NCBI GenBank assembly: GCA_902594855.1
Contig: CACJNS010000001.1
Coordinates: 689,335-753,334 of the forward strand
Length of the DNA: 64,000 bases
Reading direction: 5' to 3'
Origin: an uncultured SAR86 cluster bacterium
GTDB lineage: Bacteria > Pseudomonadota > Gammaproteobacteria > Magnimaribacterales > AG-339-G14
Position numbers and translations under genes: made by a program. The notes beneath the pieces are model-generated. The model saw nothing but the letters and a program-made list of their open reading frames with translations. It did no database searches and was not told the DNA's origin. Numbering within the stretch: position 1 is the stretch's first letter; every line of letters starts with the position of its first letter. Shown one piece after another: positions 1 to 64,000 of the stretch.

Positions 1-1298
1 TTGAACCTCTTTTGACCTCTCAATCCGTGCCTTCTGGACACGCATTTAGTCTCTTTTTATTTTTCTCTTGTTTGGTTGTCTCAGGCATGATTAAAAAAAA
101 TTATTTTGTACTGTTAATTTTCGCCTTTTCAATTATTGCTTTTACAAGGATATTAGTTGGGGCTCACTGGCCAATGGATATTCTGATAGGGGCTTCTTTG
201 GGTTTTAGCTTGCCTTTACTCTTAGCTTCATTGGCAGATAGATCGTCAAAAATTTTGGACACTTTATATTCGGTATTTTTTATTATTTTATTAAGCATCG
301 CACTTTACACAATTCTCATTGGCAATTTTTCTACTTATGATTTTGCAAATGAAATTGGTTGGTTATACATTCTTATTTTCTTGAGTCCCCTTTTATTTCT
401 TAATTTACTGAAGATAGAGAACATTCTTAGTATTGCTTTAGACTATTTCACTAAAATAAAGGTATCTCAGAGTAATTTTTTTAAAATCTTTATGCCTTTG
501 CTTATTTCTTCCACATTCATATATTTAATCTATCAATATGGATCCTTTAGTTCCTTTCTTTTCATGACAGAAAATTTGGATTTTCTCCTAGTGTCCGTTG
601 CATTAGGTCTTTTGGTTTTAAGCCTATTGATAAGGGCTGCTCGAATTAGAAGATTTTTTAAAAAAGAAACAAAGAGTTTAGGAGTTATGCGAATCACTTT
701 CTTGCATAACTTTTTAAATAATTTCTTACCTATGCGAATTGGAGAATTTTCTTTTCCTTTGCTTTTGAGAGAATCTTATGGGATCGATAATAAGATATCC
801 CTAAGGGCACTTTTTATTTTCAGGATCACAGATCTTCTATCAATCATTTTTTTGTCTTTATTTGTCTTTCTTAGTTTCTACTATTCTTTAATGCTTAATT
901 TTTTAATTTTAGTTGCTTGGTACTTGGGAGTAAGCTATTTATTGCAAGAAAGAGATATTAAAAAAAATCTTTTTGAAAAAATTGAAATTTTGATTTTGTC
1001 TTTGTTAGCTTGGTTCATGAAAATATTTGCACTCACTTATCTTCTGTTATCTTTGATTTCAGCAAGCCTAGAAAGTTCTTTCGTTGCCGTTATTTTTGGT
1101 GAATTAACATCAATCCTACCCATCCATGGCTTTGCAGGAACGGGGACATATGAGGGAGGCATAATATTTGGACTAAATTCTTTTGATAAAAATATTAATA
1201 TCGATTCAATGATCAGTGCTTCTTTATTGGTTCACTTTACTGTTCTTTTATATAGTCTTATCCTTGCAATTGTTTCAACATTCATTAAGAAGACATGA
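1..1298 (+). CDS. PAP2 phosphatase / flippase-like membrane protein (5' truncated)
   Basis: The reading frame is open from base 3, so the start lies outside the window; the TTG at 12 is probably internal. The visible N-terminus has the PAP2 signatures SVPSGHA and, about 40 residues on, R-x3-GAHWPMD, the core of lipid-phosphate phosphatases such as undecaprenyl-diphosphate or phosphatidate phosphatases. The first PAP2 motif would be upstream. The rest is a highly hydrophobic multi-spanning region with RAARIRRFF and an LPMRIGE-like segment, resembling the lysylphosphatidylglycerol synthase membrane (flippase) domain. The stop overlaps the next gene's start (ATGA). A role in polyprenyl-lipid or glycolipid handling is inferred from the domains and the neighbouring glycosyltransferase. 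Confidence 0.75.
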   Translation, partial: EPLLTSQSVPSGHAFSLFLFFSCLVVSGMIKKNYFVLLIFAFSIIAFTRILVGAHWPMDILIGASLGFSLPLLLASLADRSSKILDTLYSVFFIILLSIALYTILIGNFSTYDFANEIGWLYILIFLSPLLFLNLLKIENILSIALDYFTKIKVSQSNFFKIFMPLLISSTFIYLIYQYGSFSSFLFMTENLDFLLVSVALGLLVLSLLIRAARIRRFFKKETKSLGVMRITFLHNFLNNFLPMRIGEFSFPLLLRESYGIDNKISLRALFIFRITDLLSIIFLSLFVFLSFYYSLMLNFLILVAWYLGVSYLLQERDIKKNLFEKIEILILSLLAWFMKIFALTYLLLSLISASLESSFVAVIFGELTSILPIHGFAGTGTYEGGIIFGLNSFDKNINIDSMISASLLVHFTVLLYSLILAIVSTFIKKT

Positions 1299-2245
1299 AA
1301 ACTTATTTAAGCATTGTTGTTCCTGTTTACAACGAGGAAGAAAATATAAAACCTCTCGTCGATGAGATTTATCAATCGATGGAATCTCTAGACAAAGAAT
1401 GGGAATTACTCATTGTTGACGATTCAAGCAAAGATAATACTGGAGATATATGTGAATCAATTGCCAAAGTAAAAAAAGAAGTCAGGTACCTACAATTAGG
1501 AAGTAACTCAGGGCAAACAGCTGCAATGCAAGCAGGTTTTGATCACGTGCAAGGAAAATACATAGCAACTTTGGACGGTGATCTTCAAAACGATCCGAAG
1601 GATATTTTAAGACTCTTGAATAGGCTGAAAGATGAAAAATTGGATTTAATTGTTGGATGGAGAAAAGACAGAAAAGATCCTTTTCTTAGAAGTCTCATAT
1701 CAAAGATGGCAAATTCTTTAATTGGCTGGTCAACTGATATAAAGCTCCATGATTACGGATGTAGCTTAAAGGTCTACAGAAATAAAACTCTCAAAGCAGT
1801 TCAACTGTACGGCGAAATGCACCGGTTAATTCCTGCTTGGATGAGTCTTTATACTGATAAGGCAAGGATAAGCGAAGAGGAAGTAAATCATAGACCTAGA
1901 ATTGCTGGCGAGAGCAAATATGGGTTTGGAAGAATTGCTAGGGTACCTTTAGATTTATTTTCAATTATATTTTTCCAAAGATTTTTATCTAAACCAGCGC
2001 ACTTTTTTGGCTTTCCTGGTTTAGTTTTTTTGGTTCTTGGAATAATTATCTTATTTGTATTAAGCGCCCAAAAAATTATGCTTGGCATAGACTTAGGCGA
2101 TAGACCTCTTTTTTATGGCGGAATACTTTCTGTTGTGTTTGGAACCCAACTTTTAACGACCGGTTTATTGGCTGAAGTTGTCGTAAGAATTTACTTTTCG
2201 AATAAAAACCGTCCCTATGTCATAAGAAGGGATTCTGATAATTAA
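1295..2245 (+). CDS. GT2 family glycosyltransferase (polyprenyl-phosphate sugar transferase type)
   Basis: A 316-residue protein with a GT-A domain: VVPVYNEEENI at residues 8-18, VDDSS near 41-45 and the metal-binding DGD at 94-96 followed by LQNDP. The C-terminal third holds two long hydrophobic segments, the architecture of DPM1/ArnC/GtrB-like enzymes that move a sugar from a nucleotide onto polyprenyl phosphate at the inner membrane. The start overlaps the upstream membrane-protein stop by 4 bp, so the two are translationally coupled and probably act in one lipid-glycan step. The sugar cannot be read from sequence. Confidence 0.85.
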   Translation: MKTYLSIVVPVYNEEENIKPLVDEIYQSMESLDKEWELLIVDDSSKDNTGDICESIAKVKKEVRYLQLGSNSGQTAAMQAGFDHVQGKYIATLDGDLQNDPKDILRLLNRLKDEKLDLIVGWRKDRKDPFLRSLISKMANSLIGWSTDIKLHDYGCSLKVYRNKTLKAVQLYGEMHRLIPAWMSLYTDKARISEEEVNHRPRIAGESKYGFGRIARVPLDLFSIIFFQRFLSKPAHFFGFPGLVFLVLGIIILFVLSAQKIMLGIDLGDRPLFYGGILSVVFGTQLLTTGLLAEVVVRIYFSNKNRPYVIRRDSDN

Positions 2246-2297
2246 TTTAACTTTATTTATTGATAATAGCTTGCTAAGGTTGCATTCCATTTCATAT

Positions 2298-2374
<77 letters not shown>

Positions 2375-2390
2375 AATTCCTTAGAATCTT

Positions 2391-2419
2391 TTGACACAAT
2401 AACTGTCATAATTTATATT
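2391..2419 (+). promoter_or_regulatory. sigma70 promoter of the sulfatase gene
   Basis: TTGACA at 2391-2396, a 17-bp spacer and TATATT at 2414-2419. Transcription should start near 2426, about 16 nt before the sulfatase ATG. A dyad, TGACA-N7-TGTCA at 2392-2408, covers the -35 box and could be an operator. Confidence 0.6.
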
Positions 2420-2441
2420 TTCCTTACATCATCATTCAATA

Positions 2442-4088
2442 ATGCTTAGGAAAACTTTAATTACTTTTGGACTTCTCGCCATAATAGGCATCACAGCCTG
2501 GGAATTTAAAATAAATATACTTATTTGGTCTATACCGAAACTGTCGGCTATTTTTATGCCAATACAAGACAATATTCCAACCACTTGGACAGAGGGACCT
2601 GAAATTCCTACACAAGATGATCGTCCTAATATTATTTTAATTTTGGCCGATGATTTGGGATACAACGATATCTCTGCTCATAACGGCGGAGCAGCAGACG
2701 GGTCTTTGATAACACCCCACATAGATTTGCTAGCAGAAAACGGCATTCTCTTTTCAAGAGGATATGCTGCCAATGCTACTTGTGCTCCTTCAAGGGCATC
2801 CATCATGACGGGGAAATACCCCACAAAATTTGGATATGAATTTACTCCCGTACCGGCAACCGGAAGATTAATTATGCGCTGGCTTGCTGAAGAGGATGAC
2901 TCAGAACTGAGAGCCAGAGTTGATAGAGAAGTAGCGACTCGGTTACCTCCTTTATGGGAGCAAGGAATGCCAACTGAGCAAGTAACAATTGCAGAGGTTC
3001 TTCGTGATGCAGGATATTACACAGCCCACATAGGAAAATGGCATCTTGGCCAAGCCAATGGCATGGATGCGCAAAGCCAAGGATTTAAAGATTCTTTATC
3101 TTTGGTGGGACCTTTGTATGCCCCAGAAGATGATCCAGACATAGTAAATGCAAAGTTCGATACTGGAATCGACAGAATGATTTGGGGTATTGGACAGTAT
3201 TCAGCAATGTTTAACGGAGGCGATTTTTTTGCTCCAGATAAATATGTTACCGATTACTATACCGACGAAGCTTTGAAGGTTATTGAAAAAAATAAAAACA
3301 GACCTTTCTTTTTATATTTAAGTCATTGGGCAGTTCATAATCCCTTGCAGGCATTGAGAAGCGATGTACAGCACATGAGCCACATGCAAGGACATAATTT
3401 ACAGGTTTATTCTGGAATGATTGCCGCGCTTGATCGAAGCGTAGGAAGAGTTATTGCAAAACTCAAAGAGCTTGAAATATATGGCAAAACTTTGATTATT
3501 TTTACTAGCGATAACGGTGGAGCCGATTATATTGAGTTAGAGGATATTAATAAGCCTTACAGAGGGTGGAAAATAAGCTTCTTTGAAGGTGGAATAAGAG
3601 TTCCTTATATTGTCAGTTGGCCTGATAAGATAAATCCAGGTCAAAAATCAAATAGCGCTGTTCATCACTTTGATATTTTTTCTACGATTGCATCTGCTGC
3701 GAGAATTGAATCTTCTAAATTAAATGATTTAGATGGTGTTAATCTTCTACCTTATATAAATAAGGAAATATCCACTGAACCTCATAAAACGCTTTTTTGG
3801 CGCTCAGGAAATCATCAATCTGTATTACATGAAAATTGGAAATACATAGTCAGTAAAAAAGAAAATTTTCACTGGCTTTTTAACACTTCTGTTGATCCAA
3901 CAGAAAAGAACAATCTTATAGAATCTCATCCTAAAAAAGCACAACTTCTAAAAAGTTTATTGGCCCAATTTAATTCAGAGCAAGCTGACCCAGTTGTGCC
4001 ATCCGCATTTGAAGTTCCAATCCTCATTGATAAATACGATGGACAAAAATATGAGGAAGGAGACGACTATATTTATTGGTCAAACTAA
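2442..4088 (+). CDS. sulfatase (arylsulfatase family), membrane-anchored or exported
   Basis: A 548-residue type I sulfatase. The N-terminal hydrophobic segment (about residues 4-20) is a signal peptide or anchor. ILADDLGY supplies metal-binding aspartates at 70-71. CAPSR at 114-118 is the Cys-type motif in which Cys114 would be converted to formylglycine; FTSDNGG supplies the C-terminal metal ligands. It should hydrolyse sulfate esters in the periplasm or at the cell surface, and needs a formylglycine-generating or anaerobic maturase not present in this window. No Shine-Dalgarno precedes the ATG. A DUF3604 gene follows after 7 nt. Confidence 0.9.
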   Translation: MLRKTLITFGLLAIIGITAWEFKINILIWSIPKLSAIFMPIQDNIPTTWTEGPEIPTQDDRPNIILILADDLGYNDISAHNGGAADGSLITPHIDLLAENGILFSRGYAANATCAPSRASIMTGKYPTKFGYEFTPVPATGRLIMRWLAEEDDSELRARVDREVATRLPPLWEQGMPTEQVTIAEVLRDAGYYTAHIGKWHLGQANGMDAQSQGFKDSLSLVGPLYAPEDDPDIVNAKFDTGIDRMIWGIGQYSAMFNGGDFFAPDKYVTDYYTDEALKVIEKNKNRPFFLYLSHWAVHNPLQALRSDVQHMSHMQGHNLQVYSGMIAALDRSVGRVIAKLKELEIYGKTLIIFTSDNGGADYIELEDINKPYRGWKISFFEGGIRVPYIVSWPDKINPGQKSNSAVHHFDIFSTIASAARIESSKLNDLDGVNLLPYINKEISTEPHKTLFWRSGNHQSVLHENWKYIVSKKENFHWLFNTSVDPTEKNNLIESHPKKAQLLKSLLAQFNSEQADPVVPSAFEVPILIDKYDGQKYEEGDDYIYWSN

Positions 4089-4095
4089 AAATTAA

Positions 4096-6090
4096 GTGAG
4101 AATTTTAAAAAAATCTTTTTTGTGGATCGCAGGAATTACATTTAGCTTGGTTTTAATCGTATTTATTTCTTATCAGTACCAAGAGAGACAAACTAAAAAA
4201 ACTATAGAAAAAATAGATGATATTTTCTCAAAACAAATATCTTCCGTGAAGTATGAGACTGATGATAGACGAGAGAAAAACCCAGACAAAAATGCCTATT
4301 TTGGAGATCTGCACGTTCACACGGCTAATTCTTTTGATTCTTATACATTCGGTAATATTAATTCTCCAGATGATGCATATCGTTTTGCTCGAGGAGCTGC
4401 TTTACCTCATCCATCCGGATATCAGATCCAGCTCAAGAGACCTTTAGATTTTTATGCTGTGACTGATCACGGGATATTTTTAGGAGTGATGAAATCTGCA
4501 AGTGATGAAAATTCTTTTTTATCTAAATATGATTGGGTGAAGCCATTACATAATTTAAATGATTCAGCGGGTGCAGGCATATTTGAGGTTATCAGAAGAT
4601 CTAACCTCTTTAGACCTTTCGCACAGAGGCTCGCAGAAGAGGGAAGACTGACCAATGATCTTACCGATGAATTAAATAAGATTTCCATTACTGTTTGGCA
4701 GGATATTATTCAGGCTGCTGATAGAGCCTATGAACCAGGAGTTTTGACTACTTTTGCTGGTTACGAATACTCGGCAGGTAGCGGAGCAGACCTTACAACA
4801 CTGCATAGAAATGTTATTTTCAAGGATACTAAAAATTTACCATTGATGCCCTTTAGTAGAGTAAATAGTCCAAATCCAGAAAAGTTATGGGATTGGATGG
4901 ATTCTCTTAGAAACAATGGAGTTGAGAGCATGGCCATACCTCACAATTCTAATCTCTCTGGAGGCTTAATGTTTATGCTAGATGATTTTAATGGCGCTCC
5001 AATAGATGAATCTTATAGCAGAAAGAGAATAAGTAATGAGCCTGTTGTTGAAATAACTCAGGTAAAAGCTTCCTCAGAGACGAGTCCCTTCTTATCAAAA
5101 AATGATGAGTGGGCTGATTTTGAAATTGAAAATACAGCAGATAATGATGGAGGGAGTTATACAAGAAGCGCCTTGTTAAGAGGTATGGCTCTGAAAAACA
5201 AAAGTGGGGTCAATCCATATAAATTTGGTTTTATTGGATCAACTGATACTCATGTATCTGCATCATCTTTCGAAGAAGATAGATACTTTTCAAAAATAGG
5301 CATTCTTGATGGAACTCCCGAACTCAGGGGATCTATTCCTTTTAATAAGACTTATGGATCCGTATTGAAAGTCCTAAGGCCAAATTTAATTACAGAGGTT
5401 GATGGAAAAGATTATTTCGCAGGCAGCAGTAGGCTCATTAGCTGGAGCGCTTCCGGACTTGCAGGAGTTTGGGCTGAAGAGAATACTAGAGAGTCAATCT
5501 TTAACGCATTTAAAAGAAAGGAAACTTTTGCAACTAGCGGACCAAGAATAAAAATTAGATTTTTTGCTGGATATGACATTGAGAATGCTTTCAGCAAAGA
5601 AAATACTATTGCTTACCTTTACAAAAGAGCATCGACAATGGGAGGAAGCCTCAAAACTAAGGAGAATAAATCTCCTACTTTCCTTGTATGGGCAATGGCT
5701 GATGCCCAAGGTACAAATTTACAGAGAGTTCAAATTATCAAGGGATGGCTCGATAATGGAGAATCTAAAGAGAAGGTCTTTGACGCAACCTGTAGCGATG
5801 GATTGGAAGTAGACAAATCATCACACAGGTGTCCTGACAATGGTGCAAAAGTTAATTTGAATGATTGCTCAATCACCAAAAATAAGGGCTCAAGGGAGCT
5901 TAAAACTTTATGGAAAGATCCAGAATTTATTGAAGATCAGGAAGCCTTTTATTACGTTAGAGTTTTAGAAAACCCAGTTTGCAGATGGTCTACTTGGGAC
6001 GCAATTAGAAGTAATCAACTTCCTAGATCGGATATAAAATCAACAATTCAGGAAAGAGCTTGGTCTTCACCAATATGGATCACCAACTAA
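4096..6090 (+). CDS. DUF3604 domain-containing protein
   Basis: A 664-residue protein starting at GTG, just downstream of the sulfatase. After an N-terminal membrane segment (about residues 8-26), the sequence YFGDLHVHT near residue 70 and VTDHG near 125 resemble the metal-binding histidine motifs of PHP-type hydrolases; GSTDTHV appears later. This is the DUF3604 family, large and functionally uncharacterised, often annotated beside sulfatases. The signal anchor implies a periplasmic or outer-face location. Substrate and reaction are unknown. The start has no strong ribosome-binding site, so coupling to the sulfatase is likely. Confidence 0.85.
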   Translation: MRILKKSFLWIAGITFSLVLIVFISYQYQERQTKKTIEKIDDIFSKQISSVKYETDDRREKNPDKNAYFGDLHVHTANSFDSYTFGNINSPDDAYRFARGAALPHPSGYQIQLKRPLDFYAVTDHGIFLGVMKSASDENSFLSKYDWVKPLHNLNDSAGAGIFEVIRRSNLFRPFAQRLAEEGRLTNDLTDELNKISITVWQDIIQAADRAYEPGVLTTFAGYEYSAGSGADLTTLHRNVIFKDTKNLPLMPFSRVNSPNPEKLWDWMDSLRNNGVESMAIPHNSNLSGGLMFMLDDFNGAPIDESYSRKRISNEPVVEITQVKASSETSPFLSKNDEWADFEIENTADNDGGSYTRSALLRGMALKNKSGVNPYKFGFIGSTDTHVSASSFEEDRYFSKIGILDGTPELRGSIPFNKTYGSVLKVLRPNLITEVDGKDYFAGSSRLISWSASGLAGVWAEENTRESIFNAFKRKETFATSGPRIKIRFFAGYDIENAFSKENTIAYLYKRASTMGGSLKTKENKSPTFLVWAMADAQGTNLQRVQIIKGWLDNGESKEKVFDATCSDGLEVDKSSHRCPDNGAKVNLNDCSITKNKGSRELKTLWKDPEFIEDQEAFYYVRVLENPVCRWSTWDAIRSNQLPRSDIKSTIQERAWSSPIWITN

Positions 6091-6172
6091 TATTCTCAAA
6101 TTAGGATGATTCAAGCTAATCTAGGGCTTAAATATTTATTTATTTAAATTCTGTTAGTAAAATAAAATTGCT

Positions 6173-6391
6173 ATGGATGAAAAATCTTCAAAAACAAAAG
6201 ATAAAATTTCAATAATAGAGCAATGGTTCATTGTTTTATTTGCGTTTGTTTTTTTTGGCAGCGTTTTAAATGCTGCAACCATTTACTTTTTTGAACCAAA
6301 AAATGAACTTCTTTTCACCGTAGCCAGTTATCTGGCTGGTTTCCTTTTTGGCCTGTTAGCCAAACATAAAAAATGGGGTTGGATAGTATGA
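6173..6391 (+). CDS. small two-TM membrane protein, unknown function
   Basis: A 72-residue protein with a charged N-terminus (about 14 residues), one hydrophobic helix near residues 17-38, a short polar link with FFEPKNE, and a second helix near 44-61 ending in a Lys/His/Trp-rich tail. I do not recognise a family. Its stop overlaps the likely desaturase ATG (ATGA at 6388-6391), so it is translationally coupled to that gene and may assist it. Both are membrane proteins. Confidence 0.65.
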   Translation: MDEKSSKTKDKISIIEQWFIVLFAFVFFGSVLNAATIYFFEPKNELLFTVASYLAGFLFGLLAKHKKWGWIV

Positions 6392-7290
6392 CCGATAGCC
6401 AGGTGTACGATTACCAATCCTCTGAGCTCTCTCATTCTAAAGAAAAAGAAATAGCTAGGTCTTTTATGGGAAGAATAGAGTGGGAAATGATTGTAATTGC
6501 CTTTACGCAATTTTTTGTTTGGTGTCTTGTCTGGTATTTAGTTATTTCATCAACTATTCCATTATGGTTAGGTTTTTTCATATCTCTGATATCCACATCT
6601 TTTGCCTATTTGCCATCTCATGCAGGTCAACATGGACATCTATCGGGGGGCCATAAGAACCTTGAGTGGGTTAATTCTTTTGTGGGTCAGATTTCCTTGA
6701 TTCCTTTAGCAAGATCTCATGAATTATTAAAAGTTCTTCATATGAAACATCACGCACACACAAATGATCCTGAAAAGGATCCTGATTATTTCCATACGCA
6801 TGTTGATTCATGGTTTGAAGCAGCTTTGAGGGTTCATAATCAGGGATCAGACGATAGGATAGAAAAAATGGTTAATGACTATTGTGACAAAGATCCTGAG
6901 TTCAAAAAAAGCATAGATAGAGGATCTACGGTTCAATTATTCATTGTTTTAACACAGATGGTTACCGTTTTCTTTTTTCCTTTGGAAACTCTTTTTTTGT
7001 GGTGGCTTCCATTAAAGATTATCACTTCTTATTTAGGATTGGTTTTTTCAAGAGAGCCTCATAATGGGCTCGGAATTGGAAGAAATAACGATACAAGATT
7101 TTGGAGAAATGGGTTGCCTAGGTTTGTAAATCATTCAATGCAAATTCACATCATGCATCATATGTATCCAAAAATTTGTCATCACGATGAACCAAAAGCG
7201 ATAGAGGCTTTACGACCTTTCATGATTGCTAAAAATATGCCCGGTGCAGACAACATTCCAGAAAAAATTTCCTTTAACCCACTGACTTGA
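6388..7290 (+). CDS. membrane fatty acid desaturase family protein
   Basis: About 300 residues with the three histidine clusters of membrane di-iron desaturases: HAGQHGH, HMKHHAH and, near the C-terminus, HIMHHMYP. Two long hydrophobic stretches separate them. It should be an inner-membrane O2-dependent desaturase or hydroxylase acting on acyl lipids or a related hydrophobic substrate. I chose the ATG at 6388 because it forms an ATGA overlap with the upstream small gene; an in-frame ATG at 6373 would add five residues. The electron donor is not encoded nearby. The FabA/FabB route at the other end of the window gives an O2-independent path to unsaturated acids. Confidence 0.85.
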   Translation: MTDSQVYDYQSSELSHSKEKEIARSFMGRIEWEMIVIAFTQFFVWCLVWYLVISSTIPLWLGFFISLISTSFAYLPSHAGQHGHLSGGHKNLEWVNSFVGQISLIPLARSHELLKVLHMKHHAHTNDPEKDPDYFHTHVDSWFEAALRVHNQGSDDRIEKMVNDYCDKDPEFKKSIDRGSTVQLFIVLTQMVTVFFFPLETLFLWWLPLKIITSYLGLVFSREPHNGLGIGRNNDTRFWRNGLPRFVNHSMQIHIMHHMYPKICHHDEPKAIEALRPFMIAKNMPGADNIPEKISFNPLT

Positions 7291-7297
7291 TATTACT

Positions 7298-7879
7298 TTG
7301 GCTTATACATTAGAAGTAGGCAAAAAAGCTCCAGATTTTAATCTTCTTGGAACTGACAATTTGTTTCATGATCTAGCAAGTTACAGTAAATATAAGTTAT
7401 TGATAATATCCTTCACTTGTAATCATTGTCCTTATGTAATTGGATCGGATGAAACCACTCGGAAAACTGTCGAAAAGTACAATCAAGAGAGTATTAAGTT
7501 GGTATGTATCAATTCGAACAGTAAAAATACCTATGAAGAAGACAGTTTTGAGAATATGCAAGCTCGCATGCAAGAGCATCAGTTCCCCTGGGACTATCTT
7601 CACGATGAATCTCAGGAGATTGCTTCTAATTATGGAGCTCTAAAAACTCCTCATTTTTTTGTCTTTGATTCAGAAAGATCATTGATTTACACAGGAAGAG
7701 GAATTGACAATCCAAGAAATGGCTCTGAATCAACAATAAACGATTTGGAAAATGCAATTGATGATTATCTAAGAGGAAGTATCATTTCAGTTCCAGTTAC
7801 CAACCCAATTGGATGTAATATAAAGTGGGATGGTAAAGATGCCCATTGGATGCCGCCCGCAGCTTGTGATTTAATATAA
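7298..7879 (+). CDS. thioredoxin-fold redoxin (AhpC/TSA-like)
   Basis: A 193-residue cytoplasmic protein. VGKKAPDFNL opens a peroxiredoxin/TlpA-like fold; the strand SFTCNHCPYV puts a CxxC pair at residues 41 and 44, and a cis-Pro-like TPHFFVFD follows near 120. No signal peptide is visible. It is probably a thiol-disulfide or peroxide-reducing protein of the family in which Cys-Asn-His-Cys-Pro is conserved. The start is TTG, 7 nt after the desaturase stop and without a good ribosome-binding site, so the exact start is uncertain. Confidence 0.8.
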   Translation: MAYTLEVGKKAPDFNLLGTDNLFHDLASYSKYKLLIISFTCNHCPYVIGSDETTRKTVEKYNQESIKLVCINSNSKNTYEEDSFENMQARMQEHQFPWDYLHDESQEIASNYGALKTPHFFVFDSERSLIYTGRGIDNPRNGSESTINDLENAIDDYLRGSIISVPVTNPIGCNIKWDGKDAHWMPPAACDLI

Positions 7880-7895
7880 TTTTCAGGAGGAAATA

Positions 7896-8570
7896 ATGAG
7901 TGAACCAGCAACCCTTAGCAAAGAAGGAGATATCTCAACTATTACATTGGATGATGGGAAGGTTAATGTCTTTTCATTAGAAATGCTTGAATCTATACAG
8001 AATTGTCTAGATCAAGTTTCCAAAGATAGCGGTGCATTAATTATAAGAGGAAGAGAAGGCATATTTTCTGCAGGATTTGATCTCAAGACAATTCAAAGTG
8101 GAAATGCGGAAAAGGCGCAAAAAATGGTTGCCTTAGGAATGAAAACTATGCATGATCTTTATACTTTTCCTAGACCAGTAATTATGGCAGTAACAGGGCA
8201 CGCAATTGCCATGGGAATTTTTATTGTTTGTTGCGGGGACTACCGCATAGCACTAGAAGGAGAGTTTGTTGCTCAAGCAAACGAAGTTAGAAACAACATG
8301 GATATTCCTTCTCCTATTATGGAAGTTGCTGAAAGCAGAATCGATAAAAAGCATGTTTATTCTGTGCTTTATCATGCTGATCCTTATCCTTTTGATAAGT
8401 GTATTGAGGCTGGACTACTCGATGAAATAGCATCATCTTCAGATTTTGAAAAAAGAATAATGGAGAAAGCAGAAGATTTAGCTTCTTTAGGTCATCCTCA
8501 TTATGCAAAAACTAAGCAAGCACATCAGAGACCGCTCCTTGAAGCTATCTCTAATGCATTGCCTGCTTAA
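7896..8570 (+). CDS. crotonase-fold (enoyl-CoA hydratase/isomerase family) protein
   Basis: A 224-residue protein after a strong AGGAGG site. FSAGFDLK (about residues 58-65) and TGHAIAMG (about 100-107) form the oxyanion hole of the crotonase fold, which binds acyl-CoA thioesters. The usual GGGCE segment carrying the first catalytic Glu of enoyl-CoA hydratase is replaced by MGIFI, so classical hydratase chemistry is doubtful; isomerase, hydrolase or another activity is possible. It is last in the desaturase-redoxin cluster, consistent with acyl metabolism, and converges on amt with a 7-bp gap. Confidence 0.8.
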   Translation: MSEPATLSKEGDISTITLDDGKVNVFSLEMLESIQNCLDQVSKDSGALIIRGREGIFSAGFDLKTIQSGNAEKAQKMVALGMKTMHDLYTFPRPVIMAVTGHAIAMGIFIVCCGDYRIALEGEFVAQANEVRNNMDIPSPIMEVAESRIDKKHVYSVLYHADPYPFDKCIEAGLLDEIASSSDFEKRIMEKAEDLASLGHPHYAKTKQAHQRPLLEAISNALPA

Positions 8571-8577
8571 TAAAAAT

Positions 8578-9786
8578 TTATAATTTGTATCCAGATTGAC
8601 CGTGGGAGGATAGGTCTAAACCTTCCTCTATTTGATCATCATCTACTCTTAAACCAAAGAATGATCTTAAGATCAAAGCAATTATCACTGTCATAATCGC
8701 AGTGAAAATTAAAACACTAATTGTGCCTGTAAGTTGAGTATTGAAAAAACTCATGACAGTCTGCCCTTCAGAAAGACCAACTCCTCCAAGATTTGAACCA
8801 ATTAGGAAAGGCAATAAAAGTATTCCCAAAGTTCCTCCAAGACCATGAACTGCAAAAACATCAAGTGAGTCATCAATTTTTAGGGCATTTTTAACAAATC
8901 CAACTGCAACGTAACAAAGGTAACCAGACACTAAACCAATAATGACCGCTCCAATAGGACCTACAAATCCTGATGCAGGTGTAATTGAAGCAAGACCTGC
9001 AATTGATCCTGTTACTATTCCAACCAAACTAGGTTTTCCGAATTTAATCCATTCTATAAACATCCATACCAAAGATGCTACAGAAGCAGAAATGTGAGTT
9101 ACAAGTATGGCCATCCCCGCATCTTGGTTTGCTGCGAGAGCGCTGCCACCGTTAAAGCCGAACCAACCAACCCATAACATACAAGCTCCCATCATAGTTA
9201 ATCCAGGATTATGAGGAGGTTTTATTTGATTAGGAAAACCCTCTCTAGGTCCTAATAAGAAAGCTAGAATCAGCGCCGTGGTTCCAGCAGTTAAGTGGAC
9301 CACCAAGCCTCCAGCAAAATCTAGAACTCCCATTTCCGCCAACCAGCCGCCACCCCATATCCAATGTGTTACGGGTGCATAAACAAATAAAATCCAAAGA
9401 AATGAGAAAGCTATTACAAAACTGAATTTAATTCTCTCAGGATAAGCTCCTACAATTAATGCTGGAGTAATAATTGCAAATGTCATTTGAAACATAAAAA
9501 ATGCAGATTCTGGAATATCTCCAGAAAGGCTATCTCTTGCCATATTCATTAAAAACATTTGACTTAAATCCCCAAAATAAGGAGATCCTTCGGAAAACGC
9601 TATGCTATATGCCGTAAACAACCATGCAAAAGAAGCCAAGCAAGCAATCGCAAAGCATTGCATTAATACCGATAGAATATTTTGAGACCTAACCAGACCG
9701 CCATAAAATAGTGCTAAACCTGGCATAGTCATGAACAAAACTAGTGCTGTGGACGTGAGAATCCACGCTGTATTTCCAGAATCCAT
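8578..9786 (-). CDS. amt: ammonium transporter Amt
   Basis: A 402-residue, 11-helix inner-membrane channel for NH4+/NH3. GLALFYGGLVRSQN near the N-terminus is the Amt signature. DFAGGLVVH gives the binding Asp and first pore His, and DVFAVHGLGG the second pore His. The start is fixed by GGGAGGA six bases upstream (9791-9797). It begins almost directly with helix 1, so the cleavable signal peptide found in E. coli and Pseudomonas Amt is missing. No glnK PII gene is adjacent. The C-terminal tail, where PII would regulate, is present (DDDQIEEGL). Confidence 0.93.
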   Translation of the reverse strand: MDSGNTAWILTSTALVLFMTMPGLALFYGGLVRSQNILSVLMQCFAIACLASFAWLFTAYSIAFSEGSPYFGDLSQMFLMNMARDSLSGDIPESAFFMFQMTFAIITPALIVGAYPERIKFSFVIAFSFLWILFVYAPVTHWIWGGGWLAEMGVLDFAGGLVVHLTAGTTALILAFLLGPREGFPNQIKPPHNPGLTMMGACMLWVGWFGFNGGSALAANQDAGMAILVTHISASVASLVWMFIEWIKFGKPSLVGIVTGSIAGLASITPASGFVGPIGAVIIGLVSGYLCYVAVGFVKNALKIDDSLDVFAVHGLGGTLGILLLPFLIGSNLGGVGLSEGQTVMSFFNTQLTGTISVLIFTAIMTVIIALILRSFFGLRVDDDQIEEGLDLSSHGQSGYKL

Positions 9787-9843
9787 TAATTCCTCCCAAT
9801 AAATTAAGGACTTTCATTATATTAGAAATAAAATAGTGCAAAT

Positions 9844-9860
9844 TGCTCTAAAAAAGAGCA
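9844..9860. promoter_or_regulatory. 17-bp dyad upstream of amt (candidate activator site)
   Basis: TGCTCT-AAAAA-AGAGCA is a perfect inverted repeat. On the amt strand a good -10 (TATAAT, 9816-9821) has no matching -35 at 16-18 bp. The dyad centre lies about 43 bp upstream of the predicted start, where class II activators bind. Its TGC-N11-GCA geometry resembles NtrC sites, but the core differs and no sigma54 promoter is visible. Confidence 0.35.
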
Positions 9861-9882
9861 TTTAATGTTTGAATAAAAACAT

Positions 9883-9911
9883 TAGACATTTCCTCTATCT
9901 TTCTCTAATCT
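9883..9911 (+). promoter_or_regulatory. candidate promoter of tRNA-Ala
   Basis: TAGACA at 9883-9888, a 17-bp spacer and TAATCT at 9906-9911. The predicted start is about 7 nt before the mature tRNA 5' end. The -35 is a good match and the -10 is weak. Confidence 0.35.
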
Positions 9912-9924
9912 ACTTCCTTCTTTT

Positions 9925-10000
9925 GGGGCCATAGCTCAGCTGGGAGAGCGCCTGCTTTGCACGCAGGAGGTCGGCGGTTCGATCCCGCCTGGCTCCACCA
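9925..10000 (+). tRNA. tRNA-Ala (TGC)
   Basis: A 76-nt cloverleaf. The acceptor GGGGCCA pairs with TGGCTCC (one G-T), the anticodon loop CTTTGCA carries TGC, the T arm is GCGGTTCGATCCCGC-like, and CCA is encoded. Like the tRNA-Ile at 2298 it is outside any rRNA operon. Confidence 0.96.
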
Positions 10001-10042
10001 AAAATACTTCAATTTTCCTCATTACAGATACATAATAAGTTT

Positions 10043-11944
10043 ATGAGAGAAATGCACTTACACGATTTAGTTATTAGAAATGGCAACATAGTTGATGGAT
10101 CCGGAAAAAAACCTTTTCTTGGTGATATTGCAATTGATGATGGAAAAATTACCAAAGTCGGTGAAGTCATTAACTCAGGCAAAAAAGAAATTGATGCTGA
10201 TGGAAACCTAGTTTCTCCTGGGTGGGTAGATATTCATACACACTACGATGGACAAGTTTGTTGGGATCCTTATTTAACTCCTTCGAGCTGGCATGGAGTA
10301 ACCACAGTTGTCATGGGCAATTGTGGAGTTGGGTTCGCACCCGTAAAACCCGGAGATGAAAATTTCCTTATTCAACTAATGGAGGGTGTAGAGGATATAC
10401 CAGGTACTGCACTGCATGAAGGGATTAATTGGGAGTGGGAAACTTTTCCTGAATTTCTAGATGCAATTGAAAGAAAAGAATTTGTAATGGATTTAGGATT
10501 TATGATTGGGCATGGACCGGTAAGAAGTTATGTGATGGGCTACGACAGATGTCAAAACCAAGTTGATGCATCTAAAGATGAAATCAACCAAATGTCAGAA
10601 ATTGTAGAAAAAGCTATCAATGCTGGCGCACTAGGATTCAGTACATCAAGAACTATCTTACATAGGGATGTTCATGGTGTTTATGTGCCTGGCACAGAAG
10701 CAAGCTCAGAAGAAATGAAAGAACTTGCTTTTGCAGTGGACCGTGCAGGTGAGGGTACTTTAGAAATTGTATCTGATTGGCTGGACCAAGAAATAGAAAT
10801 GTCATGGATGAAAGAATACGTTGAAAAGTCTGATTGCGGTTTAACTGTACTTCAAACAAACGGCGACTCCGTTAAAACAATTCTTTACTGCGAAGAACAA
10901 TTTCTTAAAGGCAAAAATGTTCGACCTCAGTTTCCTGGGAGAAACGTGGGACTTATGTTTGGTCTAGAAAGTTCTTTGCATCCATTTATAGGTCATCCTT
11001 CCTATAAAGAAATTTCTCATCTTCCTCTCAACGAGAGAATCTCAATCATGAGGGATCCTGCCTTTAAGCAAAAAATCTTAAATGAGTCGCCAAGCTTCAG
11101 AGAAGATTTGCAAAAAGCTGCTGAAGAACAAAAATCTAATAAGACCAAAGAAGAGATTAAAGCAGAAGCAGAAATAGGAAAAAAACTAATCTCTAATTAT
11201 GAAACTCAATTTATTTTAAGTGATCCCCCTAATTACGAACCAACAAGAGAAGATAGTATTGCTTATTTAGCTGAACAGAGAAATCAGTCAGAAGAAGAAG
11301 TTATTTACGACGAATTGATAAAAGATGACGGAAAAAGCTTGATTTACGCATGTTTCACTCCTTATGAAAATCATAAACTTAAGTTCGTTGAAACATTCTA
11401 TAAACTTAAATCATCTGTAGCTGGTGGAAGTGATGGAGGAGCTCATTGCGGTCTTATTTGTGACGCAAGCATGCCCACAACAAATTTATCTCATTGGGCA
11501 AGAGATAGATCAGCAGGCAATAAAATTCCTTTAGAGCTAATCATTAGAAAGCAGACAAAAGATACCGCTGAAACTTATGGACTATTTGATAGGGGAGAAA
11601 TCAAAACTGGAATGATTGCAGATATCAATATTATTGATTTTGAAAAATTAAATGTCTCTCTTCCAAAAATGATATTTGATCTTCCTAAAGGAGGGAAAAG
11701 GCTTGTTCAGGAATCCTTTGGTTATTTAGCAACTATTAAGAGTGGTGAGGTTGTTTATGAGAATGGTCAAGCAACCGGAACTCTCCCAGGTCAAGTCATA
11801 AGAGGTAAGCAAACATCGGAGGCCAAAGAGACGAAAGAAAAGATATCTTTTTATGATCGAACAGTTAGGTTATTCGTTGTCAAATTCCTAAGACTTGTTT
11901 GGGCTGCAAGAAACAAGCCTGTTAAAAGCACAGTCATCTCTTAG
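10043..11944 (+). CDS. N-acyl-D-amino-acid deacylase-like amidohydrolase
   Basis: A 633-residue metal-dependent hydrolase. DLVIRNGNIVDGSG near the start is the amidohydrolase composite beta domain; HTHYDGQ (His65, His67) is the D-aminoacylase metal motif, followed by GVTTVVMGNCGVGFAPVKPG, a family hallmark. GGSDGGAHCG near residue 470 supplies the catalytic Asp region. Members cleave N-acyl-D-amino acids or related cyclic amides in the cytoplasm; the true substrate is uncertain. ATG at 10043 is used, with 10052 as an alternative. The stop shares TTAG with the convergent peptidase gene. Confidence 0.85.
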   Translation: MREMHLHDLVIRNGNIVDGSGKKPFLGDIAIDDGKITKVGEVINSGKKEIDADGNLVSPGWVDIHTHYDGQVCWDPYLTPSSWHGVTTVVMGNCGVGFAPVKPGDENFLIQLMEGVEDIPGTALHEGINWEWETFPEFLDAIERKEFVMDLGFMIGHGPVRSYVMGYDRCQNQVDASKDEINQMSEIVEKAINAGALGFSTSRTILHRDVHGVYVPGTEASSEEMKELAFAVDRAGEGTLEIVSDWLDQEIEMSWMKEYVEKSDCGLTVLQTNGDSVKTILYCEEQFLKGKNVRPQFPGRNVGLMFGLESSLHPFIGHPSYKEISHLPLNERISIMRDPAFKQKILNESPSFREDLQKAAEEQKSNKTKEEIKAEAEIGKKLISNYETQFILSDPPNYEPTREDSIAYLAEQRNQSEEEVIYDELIKDDGKSLIYACFTPYENHKLKFVETFYKLKSSVAGGSDGGAHCGLICDASMPTTNLSHWARDRSAGNKIPLELIIRKQTKDTAETYGLFDRGEIKTGMIADINIIDFEKLNVSLPKMIFDLPKGGKRLVQESFGYLATIKSGEVVYENGQATGTLPGQVIRGKQTSEAKETKEKISFYDRTVRLFVVKFLRLVWAARNKPVKSTVIS

Positions 11945-14082
11945 TGTTCAATCGATAATTCTTCAAGGATATTTCTAGCTTCATCAAATTTCTCTAAAGT
12001 CCAAAGAAAGTACCTTGAATCTACAGATATCGTTCTTGCTTCTGGGATATATTTGTAGTCAGCGATAATAGTCTGAAGCATTCCGTCAAAGGCAAGACCA
12101 ACCAATTCACCTTTAGCGTTTAGCGTGGCTGACCCAGAATTGCCATTTGTAATATCAAGATCGCACAAAAAATTCACGGGAACAGAACCTAAGGATTCCA
12201 ACTCATATCTTCCATAATTTTTTTGAGAGATTAAATCCATTAGCTTATCTGGAGCATTAAAAGGCTCCTCTCCACTATGTTTTTTATTAATACCTTCTAA
12301 ACGCGTAAATGGACCATAGGTAATTCCGTCTTCTAGAGATACTCCCTTAACGTTACCAAAGGTAATTCTGAGGGTACCGTTAGCATCTGAGTACAATGAC
12401 TTTCCAATACTTTTGTAATATTTTCTTAACGATTTTATGAAAGTGGATTTGAGTCTTTGTTTTTCGCTTGCTTCAGACTTAGCAATGTTTTCATACTCCA
12501 TTTGCTCATCAAAAAGAATCCTTGCAATGTTAATGAAAGGATCTTCAATTGAATTGAGCTCATCTAGAGATAAGTCAATCAAGGAAAGTCTATCTTCAGC
12601 AGAATCCAATAATGATTTTTGTGAGTAGATATCTTCAACAATTTTTTTAGACTTTTTAAAGTCTGCATCTAGTTGAAAATAATTGTTAAATTGTGGCCTT
12701 CTTAAATTTCCGTCAAAAGTTCTATATTTTTCAAGTCGGTTAATAAAAATTTCTTTATCAACTCTTTTATCAAGACGATAATCAAGAGATTTAATTCCAT
12801 TCACAATATTTTCATGATCTCTCTCTTGGAAGCCAATTTCTCGCTGATCATTTGGTTTGATTCTTTCATAGGCGTATCTGTAAATTCTTTGAGCGGTAGA
12901 AATCATTCTTGAATTTCCATAATAATAATTAGGTAACTCTTCTGCCTTTTGATCATCAATCAAAGAAAGAAGTGAACCTAAAGACTCCTTTTCTTGTTTA
13001 GAGCCTTTTTCATTTAAATAATCTATGAAACCTAACCAATCAGAATTAGCTTTGTCTTGAACTTTGAATGACTCTGCACCATCTATTTGTCCTGATATTT
13101 TTTTATAATAATTCTCATAACCGCTAATTAATCCTCTATATTTTAAAGAAGAACCATCTTCATCTTTCGTAGAAGATCTCATTATGTCTATCCCAGACTT
13201 TAAAAAATTAACGAAACCTTTAAATCCTTCCTCAATATCAAATTCCACTTCGTTATACGTAAGCAACCTATTGGTTGTACCTGGATATCCGGCAACCATA
13301 ACAAAATCTCCTTCTTGAACTCCTTTTGCTGATATCTTTAAATAGTTCTTGGATTTATATGGTTTATTTTGTTTAGCAAATTCTTTGCTGCTACCATCTG
13401 GAGCCACATAAGCTCGCAACAAGGCAAAATCCCCTGTATGCCTTGGGAACATCCAATTATCTATCTCGCCGCCGTACTCACCTATCGAAGCAGGTGGAGC
13501 GTAGACCAATCGGACATCTCTTATTTTTAATCTTTTTTCTAATTGATAAGTTTCTCCGCTGAAAAATGATCTGACATTGCATCTTATTTCATCGCTTGTT
13601 TCGCATTCTTCAATGATGCTTTTTTTATTACTTTCAATTTTATTGTATCTATCAAGATCATCTTTAAGGTTTTCTGTTTGTCTTAACACAGCCTTGGTAA
13701 CATTGGTGATGCTTTGAGTGACATAAGCACTTGACCCAGGTGCAGAAGGTTTTTCCTCCGATTTTCTTCTGGCAACAAATCCGGTTTCAAATAAATTTTC
13801 CTTTTCGGAAGAGTTAAATTGTAAATATGACCCTTCGATACAATGGTAATTCGTTGCAATAAGACCTTCTGGAGAGACAAACGATGCAGAGCATCCACCA
13901 AGACTCACTATTGCATTAAGCGGGAAAGAAAATAAATCTGTTAGTTTATCTGCGTCTCCAGAGTATCCTGTTTTTTCTAACTCATTTTTTAAATTGCCCA
14001 TTTGAGAAGGTTCCCACATACCCTCAACAGCAAAGACATTAAGATTTAACAAAGCTAAAACAATCAGTAATTTAATCTTCAT
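11941..14082 (-). CDS. S46 family dipeptidyl peptidase (DPP7-like)
   Basis: A 713-residue secreted serine peptidase. A signal peptide spans about residues 1-18 and GMWEPSQM follows, as in S46 enzymes. His80 in TNYHC and Ser649 in NGNSGS fit the chymotrypsin-like triad. The residue 18 positions after the Ser is Gly667 (FDG); this matches the DPP7 type with hydrophobic P1 preference rather than the Arg of DPP11. It removes dipeptides from oligopeptide N-termini in the periplasm. The start overlaps the upstream oxidase stop by 4 bp, making it the last gene of an MFS-oxidase-peptidase operon. Confidence 0.88.
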   Translation of the reverse strand: MKIKLLIVLALLNLNVFAVEGMWEPSQMGNLKNELEKTGYSGDADKLTDLFSFPLNAIVSLGGCSASFVSPEGLIATNYHCIEGSYLQFNSSEKENLFETGFVARRKSEEKPSAPGSSAYVTQSITNVTKAVLRQTENLKDDLDRYNKIESNKKSIIEECETSDEIRCNVRSFFSGETYQLEKRLKIRDVRLVYAPPASIGEYGGEIDNWMFPRHTGDFALLRAYVAPDGSSKEFAKQNKPYKSKNYLKISAKGVQEGDFVMVAGYPGTTNRLLTYNEVEFDIEEGFKGFVNFLKSGIDIMRSSTKDEDGSSLKYRGLISGYENYYKKISGQIDGAESFKVQDKANSDWLGFIDYLNEKGSKQEKESLGSLLSLIDDQKAEELPNYYYGNSRMISTAQRIYRYAYERIKPNDQREIGFQERDHENIVNGIKSLDYRLDKRVDKEIFINRLEKYRTFDGNLRRPQFNNYFQLDADFKKSKKIVEDIYSQKSLLDSAEDRLSLIDLSLDELNSIEDPFINIARILFDEQMEYENIAKSEASEKQRLKSTFIKSLRKYYKSIGKSLYSDANGTLRITFGNVKGVSLEDGITYGPFTRLEGINKKHSGEEPFNAPDKLMDLISQKNYGRYELESLGSVPVNFLCDLDITNGNSGSATLNAKGELVGLAFDGMLQTIIADYKYIPEARTISVDSRYFLWTLEKFDEARNILEELSIEH

Positions 14083-15233
14083 TCTCCGGGCCTCCTCAAA
14101 AAAGATCTATTTAATTCATTAACATTTTTGACTCCTGTTAGGATCATGCTTTGCTCAACTTCATCTTTTAAAAGTTGTAACGCATATTTAGCACCTTTGT
14201 ATCCTCCAACTGATAGTCCATAAAGGTAAGGTCTACCCCCCATGCAAGCATTAGCTCCCATGGCGAGAGCTTTTATGACATGAATCCCTCTTCTGATGCC
14301 ACCATCAACTATAATCTCAATAGAGTCTCCAACAGCATCTCTAATTTCTTTCAACATTTCAAATGGCGCAGGACATCCATCCAGTTGTCTTCCTCCATGA
14401 TTTGAAATCATTATTGCTGAAGCACCAATATCCTTTGCCCGTTTAGCATCTTCTACAGATAAAATTCCTTTGACCGCAAAAGCCTTATCCCATTGACCTA
14501 TCATCCACTCTGCATCTTTCCAAGTAACGGTCCTATCAAACTGACTGTTCATAAAATCCATTACAGAAATATCGTTAGCAGCATCTTTCAACCTATGCTC
14601 AATATTAACCATTGATGGCGTGGGGGGATGAGTAAGATAATTCAATGTCCAATCAAATTTGCTGGCAATATTTAGGTAAGACTTCAGAGTTAATTTTGGT
14701 GGCACGGTCATGCCCGTGCGTAGATCTCTTTCTCGTCTGCCGTTAACAGGAACATCGATAGTCAAGCAGAGAGCATCGTAATTAGCAGCCTTACATCTTT
14801 CAATGTATTCGACTGAGATACTTCTATCCTTCAGAACGTAAATTTGAAAAACTTTAGGACCTTTAGATTTTTCTGCAACCTCTTCGATAGTAGTTGTTGA
14901 AAGGGTAGAGAGGCAAAAAATCGTACCCATATCACTTGCAGCATTTGCTGCTGCTATTTCACCTTCGTGATGAAATAATCTGTGATAGCCGGTGGGCGAG
15001 CATATGTATGGCCAATCAATCTGTGTCCCAAGAACTTTTGTTGAAGTATCAATTTTATCTACATCAACTAAATAATTCGGGATCACTTCGTATTGTTCAA
15101 AGGAATTCGTATTGTGTTTTATTGTCCATTCATCTCCTGCAGCACCATCAATGTAATGGAACATTGCTGCTGGCAATCTTTTTTCTGCAGCTTTTCTTAA
15201 ATCGCTAATGTTATGACAATCTTTTAATTTCAA
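14079..15233 (-). CDS. FMN-dependent alpha-hydroxyacid oxidase/dehydrogenase (LldD-like)
   Basis: A 384-residue TIM-barrel flavoenzyme of the L-lactate dehydrogenase/glycolate oxidase family. SNHGGRQLDG contains catalytic His279 and Arg282; IYVLKDR has the conserved Tyr132, and VDGGIRRG with GRPYLYGL binds the FMN phosphate. It oxidises an L-2-hydroxyacid to the 2-oxoacid, usually passing electrons to quinone. Which acid is used is not determined. The start overlaps the MFS gene by 4 bp and the stop overlaps the peptidase gene by 4 bp. Confidence 0.88.
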   Translation of the reverse strand: MKLKDCHNISDLRKAAEKRLPAAMFHYIDGAAGDEWTIKHNTNSFEQYEVIPNYLVDVDKIDTSTKVLGTQIDWPYICSPTGYHRLFHHEGEIAAANAASDMGTIFCLSTLSTTTIEEVAEKSKGPKVFQIYVLKDRSISVEYIERCKAANYDALCLTIDVPVNGRRERDLRTGMTVPPKLTLKSYLNIASKFDWTLNYLTHPPTPSMVNIEHRLKDAANDISVMDFMNSQFDRTVTWKDAEWMIGQWDKAFAVKGILSVEDAKRAKDIGASAIMISNHGGRQLDGCPAPFEMLKEIRDAVGDSIEIIVDGGIRRGIHVIKALAMGANACMGGRPYLYGLSVGGYKGAKYALQLLKDEVEQSMILTGVKNVNELNRSFLRRPGE

Positions 15234-16495
15234 TTGTTAAATTCTTCCAAAAGTCTTTTTCTATCTGATTCATAAATTTTGCCACCAAAATAATAGCAAG
15301 GTATAGCTAATCCAGCGATCAAGGAGAAAGTAACAAGCATTATTGTATATGGTTCAGCCACATCAAATGATCTCAAAAGATCAGTAAAGATTCCACCTCC
15401 TAAAGAGCCAAATGTAAGACCTATAAGGTTTAGGCATAAAATATAAAATGCTACTACAGTAGCTCTTATTTTTGGCGGCACAAGCTCCTGAACAGTTGAA
15501 AAGGTAGGGCCATAAAAACATCCTAGTTGGAAATAACCGATAACAACTCCCAGCCAAAAAATAAAAGTATTTGGTTCTACGAATCTATAAATTATTCCAA
15601 GAGGTAATAGCAACAGAGTGAGCCAAAAAAGAAACATTGGACGACCTTGATTGAAAGTTCTCAGCCACCAGTCGCTCATTAAACCACCAAACAAGTTTCC
15701 AGCAAGACCCGCAACCACACCAATGATCCCAGTTAGTTGAGCAATTTCTGATCTTTCGAAACCTCTTTCCTGAGCATACCAAAGTTGTTCAAAAACTGCT
15801 GCTCCCAGTGCTACATGATAAAGAACTCCTCCAGCTATGGTTAAGATTAATGCATTAGAAGAGGTCAAGGCTTGCCTTAAAGTAGAAACTATCTCTGAAA
15901 AAGAGAGATTAACCTCATCTGGATTATCGATAAGATGTTTTCTTGGGCGATCTTTAAAGAGAAATGCAATGATCCCCAAAACTGCTCCGATACCTCCTAA
16001 AATGTAAAAACAATTTCTCCATCCTAGAGGCTCACCAAGAAACCCTACTATAAGGAGACTTATCCCAACTCCGATAGGAACACCCATATAATAGACTCCG
16101 GCAGCAAAACCCATCCTATTTGCTGGAAAGCTATCTGAAAGCATGGACATGGATGTTGGCGTTAAGATTGATTCTCCGACTCCAATGAAGGCTCTAGGAA
16201 TGGCCATGCTTATAAATCCTTTAGCGGCACCTGTAAACGCGGTAAAAACACTCCACAGCAGAACCCCAAAACCAATTAATCTTGGTCTGTTGTACTTATC
16301 TGCCAGCGTTCCCATGAACAATCCCATGATTGAATAAAAAAAGACAAAAGCTAATCCAGTTAAAATACCGTACTGCCAATCAGTTAAGCCTAGGTCAGGA
16401 ACAATAAAATTTGCGAAGCTCGCAATAAGTTGACGGTCCACAAAATTTAAAAGATTCAGAAGCGTCAAAAAGAAAAGTAACCTATATGGATTCAT
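15230..16495 (-). CDS. MFS transporter (spinster-like)
   Basis: A 421-residue, 12-helix major facilitator. LNLLNFVDRQLI at the N-terminus and GTLADKYNRPRLI (the loop 2-3 motif A) are typical of the spinster-like group; AIPRAFIGVGES is helix 4. It begins the reverse-strand operon that continues into the hydroxyacid oxidase and S46 peptidase, so it may import a hydroxyacid or peptide-derived solute, though the family also contains exporters. GGGGG lies just upstream of the ATG as ribosome-binding site. Divergent from coaE across 64 bp. Confidence 0.85.
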   Translation of the reverse strand: MNPYRLLFFLTLLNLLNFVDRQLIASFANFIVPDLGLTDWQYGILTGLAFVFFYSIMGLFMGTLADKYNRPRLIGFGVLLWSVFTAFTGAAKGFISMAIPRAFIGVGESILTPTSMSMLSDSFPANRMGFAAGVYYMGVPIGVGISLLIVGFLGEPLGWRNCFYILGGIGAVLGIIAFLFKDRPRKHLIDNPDEVNLSFSEIVSTLRQALTSSNALILTIAGGVLYHVALGAAVFEQLWYAQERGFERSEIAQLTGIIGVVAGLAGNLFGGLMSDWWLRTFNQGRPMFLFWLTLLLLPLGIIYRFVEPNTFIFWLGVVIGYFQLGCFYGPTFSTVQELVPPKIRATVVAFYILCLNLIGLTFGSLGGGIFTDLLRSFDVAEPYTIMLVTFSLIAGLAIPCYYFGGKIYESDRKRLLEEFNN

Positions 16496-16530
16496 ATTCC
16501 CCCAGTTGAATTATTTATCCGATCATGGAA

Positions 16531-16536
16531 TATAAT
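16531..16536 (+). promoter_or_regulatory. -10 box of the coaE promoter
   Basis: A perfect TATAAT lies 23 bp before the coaE ATG. The best -35, TTGAAT, is 19 bp upstream, a long spacing. The leader would be about 17 nt with no ribosome-binding site. Confidence 0.45.
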
Positions 16537-16559
16537 CATTATCCAGAAAAATAATTTTT

Positions 16560-17156
16560 ATGATAGTAGTAGGTTTAACAGGAGGAATTGGATCAGGAAA
16601 ATCATCCGTCTCCGAAATCTTTGAGGACTTAGGAGTGAAAGTTGTGGACGCAGATGTAGCTTCTAGACAACCTGTGATGAAAGGACAACCAGCCTTAAAA
16701 AAAATCGCTGAAAAATTTGGATCAAATATTCTTACCTCTGAGGGAGAATTAGATAGAAGAAAGCTCAGAGAAATTATATTTAAAGAGAGTTCTGCAAAAG
16801 ACTGGTTAGAAAATCTACTTCATCCATTAATTCATCAAATACTCATCGATGATTTAGCAAGCGCGAGATCAAAATATGCGATTTTGGTATCTCCTTTGTT
16901 GTTTGAAACAAATCAAAAAGACCTTTGTTCAAAAACAATAGTTGTTGACACAAGCGAAGATAATCAAATCGATAGAACCACAAAAAGGGATAATGTTGAA
17001 GCCAGTCAGATTAAATCAATTATTGATTCTCAAATAGATAGAAAAAGCAGGAATGAGCTGGCAGATATTATTATTTCAAACGATGGATCTCTACAGGAAT
17101 TAGAAGAGAAAGTTAAAAAAATTCATCAAGATTTAGAAAAAGAAATTCTTAAATGA
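16560..17156 (+). CDS. coaE: dephospho-CoA kinase
   Basis: A 198-residue cytoplasmic P-loop kinase for the last step of coenzyme A synthesis, ATP-dependent phosphorylation of dephospho-CoA. GGIGSGKS at residues 8-15 is the Walker A loop; VVDADVASR follows near 29-37 and contains the substrate-binding Asp. Length is normal for the family. The stop overlaps the yacG start (ATGA). The pair coaE-yacG is a conserved gammaproteobacterial arrangement. Confidence 0.94.
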   Translation: MIVVGLTGGIGSGKSSVSEIFEDLGVKVVDADVASRQPVMKGQPALKKIAEKFGSNILTSEGELDRRKLREIIFKESSAKDWLENLLHPLIHQILIDDLASARSKYAILVSPLLFETNQKDLCSKTIVVDTSEDNQIDRTTKRDNVEASQIKSIIDSQIDRKSRNELADIIISNDGSLQELEEKVKKIHQDLEKEILK

Positions 17157-17326
17157 AAAAAAAATGTCCTCGATGCAGAAAAATGTACTCTGTGAAGAAA
17201 GATTCAAATCACAGACCTTTTTGCAGTGAGAAATGTCAGGCCATTGACTTAGGCGATTGGTTTTTTGAGAAACACAAGATTTCCCGACCCATAATAGATG
17301 AAGATGATCTTTCTATTGATCCATAA
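17153..17326 (+). CDS. yacG: YacG, zinc-ribbon DNA gyrase inhibitor
   Basis: A 57-residue protein starting KKKCPRCRK, with four cysteines at 5, 8, 24 and 28 in the CxxC-x15-CxxxC layout of YacG, followed by DLGDWFFEKHKI. YacG binds a single zinc and inhibits DNA gyrase by contacting GyrB. The start overlaps coaE by 4 bp and the last 14 bp overlap the convergent thiE-like gene. Easily missed because of its size; the cysteine pattern and position beside coaE make it secure. Confidence 0.93.
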   Translation: MKKKCPRCRKMYSVKKDSNHRPFCSEKCQAIDLGDWFFEKHKISRPIIDEDDLSIDP

Positions 17327-17864
17327 AAGAAGAAATACCTGCTATTCCATCAGCAGAATGTTTTTTTGCCTCATTTAAGTCTGAAATTCTCATTCCACCT
17401 AGAGCATAAGTCTTAATATCAGTTAGAGATCTTAATTCCTTAAATTTTTGCCAACCTATAGAAGATGCTTCCTGATGACTTTTTGTTTTTTTGACTGGTG
17501 AAATAAAAATATAATCCAACTTAAGTTGGTTTGCTTTATTGATCTCCTCCTCATTATGACAAGACGCACCCAAATAATTTTGATAGTTTTTTAAGTCCGA
17601 TAAATTCATCAAATCCGCTGAATTGAAATGAATGCCATCAAATCGTTTTGAGATGTCTAGGTGTCTAGAGCTTAAAATCAGTTTGGTTTGATACTTTTTC
17701 TTTAGTAATAAAAATTTGTTTAAATTTTTATTAAGTTCTGAGTTATCTAAACATCTTAACAATAGCAATTCTTTTTTAATCTTGATCGATTCCAGCAGTT
17801 CTAGGTAATTCTCAGGAATTACTTCAGGTGTAATAAAAAAATAATCAGGATCTATAGTCTGCAT
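17313..17864 (-). CDS. ThiE/TenI-like TIM-barrel protein
   Basis: A 183-residue protein resembling the thiamine-phosphate synthase/TenI fold: YFFITPE at the start, GIHFNSADL, LGASCHNEEE, IFISPVKKT, YALGGM near residue 154 and SADGIAGIS near the end. In many gammaproteobacteria this domain is fused behind a MutT Nudix domain beside argJ and secA; here the Nudix part is absent. Because it is divergent and orphaned, real thiamine-phosphate synthesis is not certain. Its start overlaps argJ by 20 bp and its end overlaps yacG by 14 bp. Confidence 0.75.
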   Translation of the reverse strand: MQTIDPDYFFITPEVIPENYLELLESIKIKKELLLLRCLDNSELNKNLNKFLLLKKKYQTKLILSSRHLDISKRFDGIHFNSADLMNLSDLKNYQNYLGASCHNEEEINKANQLKLDYIFISPVKKTKSHQEASSIGWQKFKELRSLTDIKTYALGGMRISDLNEAKKHSADGIAGISSFMDQ

Positions 17865-19002
17865 TCATGCTTACATAATCTTTAGATAAATCCGACGTAA
17901 GGACTTTGCTTGTCTTATTGCTATCACCCAGCTTAATGACTATTTCTATTTTTCTTTTTTTAAATTCTTTCAATCCTAATTTTTCTGAATAACTTGAACT
18001 AAGTTTGTTATTTCTAAATACCTGGAGCTTTCCAAGCTTTAGATTAAATTTCTTCTCGTCAAAGCTAATATTGGTATTGCCAACTGCCATTAAAATTCTC
18101 CCCCAATTAGGATCTTCTCCGAAAGCAGCTGTTTTTACTAAGAGAGAGTTAGCAATATTTTTAGCAACTGTTTTGCATTCGTTTTCAGTCTTGAGTCCTT
18201 TAACAGTTATCGAAATTAGCTTTGTTGCTCCTTCAGCATCGAGTACTATTTTTTCTGCTAAAGAGTAAAAAATATCTTGAAGAGTCTCTAATATCTTTTT
18301 TTCATTGGCTTTCGACAGTGAAATTAGTGATGATCCTGTAGCGATAAGCAAAGAAGAGTCATTTGTTGATTGATCTCCATCAATAGTTATTGAATTGAAA
18401 GAACTTTCGCAGGCTAATCTATGGATTTTATCTAACTTCAATTTGCTTATCTTTAAGTCAGTAAATACAAAGGACAACATTGTTGCCATGTTAGGTTCAA
18501 TCATTGCTGAACCTTTAGCGATGCCAATGAAATTTATAGTCTCGCCTTTTATCTTGATACTCTTTTTAACTATTTTTTCTTTCTTGTCTGTTGTCATTAT
18601 TGAAGTAGCAAAATTTTTCCAATTACTTCTACCAAGATTTTTATAAGCATTAAAAAAGGATTTTCCATACCTTTGTAGATCCAGTCTTTCTCCTATCACT
18701 CCGGTTGAAAAGGGCAGAACATTTACATCTTTATAATTAGCAAACATTTTATTTATGTCTTTTAAACCTTCTGGTCCAGTTGCAGCATTTGCGTTACCCG
18801 CATTTATAAATAATGCAGTTTTCTTTTTTTTATCAAGGTTTGTTAAATTCCTTTTTGCAACCTTTACCGGCGCAGCAGGAAATTTATTTGAAGTAAATAG
18901 CCCAGAGATGTTGCTGTTGCTTGGCACTTGAATTATTGCGGTATCAAGCCTTTTGCCATATTTTTGATAACTTGAAGAACAGCCAATTTTAACTTCTTTC
19001 AT
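17845..19002 (-). CDS. argJ: bifunctional glutamate N-acetyltransferase / amino-acid acetyltransferase
   Basis: A 385-residue enzyme that transfers acetyl from N-acetylornithine to glutamate, and in bifunctional members from acetyl-CoA, for arginine synthesis. NAGNANAATGPEG (about residues 67-79) and KGSAMIEPNMATML are family signatures. The proenzyme is cut before Thr174 in AT-ML, the catalytic nucleophile of the beta chain. The order secA-argJ matches Pseudomonas. The gene starts 3 nt after the secA stop, in the same operon. Confidence 0.93.
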   Translation of the reverse strand: MKEVKIGCSSSYQKYGKRLDTAIIQVPSNSNISGLFTSNKFPAAPVKVAKRNLTNLDKKKKTALFINAGNANAATGPEGLKDINKMFANYKDVNVLPFSTGVIGERLDLQRYGKSFFNAYKNLGRSNWKNFATSIMTTDKKEKIVKKSIKIKGETINFIGIAKGSAMIEPNMATMLSFVFTDLKISKLKLDKIHRLACESSFNSITIDGDQSTNDSSLLIATGSSLISLSKANEKKILETLQDIFYSLAEKIVLDAEGATKLISITVKGLKTENECKTVAKNIANSLLVKTAAFGEDPNWGRILMAVGNTNISFDEKKFNLKLGKLQVFRNNKLSSSYSEKLGLKEFKKRKIEIVIKLGDSNKTSKVLTSDLSKDYVSMNADYRS

Positions 19003-19005
19003 AAT

Positions 19006-21621
19006 CTATTTTCTTTTTTTCCTTTTGGCTTTGGCTTGAAGTCTTCGCATTCTTCTATTTCCTGAAAATTCTTCATTTGGTTCAGATTTATTTTTATTGA
19101 CTTGTTCTTGAGGTGAATCAAAAGCGGATTGAATCTCTTCTTTGTGACTTATCGTGTTTTTTATAACAGAACTTTCCTGAGCTGTTTGCTCTTCTTTATT
19201 GATTTGAATTTTGGATAAAAACTTAATGGCTTCGGCATTGATATTTGTGAGAAGACCCTCGAACATTTCAAAAGCCTCTCTTTTATATTCAAGTCTGGGA
19301 TCCTTTCCTGCATAACTTCTAAAGCCTATATTTTGTCTTAAGTATTCAAGAGCATTGATATGATTTTTCCAAGATATATCTATGACTTGCAAAACAATTT
19401 GTTTTTCTAGACCAGGAAGAACTTCGCTATATTCGATTCTTTTTTCAAGATATTTATTTTTAAGCTGACTTACAATTTCATCGATTAAGGTATCTTGATT
19501 ATTCTTTTCATCATCTAAGAACTGAGCTGGGTCAAATTCAAAAGCGAAATCAGAAGACAAGGAATTCTTTAACTTATCTGTTTGCCACTGACTTTCTACA
19601 CTAGAAGGCGGCAGAAACGAATAAACTAAATCTGCTATTTCATTGAATCGCATTGAATCAATTAATTCTGTTAAGTCATCTTCCTGAAGAATTTCCTCTC
19701 TTTGTGAATATATAACCTGTCTTTGTTCATTAAGGACATCGTCAAATTCAAGAATTCTTTTTCTTAGATCAAAATTTCTTCCCTCAACTCTTCTTTGAGC
19801 TCTCTCGATCGCTCCGGTGAGCATTCTATGTTCTATGGATTCTCCCTTCTTCATACCTCCAATTGATTGCATGAGATTTTTAACTCTTTCCGGTGCAAAA
19901 ATCTTCATCAAGCTATCTTCTAATGACAGAAAAAATTGTGAGGAACCAGGATCTCCTTGTCTCCCAGATCTTCCTCTAAGTTGATTATCAACTCTCCTTG
20001 ATTCATGTCTTTCAGTTCCAATCACATGCAGGCCCCCAAGAGATAAAACTTTTTCTCTGAAAGAAGCGTCCTTTTCATTGCCTCCTAAGACGATATCTGT
20101 TCCTCTTCCTGCCATATTTGTTGCGATGGTTACAGCATTCTGAGCTCCTGCCTGAGATATTATTTCAGCCTCTCTTTCATGTTGTTTAGCATTCAAAACG
20201 TTATGGTCAATTTTTCTTTGTTTTAGTTTGCTGGATATTAATTCAGAAGTTTCTACGGAAATTGTCCCAACCAAAATTGGCGCGCCGGTCGAGTTAATTT
20301 GCTCTATTTCCTCAACAAGAGCATCGTACTTCTCCTCAAGGGTTAAATAAATTTTGTCTTCCTTATCGTCTCTGATCATGGGCAGGTTCGTTGGTATGAC
20401 AATGGTCTCTAAAGAGTAAATTTCCTCAAACTCTTGAGCTTCAGTTTCAGCAGTTCCGGTCATGCCAGATAATTTATCGAAGAGTCTAAAAAAGTTTTGA
20501 AAAGTGGTTGATGCTAAAGTCTGACTTTCGACTTGGATATTTACATTTTCCTTTAGTTCTAGCGCTTGATGAACTCCGTCTGATAATCGTCTACCTGGCA
20601 AAGCTCTTCCAGTGTTTGTATCAATCAATACTACTTGACCATTTTGCACAAGATAATCTGTGTTTTTTTCAAACAGATTAAAGGCTCTTAGGGAAGACTG
20701 AACCATGTTTAATAATTTTAGATTTTCACTCGCATAGAGCGAGTCATCCTCTTTAAGAAGTCCGTTGTGTACAAGAAGACGTTCAACGTTTTCATGACCT
20801 TTCTCGGTAAGTTCAGCAGATCTTACTTTTTCGTCAATCTGAAAATCTCCTTCTACAAAAATATCTCCTGTTTCCAAATCAAATTCTTCTTGCTTAAGGC
20901 GAGGAATTATTTGGCCGATCTTTTTATATATTTCAGAATTATCTTCGGCGACACCGCTTATGACTAAAGGAGTTCTAGCCTCATCAATCAGGATTGAATC
21001 TACCTCATCAACCACAGCAAAAAAAAGGTCTTTTTGCATTTTATGGGCTTTGTCCATTGCCATGTTATCCCTTAGATAGTCAAAACCAGCTTCGTTGTTC
21101 GTGATGTAAACGACATCTGCCTGATAGGCATTTTTTTTCTCTTCAAAACTTTGATTGGGAACAACATGACTTACTGTCAATCCAAGGCCTTCAAACAAGG
21201 GCCTCATCCAATTTGCATCCCTTTCTGCTAGATACTCGTTAACAGTAATTACGTAAACGCCTTTTCCGGTCAAAGCATTTAAGTAACAGGGTAGAGTAGC
21301 CACGAGGGTTTTTCCCTCACCGGTAGCCATCTCAGCGATCTTGCCTTCATTAAGGATAACTCCTCCAACGAGTTGGCAGTCATAATGTCTCAGACCCAAA
21401 TTTCTTTTACTCGATTCTCTAACTAGTGCATATGCTTGGGGAAGAACTTTTTCCAAGGTCTCCCCCGAACGAACTTGATCTCTCAGTTCATTAGATTTTG
21501 CCAGTAGATCATCAGCATTTAATTTCTCAATGGAGGACTCCAAAGAATTAATTTGATCAACAGTTTTGGAAATACGGTTGATGACTCTTTTATGTTTTGA
21601 GCCAAATAAAAAGCCAAACAT
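19006..21621 (-). CDS. secA: protein translocase ATPase SecA
   Basis: An 871-residue motor of the Sec pathway that pushes preproteins through SecYEG. MATGEGKTLVATLP near residue 100 is Walker A, VDEVDSILIDEARTPL the DEAD segment, and NMAGRGTDIVLGG plus RGRSGRQGDPGSS the second ATPase domain. The C-terminus is unusual: instead of the cysteine-rich zinc motif that binds SecB, it ends with a Gln/Glu-rich linker and a Lys/Arg tail (RRLQAKAKRKKRK). Follows lpxC after 3 nt with no secM between. Confidence 0.96.
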   Translation of the reverse strand: MFGFLFGSKHKRVINRISKTVDQINSLESSIEKLNADDLLAKSNELRDQVRSGETLEKVLPQAYALVRESSKRNLGLRHYDCQLVGGVILNEGKIAEMATGEGKTLVATLPCYLNALTGKGVYVITVNEYLAERDANWMRPLFEGLGLTVSHVVPNQSFEEKKNAYQADVVYITNNEAGFDYLRDNMAMDKAHKMQKDLFFAVVDEVDSILIDEARTPLVISGVAEDNSEIYKKIGQIIPRLKQEEFDLETGDIFVEGDFQIDEKVRSAELTEKGHENVERLLVHNGLLKEDDSLYASENLKLLNMVQSSLRAFNLFEKNTDYLVQNGQVVLIDTNTGRALPGRRLSDGVHQALELKENVNIQVESQTLASTTFQNFFRLFDKLSGMTGTAETEAQEFEEIYSLETIVIPTNLPMIRDDKEDKIYLTLEEKYDALVEEIEQINSTGAPILVGTISVETSELISSKLKQRKIDHNVLNAKQHEREAEIISQAGAQNAVTIATNMAGRGTDIVLGGNEKDASFREKVLSLGGLHVIGTERHESRRVDNQLRGRSGRQGDPGSSQFFLSLEDSLMKIFAPERVKNLMQSIGGMKKGESIEHRMLTGAIERAQRRVEGRNFDLRKRILEFDDVLNEQRQVIYSQREEILQEDDLTELIDSMRFNEIADLVYSFLPPSSVESQWQTDKLKNSLSSDFAFEFDPAQFLDDEKNNQDTLIDEIVSQLKNKYLEKRIEYSEVLPGLEKQIVLQVIDISWKNHINALEYLRQNIGFRSYAGKDPRLEYKREAFEMFEGLLTNINAEAIKFLSKIQINKEEQTAQESSVIKNTISHKEEIQSAFDSPQEQVNKNKSEPNEEFSGNRRMRRLQAKAKRKKRK

Positions 21622-21624
21622 TTC

Positions 21625-22545
21625 TTATCCTGTGCTCGGGTCAATGATTGGATCGATATATCTGATGAACTGATTGCCTTCTTCTGCAGTAATTATTTCC
21701 CAAGTATCAGGATTATCGATAAGTTTTCTTAAAAGTTGGTTGTTATGAGAATGACCAGATTTAAAACCTTCAAAAGATCCAATTAGATTGTGTTTTAGTA
21801 AATATAAGTCACCAATGACATCAAGAATTTTATGCTTAACGAACTCATCCTCTGACCTCAAACCTTCTTCATTAAGAATTTCATTTTCACCGATTGCTAT
21901 AGCATTTTTCTCGCTTGCTCCTAGAGCTAAGTTTTCTTTTTTTAATGCATCAACTTCACTCATAAAGCCAAAGGTTCTTGCACGAGATATCTCTTTGAGA
22001 AAAGTTGTTGAATTGAAGTCAATGGTAGCCTTGTTGGGCTGTCTTTTATGAACAGGATGATCATAATCAAGTTCATAACTTACTTTGAAACCATCATAGG
22101 GTGAAAGTGATACTCTCGCACCATTGTTAGCTTCCACTGATACCGGTTTTTTTATTTTTATAAATTTTTTAACTTCTTTTTGTTCTTTTATGCCAGCTGA
22201 TTGAATCAAAAAAACAAAAGGATTTGCTGAACCATCCATAATAGGGACTTCAATGTCATTAATTTGCACATAAGCATTATCGATGCCTAAACCTGCAAAA
22301 GCAGAGAGCATATGTTCAACTGTAGAGATTTCAATATCTCCACTTACCAGTGTTGTTGCGAGCGCTGTAGCTCCTACGTTTTCAACGGTAGCCTGAATCT
22401 CAACTACTGGATCACAGTCAACTCTCTGAAAAATAATTCCAGTATCTTCAGGTGCGGGTAAAAGTTTTATTGTAATTTTCCTACCTGAATGCAAGCCTAC
22501 GCCACTTGCCTTGATGGGATTAGTTAAAGTTCTTTGAGCTAGCAT
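21625..22545 (-). CDS. lpxC: UDP-3-O-acyl-N-acetylglucosamine deacetylase
   Basis: A 306-residue zinc enzyme for the committed step of lipid A synthesis. [10 protein letters not shown] contains zinc ligand His78; [13 protein letters not shown] near residue 238 supplies the second His and the Asp, and GHSHNN the catalytic His region. Its presence means the organism makes lipid A and has an LPS-type outer membrane. Normal length. It lies between rlmB (2-nt gap) and secA. Confidence 0.95.
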
Positions 22546-22547
22546 TT

Positions 22548-23258
22548 CTAGTTTGTTCTTTGTCTATTAATCTCAAAAACAATTACTGAAGTTGCAATAG
22601 CTGCATTGAGACTCTCCAATTTATTGCTTATTGGAATCTTGATTATTTTATCGCATTTTGATTTTAAAGTTTCTTGAATACCTGTATTTTCTGATCCTAT
22701 TATTAAACCTATTTTTTTGGAAAAATCAGTATCGTAAATAGATTCTGACTGAGAACTACCTTCAGCTCCATAGATTAAAAATCCTCTAAGCTTTAGCATC
22801 TCCGTAATCCTCTTAAGGTTTGGCACAATCACAAATGGGATAAGTTCGCTTGATCCTTTTGATACTTCTCTTACCGATTTAGTTAAATGACATGCCCTGG
22901 ATTTTGGAACCACTACCGCATCAACCATTCCTCCCAAGCTTGTGCGGAGGATTGATCCTAAGTTGTTGGGATCCGTTATGTGATCAAGCAAAAGAATAAC
23001 GGCGTCCTCTTTAGTTTCTAAAAATTTTTCCAGGTACTCTATATTTTTTGGTTCTGATGGTTTGAAAATCAGATTGATCTTTTTATTTGGATTTTTAAAT
23101 TTTTTTATTTCTATTTTTAATTTCTTCTCTATGGCGATCTTTTTTATATCTTTAATTCTTTTTGAAATTGAATTGTCATCTACTTCCAACAACCTAACTG
23201 ACTCAGGTTTGTTGGAAAGTAAAGTTTTGATCGTATTTAAATCTGATGTCTCGAACAT
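22548..23258 (-). CDS. rlmB: 23S rRNA (guanosine-2'-O-) methyltransferase RlmB
   Basis: A 236-residue SPOUT enzyme. The C-terminal trefoil knot is clear: [25 protein letters not shown] and [16 protein letters not shown] are the three SpoU motifs. The N-terminal substrate-binding part is Lys-rich and short. RlmB methylates the ribose of G2251 in 23S rRNA in E. coli. Another SpoU target is possible, but adjacency to rnr, as in E. coli (rnr-rlmB), supports RlmB. Confidence 0.88.
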
Positions 23259-23260
23259 TT

Positions 23261-25123
23261 TTACGCCGGTATTAAACTTATTTTACCTTCATAAGGATGC
23301 ACCGATTCGATAATGCAACTCATTTTATCTCCAATGCTTATCGTACCTTGTCTACTGACTAAGGATTTCATCTCATAATTAAAATTGTAATATTTATTTT
23401 TGAATGAGCTTATGTGACACAATCCTTCAATGTTAATTTGATCTAGCTTCACAAATACTCCAAATTCTGTAACTCCAGTTATGATTCCAGAAAATTTATT
23501 CCCTAAATAATTTTGTCCGCATCGCGATCTCAGAACTTTATCTGCTTCCTTAGAAATTTGATCAGCCTCTCGTTCTCTAAAGCTACAATTTTCAGCAATG
23601 TCAGCTAAATCATTTTTTGATAAAGATTTAAATTTCTTGTTATGAATAATTTGTTTTATACATCTATGAACCACTAAATCTGGATATCTTCTGATGGGTG
23701 AGGTGAAGTGTAAATATTCATCTAAACCCAAAGCGAAATGTTCACTCCTCTCAGAAGAGTATATTGCGAGTTTCATACTCTTTAGAATTTCAAGAGCTAA
23801 GATTTCATTGATTTTATGTTTTGAGGTTTTTTGAACCCAATCGAAAATAGATTTTCTTGAAAGATTAAAATCTTCTGATATGGGTAAACCTCTTGATTGA
23901 AGAAATTTCTGCAATGAAATGATCTTATCCATATCCGGGAAGTCATGAAATCTAAAAATAGTGCTTATTTGATTTTCCTTTAGAAATTTTGCGGCAGATA
24001 TGTTTGCCAAAATCATGCATTCCTCAATAGCCTTATGACTTAAATATCTTGTTACCGGAACAAAAGCTTTTAGTTTTCCTTTCTTAACTTCTGGTCGGTA
24101 CTCATTCATTTCAAAATCTATTGCGAGCCTTTGTTTCCTTTTTTCAATTCTTTTTTTGCATATTTCTAACAATTTCTTTAAATCATTTGAAAATTCTGGG
24201 TGTCTATCTATGTCATCTTTCTCAAGATTTGAAAGTTCGTCATAAGTAAACCTTTTCTTCGATTCGATTATTGCTGAATAAAATTTGAAAGTTTTAAGAG
24301 AACAATCTTTATCAAGAATCATTTCGCAGACCAGCGTTAACCTTTTTTGAAGGGGGCGAAGAGAGCAAATATCATTTGATAATTCTTTTGGTAGCATTGG
24401 AATAACTTTTGAATTCAAATAAATTGATGTTGCTCTTTCTGCAGCCACTTTATCCAAGGAAGATCCTTCAGAGACAAAAGCAGAGACATCAGCAATCGCT
24501 ACCAATAATTTGTATCCATTTGAAGTTTGTTCGCAGCAAATTGCATCATCAAAATCTTTTGCATTTTTGCCATCAATGGTAAAAAAATTTTTGTCAGTTA
24601 AATCTTCATACTCAGAAGGAAAATTTCCAGAATTATGTTCTTTCAAAATCCTATTTATTTCTGGCAAAATTGTTTTTGGAAAAGTTCTCTTAATATTAAG
24701 ATTTGTTTGCAAAGCAATCTCGTCTGCTTCTTCAAAAATATTTGAAAATATAAGTTGCTCAACTATGTAACCTTCAGGCCTATGCTTTAAAGTTGGTTGT
24801 TTTTTTATTTTTATTTTACAAAAGTCACCATTTTTGAGTTTTTTAGAGGTGTTCTTTTTTATAATTATTTCTAGATGAAACTCATTATTAACAGATTCTG
24901 CAATCCATCCTTTGTTAGTTTTTTTTAATTTACCTATGACTTCGGTTGTATTTCTCTCGATTATTTTTTGAATGGTTGCTTTATCTTGCTGAACTGAACA
25001 TTCAACCTTATCGCCCGGAAATACTTTGAATAATTCCTTTCTTGAAAGTTTAAATGATAGATCTTCAGATACAAATAAAGATCCCTTGCCATTTTTTGAA
25101 AGTTTTACAATTCCTTTAAACAT
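23261..25123 (-). CDS. rnr: ribonuclease R (RNB-family 3'-5' exoribonuclease), short form
   Basis: A 620-residue RNB exonuclease. The catalytic block IDGKNAKDFDDAI near residue 183 holds the metal-binding aspartates; YLHFTSPIRRYPDLVVHR is the second RNB signature, and an S1 domain ends the protein (FSGIITGVTEFGVFVKL). RNase R is normally about 800 residues; the N-terminal helix-turn-helix region and the basic C-terminal extension are missing, so it could also be called RNase II-like. The rlmB neighbour favours rnr. First gene of the reverse operon. Confidence 0.85.
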   Translation of the reverse strand: MFKGIVKLSKNGKGSLFVSEDLSFKLSRKELFKVFPGDKVECSVQQDKATIQKIIERNTTEVIGKLKKTNKGWIAESVNNEFHLEIIIKKNTSKKLKNGDFCKIKIKKQPTLKHRPEGYIVEQLIFSNIFEEADEIALQTNLNIKRTFPKTILPEINRILKEHNSGNFPSEYEDLTDKNFFTIDGKNAKDFDDAICCEQTSNGYKLLVAIADVSAFVSEGSSLDKVAAERATSIYLNSKVIPMLPKELSNDICSLRPLQKRLTLVCEMILDKDCSLKTFKFYSAIIESKKRFTYDELSNLEKDDIDRHPEFSNDLKKLLEICKKRIEKRKQRLAIDFEMNEYRPEVKKGKLKAFVPVTRYLSHKAIEECMILANISAAKFLKENQISTIFRFHDFPDMDKIISLQKFLQSRGLPISEDFNLSRKSIFDWVQKTSKHKINEILALEILKSMKLAIYSSERSEHFALGLDEYLHFTSPIRRYPDLVVHRCIKQIIHNKKFKSLSKNDLADIAENCSFREREADQISKEADKVLRSRCGQNYLGNKFSGIITGVTEFGVFVKLDQINIEGLCHISSFKNKYYNFNYEMKSLVSRQGTISIGDKMSCIIESVHPYEGKISLIPA

Positions 25124-25144
25124 TTATGTCTCAATGAGTTACTC

Positions 25145-25154
25145 AAGTATACTT
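25145..25154. promoter_or_regulatory. palindromic -10 box shared by rnr and the Gfo/Idh gene
   Basis: AAGTATACTT lies in the 36-bp gap between divergent rnr and the dehydrogenase gene and reads TATACT on both strands. Rightward, the start site falls on or next to the ATG at 25160, implying a leaderless mRNA. No clear -35 on either strand. Confidence 0.4.
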
Positions 25155-25159
25155 TTTCA

Positions 25160-26089
25160 ATGGGTAATAAGCTCAAATTTGGATTATTGGGAGCACTAGG
25201 GTACATAGCTCCTCGCCATATTCAAGCAATCAATAATATTGGTGCAGATCTAAAATGTGTCAGTGATTTGGATTTTAACTCAGCCATAAAAAAAGAATTC
25301 CTCTCTAAGAACATAGAAACCCTTGATAGTCTTGAGGAAATGATCAAATTCCATCAGAAAGATAACTTAGACTATATTTCTATCTGCACTCCAAATCACT
25401 TACACACTGATCAAATAGTTACTTGCTTGGAAAATGATATCAATGTGATTTGTGAAAAGCCCCTCGCTTTATCTGTTTCAGACTTAGATAGGATTAGAAA
25501 ATCTGAATCCGTTTCAGCTGCTAAGGTTTTTACAATTATGCAATTAAGATTTCATGAATCAATAATTCAATTGAAACAAAATATAACCTCACAAAAGTCA
25601 GGAGAAAAACATGAGGTCATCCTGATATATGCTACTACAAGAGGTTCAGATTTTTTTTCTTCCTGGAGAGGAAGTGAAAATAAATCAGGAGGGATTCTTT
25701 TCGAATTTGGTATTCACTATCTGGATATTTTGATAGATATTTTTGGCCAAGTTTCAAATTTCAATGTCAACAAGTTATCTCTCAATCAAGCTAACGTTCT
25801 TATCGAACATGAAAACGCGAAAGTTTTAATAATGATCAATGTTTTATCCAAAGAAAAACTTAAAGAAATGGGACAAGAGGAAGTTCTGTATCGATCCTTC
25901 ACCATAAATGGAGATGAATTTGAATTTACAGGAGGATTCCAAGATTTGCATACCAAGAGTTATGAATCAATTCTTGAAGGAAAGGGCTTTACAGTTGAGG
26001 ATGCGTCCAAATCAATCAAACAAATATCTAAAATAATGGATGAGTTTGAAAAAGGATCGACTTATAAACCAATTTTAAATAATCTTTAG
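25160..26089 (+). CDS. Gfo/Idh/MocA oxidoreductase (WlbA/WbpB-like)
   Basis: A 309-residue NAD-dependent dehydrogenase. The Rossmann segment contains GYIAPRH (residues 14-20), a signature of WlbA/WbpB enzymes that oxidise C3 of UDP-N-acetylglucosaminuronate. EKP at 99-101 carries the catalytic Lys, and FSSWRGSENKSGG with the His of FGIHYLD match the same group. Product would be a 3-keto sugar nucleotide for amino-sugar glycans of LPS or capsule. The partner aminotransferase and acetyltransferase are not in the window. Function is inferred from motif similarity. Confidence 0.78.
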   Translation: MGNKLKFGLLGALGYIAPRHIQAINNIGADLKCVSDLDFNSAIKKEFLSKNIETLDSLEEMIKFHQKDNLDYISICTPNHLHTDQIVTCLENDINVICEKPLALSVSDLDRIRKSESVSAAKVFTIMQLRFHESIIQLKQNITSQKSGEKHEVILIYATTRGSDFFSSWRGSENKSGGILFEFGIHYLDILIDIFGQVSNFNVNKLSLNQANVLIEHENAKVLIMINVLSKEKLKEMGQEEVLYRSFTINGDEFEFTGGFQDLHTKSYESILEGKGFTVEDASKSIKQISKIMDEFEKGSTYKPILNNL

Positions 26090-26091
26090 AA

Positions 26092-26595
26092 ATGCAAAAA
26101 ATTTCAACTCCAGACCTTAGTGATCTTAATCCCAACGTTCCATTCCTAGGTTTACAATTTAATTCGTATGGAGCTAGAGATTTTCTTTATGGCCCTATAA
26201 AAACAGTTCATGCTCCAAACGATAATTCTTTTGTTAAAAAAATATTAGCAACAGAAGGGCAGGGTGGAGTTCTTTTTGTCGATGGGGATAAAAGTTTTGA
26301 GGTGGCCCTCTTGGGAGACATGATTGCTGAAAATGCTTACAAAAATAATTGGAATGGAATAATTATCCTCGGCTGCGTCAGGGATGTAGATGTCTTGAAA
26401 ACAATCGATATGGGAATTTTTGCACTTGGCTCTGTTCCTAAAAAAAGTGAAAAAAAAGATAGAGGTTCCGTTGATGACCCTATTGAAATAGACGGATTGA
26501 TAATAAATTCAAATGATTGGGTCTATGGAGATTCAACGGGAGTCTTAGTCTCCAAAGTGGAGCTGGCGATAGGAGTCGAACCTACGACCGCCTGA
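26092..26595 (+). CDS. rraA: RraA family protein (RNase E regulator / HMG aldolase fold)
   Basis: A 167-residue protein of the RraA family. GQGGVLFVDGD, LLGDMIAENAYKNNW and GCVRDVDVL carry the conserved Gly-Asp and Arg-Asp residues. RraA trimers bind RNase E in E. coli, while relatives are 4-hydroxy-4-methyl-2-oxoglutarate aldolases. The normal end (DSTGVLVS) is followed by about a dozen residues, LAIGVEPTTA at the end, encoded by the antisense of tRNA-Thr; the stop codon lies inside that tRNA. Starts 2 nt after the dehydrogenase gene. Confidence 0.88.
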   Translation: MQKISTPDLSDLNPNVPFLGLQFNSYGARDFLYGPIKTVHAPNDNSFVKKILATEGQGGVLFVDGDKSFEVALLGDMIAENAYKNNWNGIIILGCVRDVDVLKTIDMGIFALGSVPKKSEKKDRGSVDDPIEIDGLIINSNDWVYGDSTGVLVSKVELAIGVEPTTA

Positions 26596-26633
26596 TTACA
26601 AATCAGGAGCTCTACCAACTGAGCTACGCCAGC
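26558..26633 (-). tRNA. tRNA-Thr (TGT)
   Basis: A 76-nt cloverleaf on the reverse strand. The acceptor GCTGGCG pairs with CGCCAGC, the anticodon loop TTTGTAA carries TGT, and CCA is encoded. It lies 19 nt downstream of birA on the same strand and probably shares its transcript. Its 3' 38 nt overlap the end of rraA. Confidence 0.95.
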
Positions 26634-26652
26634 AACGTCAAGAATTATAAAC

Positions 26653-27450
26653 TCATTTCTTTAATTTTAAAGATACTTCTCCGGAACTAAATTTCACTAT
26701 CCTTTGATCCTTTAAATTTTGAGCGATTAAAAGGCCTTTATTATCTATTCCTTTTCCAATGAATGTTTCACTAGGTTTATCTTTCAGGGTAAATTCCTTA
26801 CCTTTTAATAAATCCAAAGATGTAAATTTTTTCAGGAAGTAATCAAACTCCTCTTGCTCAAACTTATTTAAGGTTATGCATAGTTGATTAATCATTTCTG
26901 TAATGATTGAGTTTCTATCTACTGATTGTTTCTTTTCTAATTTTATTGAGGTCCACTCTTGATCTATAAGTTCTGAATATTCCATGTTGACATTGATTCC
27001 TATGCCAATAACCACTTTGGTCAATTCACCTACTTTTGCAGTTTCTACCAAAATTCCACAAATTTTTTTATTTCCAACAAGAAGATCATTAGGCCACTTG
27101 ATCAAAGACATCACATTTATTTTAGTAAGCACTTCAGATACCGATAAAGCAACTGCTATGCTGAGTCCAGATAAATCTTCTTTTTTCAAATATGAATTCA
27201 GGGAAAAATATATATTTTTAAATTTAGGACTAATCCATGATTTACCTCTTCGTCCTCTACCTTTAGTTTGCTCTTCTGCAACGCATATTTTTATATCTTT
27301 ATTTTTATTTTTTTCTTCTCTTAAAAGGTAGTCATTAGTAGAACTAATGGTATCGAATACTTCTAAAACAACTTTTGATCTAAATTCATTACTAAGTTTT
27401 GATAATATTTTTTCTTTATCTAAAGGATTTTTGTTGACAACTTCTATCAT
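26653..27450 (-). CDS. birA: biotin-[acetyl-CoA-carboxylase] ligase, no repressor domain
   Basis: A 265-residue ligase that attaches biotin to the carboxylase carrier protein. GRGRRG at residues 64-69 is the biotinyl-AMP loop; IKWPNDLLVGNKK holds the catalytic Lys, and KICGILVE the following strand. The N-terminal DNA-binding domain of E. coli BirA is missing, so it cannot act as the bio repressor. The ATG at 27450 is used; a longer in-frame reading through the antisense of tRNA-Tyr gives the typical tRNA-derived sequence GAGFEPAKP and is rejected. Confidence 0.9.
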   Translation of the reverse strand: MIEVVNKNPLDKEKILSKLSNEFRSKVVLEVFDTISSTNDYLLREEKNKNKDIKICVAEEQTKGRGRRGKSWISPKFKNIYFSLNSYLKKEDLSGLSIAVALSVSEVLTKINVMSLIKWPNDLLVGNKKICGILVETAKVGELTKVVIGIGINVNMEYSELIDQEWTSIKLEKKQSVDRNSIITEMINQLCITLNKFEQEEFDYFLKKFTSLDLLKGKEFTLKDKPSETFIGKGIDNKGLLIAQNLKDQRIVKFSSGEVSLKLKK

Positions 27451-27462
27451 GACTCCGAGAAT
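27434..27462 (+). promoter_or_regulatory. promoter of the tRNA-Tyr / tRNA-Thr / tuf transcript
   Basis: A perfect TTGACA (27434-27439), a 17-bp spacer and GAGAAT (27457-27462). The start is predicted about 8 nt before tRNA-Tyr. The -35 lies inside the birA coding region on the other strand. Confidence 0.55.
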
Positions 27463-27476
27463 ACCACGCTCTGACT

Positions 27477-27560
27477 GGAGGGGTTGGGGAGCGGTCAAAC
27501 CCAGCTGACTGTAAATCAGCCGCTTCGGCTTCGCAGGTTCGAATCCTGCCCCCTCCACCA
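27477..27560 (+). tRNA. tRNA-Tyr (GTA)
   Basis: An 84-nt class II tRNA. The acceptor GGAGGGG pairs with CCCCTCC, the anticodon loop CTGTAAA carries GTA, there is a long variable arm (CGCTTCGGCTTC), the T arm is GCAGG-TTCGAAT-CCTGC, and CCA is encoded. First gene of the tuf cluster. Confidence 0.96.
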
Positions 27561-27567
27561 GAAATTC

Positions 27568-27596
27568 TTGCCTTTATGACAAGAAAACAGTATAAA
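27568..27596 (+). promoter_or_regulatory. internal promoter for tRNA-Thr and tuf
   Basis: TTGCCT at 27568-27573, a 17-bp spacer and TATAAA at 27591-27596, in the 124-nt gap between tRNA-Tyr and tRNA-Thr. Predicted start near 27603. The rest of the gap holds no recognisable gene. Confidence 0.45.
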
Positions 27597-27684
27597 TGCC
27601 ACCGGAGCGAAAGGTCTAGGATATTTCATTGTATTTTTAACAAGAATTTATCCTTTTTTGATCCGGAATTTATGAACATTTATG

Positions 27685-27759
<75 letters not shown>

Positions 27760-27787
27760 GACAGTACATTTTTAAAGAGGATAGACA

Positions 27788-28981
27788 ATGGCTAAAGAAA
27801 AATTTGAAAGAACCAAACCCCACGTAAATGTGGGTACTATAGGTCACGTGGACCACGGTAAAACTACCTTGACTGCTGCTTTAACAAAAGTTTGTGCAGA
27901 GACTCATGGTTCCGGTGAAGCTGTAGCTTTTGAAGGGATTGATAATGCTCCTGAAGAAAAAGAAAGAGGTATAACCATAGCAACATCACACGTTGAATAT
28001 GATTCTCCAGCAAGACACTACGCACACGTAGATTGTCCAGGACACGCTGACTATGTAAAAAACATGATTACTGGTGCAGCCCAAATGGATGGAGCTATAT
28101 TGGTTGTAAATGCCGCAGATGGACCTATGCCTCAAACTAGAGAACACATCTTATTAGCAAGACAGGTAGGTGTTGAGCACATCGTAGTCTTTTTAAACAA
28201 AGCTGATCAGGTAGATGATGCTGAGTTAATTGAGTTAGTAGAAGTAGAAATCAGAGACCTTTTAAATGAGTACGATTTCCCTGGGGATGATACTCCTATA
28301 ACCATTGGGTCTGCTTTAAAGGCTCTAGAAGGCGATGAAGGTGAACACGGAAAAGAAGCTATTCTTAAATTGGTTGAGTCATTGGACAGCCACATTCCTG
28401 AGCCAGTTAGAGATCTAGATAAGCCTTTCTTGATGCCTATTGAAGATATCTTTTCAATTCAAGGAAGAGGAACTGTTGTTACTGGAAGAATTGAAAGAGG
28501 TATGGTTTCTGTCAATGATGAAATGGAAATTGTTGGAATAAAAGACACAGAAAAAACTACTTGCACTGGTGTAGAGATGTTCAGAAAACTTCTTGATGAA
28601 GGTCGTGCTGGTGAAAATGTTGGTGTTCTTCTTAGAGGTACAAAAAGAGAAGAAGTTGAAAGAGGTCAGGTACTGTCTAAGCCTGGTTCAATAACTCCTC
28701 ATACTAAGTTTGAAGCTCAAGTCTATGTATTAAATAAAGAAGAAGGTGGCAGACATACTCCTTTCTTTAAAGGCTACAGACCGCAGTTTTATGTAAGGAC
28801 AACCGACGTGACTGGTGAAGTCATTCTTCCTGATGGAGTTGAGATGGTTATGCCAGGTGATGATGTGGCAATTAATGTTGAATTGATATCACCAATCGCT
28901 ATGGAAGAAGGAATGCGTTTTGCTATCAGAGAAGGTGGTAGAACTGTTGGTTCCGGAGTAGTATCCAAAATCGTTCAATAG
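27788..28981 (+). CDS. tuf: elongation factor Tu
   Basis: A 397-residue GTPase that delivers aminoacyl-tRNA to the ribosome. [10 protein letters not shown] is the P-loop, DCPGHADYV switch II and NKADQVDD the guanine-specificity motif; [10 protein letters not shown] is switch I. It is the only tuf in the window, because the usual second copy after fusA is absent. The TAG stop overlaps the first two bases of tRNA-Trp, so processing that tRNA from the same RNA removes the end of the tuf message. Confidence 0.98.
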
Positions 28982-29055
28982 GCCAGTAGCTCAATTGGTA
29001 GAGCGGCGGTCTCCAAAACCGCAGGTTGGGGGTTCGATTCCCTCCTGGCCTGCCA
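28980..29055 (+). tRNA. tRNA-Trp (CCA)
   Basis: A 76-nt cloverleaf. The acceptor AGGCCAG pairs with CTGGCCT, the anticodon loop CTCCAAA carries CCA, the discriminator is G, and CCA is encoded. Its first two bases are the last two of the tuf stop codon. secE starts 26 nt later. Confidence 0.95.
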
Positions 29056-29081
29056 CGGAGATGGATATAAGATAAAACAAT

Positions 29082-29429
29082 ATGACTTCAGTTAGCAGTA
29101 AAATTTTATGGATCCTTGGCTCAGCAGTTATCCTGATTGCTGTCTGGGGAAATTCTTATTACTCTGAAGTAGCTCTTTTATACAGAACCTTGATTGTGAT
29201 TGCTCTATTGATTCTGGGTTTAGCAATAATTAGATTCACAATTTTTGGTAATTCCGCATACAACTTAATTGTTACTTCTCTAACTGAAATTAGAAAAGTA
29301 GTCTGGCCCAATAGAACTGAGACGACTCAAACAACTCTTATTGTTTTAGCTGCAGTAATTGTTGCCTCACTATTGTTATGGGGCTTGGATTCTCTTTTTT
29401 CCTTTGGATTAAATTTATTATTGGGGTAG
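29082..29429 (+). CDS. secE: preprotein translocase subunit SecE
   Basis: A 115-residue inner-membrane protein with three hydrophobic helices (about residues 7-24, 32-50, 85-110), the proteobacterial form of SecE. The conserved cytoplasmic EIRKVVWPNRTET near residues 68-80 sits before the last helix, which clamps SecY. Followed by nusG after 2 nt, as in nearly all bacteria. Confidence 0.93.
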   Translation: MTSVSSKILWILGSAVILIAVWGNSYYSEVALLYRTLIVIALLILGLAIIRFTIFGNSAYNLIVTSLTEIRKVVWPNRTETTQTTLIVLAAVIVASLLLWGLDSLFSFGLNLLLG

Positions 29430-29431
29430 AA

Positions 29432-29965
29432 ATGTCGAAATCTTGGTATGTTCTTAATTCTTATTCTGGTTATGAAAATAAGGCCAAAGAACAGCTTTTA
29501 GAGAGAATAACCCTCAACGGCATGGAGGATTTTTTTGGAAAGATTGAAGTGCCTTCCGAAGAAATAACTGAAATGAAAGGAGGAAAGGAAAAAACTATAC
29601 AAAAGAAATTTTTCCCAGGTTACATTTTGGTTGAGATGGAAATGAATGACGATACATGGCACCTTGTCAAAGAGACTCCAAGGGTTTTGGGTTTTATTGG
29701 AGGCACAAAAACCAATCCAAGACCAATTTCAGAAAACGAAGCAAACAGAATTTTAAATCAAATAGAATCTGGAGTAGAAACCACTTCACAACAAAATATT
29801 TATGAAGCCGGTGAAATGATTAGAGTTATTGATGGACCTTTTAACGATTTTAGTGGCGTGATTGAAGAAGTCGATTCAGAAAAAGGAAAAGTAAAAGTAG
29901 CGGTGATGATCTTTGGAAGATCAACTCCGGTCGAGTTAGATTTCAATCAAATTGAGAGAGCATAA
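29432..29965 (+). CDS. nusG: transcription elongation/antitermination factor NusG
   Basis: A 177-residue protein with an NGN domain ([18 protein letters not shown] at the start, [15 protein letters not shown]) that binds RNA polymerase and a C-terminal KOW domain ([16 protein letters not shown]) that contacts ribosomal S10 or Rho. The ATG at 29432 gives the normal N-terminus MSKSWY; an in-frame start at 29378 lies within secE and is not credible. Its stop overlaps rplK by 1 nt. Confidence 0.96.
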
Positions 29966-30396
29966 TGGCGGACAAAAAGATAGATACATATATTAAACTT
30001 CAAGTGCCTGCTGGCGCTGCCTCTCCTAGCCCTCCTGTTGGACCTGCGCTGGGCCAACACGGTGTTAACTTAATGGACTTTTGTAATGCATTTAATTCTA
30101 AAACTAACGATATGGAAAAGAATGTTCCCGTGCCTGTTGTTATCACAGTTTATGAAGATAAAAGTTTTGATTTCATAGTAAAGACAACTCCTGCAAGCAT
30201 TCTTCTAAAAAAGGCTGCTGGACTCGATAAGGGTAGCCCTACGCCAAACTCATTAAAAGTAGGAAAAGTAACTAGGGCTCAAGTTGAGGAAATAGCAGAA
30301 AAGAAAATGCAGGATCTCAACGCTGCTAATATGGATGCTGCAGTAAAAATTATTTCTGGTAGTGCCAGAAGCATGGGAATAGAGGTAATAGATTAA
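29965..30396 (+). CDS. rplK: ribosomal protein L11
   Basis: A 143-residue protein of the GTPase-associated centre of the 50S subunit. [20 protein letters not shown] is the proline-rich N-terminal signature, and the C-terminal domain binding 23S rRNA H43-H44 ends with [15 protein letters not shown] lies just before the ATG. The stop overlaps rplA by 1 nt. Confidence 0.97.
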
Positions 30397-31091
30397 TGGC
30401 TAAAACATCTAAGAAGAATAAACCTTTAAGAGAAAAGTTAGTTGAAGCAGCGTCCTATAATTTGGAAGAAGCTTTAGATATTTTGTTTGAACACAAGTCT
30501 GAAAAATTTACTGAGTCAGTGGATGTAAGTATTAACTTAGGAGTGGATCCATCGAAGTCAGATCAAAACGTTAGGGGAGCATCTAATCTCCCTCACGGCA
30601 CTGGCCGTTCATATAAGGTTGCTGTTTTTGCAGAGGGTGAAGAGGCTAAAAGTGCTCTTGAAGCCGGAGCAGATAAAGTGGGCATGGAAGATCTCGCTGA
30701 TGAAATGAAATCTGGGGAAATAGATTATGATGTCATAGTCGCTACTCCTGATACGATGAAAGTTGTAAGTCCGTTGGGCCAAATTTTGGGACCCAAAGGA
30801 TTAATGCCAAATCCTAAGTCAGAAACGGTAACAAAAGATGTTTCGGGTGCGGTAAAAAATGCCAAGGCTGGCCAGGTGAGATTTAAGTCAGATAAACAGG
30901 GAATTGTTCACTGTAGAATAGGCCAAATAACTCAGAGTAAGGAAGAAATAAAAAGTAATTTACAATATTTATTATCTGATTTAAAAAAATCAAAACCTCC
31001 CTCATCCAAAGGAGTTTTTATTTCAAAAGTTTCGATGTCATCAACTATGGGACCTGGATTAGAAATTGATATTTCCTCTCTCAATTTCTGA
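30396..31091 (+). CDS. rplA: ribosomal protein L1
   Basis: A 231-residue L1 of the ribosomal stalk that helps release tRNA from the E site. LGPKGLMPNPKSETVT and the GQVRFKSDK stretch are typical. In other bacteria L1 represses its own operon by binding the rplK leader, but nusG and rplK overlap here and no separate leader is visible, so such control would have to act inside nusG. Confidence 0.97.
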   Translation: MAKTSKKNKPLREKLVEAASYNLEEALDILFEHKSEKFTESVDVSINLGVDPSKSDQNVRGASNLPHGTGRSYKVAVFAEGEEAKSALEAGADKVGMEDLADEMKSGEIDYDVIVATPDTMKVVSPLGQILGPKGLMPNPKSETVTKDVSGAVKNAKAGQVRFKSDKQGIVHCRIGQITQSKEEIKSNLQYLLSDLKKSKPPSSKGVFISKVSMSSTMGPGLEIDISSLNF

Positions 31092-31272
31092 TTTTTTCCT
31101 GTATGATGCGCGGTCCAGAACATTTAAATAAGCATTTGCGTTTTCGCGATTGTCTTAGACCGCATGTGTTTTTTGGTTTTTGCCATAAAAACTTAATTTC
31201 ATGCGTAGATGTACCAAGTCTTTTAGGTCTTGGTTGGAAGTTCTCTCACTTTAAAAAAGAGAGGTTTATTTA
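31092..31272 (+). promoter_or_regulatory. rplJ leader with hairpins (L10 autoregulatory leader)
   Basis: The 181-nt gap is large for this genome. A weak promoter may start with TATGAT at 31102-31107. Three stems are visible: GCGGTC (31110-31115) with GACCGC (31158-31163); ACCAAG (31213-31218) with CTTGGT (31229-31234); and CTCTC (31243-31247) with GAGAG (31259-31263), the last overlapping the rplJ Shine-Dalgarno. This fits the known L10(L12)4-binding leader. Confidence 0.55.
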
Positions 31273-31791
31273 ATGTCACGTTTAGAAGAAAAGAAATTAG
31301 TTGTTGATGAGTTGAGAAAGGTAGCTGATGAAGCCTTGTCAGCTGTCGTTGTTGATTACAGAGGTACTAACGTACCTGACTTAACATTGTTAAGAAAGGA
31401 TGCATCTTCTAGTTCTGTATATCTCAGAGTAATAAAGAATACTTTAGCTAAAAGAGCGTTAGAAGGTACTAAGTTTGATTCAATCAATGAAATTCTTACC
31501 GGACCTAGTTTGTTTGCTTTTTCTCTTGATGACTTTAAAAGTGCTGCAAAACTTGTAAAAGATTTTTCAAAGTCTCATGAGTCTTTCAGCGTAAAAGGGT
31601 TATCGGTAGGAGAAGGCCTTTTAGATGCAAGTGAGTTAGACAGACTAGCTACACTGCCCTCAAAGGAAGAAGCAATTTCTATGTTAATGAGCGTACTTCA
31701 GAGTCCAATTCAGAAATTTGCAGGTGGTTTACAGAATTTACCTTCAAACTTTGTTAGAACTTTGGATGCGGTAAAAGAAACTAAATCTTAA
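31273..31791 (+). CDS. rplJ: ribosomal protein L10
   Basis: A 172-residue base of the L7/L12 stalk. The N-terminus SRLEEKKLVVDELRKV and VVDYRGTNVPDLTLLR bind rRNA; LRVIKNTLAKRAL is the family signature. The C-terminal helix carries L12 dimers. It is preceded by GAGAGG within a leader hairpin, so its translation can be repressed by the L10-L12 complex. Confidence 0.96.
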   Translation: MSRLEEKKLVVDELRKVADEALSAVVVDYRGTNVPDLTLLRKDASSSSVYLRVIKNTLAKRALEGTKFDSINEILTGPSLFAFSLDDFKSAAKLVKDFSKSHESFSVKGLSVGEGLLDASELDRLATLPSKEEAISMLMSVLQSPIQKFAGGLQNLPSNFVRTLDAVKETKS

Positions 31792-31815
31792 TTTTAAACT
31801 TTAAAAGGAGTAGTA

Positions 31816-32199
31816 ATGGCACTATCAAAAGAAGAAATATTAGATGCAATATCCGACATGAGTGTTATGGATATGGTTGATCTGATTAAACTTATGGAAG
31901 ATAAATTTGGAGTCACTGCCGCAGCGCCTGTCGCTGCAGTAGCAGCAGCCCCAGCAGGAGATGCAGCTGGTGATGCTGCAGAAGAAAAATCTGAATTCGA
32001 GATTTTCCTTGCTGAAGTTGGTGATAAGAAAATTGATGTAATTAAAGTTGTTAGGACCATTACTGGTCTTGGATTAAAAGAAGCTAAAGCACTTGTTGAT
32101 GGAGCACCTTCATCATTGAAAGAAGGAGCCAATAAAGATGAAGCTGAACAGGCTAAATCTCAATTAGAAGAAGCTGGAGCTACTGTCGAACTTAAATAA
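31816..32199 (+). CDS. rplL: ribosomal protein L7/L12
   Basis: A 127-residue stalk protein with an N-terminal dimerisation domain ([15 protein letters not shown]), an Ala/Gly hinge (about residues 35-55) and the C-terminal factor-binding domain ([27 protein letters not shown]). A strong AAAGGAG site precedes the ATG, in keeping with the four or more copies per ribosome. rpoB follows after 21 nt with no visible attenuator. Confidence 0.97.
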
Positions 32200-32220
32200 C
32201 TTTAAATACATACAATTTTT

Positions 32221-35200
32221 ATGCCAAATAAATATAGTTTTGCTGAAAAGAAAAGAATAAGAAATAGTTTTGAAAAAATTTCAAGCGTCATGGATTTTCC
32301 TGACATTCTTGAAGTTCAAACAAATTCTTACAAGGAATTTTTACAATCTCACCTTTCACCAGATGAAAGGCAAAAGCAGGGTCTTCATGGAGTATTTCAC
32401 TCCATTTTTCCTATAATCAGTGTTTCGGGTAATGCAAAAATCGAATATCTGGGATACGAGCTTGATGAGCCAGAATTTGATGTAAACGAATGTATTGCCA
32501 GAGGCACTACATATGAATCAACCATGAGAATCATATGTAGGATTTCTTTCCTTGATAAAACTACTGGAGAGGAAATTCTAAAATCTGCTAGAGAAGAGAA
32601 AGTTTACATGGGAACCATACCTCTAATGACAACATATGGAACATTCGTTATAAATGGTGTTGAAAGAGTTGTAGTTTCTCAATTGCACAGATCCCCTGGG
32701 TTAATTTTCGATCATGACAAAGGTAAAACACATTCTTCAGGAAAATTGCTTTACGCTTCAAGAGTAATTCCTTATAGAGGATCATGGCTAGATTTCGAAT
32801 TTGATCATAAAGATCTTGTTTACATAAGAATAGACAGAAGAAGAAAGCTTCTAGCTTCAATTTTGCTCAAGGCTTTAGGAATGGCTAATCAGGAGATATT
32901 AGAAACGTTTTATGAATCAGAAACTTATTCTGTAACCCCACAAGGATTCTCTCTTAAAATCAACTCTAGAAGACTGATGGGAAGGATATCCCCAGCTGAA
33001 ATAAAGGATAAAGAGGATAAAGAAACTATTGTTGAAAAAGGCCAAAGAATTACTGCAAGACACATTAGGCTTATTGACTCAAATAAAATAAAAACAATAT
33101 CTTTGGATTTTGAAGGCTTGAATGGATTAATCACAGCTGAAGATATTATTAATAAAGAAACAGGAGAGCTTCTCATATCATGTAATTCTGTTATCGATGA
33201 AACAATTATTAAAGCTATCCAAGAGCAGAAACTTAAAGAAATTAAAGTTTTATACATTAATGAGCTTGAATCAGGGCCTTACATTTCAGAAACTTTGAGG
33301 TCTGATACTACTTCTTCACAATTAGAAGCTTTAGCTGAGATCTATAGAATGATGAGACCAGGAGAGCCTCCAACTAAAGAAGCAGCAACAAATCTTTTTG
33401 AAAACTTATTTTTTAATTCAGAAAAGTATGATCTTTCTGATGTTGGAAGAATGAAATTCAACCGTCGTCTAGGAAGGGAAGACCTTCAAGGACCTGGAAT
33501 TTTAAGTAAGGAAGACATCATTGATGTGACAAAAACTCTTGTTGATATAAGAAATGGAAAGCAAGACTGCGACGATATAGATCATTTAGGAAACAGACGA
33601 ATAAGATCAGTTGGCGAAATGGTATCGAACCAAGTCAGAGTTGGTCTTCTAAGAGTGGAAAGAGCTGTCAGAGAAAGATTGAATGTAGCTGAAGCTGAGG
33701 GCTTTGGACCAGCAGATTTAATCAACGCAAAGCCCGTAACTGCTGCAATTAATGAATTTTTTGGTTCAAGTCAACTTTCACAATTCATGGATCAGAATAA
33801 TCCACTTGCTGCAATTACTCACAAAAGAAGAGTTTCAGCACTTGGTCCAGGGGGCTTAACAAGAGAAAGAGCTGGCTTTGAAGTTAGGGACGTCCACCCA
33901 AGTCATTACGGAAGAGTTTGTCCAATAGAAACCCCAGAAGGACCCAATATTGGACTAATAAATTCTTTATCTGTTTTTGCCAAGGTCAACGATTTTGGAT
34001 TTATTGAAACTCCATATAGACAAGTAATTAATGGCAAAGTGACTGAAGAGATTAAGTACATTTCTGCAATAGAAGAAGGCGAATTTGTTATTGCACAAGC
34101 AAGTGCACTGCTTGATAGAAATAATAAATTTGTAGACGAACTCGTTCCTGTTCGATTTAAAAATGAATTTGAACTTATGTCAGCTGATAGAGTTGAGCTA
34201 ATGGATGTATCTCCTCAGCAGGTAGTATCTATCGCTGCATCACTAATACCTTTCCTAGAGCATGACGATGCTAACAGGGCTTTAATGGGCTCTAACATGA
34301 TGAGACAGGCAGTTCCTACCTTGAAGACTGAGGCTCCTCTTGTTGGAACTGGAATGGAAAGATTGATTGCCAAAGATTCAGGAGATTGTGTAATAGCAGA
34401 AAACAAAGGGACTGTAGAAAAGGTTGATTCTGGAAGAATAGTTGTCAGAAAAGATATGAAAGAAATCTCTTCAAGTAACTCAGCTGTAGATATATACAAC
34501 CTCACAAAGTACACAAGGTCTAATCAAAATACATGCATGAATCAAAAACCAATAGTTAAAGTTGGAGATAAAGTTGCTGAAGGTGATATCTTGGCGGATG
34601 GTTCTTCAATTGATTTAGGAGAGTTAGCGCTTGGCCAAAATATCAAAATTGCTTTTATGCCTTGGCACGGATACAACTTTGAGGACTCAATTCTTATTTC
34701 TGACAAACTTGTAAAAGAAGACAAGCTTACAAGTATTCATATACAAGAACTTACTTGTACAGCTAGAGATACTAAATTAGGACCAGATGAAATCACAGCT
34801 GACATTCCCAATGTAGGAGAATCCGCATTAGGGAAGCTTGATGAGTGTGGAGTTGTTCACATTGGAGCACAAGTTAAGGCGGGAGATATTTTAGTTGGAA
34901 AAGTTACACCAAAAGGGGAAACTCAACTTTCTCCTGAAGAGAAACTTCTAAGAGCAATATTTGGAGAAAAAGCAGCAGATGTAAAAGATACCTCTTTAAG
35001 AGTTCCAAGCGGTGCCGATGGCACAGTTATTGATGTTCAAATTTATACAAGAGAGGGATTAGAAAAAAATCCAAGAGCTTCTGTTATTGAATCTGTCTCT
35101 TTAGCAGAAATCCAAAAAGATCTTGATGAAGAACTGGAGATCGTTACAAATGCGACCATTAACTCTTTAAGGTCTGTTTTGACAGGTCAAAAAGTGATAT

Positions 35201-36300
35201 CGGGAAGAGGCATATCCAAAGGGGAAACAATATCTAAAGAGTTTCTAGATAACCTTGCTTCAGATGAATGGTTCAAATTGAGAATGCAAAGCGAAGATAT
35301 CAATGATCAGTTAAAAGATTCTAAAGACAATTTGAAGGCATATGAAAAAATGCTCAAAAATAGATTTGATGCTAAGAAGAAAAAAATTGTTTCCGGAGAT
35401 GATTTACCACCAGGGGTGCAACAAGTAATTAAAGTTTACCTTGCAATCAAAAGGAGAATCCAACCAGGCGATAAATTAGCGGGTAGGCATGGTAACAAGG
35501 GAGTTATATCGGTAATTATGCCTGTCGAAGATATGCCATATGATGAAAACGGCGAGCCAGTTGATTTAGTATTGAATCCATTAGGAGTGCCATCAAGAAT
35601 GAACGTTGGACAACTTCTAGAAGTTCATCTGGGATCAGCCGCAAAAGGTCTTGGAGACGAAATATCTAAGATGCTGGAAAACTATAAGGATTTAAAAGCC
35701 TTAAGATCATTCATAGATAAAATTTATGTTAAATCGGGGATGAATCAGGACATTAGTTCTCTTAATGACAGTGAATTCTTAGAGCTTTGCCACAATCTTA
35801 AAAACGGTGTTCCTATGGCAACTCCAGTTTTCGATGGAGCTAAAGAGGCAGAAATCAAAGAGATGTTGAAGTTAGCCAACCTTCCTGAAACTGGACAAAC
35901 TACTTTGTTCGATGGAAGAACAGGGGATAAATTTGATCGCCCAGTCACTGTTGGATTCATGTATATGCTCAAGCTTAATCATCTTATCGAAGATAAAATG
36001 CATGCACGTTCCACAGGATCTTATAGCTTAGTTACTCAGCAACCGCTCGGAGGAAAAGCGCAATTTGGTGGACAAAGACTCGGAGAGATGGAAGTTTGGG
36101 CTCTAGAAGCTTATGGTGCGTCTCATACTCTTCAAGAAATGCTCACTGTTAAGTCTGATGATGTCTATGGAAGAACAAAAATCTATAAAAATATAGTTGA
36201 TGGTTCTTATGAAATGGAAGCTGGAATACCTGAATCCTATAATGTTTTAACAAAAGAAATTCGATCTTTAGCGATTGATATTGATTTCGAGGAGGTTTGA
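32221..36300 (+). CDS. rpoB: RNA polymerase subunit beta
   Basis: A 1359-residue catalytic subunit. [16 protein letters not shown] near residue 513 and [14 protein letters not shown] form the rifampicin region, with the sensitive-type Gln, Asp, His and Ser residues present. [10 protein letters not shown] and [24 protein letters not shown] are C-terminal signatures. No Shine-Dalgarno precedes the ATG (AT-rich). Four bases separate it from rpoC. Confidence 0.98.
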
Positions 36301-36304
36301 TCTA

Positions 36305-39300
36305 ATGAAAGATTTATTAAAGTTATTCAACCAAGGCGAACAAGAAGATTTCAATGCTATCAAAGCAGGTTTGGCTTCACCCCAACAAATAAGATCATGG
36401 TCTTTTGGGGAAGTAAAAAAACCAGAAACAATAAACTACAGAACATTTAAGCCTGAAAGAGACGGTCTTTTTTGCGCAAAGATTTTCGGTCCTATAAAGG
36501 ATTACGAATGCATATGTGGCAAATACAAAAGGATGAAGCACAGGGGAGTTGTTTGCGAAAAATGTGGAGTAGAAGTCACACTGGCTAAAGTTAGAAGAGA
36601 GAGAATGGGGCATATTGAACTAGCTGCGCCCGTTGCCCACATTTGGTTTCTAAAATCTCTGCCTTCAAGAATTGCTCTACTTTTAGATATGACGTTAAGA
36701 GAATTAGAAAGAATTCTATACTTTGAATCTTTTGTAGTTACTGATCCAGGAATGACAGATCTTGAAAACTGTCAGATTTTAGACGAAGAAGAGTATTACG
36801 AGGCTCTTGAAAATTATGGTGAAGAATTCAGAGCAGGAATGGGAGCGGAAGCAGTAAAAACACTTCTAATGGAGATGGATTTAGAAGAAGAAATTGCTTT
36901 GATTGAACAACAAATGACAGAAACCAAGTCTGAAGCAAAAATAAAAAAACTTTCTAAAAGGATGAAAATCATAAAATCATTCACTAATTCTTCCAATAAG
37001 CCTGAATGGATGATCCTCGATGTGTTGCCTGTACTACCTCCAGATTTAAGACCTTTGGTTCCTCTTGAAGGAGGAAGATTTGCTACTTCAGATCTTAATG
37101 ACTTATATAGAAGAGTGATAAACAGAAACAATAGACTTAAAAGATTAATGGAACTCAATGCTCCTGAAATTATTGTCAGAAATGAAAAAAGAATGCTCCA
37201 AGAATCAGTTGACGCTCTTTTAGATAATGGAAGAAGAGGAAGAGCTATAACTGGTTCGAACAAAAGACCTCTCAAATCTTTAGCTGACATGATAAAAGGT
37301 AAGCAAGGAAGATTTAGACAAAACCTCCTAGGAAAAAGGGTTGATTATTCTGGCCGTTCAGTGATCGTGGTTGGACCTACCTTAAAATTGCATCAATGTG
37401 GTCTACCTAAAAAAATGGCTCTTGAACTTTTCAAACCATTTGTATTTGGGAAGCTTCAAAATCTAGAGCTAGCAACTACTATCAAAGGCGCAAAAAGGAT
37501 GGTTGAGAGAGAAGAACCCGTTGTTTGGGATATTTTAGCCGACGTTATAAAGGAACATCCTATTCTTTTAAATAGAGCTCCAACACTCCATAGATTGGGA
37601 ATCCAAGCTTTTGAACCATTACTTATTGAAGGTAAAGCAATCCAATTACATCCTCTAGTTTGTAAAGCTTACAACGCAGATTTCGATGGCGATCAAATGG
37701 CTGTTCATGTTCCACTAACTTTAGAAGCACAACTCGAATGCCGTGCCTTGCTTATGGCTAGTAACAATATTCTTTCACCTTCAAATGGTAGACCAATCAT
37801 AGATCCATCCCAAGATGTTGTGTTAGGAATTTACTACATGACAAGAGAAAAAATTAATGCAAAGGGTGAAGGATCTATATTTGCAGACGTAAAGGAAGTG
37901 TCCAGAGCTTTTGAAACAGGTGCAGTTGAACTTCAAGCAAAAGTTAAAGTAAGGATAAAAGATAAAGAAGGTCACACTGAACTTAAAGATACAACAGTTG
38001 GAAGAGCATTACTTTATCAAATCTCCCCAGATGGTTTAAATTTTGAACATTTTAATAAGACTTTAACGAGCAAAGGCATTTCCGATCTAATAAACACTTG
38101 TTACAGAGATTGTGGCTTGAAAGATACTGTAATTTTTGCAGATCAGCTCATGTATCAAGGTTATGAATACTCTACTAAATCCGGCTCTTCTATTTGTGTT
38201 GATGATTGTTTAATTCCAGAGGATAAAGCCGAAATTATTGAAAAATCTGAACAAGAGGTTAAAGATATCGAGGCTCAATACTCATCTGGTTTAGTGACCC
38301 AAGGTGAAAAATACAATAAGGTCATTGATATTTGGTCTCGTGCTAATGAAAAAGTAGCAAACTCTCTGATGGATACCATCTCAAAAGAAAAAGTTACAAA
38401 CAAAGACGGAGAAGAGGTTGATCAAGATTCCTTTAACTCTGTTTATATGTACTTGGATTCTGGTGCAAGAAGTTCACCTGCACAAGTAAGACAGCTTGCT
38501 GGAATGAGAGGTCTTATGGCTAAACCAGACGGATCAATTATTGAAACTCCTATAACTGCAAATTTCAGGGAAGGATTGACAGTATTGCAATATTTCACTT
38601 CAACTCATGGAGCAAGAAAAGGATTAGCAGACACTGCTCTAAAAACTGCTAACTCTGGGTACTTAACTAGAAGATTAGTTGATGTAGCACAAGATTTAGT
38701 GGTCAGAGAAGTTGATTGTGAGACTGAAAAAGGTATTGAAATTAAATCAATTATCGAAGGAGGTGAAACTGTATTAGAGCTTAAAGATAGAGTTTTAGGA
38801 AGAGTCACAGCAAAAGAAGTTTCTTCAGCAGATGGAACATTTAAGTTACCTGCAAATACTGTTATCGATGAGGCTATTGCACAAGAATTAGGAAATCATT
38901 CTATCGATTCAATATTTGTTAGATCTCCTATTACTTGCGAAACAGCATACGGAATATGCTCAATGTGTTATGGAAGAGACTTAGGAAGAGGGAATCTTGT
39001 TGACCCTGGAGAAGCTGTTGGAATTGTAGCTGCTCAATCAATAGGTGAGCCAGGTACACAATTAACAATGAGAACTTTCCATATAGGAGGTGCAGCCTCG
39101 AGATCTTCTGAAGAAGATAAAGTTCAAATTAAATACGACGGTAGTGTCAAATACACAAATCTTAATTCGCTCATAAATAGAGAAAAGAAAAATGTATGTA
39201 TATCACGATCAGCTGAAATATCTGTATCAGATGAAAATGGTCAGGAGAAAGAGAGATACAAGGTTCCTTATGGAGCTATTATTTCTATTAGTGATGGAGA

Positions 39301-40453
39301 TCAAGCTAAGGCAGGAGATATTATTGCATCTTGGGATCCACATACGAGACCTATAATTTCTGAAGTTGAAGGTAAAGTTAAATTATCTGATATGGAAGAA
39401 GGCATCACAGTCAAGACCATACAGGATGATTTAACTGGATTGAGTAGTACTCAAGTCTTGGATGTTTCTGAAAGATCTTCATCAGGTAAGGAGCTAAGTC
39501 CATCTGTAAGTATTATGGATGAAAAAGGAAAAGAAGTTACTTTGCCTGGAGGCAAACACGCTGCTGTATATTCTCTCGAAGGTAACTCTATTCTTGGCTT
39601 GACAAATAATTCAAAAATAAAAGTTGGTGATGTCATTGCTCGTATTCCTAAAGAATCATCTAAAACTAGAGATATTACTGGTGGTTTACCAAGAGTTGCA
39701 GATTTATTTGAAGCCAGGAAACCAAAAGAGGAAGCAATTCTAGCTGATATGTCTGGGGTGGTTTCTTGGGGTAAGGAAACCAAAGGAAAAAGAAGATTAG
39801 TCATAACTAAAATGGATGGCAAAGAGGAAGTAACTTCAGAGACGCTTATTCCTAAAACTAGAAATATTAATGTTTTCGAAGGAGAGATGGTTAGCAAAGG
39901 AGATGTAGTAAGCGATGGACCTTTAAGTCCTCACGATATTCTTTCCCTAAAAGGAGTTGAAGAGCTCACAGATTATGTTGTGAATGAAATACAAGATGTT
40001 TATAGACTCCAGGGAGTTGAGATATCTGATAAACACATAGAAGTGATTTTGAGACAAATGCTAAGAAAAGTTGAAATCACTGATCCTGGCGATTCTGACT
40101 TTATTTTGGGTGAACAGGCCGAACTATCTGCAGTTGCTGAAAAAAATAAAACTCTTTCTGAAGATGGAAAAGCTTTAATTGAATTTGACAGAATTCTTCT
40201 TGGAATTACTAAGGCTTCACTTGCTACTGACTCATTTGTATCAGCTGCGTCTTTCCAAGAAACAACAAGAGTTCTTACAGAAGCGGCTGTGACTGGCAAA
40301 ATCGATAAGCTTAGAGGGCTCAAAGAAAATGTGATTATTGGTAAATTAATTCCTGCTGGTACTGGGTTCTATGTTGAAAAAGATGAAATTGAGTCTAATT
40401 TGGAAATGGAGCTAGCTGAAGCTATGGAAGGAACAGAGATCTCTGAGGAATAA
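36305..40453 (+). CDS. rpoC: RNA polymerase subunit beta'
   Basis: A 1382-residue subunit. The N-terminal zinc site CICGKYK...CEKCGVEV, the active-site [12 protein letters not shown] near residues 458-469 that holds catalytic Mg, and a second zinc site [17 protein letters not shown] near 880-895 are all present. The ATG at 36305 gives the standard MKDLLKLF start; an in-frame start at 36275 would overlap the rpoB end and is not used. Confidence 0.98.
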
Positions 40454-40464
40454 TTAAATAATGT

Positions 40465-40493
40465 TTGACCTAGACTATCTTCATAACTAAAAT
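40465..40493 (+). promoter_or_regulatory. promoter of the rpsL-rpsG-fusA operon
   Basis: TTGACC (40465-40470), a 17-bp spacer and TAAAAT (40488-40493). The predicted start near 40500 leaves only about 5 nt before the rpsL ATG at 40505 and no Shine-Dalgarno. Confidence 0.55.
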
Positions 40494-40504
40494 CGCAAAC
40501 CAAA

Positions 40505-40876
40505 ATGGCTACTGTTAATCAACTTATAAAAAAACCGAGAAAGAGCAAATCTGCAAAGTCGGATGTTCCAGCTTTAAACAGATGTCCACAAAGAAGAGGT
40601 GTCTGCACTCGTGTTTATACTACGACTCCAAAGAAGCCTAATTCGGCTCTTAGAAAAGTTTGTAAAGTCAGATTGACTTCAGGTTACGAAGTTATTTCCT
40701 ATATTGGCGGAGAAGGTCACAACTTGCAAGAGCACTCTGTTGTTCTACTAAGGGGCGGAAGAGTAAAAGACCTACCCGGTGTTAGATATCATACCGTCAG
40801 AGGCACTCTTGATACTTCTGGAGTTGATGACAGAAAGCAAAGAAGATCTAAATACGGATCTAAAAAACCTAAATAA
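40505..40876 (+). CDS. rpsL: ribosomal protein S12
   Basis: A 123-residue decoding-centre protein. [14 protein letters not shown] has the lysine altered in streptomycin resistance and [14 protein letters not shown] the methylthio-Asp loop; both are wild type. The mRNA may begin only a few bases before the ATG. Confidence 0.98.
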
Positions 40877-40885
40877 TTCAAAAAT

Positions 40886-41356
40886 ATGCCAAGAAAAGGT
40901 CCAGTTCCTAAAAGAGACATACTTGCTGATCCAAAATTTAACAGCATTAAAGTTGCAAAGTTTATTAATCAGATCATGCAACGCGGAAAAAAAAGTGTTG
41001 CTGAGAAAATAATGTACTCTGCTTTAGATCAAATCTCTGCAAAATCTAAACAAGATCCTTTAAAAGTATTTGACGATGCTTTAGACCAAGTCGCACCTCA
41101 AGTTGAAGTTAAATCCAGAAGAGTAGGCGGAGCAACTTATCAAGTTCCAATAGAAGTAAAGTCTTCAAGAAAAATGGCTCTTGCAATGAGATGGTTAGTG
41201 ACCAGTGCGAAAAAAAGATCAGAAAAGAAAATGGCTGACAAGTTAGCTAACGAATTACTAGACGCGTCAGACGGCAGGGGGGAAGCAGTCAAAAAGAGAC
41301 AAGATACCCACAAAATGGCTGATGCAAACAAGGCATTTTCACATTTCAGATTTTAA
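40886..41356 (+). CDS. rpsG: ribosomal protein S7
   Basis: A 156-residue head protein of the 30S subunit that nucleates assembly of the 16S 3' domain. [13 protein letters not shown] opens it; [16 protein letters not shown] is the conserved beta-hairpin contacting tRNA in the E site. In E. coli S7 represses the str operon. No Shine-Dalgarno is seen in the AT-rich gap after rpsL. Confidence 0.97.
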
Positions 41357-41377
41357 TAAGATAAACACAATTTAAAT

Positions 41378-43495
41378 ATGAGCGGCAGAAAAGTTCCACT
41401 TAAACTATATAGAAACATCGGTATTTGCGCCCACGTAGATGCCGGAAAAACAACCACTACAGAAAGGGTTCTATATTACACAGGCATTTCTCACAAAATT
41501 GGAGAAGTTCATGATGGTGCTGCGACTATGGATTGGATGGAGCAGGAGCAAGAAAGGGGTATCACCATAACATCAGCTGCTACAACATGTTTCTGGAAGG
41601 GAATGAAACAACAATTTGATGAACATCGTGTCAATATTATTGATACACCTGGTCACGTAGATTTTACTATTGAAGTTGAAAGATCTTTGAGAGTATTGGA
41701 TGGAGCAGTTGTTGTTTTCTGCGGCAGCTCAGGAGTTGAACCCCAGTCTGAAACAGTTTGGAGACAAGCAAATCGTTATAAGGTTCCTAGAATTGCTTTC
41801 ATTAACAAAATGGATAGAGCTGGAGCAAACTTTCTTAATGTTGTTCAGCAAATGAAAGATAGATTAGGCGCCTCACCAGTTCCTATCAACCTACCAATCG
41901 GTGCTGAAGATGACTTTGAAGGAATGGTTGATTTAATTTCAATGAAAGCTCTTTATTTTGACCTTGATGATATGGGGAAATCCTATAGGGAAGAAGATAT
42001 TCCTGAATCGATGTTAGCTGAGTGTGAAGATTACAGAGAGCAGATGCTTGAATCTGCCGCTGAGGCTTCGGAAGATTTAATGGATAAGTACCTCGAAAAT
42101 GGAGATCTTACTGAAGAAGAAATCATCTCAGGACTGAGACAAAGAACCTTAGCCAATGAAATAGTTTTATGTCTGTGTGGTTCAGCATTTAAAAATAAAG
42201 GAGTTCAGTGCGTACTAGACGCGGTAATCAATTATCTGCCATCTCCTGATGAGGTTGAAGCTATTAAAGGTGTTTTGGAAGATGAAGAAACTGAAGATCA
42301 GAGATCTTCTAGCGACGAGGAGCCATTCTCAGCCCTTGCTTTCAAGATTGCTACAGATCCATTTGTAGGTACCTTAACCTTTATAAGAGTTTATTCAGGT
42401 GTTTTATCATCTGGAGATTCCGTATATTCGCCATCTCGAAGATCCAAAGAAAGAATTGGTAGGATGTTGCAGATGCATGCTAACAACAGAACAGAAATAT
42501 CTGAAGTAAGGGCAGGTGATATATGTGCAGTAATAGGTCTGAAGGATGTCAGCACAGGAGAAACCCTTTGCGATAGAGATAAGGCTATCATCTTGGAGAA
42601 GATGACATTCCCAGAGCCAGTGATTTCGGTTGCTGTTGAACCAAAAACTAAAACAGATCAGGAAAAAATGTCTACAGCCTTAGGAAGGCTAGCTCAAGAG
42701 GATCCATCTTTTAGAGTGAATAGTGATGAAGAATCAGGTCAAACGATAATATCCGGTATGGGAGAGCTTCACTTAGACGTAATCGTTGACAGGATGAAAC
42801 GAGAGTTTGATGTTGAAGCTAATATTGGTAAGCCTCAGGTAGCTTATAGAGAAACAATTAAGCAAATGGTTGAGTCTGAAGGAAAGTTTGTAAGACAGTC
42901 GGGTGGTAAAGGGCAATACGGACACGTTTGGATAAAAATTGAACCCTTAGTTCACGAAGAGACGGAAGAAGAAGATAAAGATATCTATGAATTTGTTAAT
43001 TCTATAGTTGGTGGAACCATTCCAAGAGAATTCATACCAGCTGTAGACAAGGGCGTCCAAGAGCAAATGGAAGCCGGTGTAATTGCTGGTTATCCCTTAA
43101 TCGATGTAAAAGTAACACTCTATGATGGTTCTTTCCATGATGTAGATTCAAGTGAGATAGCTTTTAAAGTTGCTGCTTCACAGGCTCTAAAAGATGGAGC
43201 TATGAGAGCTAAGCCGGTTTTACTTGAACCGATTATGAAGTTAGAAGTTGTGACACCAGAAGAGTACATGGGAGATGTCGTTGGAGATTTAAATAGAAGA
43301 AGAGGAATTGTCCAAGGAATGAATGATATACCATCTGGCAAGGCTCTCAATGGAGAAGTTCCACTTGCTGAAATGTTTGGCTATGCAACTGATTTAAGAT
43401 CTGCAACTCAAGGTAGAGCAACGTTTACCATGGAGCCTCTAAAGTACGCTGAAGTCCCCAATAACGTTGCAGAATCCATCATAAATAAAAGCTAA
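41378..43495 (+). CDS. fusA: elongation factor G
   Basis: A 705-residue translocase GTPase. [15 protein letters not shown] is the P-loop, DTPGHVDF switch II and NKMDRAGA the guanine motif; [12 protein letters not shown] is switch [14 protein letters not shown] and the domain [12 protein letters not shown] loop identify EF-G rather than a relative. tuf does not follow; the S10 operon promoter does. Confidence 0.98.
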
Positions 43496-43503
43496 TACGC
43501 TTG

Positions 43504-43532
43504 TTGACATCGCATCGATGTCCCAATAGAAT
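43504..43532 (+). promoter_or_regulatory. S10 operon promoter with overlapping dyad
   Basis: A perfect TTGACA (43504-43509), a 17-bp spacer and TAGAAT (43527-43532), with the start near 43539. A dyad with 7-bp arms, GACATCG-CAT-CGATGTC (43506-43522), covers the -35 and spacer and could be an operator or a fusA-terminating hairpin; there is no T-run. Confidence 0.65.
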
Positions 43533-43556
43533 TGCCGCTCGTCCGTGAGATGGATG

Positions 43557-43580
43557 AATCGATTTACGGATAAATCGATT
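43557..43580 (+). promoter_or_regulatory. S10 leader hairpin
   Basis: AATCGATTTA, loop CGGA, then TAAATCGATT: a perfect 10-bp stem about 18 nt into the predicted leader and 28 nt before the rpsJ ribosome-binding site. It could serve autoregulation, for example by L4 as in E. coli, but the sequence is not the E. coli one. No T-run follows, so it is not a typical terminator. Confidence 0.45.
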
Positions 43581-43608
43581 AGTTCTTTAACAGATATTTA
43601 TTACTTTT

Positions 43609-43613
43609 GGAGG
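43609..43613 (+). promoter_or_regulatory. Shine-Dalgarno deciding the rpsJ start
   Basis: GGAGG lies 5 nt before the TTG at 43619 and overlaps a second in-frame TTG at 43607, excluding the latter as start. Confidence 0.7.
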
Positions 43614-43618
43614 TTGGT

Positions 43619-43942
43619 TTGCAAGACCAGAATATTAGAATTCGGCTCAAAGCTTTTGACAATAAATTAATTGATAAATCGGCAAGAGAAATTGTTGATA
43701 CTGTCAAAAGAACTGGCGCGGTTGTTAAAGGACCAATACCAATGCCTGTCAAAAAAAGTCGCACTACTGTATTAATCTCGCCGCATAAGGATAAAGATGC
43801 AAGAGATCAATATGAAATTAGAACCTATAAAAGAGTGATGGATATCATCAAGCCCACTGAAAAAACTGTCGATGCTTTAATGAAGCTTGATCTTTCCGCT
43901 GGGGTTGACGTTCAAATCTCACTAGATGAGTTAAGTAAATAA
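43619..43942 (+). CDS. rpsJ: ribosomal protein S10 (TTG start)
   Basis: A 107-residue head protein of the 30S subunit, also the NusG/NusB partner in antitermination. [14 protein letters not shown] matches the family N-terminus when TTG at 43619 is the start, preceded by [31 protein letters not shown] is the conserved core. Its end, QISLDELSK, runs four or so residues past the E. coli end. First gene of the long S10 operon. Confidence 0.95.
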
Positions 43943-43943
43943 G

Positions 43944-44579
43944 ATGATTGGATTGATAGGCATAAAAGAAGGCATGTCCCGGGTTTTCACAGAAGATGGA
44001 AATTCCGTGCCTGTTACCGTGGTAAAAATCGACTCCAATGTTGTGACCCAAATAAAAAAAATTGATTCAGAAGGTTACTCATCATTACAAATATCTACTG
44101 GAACCAAAAAAGAAAAACATCTCACAAAACCCGAAAAAGCCCATCTCAATAAATCAAACACTCCCTCAGCAAAAACAATTAAAGAATTCCGAATCCAAGA
44201 ATCAGACTTAGAAAATATTGAACTTGGTCAATCATTGGAATTAAACATGTTTGAAGAGGGTCAGATTATCGACGTTACCGGTACAACCAAAGGCAAAGGC
44301 TTTGCTGGTACGGTCAAACGTTGGAATTTTGCAACACAAGATGCAACACACGGAAATTCTTTAGCGCACAGGAAACCTGGATCTATTGGTCAATGTCAAA
44401 CTCCTGGAAGAGTTTGGAAAGGAAAAAAGATGGCAGGTCATCTAGGAAACACCCGCCAAACAACACAGAATTTACAAATACAAAAAATAGATGCAGAAAA
44501 TAATCTTATATTAGTAAAAGGCGCTTTACCTGGATCTAAAGGTTCGCCCGTCATCATAAAGCCAGCAATTAAAAACTAA
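43944..44579 (+). CDS. rplC: ribosomal protein L3
   Basis: A 211-residue protein initiating 50S assembly. IGLIGIKEGMSRVF is the N-terminus, and GTTKGKGFAGTVKRWNF is the central signature. The loop reaching the peptidyl-transferase centre, with the Gln methylated in E. coli, is in KKMAGHLGNTRQT. Two bases after rpsJ. Confidence 0.96.
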   Translation: MIGLIGIKEGMSRVFTEDGNSVPVTVVKIDSNVVTQIKKIDSEGYSSLQISTGTKKEKHLTKPEKAHLNKSNTPSAKTIKEFRIQESDLENIELGQSLELNMFEEGQIIDVTGTTKGKGFAGTVKRWNFATQDATHGNSLAHRKPGSIGQCQTPGRVWKGKKMAGHLGNTRQTTQNLQIQKIDAENNLILVKGALPGSKGSPVIIKPAIKN

Positions 44580-44584
44580 TAACC

Positions 44585-45190
44585 ATGCAGCTAACTTATT
44601 ACAAAGAAAAAATATCAGCAGATTTGCCTGAGACTATATTTGAACAAGATTTTAATGAGGATCTTGTTCATCAATTAGTTAATACTGTAATTTCAAATAA
44701 TCATAGCGGTACTAAAGCTCAGAAAAATAGATCTGATGTCAGCGGGGGTGGGAAAAAACCTTGGAGACAAAAAGGAACTGGTAGAGCAAGAGCTGGAACA
44801 ACTCGTGGACCGATTTGGAGATCAGGTGGTGTTACATTTGCTGCTAGACCCCAACTTACAAAGAAAAAAATTAACAAAAAGATGTTCAAAAATGGGATTA
44901 AATCAATCCTATCCAAATTAGCCAAAGAAGAAAGAATTATCATGGTAAAAGATTTTTCTTTAGATGAACCAAAAACAAAAAAACTTTTAGAATTAATCTC
45001 TCCATTTGAGACTTCTTCTATGACGATAATTTTAGATGAGATTTCTGAAAATCTTCATTTAGCTTCTAGGAATTTAAATAATATAGATATCACTACAGCT
45101 GATCAAATCAATCCAGTAGATTTAATTTCACATGAAAAAATCCTACTCACAGATAAATCTTTAGAAAAAATTATAGGGGCATATTCATGA
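44585..45190 (+). CDS. rplD: ribosomal protein L4
   Basis: A 201-residue protein lining the peptide exit tunnel. The long loop KKPWRQKGTGRARAGTTRGP (about residues 58-77) reaches the tunnel and binds macrolides indirectly; FAARPQ follows. L4 also represses the S10 operon in E. coli, making the leader hairpin at 43557 worth testing. Its end overlaps rplW by 4 bp. Confidence 0.95.
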   Translation: MQLTYYKEKISADLPETIFEQDFNEDLVHQLVNTVISNNHSGTKAQKNRSDVSGGGKKPWRQKGTGRARAGTTRGPIWRSGGVTFAARPQLTKKKINKKMFKNGIKSILSKLAKEERIIMVKDFSLDEPKTKKLLELISPFETSSMTIILDEISENLHLASRNLNNIDITTADQINPVDLISHEKILLTDKSLEKIIGAYS

Positions 45191-45483
45191 GCCAATTACA
45201 CCCCTTAAAAGTATTAAATTCATCTCATCTTTCTGAGAAAGCTTCTTTAGCTATTCAAAATGCAAATAGTTACGTTTTTAAAGTTTCTTCCTCAGCTAAC
45301 AAGCTTCAAGTAAAAAAAGCAATAGAATCACTATATAAAGTTGAAGTTGAAAAAGTAAATATTGTGAATGTTAAAGGCAAAACAAAAAGAACACTGAAGA
45401 ATAAAATTAGAAAAAAAAGTGATTGGAAAAAAGCTTATGTATTTCTTAAGGAAGGCAATCAAATAGATTTATCAATTGAATAA
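45187..45483 (+). CDS. rplW: ribosomal protein L23
   Basis: A 98-residue protein at the tunnel exit that docks SRP and trigger factor. Recognised by [40 protein letters not shown] and the basic loop [12 protein letters not shown] overlap with rplD. Confidence 0.94.
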
Positions 45484-45485
45484 TA

Positions 45486-46310
45486 ATGACTGTAGTTAGA
45501 GCAAAACCAACATCTGCGGGAAGAAGATTTAGAAGCTTCCAAGTAGATCAGAATATTCATAAAGGTAAACCTCACGCACCATTATTGGCTACAAAAAGTA
45601 AAAATGGTGGAAGAAACAATAGGGGAAGAATAACCGTAAGACATCAAGGTGGTGGACATAAACAACATTACAGAATCATTGACTTCAAAAGAACAAAAGA
45701 TGGGATACCCGCAACTGTAGAAAGAATTGAATACGATCCTAATAGATCAGCTCATATAGCTTTATTGTTATATTCAGATGGTGAACGAAGATACATTATT
45801 GCTCCCTCCGGCCTCAAACAAGGTGATACGGTCCAATCTGGTAACGACTCTCCAATCAAAGTAGGGAATGCTCTTGATCTTAATTCTATCCCTGTAGGTT
45901 CTACTATTCATTGCGTGGAGCTCAAACCGAAAAAAGGTGCTCAAATAGCAAGAAGTGCTGGATCCTATGTTCAATTTGTTGCAAAAGAAGGAAATACAGC
46001 AACCCTAAGAATGAAAAGCGGAGAGGTAAGAAGAGTGCCTGTCGAATGTAGGGCTGTTCTTGGAACAGTGTCTAATTCTGAGCATTCTTTAAAATCTATT
46101 GGTAAAGCAGGAGCAAAAAGATGGTTAGGAGTTAGGCCCACCGTTAGAGGTGTTGCAATGAACCCTATAGATCATCCGCATGGTGGAGGAGAAGGAAGAA
46201 CTTCTGGAGGTAGGCATCCAGTATCGCCTTGGGGAGTTCCTACGAAAGGCTACAGAACAAGAAGCAACAAGAGAACAGATAAACAAATCATCAGAAGAAG
46301 GAAGAAATAG
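45486..46310 (+). CDS. rplB: ribosomal protein L2
   Basis: A 274-residue protein needed for peptidyl-transferase assembly. [19 protein letters not shown] and the C-terminal [17 protein letters not shown] loop, with the His near the catalytic centre, are invariant signatures. The gene begins 2 nt after rplW. Confidence 0.98.
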
Positions 46311-46312
46311 AA

Positions 46313-46582
46313 ATGCCACGCTCAATAAAAAAAGGTCCATTTATCGATCATCATTTGATGGATAAAGTCTCAAAAGCTGTTGAGTCCAAAGATAAGAGAC
46401 CCATCAAAACATGGTCCAGAAGGTCTATGATCTCTCCAGAAATGGTCGGTTTAACAATCTCCATCCATAACGGCAGGCAACACGTACCTATATTCATTCA
46501 AGAGGACATGGTAGGACATAAGTTAGGTGAATTTGTTCCTACTAGAACTTTCAAACAACACTCAGGCGACAGGAAAGCTTAA
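46313..46582 (+). CDS. rpsS: ribosomal protein S19
   Basis: An 89-residue 30S head protein forming bridges with the 50[15 protein letters not shown] at the start and [22 protein letters not shown] at the end are diagnostic. The stop overlaps rplV by 1 nt. Confidence 0.97.
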
Positions 46583-46914
46583 TGACAGAAGTATCAGCAA
46601 AATTATCCAGATTTAAGTCTTCAGCTTCAAAGATAAGACTATTGGCAGATCAAATCCGCGGTAAAAAAGTTGATGAAGCATTGGATATTCTTACTTTTAG
46701 TCCAAAGTCTGGTTCTAGAAATTTAAAAAAACTTTTGGACTCAGCTATTTCTTCTGCAGAAAATAATTATGGTCTAGATATCGATACTTTGTTTGTCAGC
46801 CACATTTCTGTTGATGAAGCCTTGATCATGAAAAGAATAAGGGCAAGAGCTCGAGGAAGGGCAGATCGGATCGAAAAAAAGACATGCCATATAAATCTAA
46901 AACTAAGTAATTAA
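46582..46914 (+). CDS. rplV: ribosomal protein L22
   Basis: A 110-residue tunnel protein. [22 protein letters not shown] is the N-terminal signature, and the beta-hairpin [21 protein letters not shown] extends into the exit tunnel where macrolides and arrest peptides act. It overlaps rpsS by one base and rpsC follows after 9. Confidence 0.96.
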
Positions 46915-46923
46915 GGAGAATAA

Positions 46924-47583
46924 GTGGGACAAAAAGTTAATCCAATTGGAATCAGACTAGGCATCTCTAGAGATCATAACTCTGTGTGGTTTGCTGAAAA
47001 AGATAAATATAGGGAGATCCTATTTAATGATTTTCAAGTTAGAGAGTTTCTAAAAAAAGAACTTGATAATGCATTTGTCAGCAAAATACACATAGAAAGG
47101 CCCGCTCAAAGCGCGAAAGTCACAATCCATACTGCAAGACCTGGGATGATTATCGGTAAACGAGGCGAAGATATCGATCGATTGAGAGAGAAGCTAACAC
47201 AAATCATGAATGTACCCGTTAGCCTTAATATTCAAGAAATAAGAAAACCTGATCTTGATGCTCAGCTAGTTGCTGCAAACATAGCACTTCAACTTGAAAA
47301 AAGGGCTATGTTTCGAAGAGTCATGAAGAGAGCAGCTCAAAACACCATGAGACAGGGAGCGCTTGGCGTGAAAATAAAAGTTTCAGGTAGATTAGGTGGA
47401 GCCGAGATTGCAAGATCTGAGTGGCATAAAGAAGGGAGAGTGCCTCTTCATACATTAAGAGCAGATGTTGATTACGGCTTGGCCGAAGCAAAAACTACTT
47501 ACGGGATTATTGGTGTGAAGGTATGGATATTCAGAGGCGAATTAATTGATAAAAAAATTAAAGAAAAAGACAAGGATAGCTAA
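46924..47583 (+). CDS. rpsC: ribosomal protein S3 (GTG start)
   Basis: A 219-residue protein at the mRNA entry channel with helicase activity. [13 protein letters not shown] starts it; the KH domain is [17 protein letters not shown] (about residues 69-86). The GTG start follows AAGGAG. The C-terminus ends in a Lys-rich tail and overlaps rplP by one base. Confidence 0.97.
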
Positions 47584-47996
47584 TGTTTCAGCCAAAAAGG
47601 ACTAAATATAGAAAGCAAATGAAAGGTCGAAATCGAGGCCTTGCACAGAGATCTAATTCTTTAGATTTCGGTACATTTGGTTTGAAAGCTACATCAAGAG
47701 GTCAAATTACGTCCCGTCAAATTGAGGCTGCAAGAAGAGCCATGACTAGGCACGTAAAACGTGGAGCAAAAATCTGGATTAGAATTTTTCCCGACAAACC
47801 AATTACTAAAAAACCCCTTGAAGTTAGGCAAGGAAAAGGAAAAGGAAACGTAGAATATTGGGTTTCACCAATCAAACCTGGAAAAATTCTTTATGAAATG
47901 GAAGGTGTTGACGAAGCTTTGGCAAGGGAGGCATTTTCTCTGGCAGCTGCAAAACTTCCTGTTTCAACTCAATTTATTTCTAGGAAGGTTATCTAA
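47583..47996 (+). CDS. rplP: ribosomal protein L16
   Basis: A 137-residue protein near the A-site t[20 protein letters not shown] and [18 protein letters not shown] are signatures, with [22 protein letters not shown] after them. Codes directly into rpmC with a one-base overlap. Confidence 0.97.
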
Positions 47997-48190
47997 TGGC
48001 TAAAAATCCATCTCACGCTGATTTAATGAAGGATCTAGAGAAAACAAGATCTGAATTATTAGATCTTAAACTAAAAAGTTCATCTGCTTCTCTTCAGCAG
48101 ACTCACCTTTTAAAAGAGAAAAAAAAGGCTGTTGCAAGAATTTTGACTTCGCTTAAACAACTTCAACAACAAGAGGATGCAAATGTCTGA
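47996..48190 (+). CDS. rpmC: ribosomal protein L29
   Basis: A 64-residue helical protein at the tunnel exit, near L23. Pattern: [21 protein letters not shown], then [13 protein letters not shown]. The last 8 bp overlap rpsQ. Confidence 0.93.
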
Positions 48191-48440
48191 TAAAGCAATA
48201 AGAACAATGACAGGTATGGTTGTAAGTTGTAACTCTGACAAAACAGCAGTAGCAAAAATAGACAGAAAAGTTAAACACCCTAAATTAGGAAAAATAATTA
48301 CAAGATCCTCGAAGATAAGTTTTCATGATGAAGAAAATGTTTGTTCTCTTGGGGACAAAGTAACTATCAAAGAATGTCGACCAATTTCAAAAACAAAATC
48401 GTGGACTTTGGTAGAAATACTCAAAGAGGGTAAGTCATGA
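48183..48440 (+). CDS. rpsQ: ribosomal protein S17
   Basis: An 85-residue OB-fold 30S protein. [28 protein letters not shown] and [16 protein letters not shown] are conserved. I use ATG at 48183 (MSDKAIRT); an ATG 6 bp upstream adds two residues. It overlaps rplN by 4 bp. Confidence 0.94.
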
Positions 48441-48805
48441 TTCAAACAGAAACTATTTTAGAAGTTGCTGATAATAGCGGCGCCCGAAAAGTGATGTGTA
48501 TCAAAGTGCTTGGTGGATCTAAAAGACGTTACGCAAAAGTTGGCGACGTTATTAAAGTGGCAATTAAAGAAGCCATCCCAACAGGTAGGGTTAAAAAAGG
48601 CCAAGTTGCAGATGCAGTTGTAGTCAGAACTAAAAAGGATATTCGCAGAGAAGATGGATCAATCGTTAGATTTGATGACAATGCAGCAGTGCTCATAAAT
48701 AACCAACAACAACCAATTGGAACTAGGATTTTTGGTCCTGTTTCCAGAGAATTGAGATCAAATAATTTTATGAAAATAATTTCTCTAGCACCAGAGGTAA
48801 TCTAG
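48437..48805 (+). CDS. rplN: ribosomal protein L14
   Basis: A 122-residue 50S protein at the subunit interface. [22 protein letters not shown]-type start, [13 protein letters not shown] and the end [23 protein letters not shown]-type tail match the family at normal length. One-base overlap with rplX. Confidence 0.97.
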
Positions 48806-49116
48806 TGAATAAATTAAGAACTGGTGATGAAGTAATTGTGATTTCTGGAAAAGATAAAGGAAAAACTGGAACTCTAACTAAAATTAAAGGTGATAGATGT
48901 TTAGTGTCTGGAATAAAACTTGTAAAAAAACATGTAAAACCAAACCCTCAAATCAATGAACCCGGAGGGATTATTGAAAAGGAGTCCTTTATCAACATAT
49001 CCAATATTGCTTTTTACAATAGTAGTACAAAAAAGAGAGATAAATTACTAATTAATTCAGATGAGAAAAAAGGAAAGATTAGAGTTTCAAAATCAACAAA
49101 TAAGGAAGTTAAATAG
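48805..49116 (+). CDS. rplX: ribosomal protein L24 (GTG start)
   Basis: A 103-residue assembly initiator with an N-terminal KOW motif, [18 protein letters not shown], and the conserved [17 protein letters not shown]. The GTG start overlaps the rplN stop. Confidence 0.95.
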
Positions 49117-49118
49117 GA

Positions 49119-49661
49119 ATGTCTATTACTAAAACAAATTATCAGGATAACGTCGTAAGTTCACTTAAAGATGAGTTAGGCGTAAAAAGCTCCATGGCTG
49201 TTCCCAAAATTACAAAGGTCACAGTAAATATGGGGTTAGGACCGGATGCACTGAATAATCGAAAATCAGTTGATGATGCAATTGCAGATCTTGAATTAAT
49301 AGCAGGCCAAAAACCAATAAAGACTTTTGCAAGGAAGTCGGTAGCGAGTTTTAAAATAAGAGAAGGATTTCCAATTGGATGCAAAGTTACTTTAAGAGGT
49401 AACAGAATGTATGAATTTTTAGACAGGTTGTTGTCTATAGCAATTCCAAGGGAAAGAGATTTTAGAGGATTGAATCCAAAATCTTTTGACGGTCAAGGTA
49501 ATTACTCATTGGGAATAAAAGAACATATTATCTTCCCTGAAATTGATTATGACAAAGTAGAGAAAATACGCGGTATGGATATTTGTATTACAACCTCCGC
49601 CAATAATGATAAAGAAGGTTTTGCCCTATTATCAAAATTAAACTTCCCATTTAAAAGTTAA
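49119..49661 (+). CDS. rplE: ribosomal protein L5
   Basis: A 180-residue 5S rRNA-binding protein. [36 protein letters not shown] and the end loop [17 protein letters not shown] are diagnostic. Separated from rplX by 2 nt. Confidence 0.96.
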
Positions 49662-49672
49662 AGGTAAAAATT

Positions 49673-49978
49673 ATGGCTAAAGTTTCAATGATTGCTAGAG
49701 AGAACAAAAGAATCAAGATGGTTCAAAAGTTTGCAAAAAAGAGAGAGGAGCTTAAAAGAGTTATCTCAGACATGAATCTATCTGATGAAGAAAGATATGA
49801 GGCAAGATTAAAACTTCAAAAACTTCCAAGAGATGCAAGTCCTGTTCGTCTCCAAAGAAGATGTCAAATAACTGGAAGACCGCATGCTGTTTACAGAAGG
49901 TTTGGTCTTTCAAGAAATAAATTAAGAGAATTGGCTATGAATGGAGATGTTCCAGGATTAGTTAAATCAAGTTGGTAG
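49673..49978 (+). CDS. rpsN: ribosomal protein S14 (zinc-independent form)
   Basis: A 101-residue S14. The C-terminal half [21 protein letters not shown] and [11 protein letters not shown] is the signature; only one Cys is present, so this is the long form without the CxxC zinc site. Confidence 0.96.
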
Positions 49979-49987
49979 AGGTTATCA

Positions 49988-50383
49988 ATGAGTATGCAAG
50001 ATCCAATTTCTGACATGATTTCTAGAGTGATGAATGCTCAAGCTAGAGGGCATGCAACAGTGAGCTTTTCATCTTCCAAAATTAAAAATGCCATTTGCTC
50101 AGTATTAGAGAAAGAAGGATTCATATCATCTTTTAAGATTGAGGGCGAGGAGAGTAAAAAAAATATTTTAGTTTCCCTCAAATACCATCAAGATTCACCG
50201 GTTATTAAAGAATTGAAAAGGATAAGCAAACCTGGATTAAGAAAATACTTTTCATCAAAAGAAATTCCTTCAGTCAGAAATGGTTTAGGGGTTGGAATCA
50301 TTACAACAAGTAAAGGAGTTTTGACAGACAAAGAAGCAAGAGAACATGGGGTAGGCGGAGAATTAATCTGCACTGTATTTTAA
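49988..50383 (+). CDS. rpsH: ribosomal protein S8
   Basis: A 131-residue 30S protein that in E. coli also represses the spc operon. QDPISDMISRVMNAQ and VRNGLGVGIITTSKGVLTDKEA are signatures. ATG at 49994 (MQDP) is an alternative start two codons in. Confidence 0.96.
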   Translation: MSMQDPISDMISRVMNAQARGHATVSFSSSKIKNAICSVLEKEGFISSFKIEGEESKKNILVSLKYHQDSPVIKELKRISKPGLRKYFSSKEIPSVRNGLGVGIITTSKGVLTDKEAREHGVGGELICTVF

Positions 50384-50385
50384 TT

Positions 50386-50919
50386 ATGGCCAGAAACACT
50401 GAGAGACCAATTCCAATTCAAGAAGGTATAGAAATATCCCTTGCTGAAAACTTACTTAAAGTTTCGGGTAAGAATGGAGACTTATCTATGTCTATTCATC
50501 CTTCAGTAATGGCTACCACTCCCGAGAAAGAACTACTATTTTCTCCTAAAGAAGAAACAAAGGAATCTATCGCAATGGTAGGGACAATGAGGGCTTTAGC
50601 AATAAATATGATTAAAGGAGTTTCAGACGGTTTTGAAAAAAAATTAGAAATTAATGGTGTTGGTTACAGAGCAAAGCTTTCTGGAGATAAATTGGAACTC
50701 TCACTAGGGTTCTCTCATCCAGTAATTTACCAACTACCTAAAGGGGTAAATGCCGACGTACCATCTCAAACTGAAGTTATTTTAAAGTCAGCTAATAAGC
50801 AACTTTTAGGAGAAACTGCTGCAAAAATTAGGTCATTTAGACCTCCAGAACCTTATAAAGGAAAAGGTGTTAAATATGCCGAAGAAAGAATCAAACGTAA
50901 AGAATCTAAGAAGGCTTAA
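50386..50919 (+). CDS. rplF: ribosomal protein L6
   Basis: A 177-residue protein with two similar domains near the GTPase centre. [24 protein letters not shown] and the final [19 protein letters not shown]-like segment identify it. Two bases from rpsH. Confidence 0.96.
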
Positions 50920-50921
50920 TC

Positions 50922-51272
50922 ATGAGTGATAAATTTACTGCAAGACAAAGAAGATCTAGAAAACTTAGATCTAAGACTAAAGAATTGAGTAATCATAGGT
51001 TATCTATTTTTAGATCCAATAATCAGATTTATGCTCAGGTCTTTTCTCCTGATGGAAAAGAAGTGCTTGCGTATGCTTCTTCTGCAGATAAAGAAGCAAA
51101 ACTTGATAAAGGTGGAAATCAAGAAGCTGCAAAAAAAGTTGGAGAATTGGTTGCTAAAAGAGCTATCGAGAAAGGCATTAAAAAGGTTACGTTTGATAGA
51201 TCGGGATATAAATATCATGGTCGTGTAAAGAGTCTTGCTGAATCAGCGCGTGAAGCAGGCTTAGAATTTTGA
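50922..51272 (+). CDS. rplR: ribosomal protein L18
   Basis: A 116-residue 5S rRNA-binding protein. The basic N-terminus ([14 protein letters not shown]) precedes [15 protein letters not shown], and [24 protein letters not shown] ends it. Normal length. Confidence 0.96.
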
Positions 51273-51278
51273 GGAATT

Positions 51279-51761
51279 ATGGAAGAAAATATAGATCAGT
51301 TTAGTAACGAAGCTCTAGAAGAAAAACTTGTAGGAGTTAATAGAGTAGCAAAAGTTGTAAAAGGTGGAAGAATCTTTGGGTTCACAGCCCTTACAGTTGT
51401 AGGAGATGGAGCAGGCAAGGTTGGCTTCGGAAGAGGAAAAGCCAGAGAAGTTCCTATGGCTATTCAAAAAGCATTAGAAAATGCTAGAAAAAATATGATC
51501 AAGATTGAACTTAAAGGTTCTACTCTCCATTACCCAGTTAAATCAACTCATGGAAGTTCCACTGTTTATATGCAACCGGCTTCTCCAGGTACGGGAGTCA
51601 TTGCAGGTGGTGCGATGCGAGCCGTCCTTGAGTTAGCTGGCATAAAAGATGTATTAGCCAAAACATATGGCTCAACCAATCCTATTAATGTTGTTAGAGC
51701 GACTGTGAAGGGATTAGCAAGCGTTGAATCACCGGAACAAGTTGCAGAAAGGAGATCATAA
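51279..51761 (+). CDS. rpsE: ribosomal protein S5
   Basis: A 160-residue decoding-fidelity protein. [21 protein letters not shown] and [23 protein letters not shown] are conserved; the dsRNA-binding-like N-terminal domain is intact. A GGAATT-type site precedes the ATG. Confidence 0.97.
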
Positions 51762-51770
51762 GAGGAAGAA

Positions 51771-51953
51771 ATGTCTAACGAAATGATTAGAGTTAAATTA
51801 AAGAGAGGTTTAGCAGGCTCGATGAAAAATCAGAGGCTCTCCGTAAGAGGATTGGGATTAAAAAAAATCAATCAAGTAGTTGAGGTTCAAAACACGCCTG
51901 AAAATCTAGGTATGATCAAGAAAGCTCATCATCTGCTGGAGGTCTTAGATTAA
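51771..51953 (+). CDS. rpmD: ribosomal protein L30
   Basis: A 60-residue 50S protein recognised by RVKLKRGLAGSMKNQRLSVRGLGLKKINQVVEV and the final MIKKAHHLLEV. rplO begins at the next base. Confidence 0.95.
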   Translation: MSNEMIRVKLKRGLAGSMKNQRLSVRGLGLKKINQVVEVQNTPENLGMIKKAHHLLEVLD

Positions 51954-52391
51954 ATGCTAAAACTTAATAACCTTCAAAGAACAAACAAAAATAAAGTCTC
52001 TAAGCGTATTGGTAGAGGAACAGGGTCTGGCTCAGGAAAAACATCAGGAAGAGGTCATAAAGGTCAAAAGGCTAGATCTGGAGCTTCAATAAGACCTGGA
52101 TTTGAGGGAGGTCAAATGCCTATCCAACAAAGACTTCCAAAGTTTGGATTCACTTCTAGACAAAAACCATACAGTACACATATAAAACTCAGAGATATAG
52201 AAAAGCTTTCTGAAGATCATATTACTTTAGAGGTTTTGAAGAAAAATAAAATCATTTCAAACAAGATAAAAAAAGTGAAGATCATCAACGGCGGCGAATT
52301 GACAAAAACAGTGAAAATTGAGGGTTTATCTGTTTCTAAATCTGTTAAGGAATTAATTAATAAATTAGGTGGAGAAATTATAAGTGGCTAG
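51954..52391 (+). CDS. rplO: ribosomal protein L15
   Basis: A 145-residue late-assembly 50S protein with the glycine-rich [21 protein letters not shown]-terminal extension and [18 protein letters not shown]. The 3' end overlaps secY by 8 bp. Confidence 0.95.
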
Positions 52392-53691
52392 AAATCCTGC
52401 CAAATCATCTGGATTGTCTGAACTTTGGGCAAGGCTTAGATTTGTTCTTTACGCAATAATTATTTATAGGATTGGAACCCATATTCCTGTTCCAGGAATT
52501 GATCCTATGAAACTTTCTTCTTTATTTGATCAAAATCAAGGAACTCTTCTAGGTTTATTTAATATGTTTTCTGGAGGTGCGTTAGAAAGAATGAGCATCA
52601 TGGCTTTAAATGTTGTTCCCTACATCACTGCGGCTATTGTGATGAATCTATTAGAGGCGACAACTCCAAGCCTTAAAAAAATGTTTAGACAGGAAGGGGA
52701 AATTGGAAGAAGAAAAAGGACCAACTATGTTCGCCTAGGTACTTTAGGGCTTGCAATCATTCAATCGAGTGGTTTTGCGATAGCATTATCGAGTCAAGGG
52801 CTAGCTAGCACTCCTGGAAATATGTTTATTGTTACCGCAGTTATTTCTTTTGTTACTGGAACAATGTTTTTGGTATGGCTTGGGGAACAGGTAAATGAGA
52901 GAGGCATCGGAAATGGAATATCTCTTATTATTTTTGCCAGTATTGTTTCTGGATTGCCAAGAGCAATAGGCCAGTCATTTGAAGGAGCTAGACAAGGAGA
53001 AATTAACTTAATCGTACTTTTATCTGTAGCTCTTCTCGCAATATTGGCTATTGCTTTTATTGTTTGGGTAGAAAGGGCACAAAGAAGAGTTTCGGTTAAT
53101 TACGCTAAGAGACAAATCGGTAACCAGATGGCTATGGGTCAATCATCTCATGTTCCATTGAAAGTAAATATGTCAGGAGTAATTCCTGCGATCTTTGCTT
53201 CATCGATAGTTCTTTTTCCAGCCTCAATTAGTACTTGGTTTGGACAATCTGAAGGTTTTGAGTGGTTGCAAGAAATATCATTGGCTTTAAGTCCTGGGCA
53301 ACCCTTGTATGTAATAGTTTTTGCGGTTTTGATAGCTTATTTCTGTTTCTTTTATACCGCCATTCAATTTCCGGCAAAAGATATTTCAGATAATCTTAAA
53401 AGATCTGGAGGATTCTTACCTGGAATAAGGCCTGGCGATCAAACAGAAGGCTATATTGACAGTGTTATGTCTAGATTAACAGTATGGGGATCTATATACA
53501 TGATTGCAGTATGTTTACTTCCTCAATTCTTAATTGTTTCTGCAAATGTACCTTTTTATCTCGGGGGAACATCACTTTTAATTGCTGTGGTAGTAGTCAT
53601 GGACTTCATGGCTCAGGTACAATCGCACCTTTTATCTAGTCAATATGAGTCTTTAATGAAAAAAGCTAATTTAAAAAATTATAGAAGGTAA
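52384..53691 (+). CDS. secY: protein translocase subunit SecY (GTG start)
   Basis: A 435-residue, 10-helix channel of the Sec translocon. [13 protein letters not shown] is helix 1, [15 protein letters not shown] and [31 protein letters not shown] mark the cytoplasmic loops, and [12 protein letters not shown] lies near the C-terminus. Works with secE (29082) and secA (19006). Start GTG overlaps rplO. Confidence 0.97.
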
Positions 53692-53693
53692 TT

Positions 53694-53810
53694 ATGAAAG
53701 TAAGAGCTTCAGTAAAAAAAATGTGTAAGGATTGCAAGATAATCAAAAGGCACGGCACCGTTTTTGTTATCTGCAGCAATGAACCAAGACACAAACAGAG
53801 GCAGGGGTAA
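53694..53810 (+). CDS. rpmJ: ribosomal protein L36
   Basis: A 38-residue protein: [17 protein letters not shown], then the conserved RHGTVFVIC and PRHKQRQG. Cys11, Cys14, Cys27 and His33 form the zinc ribbon, so this is the zinc-containing form. Lies 2 nt after secY and 5 nt before rpsM. Identified by translation of the gap. Confidence 0.96.
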
Positions 53811-53815
53811 TAAAT

Positions 53816-54172
53816 ATGGCTAGGGTAGCAGGTGTAAATATTCCAGATAAAAAACAAGCTTGGGTTTCTTTAACTCATATTTTTGGTATCGGCAGAACGA
53901 GAGCGTTATCTATTTGTGATCAATTGGGGATTGAAAAAACTTCTTTGATCGGAAGTTTAAGCGAGGAAGATTTAGAAAAACTTCGAAAAGCTGTAAATGA
54001 GTTTCTTGTAGAAGGAGATTTAAGAAGAGAAATAAGTACCAATATAAAAAGACTTATGGATTTAGGAACTTTGAGAGGAATGAGGCACAGGAAACATTTA
54101 CCTGTTAGAGGACAAAGAACAAAAACTAACGCTAGAACCAGAAAAGGGCCTAGAAAACCTATTAGAAGATAA
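53816..54172 (+). CDS. rpsM: ribosomal protein S13
   Basis: A 118-residue 30S head protein. [25 protein letters not shown] at the N-terminus and [25 protein letters not shown] at the basic C-terminus, which contacts P-site tRNA. Starts the alpha operon; the gap before it is too short for a separate leader. Confidence 0.97.
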
Positions 54173-54174
54173 AT

Positions 54175-54561
54175 ATGGCAAAACAAGGGACAAAATCTAA
54201 AAAAAATAGCCGAACATACAACGATGCTGTTGCGCATATATACGCTACATTTAATAACACCATCATCAATATTACGGACAAACAGGGAAATACATTAACT
54301 TGGGCAAGTGCTGGTGGATCAGGTTTTAAAGGATCAAGAAAAAGTACACCTTTTGCGGCTCAGGTGGCAGCTTCCAAAGCCGGAGATGCTGCTAAAAACT
54401 TCGGAATAAGCAATTTGGAAATTGAAGTTTCCGGACCTGGAGCAGGTCGAGAATCAGCGGTAAGAGCTTTGAATGGTTGCGGTTTTAAGATTACAAAAAT
54501 TTCGGATGTAACTCCTATTCCTCACAATGGGTGTCGTCCTCCAAAAAAGAGAAGGGTGTAA
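54175..54561 (+). CDS. rpsK: ribosomal protein S11
   Basis: A 128-residue platform protein near the mRNA exit. [33 protein letters not shown] and the end [13 protein letters not shown] are invariant signatures. Two bases after rpsM. Confidence 0.98.
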
Positions 54562-54562
54562 A

Positions 54563-55183
54563 GTGGCAAGATATAGAGGACCAAGAAATAAATTATCTCG
54601 TAGGGAAGGGACTGATCTGCTTTTAACAAGTGGGTATAGGTCATACGAATCCAAAATTAGATCTGAAAATCCTCCTGGACATCATGGAGCAAAAAGAATA
54701 AGAACTTCAGACTATGGTTTGCAGTTGAGAGAAAAGCAAAAAGTAAAAAGAATGTATGGAGTTTTAGAAAGACAATTTAGAAATTACTATAAGGCTGCAG
54801 CTAGTAGCAGAGGTGAGACTGGAACAAATCTCCTTCAATTTTTGGAGGCTAGATTGGATAACGTGGTCTATAGAATGGGATTTGCTGCTACTCGTGCCGA
54901 AGCAAGACAATTGGTTAATCATAAGTCAGTTTTGGTTAATGGAAAAAAAGTAAACATTCCTTCTTATCAAGTAGCGGAAGGCGATGAGATAAGTATTTCT
55001 GAGAAATCAAGAAATCAAAAAAGAATTTCTCAATCTTTTGAGATTTTTAAAACAAGAGAGCCTTGTGAATGGATTGAGGTTAACCACGATAACTTTTCAG
55101 GCATTTACAAAAATACTCCTGACAGAGATTTGCTTAGCAGTGAAATTAATGAAAGTTTTATTGTTGAGCTCTATTCAAGATAA
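54563..55183 (+). CDS. rpsD: ribosomal protein S4 (GTG start)
   Basis: A 206-residue 16S 5'-domain assembly protein and, in E. coli, repressor of this operon. GTG at 54563 gives the standard [18 protein letters not shown]; a longer reading from 54527 overlaps rpsK. The S4 RNA-binding motif is [21 protein letters not shown]. It lacks N-terminal zinc cysteines. Confidence 0.96.
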
Positions 55184-55201
55184 TTTTAAAGAGGATATTC
55201 T

Positions 55202-56194
55202 ATGACAGATAATTTCGATATGATCAAAGACTTCTTAACTCCCAAAGAAATTTTGGTAGAAGAAGTTGATTCAAACAATTCAAAAATAGTATTAGAACCT
55301 CTTGAAAGAGGCTTTGGACACACCTTGGGGAATGCTCTTAGAAGGATAATTTTATCTTCAATCCCTGGTGCAGCGGTTTCAGAAGCAAAAATTAATGGGG
55401 TTCTCCACGAGTTTGGCTCTATTGATGGAGTTAAAGAGGATGTCATTAATATCCTTTTAAATTTAAAAGGTCTTTCTGTGAGACTTTCAGATCAAGAAGA
55501 AGTCGAAATATCAGTGAACAAGTCAGGATCGGGAGATATCAAAGGTAGTGATTTTGAACTTCCTGCTGGAGTTGAGATTGTAAATCCTGATCACGTAGTT
55601 GCTACTCTCGCTGACAAAGGCTCCCTCGAGATGACGGCAAAAGTTACTAAAGGAAGGGGTTATGTTCCTGTAGATATCATAGCTTTGGCCGAGAGCGAAG
55701 ATACTGAGGTTGGTTCACTAAAGATTGATGCTTCATACAGTCCAATTAAAAAAGTTTCTTATTCAGTTGAAAATGCAAGGGTAGAAAATAGAACTGACCT
55801 AGACAAGCTTATTCTTGAGGTTGAAACCAATGGAACAATCGATCCTGAAGAGATTGTGAGGTTAGCAGCGACTATTTTACAAAGACAATTAATGGCTTTT
55901 GCTGAATTAGGGTTTGAAACCGAAGAACCAGAGGAAGATGAAACTCCTCCTGTTGATCCAATTATGCTGAGGCCTGTAGATGAACTTGAATTAACAGTGA
56001 GATCAGCCAATTGTTTAAAAGTAGAAAAGATCCATTATATTGGAGACTTAGTAACCCGAAAGGAATCTGATCTTTTAAGAACTCCTAATCTAGGTAGAAA
56101 GTCACTTAATGAAATCAAAGAAGTTCTAGCAGCTAGAGGATTATCTTTAGGTTTAGAGCTAGAAAATTGGCCCCCGTCAAATGTTGAAGGTTAA
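55202..56194 (+). CDS. rpoA: RNA polymerase subunit alpha
   Basis: A 330-residue subunit. The N-terminal assembly domain has [25 protein letters not shown]; an acidic linker ([10 protein letters not shown]) joins the C-terminal domain, which binds UP elements and activators ([33 protein letters not shown]). AGAGGA precedes the ATG. Confidence 0.98.
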
Positions 56195-56197
56195 TAG

Positions 56198-56590
56198 ATG
56201 AGACACCAAAAAACAGGAAGAAAATTTGGTCGCACAAGCGATCAGAGAAAAGCTATGTTTAAAAACATGGTTATTTCTTTGATTGAGACTGAATCTATAA
56301 AAACCACTGTTCCAAAGGCAAAAGAACTCAGAGGTGTCTTTGAGCCATTAGTTACATTGGCTAAAGTAGATTCTGTTGCCAACAGAAGAAGAGCCTTTTC
56401 AAAACTGAGAAATGATTCTGCGGTTGGAAAACTTTTTTCAGACCTAGGACCTAGATTTAAAGACAGACCTGGCGGATATCTCAGAATCATTAAGATGGGA
56501 CCAAGACCCGGTGACGCAGCCCCAATGGCTTTTGTAGAGCTTACCGATAAGTCTGAGGATTCTTCTGAAGAGATATCTCAAGAAGATTAA
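56198..56590 (+). CDS. rplQ: ribosomal protein L17
   Basis: A 130-residue 50S protein. [21 protein letters not shown] at the N-terminus is diagnostic; a Ser/Asp/Glu-rich tail ([11 protein letters not shown]) extends past the usual end. It closes the long r-protein cluster and shares TTAA with the convergent uvrA stop. Confidence 0.96.
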
Positions 56591-59400
56591 TTCAACATTT
56601 CCTTCAGAAATCTCCCAGTATGAGATTTTTTAATTTTTGAAATTTCTTCTGGAGTTCCTTCTCCAATAATTTCTCCGCCACCCGATCCCCCTTCCGGGCC
56701 AAGATCTATTATCCAATCAGAATTAACAATCACATCTAAGTTATGTTCGATAATGACAACAGTATTGCCTTGTTCATTCAATTTATTGATCACTTTTAAT
56801 AGTAGGTTTACATCATGGAAATGAAGACCAGTTGTTGGTTCGTCTAATAGATAAAGAGTATCCCCGGTGGCTACCTTGCCAAGCTCTTTAGCAAGTTTTA
56901 CTCTTTGGGCTTCTCCTCCAGATAACGTTGTAGCGGGCTGGCCAATTTTTATATAACTCAATCCCACATCATAAAGAGTTTGTAATTTTCTTTTGATGGT
57001 TGGAATCGAATCAAAAAATTTCAAGGATTCTTCAACGTTCATATCAAGAACCTCAAAGATGTTTTTCCCCTTGAATTTAACCTCAAGCGTTTCTTTGTTG
57101 TATCTTTTTCCATCACAAACATCACATTTAACATAGACGTCAGGCAGAAAATGCATTTCTACCTTAATTAAACCATCTCCTTGACAAGTTTCACATCTGC
57201 CACCTTTAACATTGAAGCTGAATCTTCCTGGCTTATAGCCTCGAGCTCTTGCCTCCTCCGTTTCTGAAAACAGCTCTCTGATAGGCGTGAATATTCCTGT
57301 GTAAGTAACAGGATTTGATCTTGGAGTCCTTCCTATTGGGGACTGACTAATCTCAATAATTTTATCTAATTTTTTTTCACCTGAAATATTTTCAAATTCT
57401 TGACAGTCATAGTTAGATTTTTGAATCTTATTTGCCAAAGCAGGATATAAAGTTTGATTAATCAGAGTAGATTTTCCAGAACCCGAAACTCCAGTAATGC
57501 TGATAATTTTTCCCAAAGGTAAATTTAAATTAACATTCTTGAGATTGTTCCCATTGCAACCCTTAATACAAAGAGAACCTTTTTCAGATTTCTCAAATTT
57601 ATCAATCTTTATAGCTTTTTTCCCGGATAAATATTGTCCGGTTAACGAACTTTCTTGCTTAAGGATTTCTTTATAATTGCCCGCAAAACTGACAAACCCT
57701 CCATGAATACCTGCCCCTGGACCGATATCAATAATATGATCAGCACATTCTATTGTCTCTTTATCATGCTCAACGACGATAACTGTATTTCCTAAATCTT
57801 TTAATCTAAACAAAGTAGATAAAAGTCTCTTATTATCTCTTTGGTGAAGGCCAATTGATGGTTCATCAAGAATGTATGTAACTCCAACGAGCCCAGCACC
57901 TATTTGACTGGCAAGTCTTATTCTTTGTGCTTCTCCCCCGCTCAAAGTTTCGGCGCTTCTTGATAATGTTAGATAATTAAGCCCGACATCAGATAGAAAT
58001 TTTAATCTTTCTTTCAGCTCTTTTACTACCTTCTCTGCAATTGCTCCCTTTTTGCCCTTTAAATTCAAGTTATTGAAAAAATCAAGGCAATCATCAATGG
58101 TCATGTTTGTTATATCCCAAAGCTCTTTACCATCTATCTTCACAGATCTTGCCTCTTTATTTAATCTTGAGCCTTCGCATGACATACAAACAGTATTGGT
58201 CATATATTTGGATAAATACTCTCTAGAAAAAGCTGATTCACTCTCTCTAAATCTTCTATCAATATTATTAAGCACACCTTCGAAAGGTTTAAATGATTCT
58301 CTGAGATTCCCTCTTTTAGAAACATAACTAAAATCTATAATTTCACCTGAACTACCATTCAGTATTTTTTCTTTTATATTTTCAGATAAATCCTCGAAGG
58401 GTTCGTCCAAGGAAATGCCATAGTGTTTTGCTACTCTGTTGAGAAGATAGTGATGATACATCTGACTTGAATCCCATCCCTCAATTGCTCCTTGATTTAA
58501 GCTTAATTCAGGTCTCACAATAACTTTTCTTCTATCAACTTGTGACTTCTGACCTAATCCATCGCAATCATCGCAAGCTCCAGAAGGGCTATTGAAAGAA
58601 AAAAGCCTAGGTTCCAATGAAGCAATGCTGAAACCACATTCGGTGCAGGCCATTTTTGTTGAAAATGTTATGTCTTTTTTAGATTCATCGAGGAAAGAAA
58701 TAGTTACTATTCCATCTGACTCTCTCAACGCAGTTTCTATTGATTCAGATAATCTTGATTTATTTTTCTTCGAAATAGATAGCCTATCAATGACAATATC
58801 AATATCGTGTTTTTTATTTTTATTAAGTTGAGGGAGATTATCCAGATCAATGATTTCTCCATTAATTTTTGCCCTAATAAATCCTCGCACCTTAAGGTCG
58901 TTAAGTAGGATTAAGTGCTCACCTTTTTGTTGGCTTACTATAGGACACAAGATAATAGCTCTCTCATTTTCCTCATCTTTAAAAAGTTTATCGACTATCT
59001 GATCGATGCTTTGAGATTCAAGGGAGATTCCATGATCTGGACAAAAAGGGGTGCCGACCCTTGCATAAAGCAGTCTCAAATAGTCATATATTTCAGTAAC
59101 GGTCCCAACTGTAGACCTTGGATTATGAGATGTGGATTTTTGTTCTATTGAAATAGCCGGGGACAAACCATTTATATGATCGACATCAGGCTTATCCATA
59201 ACTGACAAAAATTGTCTCGCATAAGAAGACAATGATTCAACATACCTTCTTTGACCTTCAGCATATAAAGTATCAAATGCTAAAGAAGACTTTCCTGATC
59301 CAGAAAGCCCTGTAATAACGGTAAGTTTATCTCGAGGAATTATTACATCGATGTTTTTAAGATTGTGCTGTTTAGCACCTTTGACTTCGATATTTTTCAT
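56587..59400 (-). CDS. uvrA: excinuclease ABC subunit A
   Basis: A 937-residue damage-sensing ABC ATPase of nucleotide excision repair. [26 protein letters not shown] is the first Walker [11 protein letters not shown] the second; LSGGEAQR occurs twice, as ABC signatures. Zinc modules CTECGFS...CDDCDGLG and CETCQGDG...CDVCDGKRY are complete. Divergent from ssb, as in Pseudomonas and other relatives. Confidence 0.98.
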
Positions 59401-59428
59401 TTATTTATAAATAGTCTTACAGATGGAT

Positions 59429-59434
59429 TATAAT
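59429..59434 (+). promoter_or_regulatory. -10 box of the ssb promoter
   Basis: A perfect TATAAT, 27 bp before the ssb ATG, in the 61-bp uvrA-ssb gap. No convincing -35 and no LexA (SOS) box was found. Confidence 0.4.
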
Positions 59435-59461
59435 GAATTTAAATTAAAATTAAGGTGCATT

Positions 59462-59893
59462 ATGGCTCGAAGCGGAATAAATAAGGTTATATTAGTTGGT
59501 AATCTCGGGAAAGATCCTGATATGAGATATACGGCGGGAGGAGATGCAGTTGCAAATTTGAGTATCGCTACATCTGAAAGCTGGAATGATAATCAAACCG
59601 GAGAAAAAAAGGAAAAAACTGAGTGGCATAGAGTTGTTTTTTTTAGAAGAATTGCAGAAGTTTGTGGGGAGTATTTAAAAAAAGGTTCCTCTGTTTATAT
59701 TGAGGGATCATTAAGAACGAGAGATTGGGAAGACGATCAAGGAAATAAGAGATATACAACAGAGATTATTGGGAGAGAAATGCAAATGTTAGGAGGACGA
59801 AGATCTGAAGATAATATGGATCAGAGCCCTCAGATGAATAGCTCTAGTCCTCAACCTGAGGAGGGGCTCATAGACGATGAAATTCCTTTTTAG
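59462..59893 (+). CDS. ssb: single-stranded DNA-binding protein
   Basis: A 143-residue OB-fold protein. [23 protein letters not shown] at the N-terminus and W/F DNA-stacking residues in WHRVVFF are present. The tail IDDEIPF is the acidic tip that recruits repair and replication partners. ATG at 59462 follows AAGGTG; a longer start at 59423 lies within the -10 region and is rejected. Shares TTAG with the fabB stop. Confidence 0.96.
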
Positions 59894-61116
59894 GATTTCA
59901 ACTTTTCAAAAACTAAACTAACGTTAGTTCCCCCAAAGCCAAAGCTATTATTCATTACAGCATCCAAATCCTGATTTCTGACTTCTGAAACTAAGTCCAA
60001 ACCTTCACCTTCATCAATCGAGCTAGAAAGGTTAAGGGTTTTTGATATAAAACTGTTTTTTAGCATTAATAGTGAAAAAATACTTTCTAAAGCCCCAGCG
60101 GCACCAAGGGTATGTCCAGTTTGTGATTTCGTTGAGCTTATGGGAGGAATTTTATCTTTGAAAACCTTTTTTATAGATTCTAACTCGACAGGATCTCCAG
60201 CAGGTGTCGAAGTTCCGTGAGCATTAATATAATCAATATTATCTTTTCCATGCATTTCAACAGCCTTTAGCATGCAATTAGTTGCTCCTTCTCCGGATGG
60301 ATGGACCATATCATCTCCATCAGAAGTTGCTCCATATCCAGTTATTTCAGCATAAATATCAGCGTTTCTCTCTAGAGCATGATCTAATTCTTCAATGACG
60401 AGCATGCCCGCTCCTCCTGCTATAACAAAACCATCTCTATCTTTATCAAAAGGCCTTGATGCTTTCTCAGGACTCTCATTATATGAAGAAGACAGCGCTC
60501 CCATGGCATCAAACATACTAGACATTGTCCAATGCTCATCTTCAGCGCCACCAGCTAATATTATTTTTTGTTTTCCCAATTGAATTTGTTCCAGAGCTGA
60601 TCCAATACAATGTGCGCTTGTTGAGCATGCAGAGGAAATAGAGAAATTCACCCCTTTGATGCCAAAAAAAGTTGCAAGAGCTGCTGAAACGGTGTTTCCC
60701 ATTGTTTGAGTAACTCTATAAGGTCCTATTCTTTTAACTCCTTTGCTCTTAACTATATCTGCTGCTTCAACCTGGCTTCTAGAAGATGCTCCACCGGAAC
60801 CTGCAATGACCCCAACGTCTTGTGAAGAAAACCTTGATAGATCCAAGCCTGAGTCTTTTATAGCCTCTGCAGTACTTAAATAGGCATAGCTTGCTGCTTC
60901 TCCCATAAATCTCAAATGTTTTCTATCAATGAGATCCTTTAGATTTAAATTAATGGAGCCAGAAATATGACTTCGCATACCCAGTTCTTTGTAAGATTCA
61001 TTGAAACATATCCCAGATGTACCCAATTTAAGAGATTTCGTTATTTCAGAAATATTGTTACCTATGCAAGATATGGCACCAATTCCTGTTATTACAGCTC
61101 TTTTTAAAGTACTCAT
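59890..61116 (-). CDS. fabB: 3-oxoacyl-ACP synthase I
   Basis: A 408-residue condensing enzyme elongating cis-3-decenoyl-ACP toward unsaturated fatty acids. SSACSTSAH has the catalytic Cys164; [11 protein letters not shown] and [12 protein letters not shown] hold the catalytic histidines, and [10 protein letters not shown] is the C-terminal signature. ATG at 61116 overlaps the fabA stop by one base (TGATG). Paired with FabA it makes unsaturated acyl chains without oxygen. Confidence 0.95.
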
Positions 61117-61637
61117 CAAAAATTACCAGGGTTCTCAAAAAGCCCAACTTTTAAGTTCTTCGCTGAATAAATTTCCTTCCCATCAACGTACATTAATCCG
61201 TCTGCAACTCCAAGAACAGTTTTTGTTGAGAGCATTCTTTTTACATGAATCTCATATTTAACCTTTTTAGCATGAGGAAGCACTTGACCATAAAATTTTA
61301 CCTGCCCGGCGCCAAGAGCTCTTCCTATTCCATGATTCCCAGACCAAAGTAAATAAAACCCTAAAATTTGCCACATTGCATCCAAACCTAAGCATCCGGG
61401 CATAACTGGATCATCTTTGAAATGACAATCAAAAAACCAAAGATTCTCATTGATATCAAGTTCTGCCTCTATAAGTCCATTAGAGTAATTACCCTGATCT
61501 CCTGATATTGAAGTAATTCTATCTAACATCAGCATATTGCTGCTTGGAAGCTTTCCATCATTTTCATGAAATAACTTTCCGTTAGAGCAAAGTTGAAGTT
61601 CTTCTTTGGTGAAAGAATTCTTTTCTGTAAATTTCAT
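61116..61637 (-). CDS. fabA: 3-hydroxydecanoyl-ACP dehydratase/isomerase
   Basis: A 173-residue enzyme. [24 protein letters not shown] contains catalytic His72 and Asp86, equivalent to E. coli His70 and Asp84. It dehydrates 3-hydroxydecanoyl-ACP and isomerises the product to the cis-3 form. Genuine fabA-fabB pairing supports the isomerase role rather than a FabZ-like one. ATG at 61637 is preferred over a TTG one codon upstream. Confidence 0.95.
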
Positions 61638-61681
61638 CAATCTCTCAAGTACAAATTATCATAGTTGATTTATCGAATCTA

Positions 61682-61710
61682 TTGCGACAAAGAACTTATT
61701 TAGATATCAT
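61682..61710 (+). promoter_or_regulatory. candidate rplU promoter
   Basis: TTGCGA (61682-61687), a 17-bp spacer and TATCAT (61705-61710), in the gap between divergent fabA and rplU. The start would be about 17 nt before the rplU ATG, with no Shine-Dalgarno. Confidence 0.4.
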
Positions 61711-61733
61711 TCGACCTCAATTTTGATATAAAA

Positions 61734-62045
61734 ATGTACGCGGTAATCAAAACAGGTGGTAAACAGCATAAAGTTGCTGAAGGAGAAATCCTTAAAGTTG
61801 AAAAACTTAAAGCTTCTGAAGGTGAACCTGTTGATATTACTGATGTGCTATTAATTGAGAAAGATGGCGAAGTTACACTTGGCTCTCCTTTTATTGAAGG
61901 GGCGAAGGTAACTGCAAAAATCCTTCGACACGGAAAAGAAGATAAAGTAACTATTATCAAGATGAAAAGAAGGAAGGACTACAGGAAAAAGCAAGGTCAT
62001 CGTCAAAATTATAGTGAAATTCAAATAGAGCAAATTTCGGTTTAA
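61734..62045 (+). CDS. rplU: ribosomal protein L21
   Basis: A 103-residue 50S protein. [25 protein letters not shown]-type start and the end [19 protein letters not shown] match the family. First of the conserved rplU-rpmA-obgE-proB order. Confidence 0.96.
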
Positions 62046-62047
62046 GT

Positions 62048-62308
62048 ATGGCACATAAAAAAGCAGGTGGTAGTAGTAGAAACGGAAGAGATTCTGAATC
62101 TAAAAGACTGGGCGTTAAAAGGTATGGCGGCCAACTGGTATCTGCTGGCTCTATTCTAGTCAGGCAAAGGGGCACAAAGTTTCATCCTGGCACAAATGTT
62201 GGAATTGGAAAAGATCATACACTTTTTGCAAAAATTGACGGAACTGTATCTTTCAGCAAAAAAGGTAGAAATCTTAGACAATTCATAAATATTACTCCCA
62301 CAGATTAA
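62048..62308 (+). CDS. rpmA: ribosomal protein L27
   Basis: An 86-residue protein whose N-terminal tail reaches the peptidyl-transferase centre. [27 protein letters not shown], then [24 protein letters not shown], is diagnostic. No N-terminal cleavage extension of the Firmicutes type. Confidence 0.97.
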
Positions 62309-62311
62309 ATA

Positions 62312-63322
62312 ATGAGCTTCATTGATGAAGCTGCTATTCAATTAATAGCTGGCTCTGGTGGAAACGGATGTTTGAGCTTTAGGAGAGAAAAATTTATTCC
62401 TAAGGGTGGTCCCGATGGTGGTGACGGAGGAAAAGGAGGAAGCATTTTTCTTAAAGCTGATAGCTCTTTAACAACGCTGCAAGATTTTAGATTACAAAAA
62501 AAATACCAAGCTAAAAATGGTTCTCCTGGCGAGGGTAAAAATAAACATGGCAAGGATGCCAGTGACATAATTTTAAAAGTTCCCGTTGGTACTGTTGTTT
62601 TTGAGGAATCAACTGAAGAAGAGATAGCAGACTTAAAAAAAGATGGCGATCTTTTTGAAGTTGTTTCTGGAGGAAAGGGTGGATTAGGGAATGCAAGATT
62701 CAAGTCATCTACTAATAGAGCTCCCAGAAAAACTACAGATGGAGAAAAGGGAGAAGAGCTATCGCTTCAGTTAGAACTAAGATTAATAGCTGATGTTGGT
62801 CTCTTAGGATTTCCAAATGCAGGAAAATCTACCCTAATTTCGAGTATATCTGAGGCAAAACCCAAAATAGCCGACTATCCGTTTACTACTCTAACTCCTA
62901 ATCTTGGAGTGGTTGAGGCTAAATCTCTCAATCCATATGTAATTGCAGATATTCCAGGATTAATTCCGGGAGCTGCCAAGGGAGCAGGGCTTGGGATAAG
63001 ATTCTTAAAACATTTATCTCGAGTAAAGTTATTGCTTCATCTAATTGATGTATCAGAAATCAAACCTGAAGATGTAGAGGAAAAAAAGAATTCCTTAGAT
63101 AAAGAACTTAAAGAATTTGACGAATCTTTATCTAAACTAGAGCAATGGATTGTGCTAACTAAAGCAGACACAAAAACAGAATCGAAGGATGATTATTTAT
63201 CTAAGGCAAAAAAGATTTACAGCAATGAGGTTTTTTTAATATCTTCTATAACTGGGGAAGGATTAAGCGAACTAGTCAAAAAGGTCAGCACAAAAATCAT
63301 AGAGATTAACAGTAATGAGTAA
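62312..63322 (+). CDS. obgE: GTPase ObgE/CgtA
   Basis: A 336-residue ribosome-assembly and stress GTPase. The N-terminal glycine-rich Obg domain (GGPDGGDGGKGGSIFL) precedes GFPNAGKSTL (P-loop), DIPGLIPGAAKGAGLG (switch II) and the TKAD motif. It is shorter than E. coli ObgE (390), lacking the acidic C-terminal extension. The stop overlaps proB by 8 bp. Confidence 0.96.
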   Translation: MSFIDEAAIQLIAGSGGNGCLSFRREKFIPKGGPDGGDGGKGGSIFLKADSSLTTLQDFRLQKKYQAKNGSPGEGKNKHGKDASDIILKVPVGTVVFEESTEEEIADLKKDGDLFEVVSGGKGGLGNARFKSSTNRAPRKTTDGEKGEELSLQLELRLIADVGLLGFPNAGKSTLISSISEAKPKIADYPFTTLTPNLGVVEAKSLNPYVIADIPGLIPGAAKGAGLGIRFLKHLSRVKLLLHLIDVSEIKPEDVEEKKNSLDKELKEFDESLSKLEQWIVLTKADTKTESKDDYLSKAKKIYSNEVFLISSITGEGLSELVKKVSTKIIEINSNE

Positions 63323-64000
63323 TTCAATAGTAGTAATTAAAGTAGGGTCCTCCTTAATTTCACAAGGAAGTCGAGAAAATTCAGCTTTTTTTAAAAGACT
63401 TGCTAAGTGCATTCAGAAATTCAGAGAAAATGATTTTGATGTAGTTTTAGTTTCATCTGGCGCAATTTCCTATGGAATGAAGAAAAGAGGCATAGAAAAA
63501 AAACCAAAGAATATCAAACAACTTCAATCATTATCAGCTGTTGGCCAAATAGGGCTTATTAATGCTTACCAGAAAAATTTTGATAAATTTAAAATAGAGG
63601 TTGCTCAAGTTCTACTCAGTCACAGTGATTTTAAATCTGAAACAAAATCCAACAATATTAAATCAAGCATCAATAATCTCCTGAGATGGGGTATAACGCC
63701 AATAGTCAATGAAAATGATTCTGTATCAACAGAAGAAATTGAGAGAGGAGATAATGATCAATTAAGTGCAAAACTCGCGAATCTTATTAGTTCTAAAAAA
63801 CTTATACTTTATACAGATCAAAAGGGTTTATATTCAAAAGATCCAAGAACAAATAAGGACGCGGTTCTTATTGACGAGGTCCACCTTAAAGCTCTTTCAA
63901 ATAAAAAAATTATTTTTGGAGACTCTGGTAAGTTAGGAAGGGGAGGCATGAAAACTAAATTGTCAGCTATGAAAATTTTCTTAATTAATAATCAAAGGAT
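63315..64000 (+). CDS. proB: glutamate 5-kinase (3' truncated by window)
   Basis: The first 228 codons are present and open at the window end. VIKVGSSLIS at the start, LVSSGAISYGM, NENDSV and RGDNDQLSA are amino-acid-kinase motifs; GRGGMKTK near the end binds phosphates. It makes glutamyl 5-phosphate in proline synthesis. The ATG at 63315 overlaps the obgE stop. Whether a C-terminal PUA domain follows cannot be seen. Confidence 0.93.
   Translation, partial: MSNSIVVIKVGSSLISQGSRENSAFFKRLAKCIQKFRENDFDVVLVSSGAISYGMKKRGIEKKPKNIKQLQSLSAVGQIGLINAYQKNFDKFKIEVAQVLLSHSDFKSETKSNNIKSSINNLLRWGITPIVNENDSVSTEEIERGDNDQLSAKLANLISSKKLILYTDQKGLYSKDPRTNKDAVLIDEVHLKALSNKKIIFGDSGKLGRGGMKTKLSAMKIFLINNQR

Follow-up and report, generated by a model that had tools for sequence, protein, structure and literature searches.

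The conserved protein RraA ends, in one SAR86 genus, inside a tRNA gene: the last codons of rraA and its stop lie on the antisense strand of tRNA-Thr(TGT), and both the overlap and the resulting tail recur in each of the six genus genomes with an rraA gene. The arrangement is very probably a convergent overlap formed by a shift of the stop codon, in which the partner is a tRNA gene, and tolerated in a compact genome, here of 1.23 Mb. It provides a clean case of a structural RNA dictating the end of a conserved protein, and we regard it as a genuine and conserved, if modest, peculiarity of compact genomes. Judging from the reading frame, the tail is presumably translated.

Geometry and conservation of the overlap

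Within the window (the whole 64,000-nucleotide stretch of DNA that was analysed), rraA occupies positions 26092-26595 on the plus strand and encodes 167 amino acids from ATG to TGA. The tRNA-Thr(TGT) gene, called by ARAGORN and Rfam RF00005, lies at 26558-26633 on the minus strand (RF00005 match 26561-26633, minus strand, 72.3 bits). It has a cloverleaf supported by the covariance score, a TGT anticodon and an encoded 3' CCA, and it is the sole Thr(TGT) among the examined tRNA loci of its genome. The two genes converge and share the 38 bases 26558-26595, as the initial annotation had stated; the open reading frame call and the ARAGORN and Rfam calls confirm this interval to the base. The antisense tRNA supplies two bases of the V156 codon, the 11 whole codons E157-A167 and the stop, so that the acceptor 3' strand, the T arm, the variable loop and a piece of the anticodon stem all lie beneath the end of rraA. 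The TGA stop itself (26593-26595, plus strand) is the antisense of the anticodon stem. Since 61 of 96 antisense frames entered from the 3' ends of tRNAs in this genome meet a stop before leaving the tRNA, at a median of 44 bases in, a stop within the tRNA is unsurprising once the genes abut.

The protein in front of this tail is an ordinary RraA. PF03737 matches residues 8-153 (E 7.9e-37; 127.2 bits against a curated cut-off of 24.5) and covers profile positions 3-152 of 152, reaching the last one. Beyond the domain, Leu158, whose CTG codon (26563-26565, plus strand) is the antisense of the tRNA acceptor stem, is the last of 23 columns that are invariant in an alignment of 62 RraA homologues. 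The AlphaFold model has a mean pLDDT of 94.4 and is confident to about residue 160; pLDDT is about 95 at residues 151-160, averages 47 at residues 161-167 and falls below 50 at 163-167. The captured sequence may thus be read as a part that completes the fold, followed by a floppy and probably disordered extension, GVEPTTA (codons 26572-26592, plus strand), past the usual RraA end near residue 161. We infer that this extension is harmless. The tail under discussion carries the C-terminal peptide VELAIGVEPTTA.

Nine genomes of the genus were sampled; three of them, 60-85% complete, have neither rraA nor this tRNA-Thr. Across the six that carry rraA, variation affects 88 of the 465 columns in the body of the gene (19%), mostly at third codon positions (17/8/63 by position), while the 38 overlap bases, and indeed the last 39 columns, do not vary at all. 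With dN/dS values of 0.05-0.27 for the body across the genus, RraA is a protein under purifying selection. The initial annotation had proposed that the protein tail is dictated by the tRNA, and both this fixity and the identical antisense tail of un-overlapped tRNA-Thr genes in other genera bear it out: on the aligned sequences, the frozen tail is explained by tRNA constraint.

Origin of the antisense-tRNA tail

RraA is 161 amino acids long in 24 loci of other SAR86 genera (our first set) and 159-166 amino acids long in other gammaproteobacteria, in each case with its own stop and no tRNA at its end. In the genus studied here, rraA extends further at its 3' end than the orthologous genes do, and the protein exceeds that of SAR86 relatives by about six residues. 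A comparison of rraA ends, suggested by the initial annotation, places shorter RraA solely where the tRNA is not adjacent; none is shorter inside the genus. The view that rraA passes through its normal end needs to be amended: its last codons and stop do come from the tRNA complement, but there is no read-through of an intact native end, and the native last codons and stop have been replaced. One further candidate for an independent tRNA-derived tail, the RraA of Gammaproteobacteria bacterium 53_120_T64 (L049, matched over query residues 6-166), was rejected; it ends in EEALTEST with no tRNA nearby.

In other genera, tRNA-Thr genes that do not overlap rraA encode VELAIGFEPTTA and then a stop when read in this antisense frame. 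The rraA tail is therefore captured tRNA sequence that predates the overlap. Three bases distinguish the tRNA-Thr of this genus from that of the rest of the family, all in the T arm. Two of them form a compensating swap of the T-stem 51-63 pair and are silent for RraA; the third, a single T-arm loop base, turns F162 into V in the tail. The captured V-E-L happens to coincide with native residues, since the RraA of genus g2 ends in SKVELEVN or SKVKL... Native codons of the GTA-GAA-TTG type closely resemble the GTG-GAG-CTG of the antisense tRNA, and the rraA-tRNA junction can for this reason be placed only approximately.

The sister genus g4 retains a different order: rraA, a gene for a membrane protein of about 122 amino acids, a SnoaL-like gene, tRNA-Thr and birA. 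The two small genes, about 760 bp, part rraA from the tRNA, which lies 760-860 bases further on, and the start of the membrane protein gene overlaps the rraA stop by four bases. With the g4 membrane protein gene as the query, no copy was found across the nine genus genomes (relatives were recognised by eye in g2 and g3). Most genus genomes have a SnoaL-like relative, 49-53% identical, at another location. The spacer may accordingly have been reshaped in two or more steps instead of being lost in a single deletion. On the other side, a Gfo/Idh/MocA-family oxidoreductase gene (25160-26089, plus strand; PF01408, PF02894) ends two bases upstream of the rraA start, and among the genera examined this gene stands between rnr and rraA solely in the genus studied here, so both flanks of rraA have been rearranged.

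Upstream of tRNA-Thr lies a birA-like gene (26653-27558, minus strand; PF03099 at residues 68-189). Its longest open reading frame begins with a stretch (27450-27558, minus strand) that has a GTG start inside an antisense tRNA-Tyr and reads MEGAGFEPAKP..., a typical spurious N-terminal extension. Because these first codons are antisense tRNA-Tyr, the true start is probably the ATG at 27450. As a separate observation, at window positions 27560-27684, ahead of tuf, tRNA-Tyr and tRNA-Thr(GGT) stand without the tRNA-Gly that E. coli has between them.

These comparisons are consistent with the following course. In the genus ancestor, the spacer between rraA and tRNA-Thr, represented by the two small genes in g4, would have been lost or relocated, and rraA would have been joined to the 3' end of the opposite-strand tRNA gene. 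The native last codons and stop were replaced by antisense tRNA sequence that already existed, as the identical antisense reading in un-overlapped relatives shows. The first captured codons, V-E-L, complete the RraA fold with its conserved end and the invariant Leu158, and the join was presumably tolerated because they do so. The rest forms a short, probably disordered tail, stopped in the antisense of the anticodon stem, and from then on tRNA constraint holds the RraA tail fixed.

Other coding ends in tRNA genes and transcription across the overlap

In SAR86, it is common for a gene to end within a tRNA gene. In a survey of the tRNA loci of the genome studied here (G000; 32 tRNAs, all but one or two of those in the genome), coding ends fall in two tRNAs in antisense (rraA and hflX) and in three in sense. 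The three sense cases, in which the tRNA takes the last one or two bases of the stop codon, concern tuf, a PMSR/SelR methionine sulfoxide reductase gene and a phosphoribosyl-AMP cyclohydrolase gene. Several sense overlaps also occur among the 36 tRNAs of a sister-genus genome (G009). At tuf, the stop codon has two bases in common with the start of tRNA-Trp (window 28980-28981), and the same two-base overlap is present in G009. Candidate coding ends in Shewanella tRNAs were discarded, the sole two matches in 40 being open reading frames that ran through masked N.

The second antisense case is hflX (L128:1566-2873, minus strand), whose TAG stop and the two codons before it (V, G) are supplied by the antisense of tRNA-Arg(CCG) (L128:1501-1576, plus strand). 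The ending, ..NNLVG and stop within this tRNA, is found in seven of seven genus genomes. In genus g3 (L192-L202), hflX likewise ends in antisense tRNA-Arg(CCG), in a different frame that gives ..VGEPGRT and a stop. In L193, L195, L199 and L200 of that genus, the tRNA is mutated, recoded or unrecognisable and the hflX tail persists, tails of the form EVGEPGRT or EVGELGRT being kept in genomes with a decayed tRNA. The clearest case is L199, where the 24 hflX tail coding bases differ from those of L168 at five positions, whereas the remaining tRNA needs many gaps to align. The persistence of the tail is suggestive. Antisense tRNA strands might repeatedly supply proteins with new C-termini and stops in streamlined SAR86 genomes, as at rraA/tRNA-Thr and, in two genera and two frames, at hflX/tRNA-Arg, and such tails might survive the loss of the tRNA as ordinary protein sequence, g3 hflX being the example; we put the chances of this broader proposal at slightly below even. 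Together, rraA and hflX form a natural experiment on the fate of a tRNA-derived tail once the tRNA constraint has gone.

The persistence of the g3 tail also bears on whether selection favoured the rraA tail as a new functional C-terminus, such as a binding peptide, beyond tolerating it. Such a role would fit a tail that is identical in all six rraA-carrying genomes, but that invariance is fully accounted for by the tRNA. Moreover, the last RraA residues are predicted to be disordered, and of the three changes in the tRNA on the genus branch, one replaced F by V in the tail. Selection for the tail is thus an unlikely addition to a stop-codon shift that was simply tolerated.

The initial annotation had also raised convergent transcription and antisense pairing between the tRNA and the rraA mRNA. 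A TATAAT box resembling a -10 element (26644-26649, minus strand; consensus scan, 10 of 12 matches) and a -35-like TTTAAA (26666-26671, minus strand; consensus scan) lie upstream of tRNA-Thr, in a scan whose promoter-like sites showed no excess over shuffled sequence. The TATAAT box is kept in the six genus genomes and is oriented to read the tRNA towards rraA, and on the minus strand beyond the 3' end of the tRNA the scan found nothing resembling a terminator. Given this box and the lack of such a site, convergent transcripts meeting at the overlap are plausible. A hairpin-like GGAG...CTCC just ahead of the overlap (26539-26553) was set aside; it is absent as such from L006. From here one could picture a functional switch, in which rraA mRNA pairs over 38 perfectly complementary bases with tRNA-Thr or its precursor, or convergent transcripts interfere, tying RraA to tRNA levels. 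Any overlap yields such complementarity automatically, however, and the mature tRNA and the rraA sense strand each fold on themselves. The overlap is, in addition, limited to one genus, and a similar one at the unrelated hflX points to compaction rather than to a circuit specific to rraA. We consider a switch of this kind very improbable, and antisense regulation or functional tRNA-mRNA pairing is unsupported.

Comparison with known systems

RraA of E. coli and Vibrio regulates RNase E or DEAD-box helicases (PMC3814787, PMC5738090). The protein described here resembles E. coli RraA (PF03737; PDB 1q5x) in having the domain end to end and the conserved terminal Leu, and differs from other RraA proteins in that its normal last residues are replaced. 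No described bacterial protein with an antisense-tRNA C-terminus was found in the open-licence literature searched, and there is weak evidence that such a C-terminus on a conserved bacterial protein is new.

Families of spurious open reading frames over tRNAs are collected in AntiFam (PMC9710616, PMC3534567), and GVEPTTA is indeed what translation of the antisense of a tRNA T arm typically yields. Unlike those isolated frames, however, it ends a real, conserved and selected RraA; a spurious frame of that type would have no support outside the tRNA, whereas 466 of the 504 rraA bases lie outside it and bear PF03737. Although frames antisense to tRNAs are well known as spurious annotations and convergent 3' extensions are sometimes erroneous (PMC2478687), there is next to no chance that the extension is an annotation or assembly artefact and the true RraA shorter: six separate assemblies agree on the overlap, which argues against sequencing or annotation error, and none has the earlier in-frame stop that the initial annotation had named as a refutation, the Pfam domain runs to residue 153 with L158 conserved beyond it, and rraA is under purifying selection. 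The case carries a warning for annotation, namely that a coding end within a tRNA is not always an error.

For pairs of protein genes, convergent overlaps that arise through loss or shift of a stop codon are well documented (PMC4161906, PMC2478687). Like those pairs, rraA and its neighbour lie tail to tail, and rraA, extended at its 3' end relative to its orthologues, has lost its own stop and uses one in its neighbour. In contrast to them, the neighbour is a tRNA gene, so that RNA structure, and not the codons of another protein, determines the added residues. The usual definition requires both partners to be protein genes, which does not apply here; two real genes, 3' lengthening and presence in more than one genome are all found. 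Because its partner is a tRNA, the pair is a variant rather than a plain member of this kind of overlap.

Overlaps between tRNA and protein genes occur in compact organelle genomes. In Blastocystis organelle genomes, overlap of genes through stop gain and loss has been described (PMC5203790). The rraA case shares with compact organelle genomes a compaction that drives coding ends into their neighbours. In contrast to the organelle overlaps, it is found in a free-living bacterium, is antisense and is conserved across a genus, and it illustrates how far compaction can reach into gene ends in streamlined ocean bacteria.
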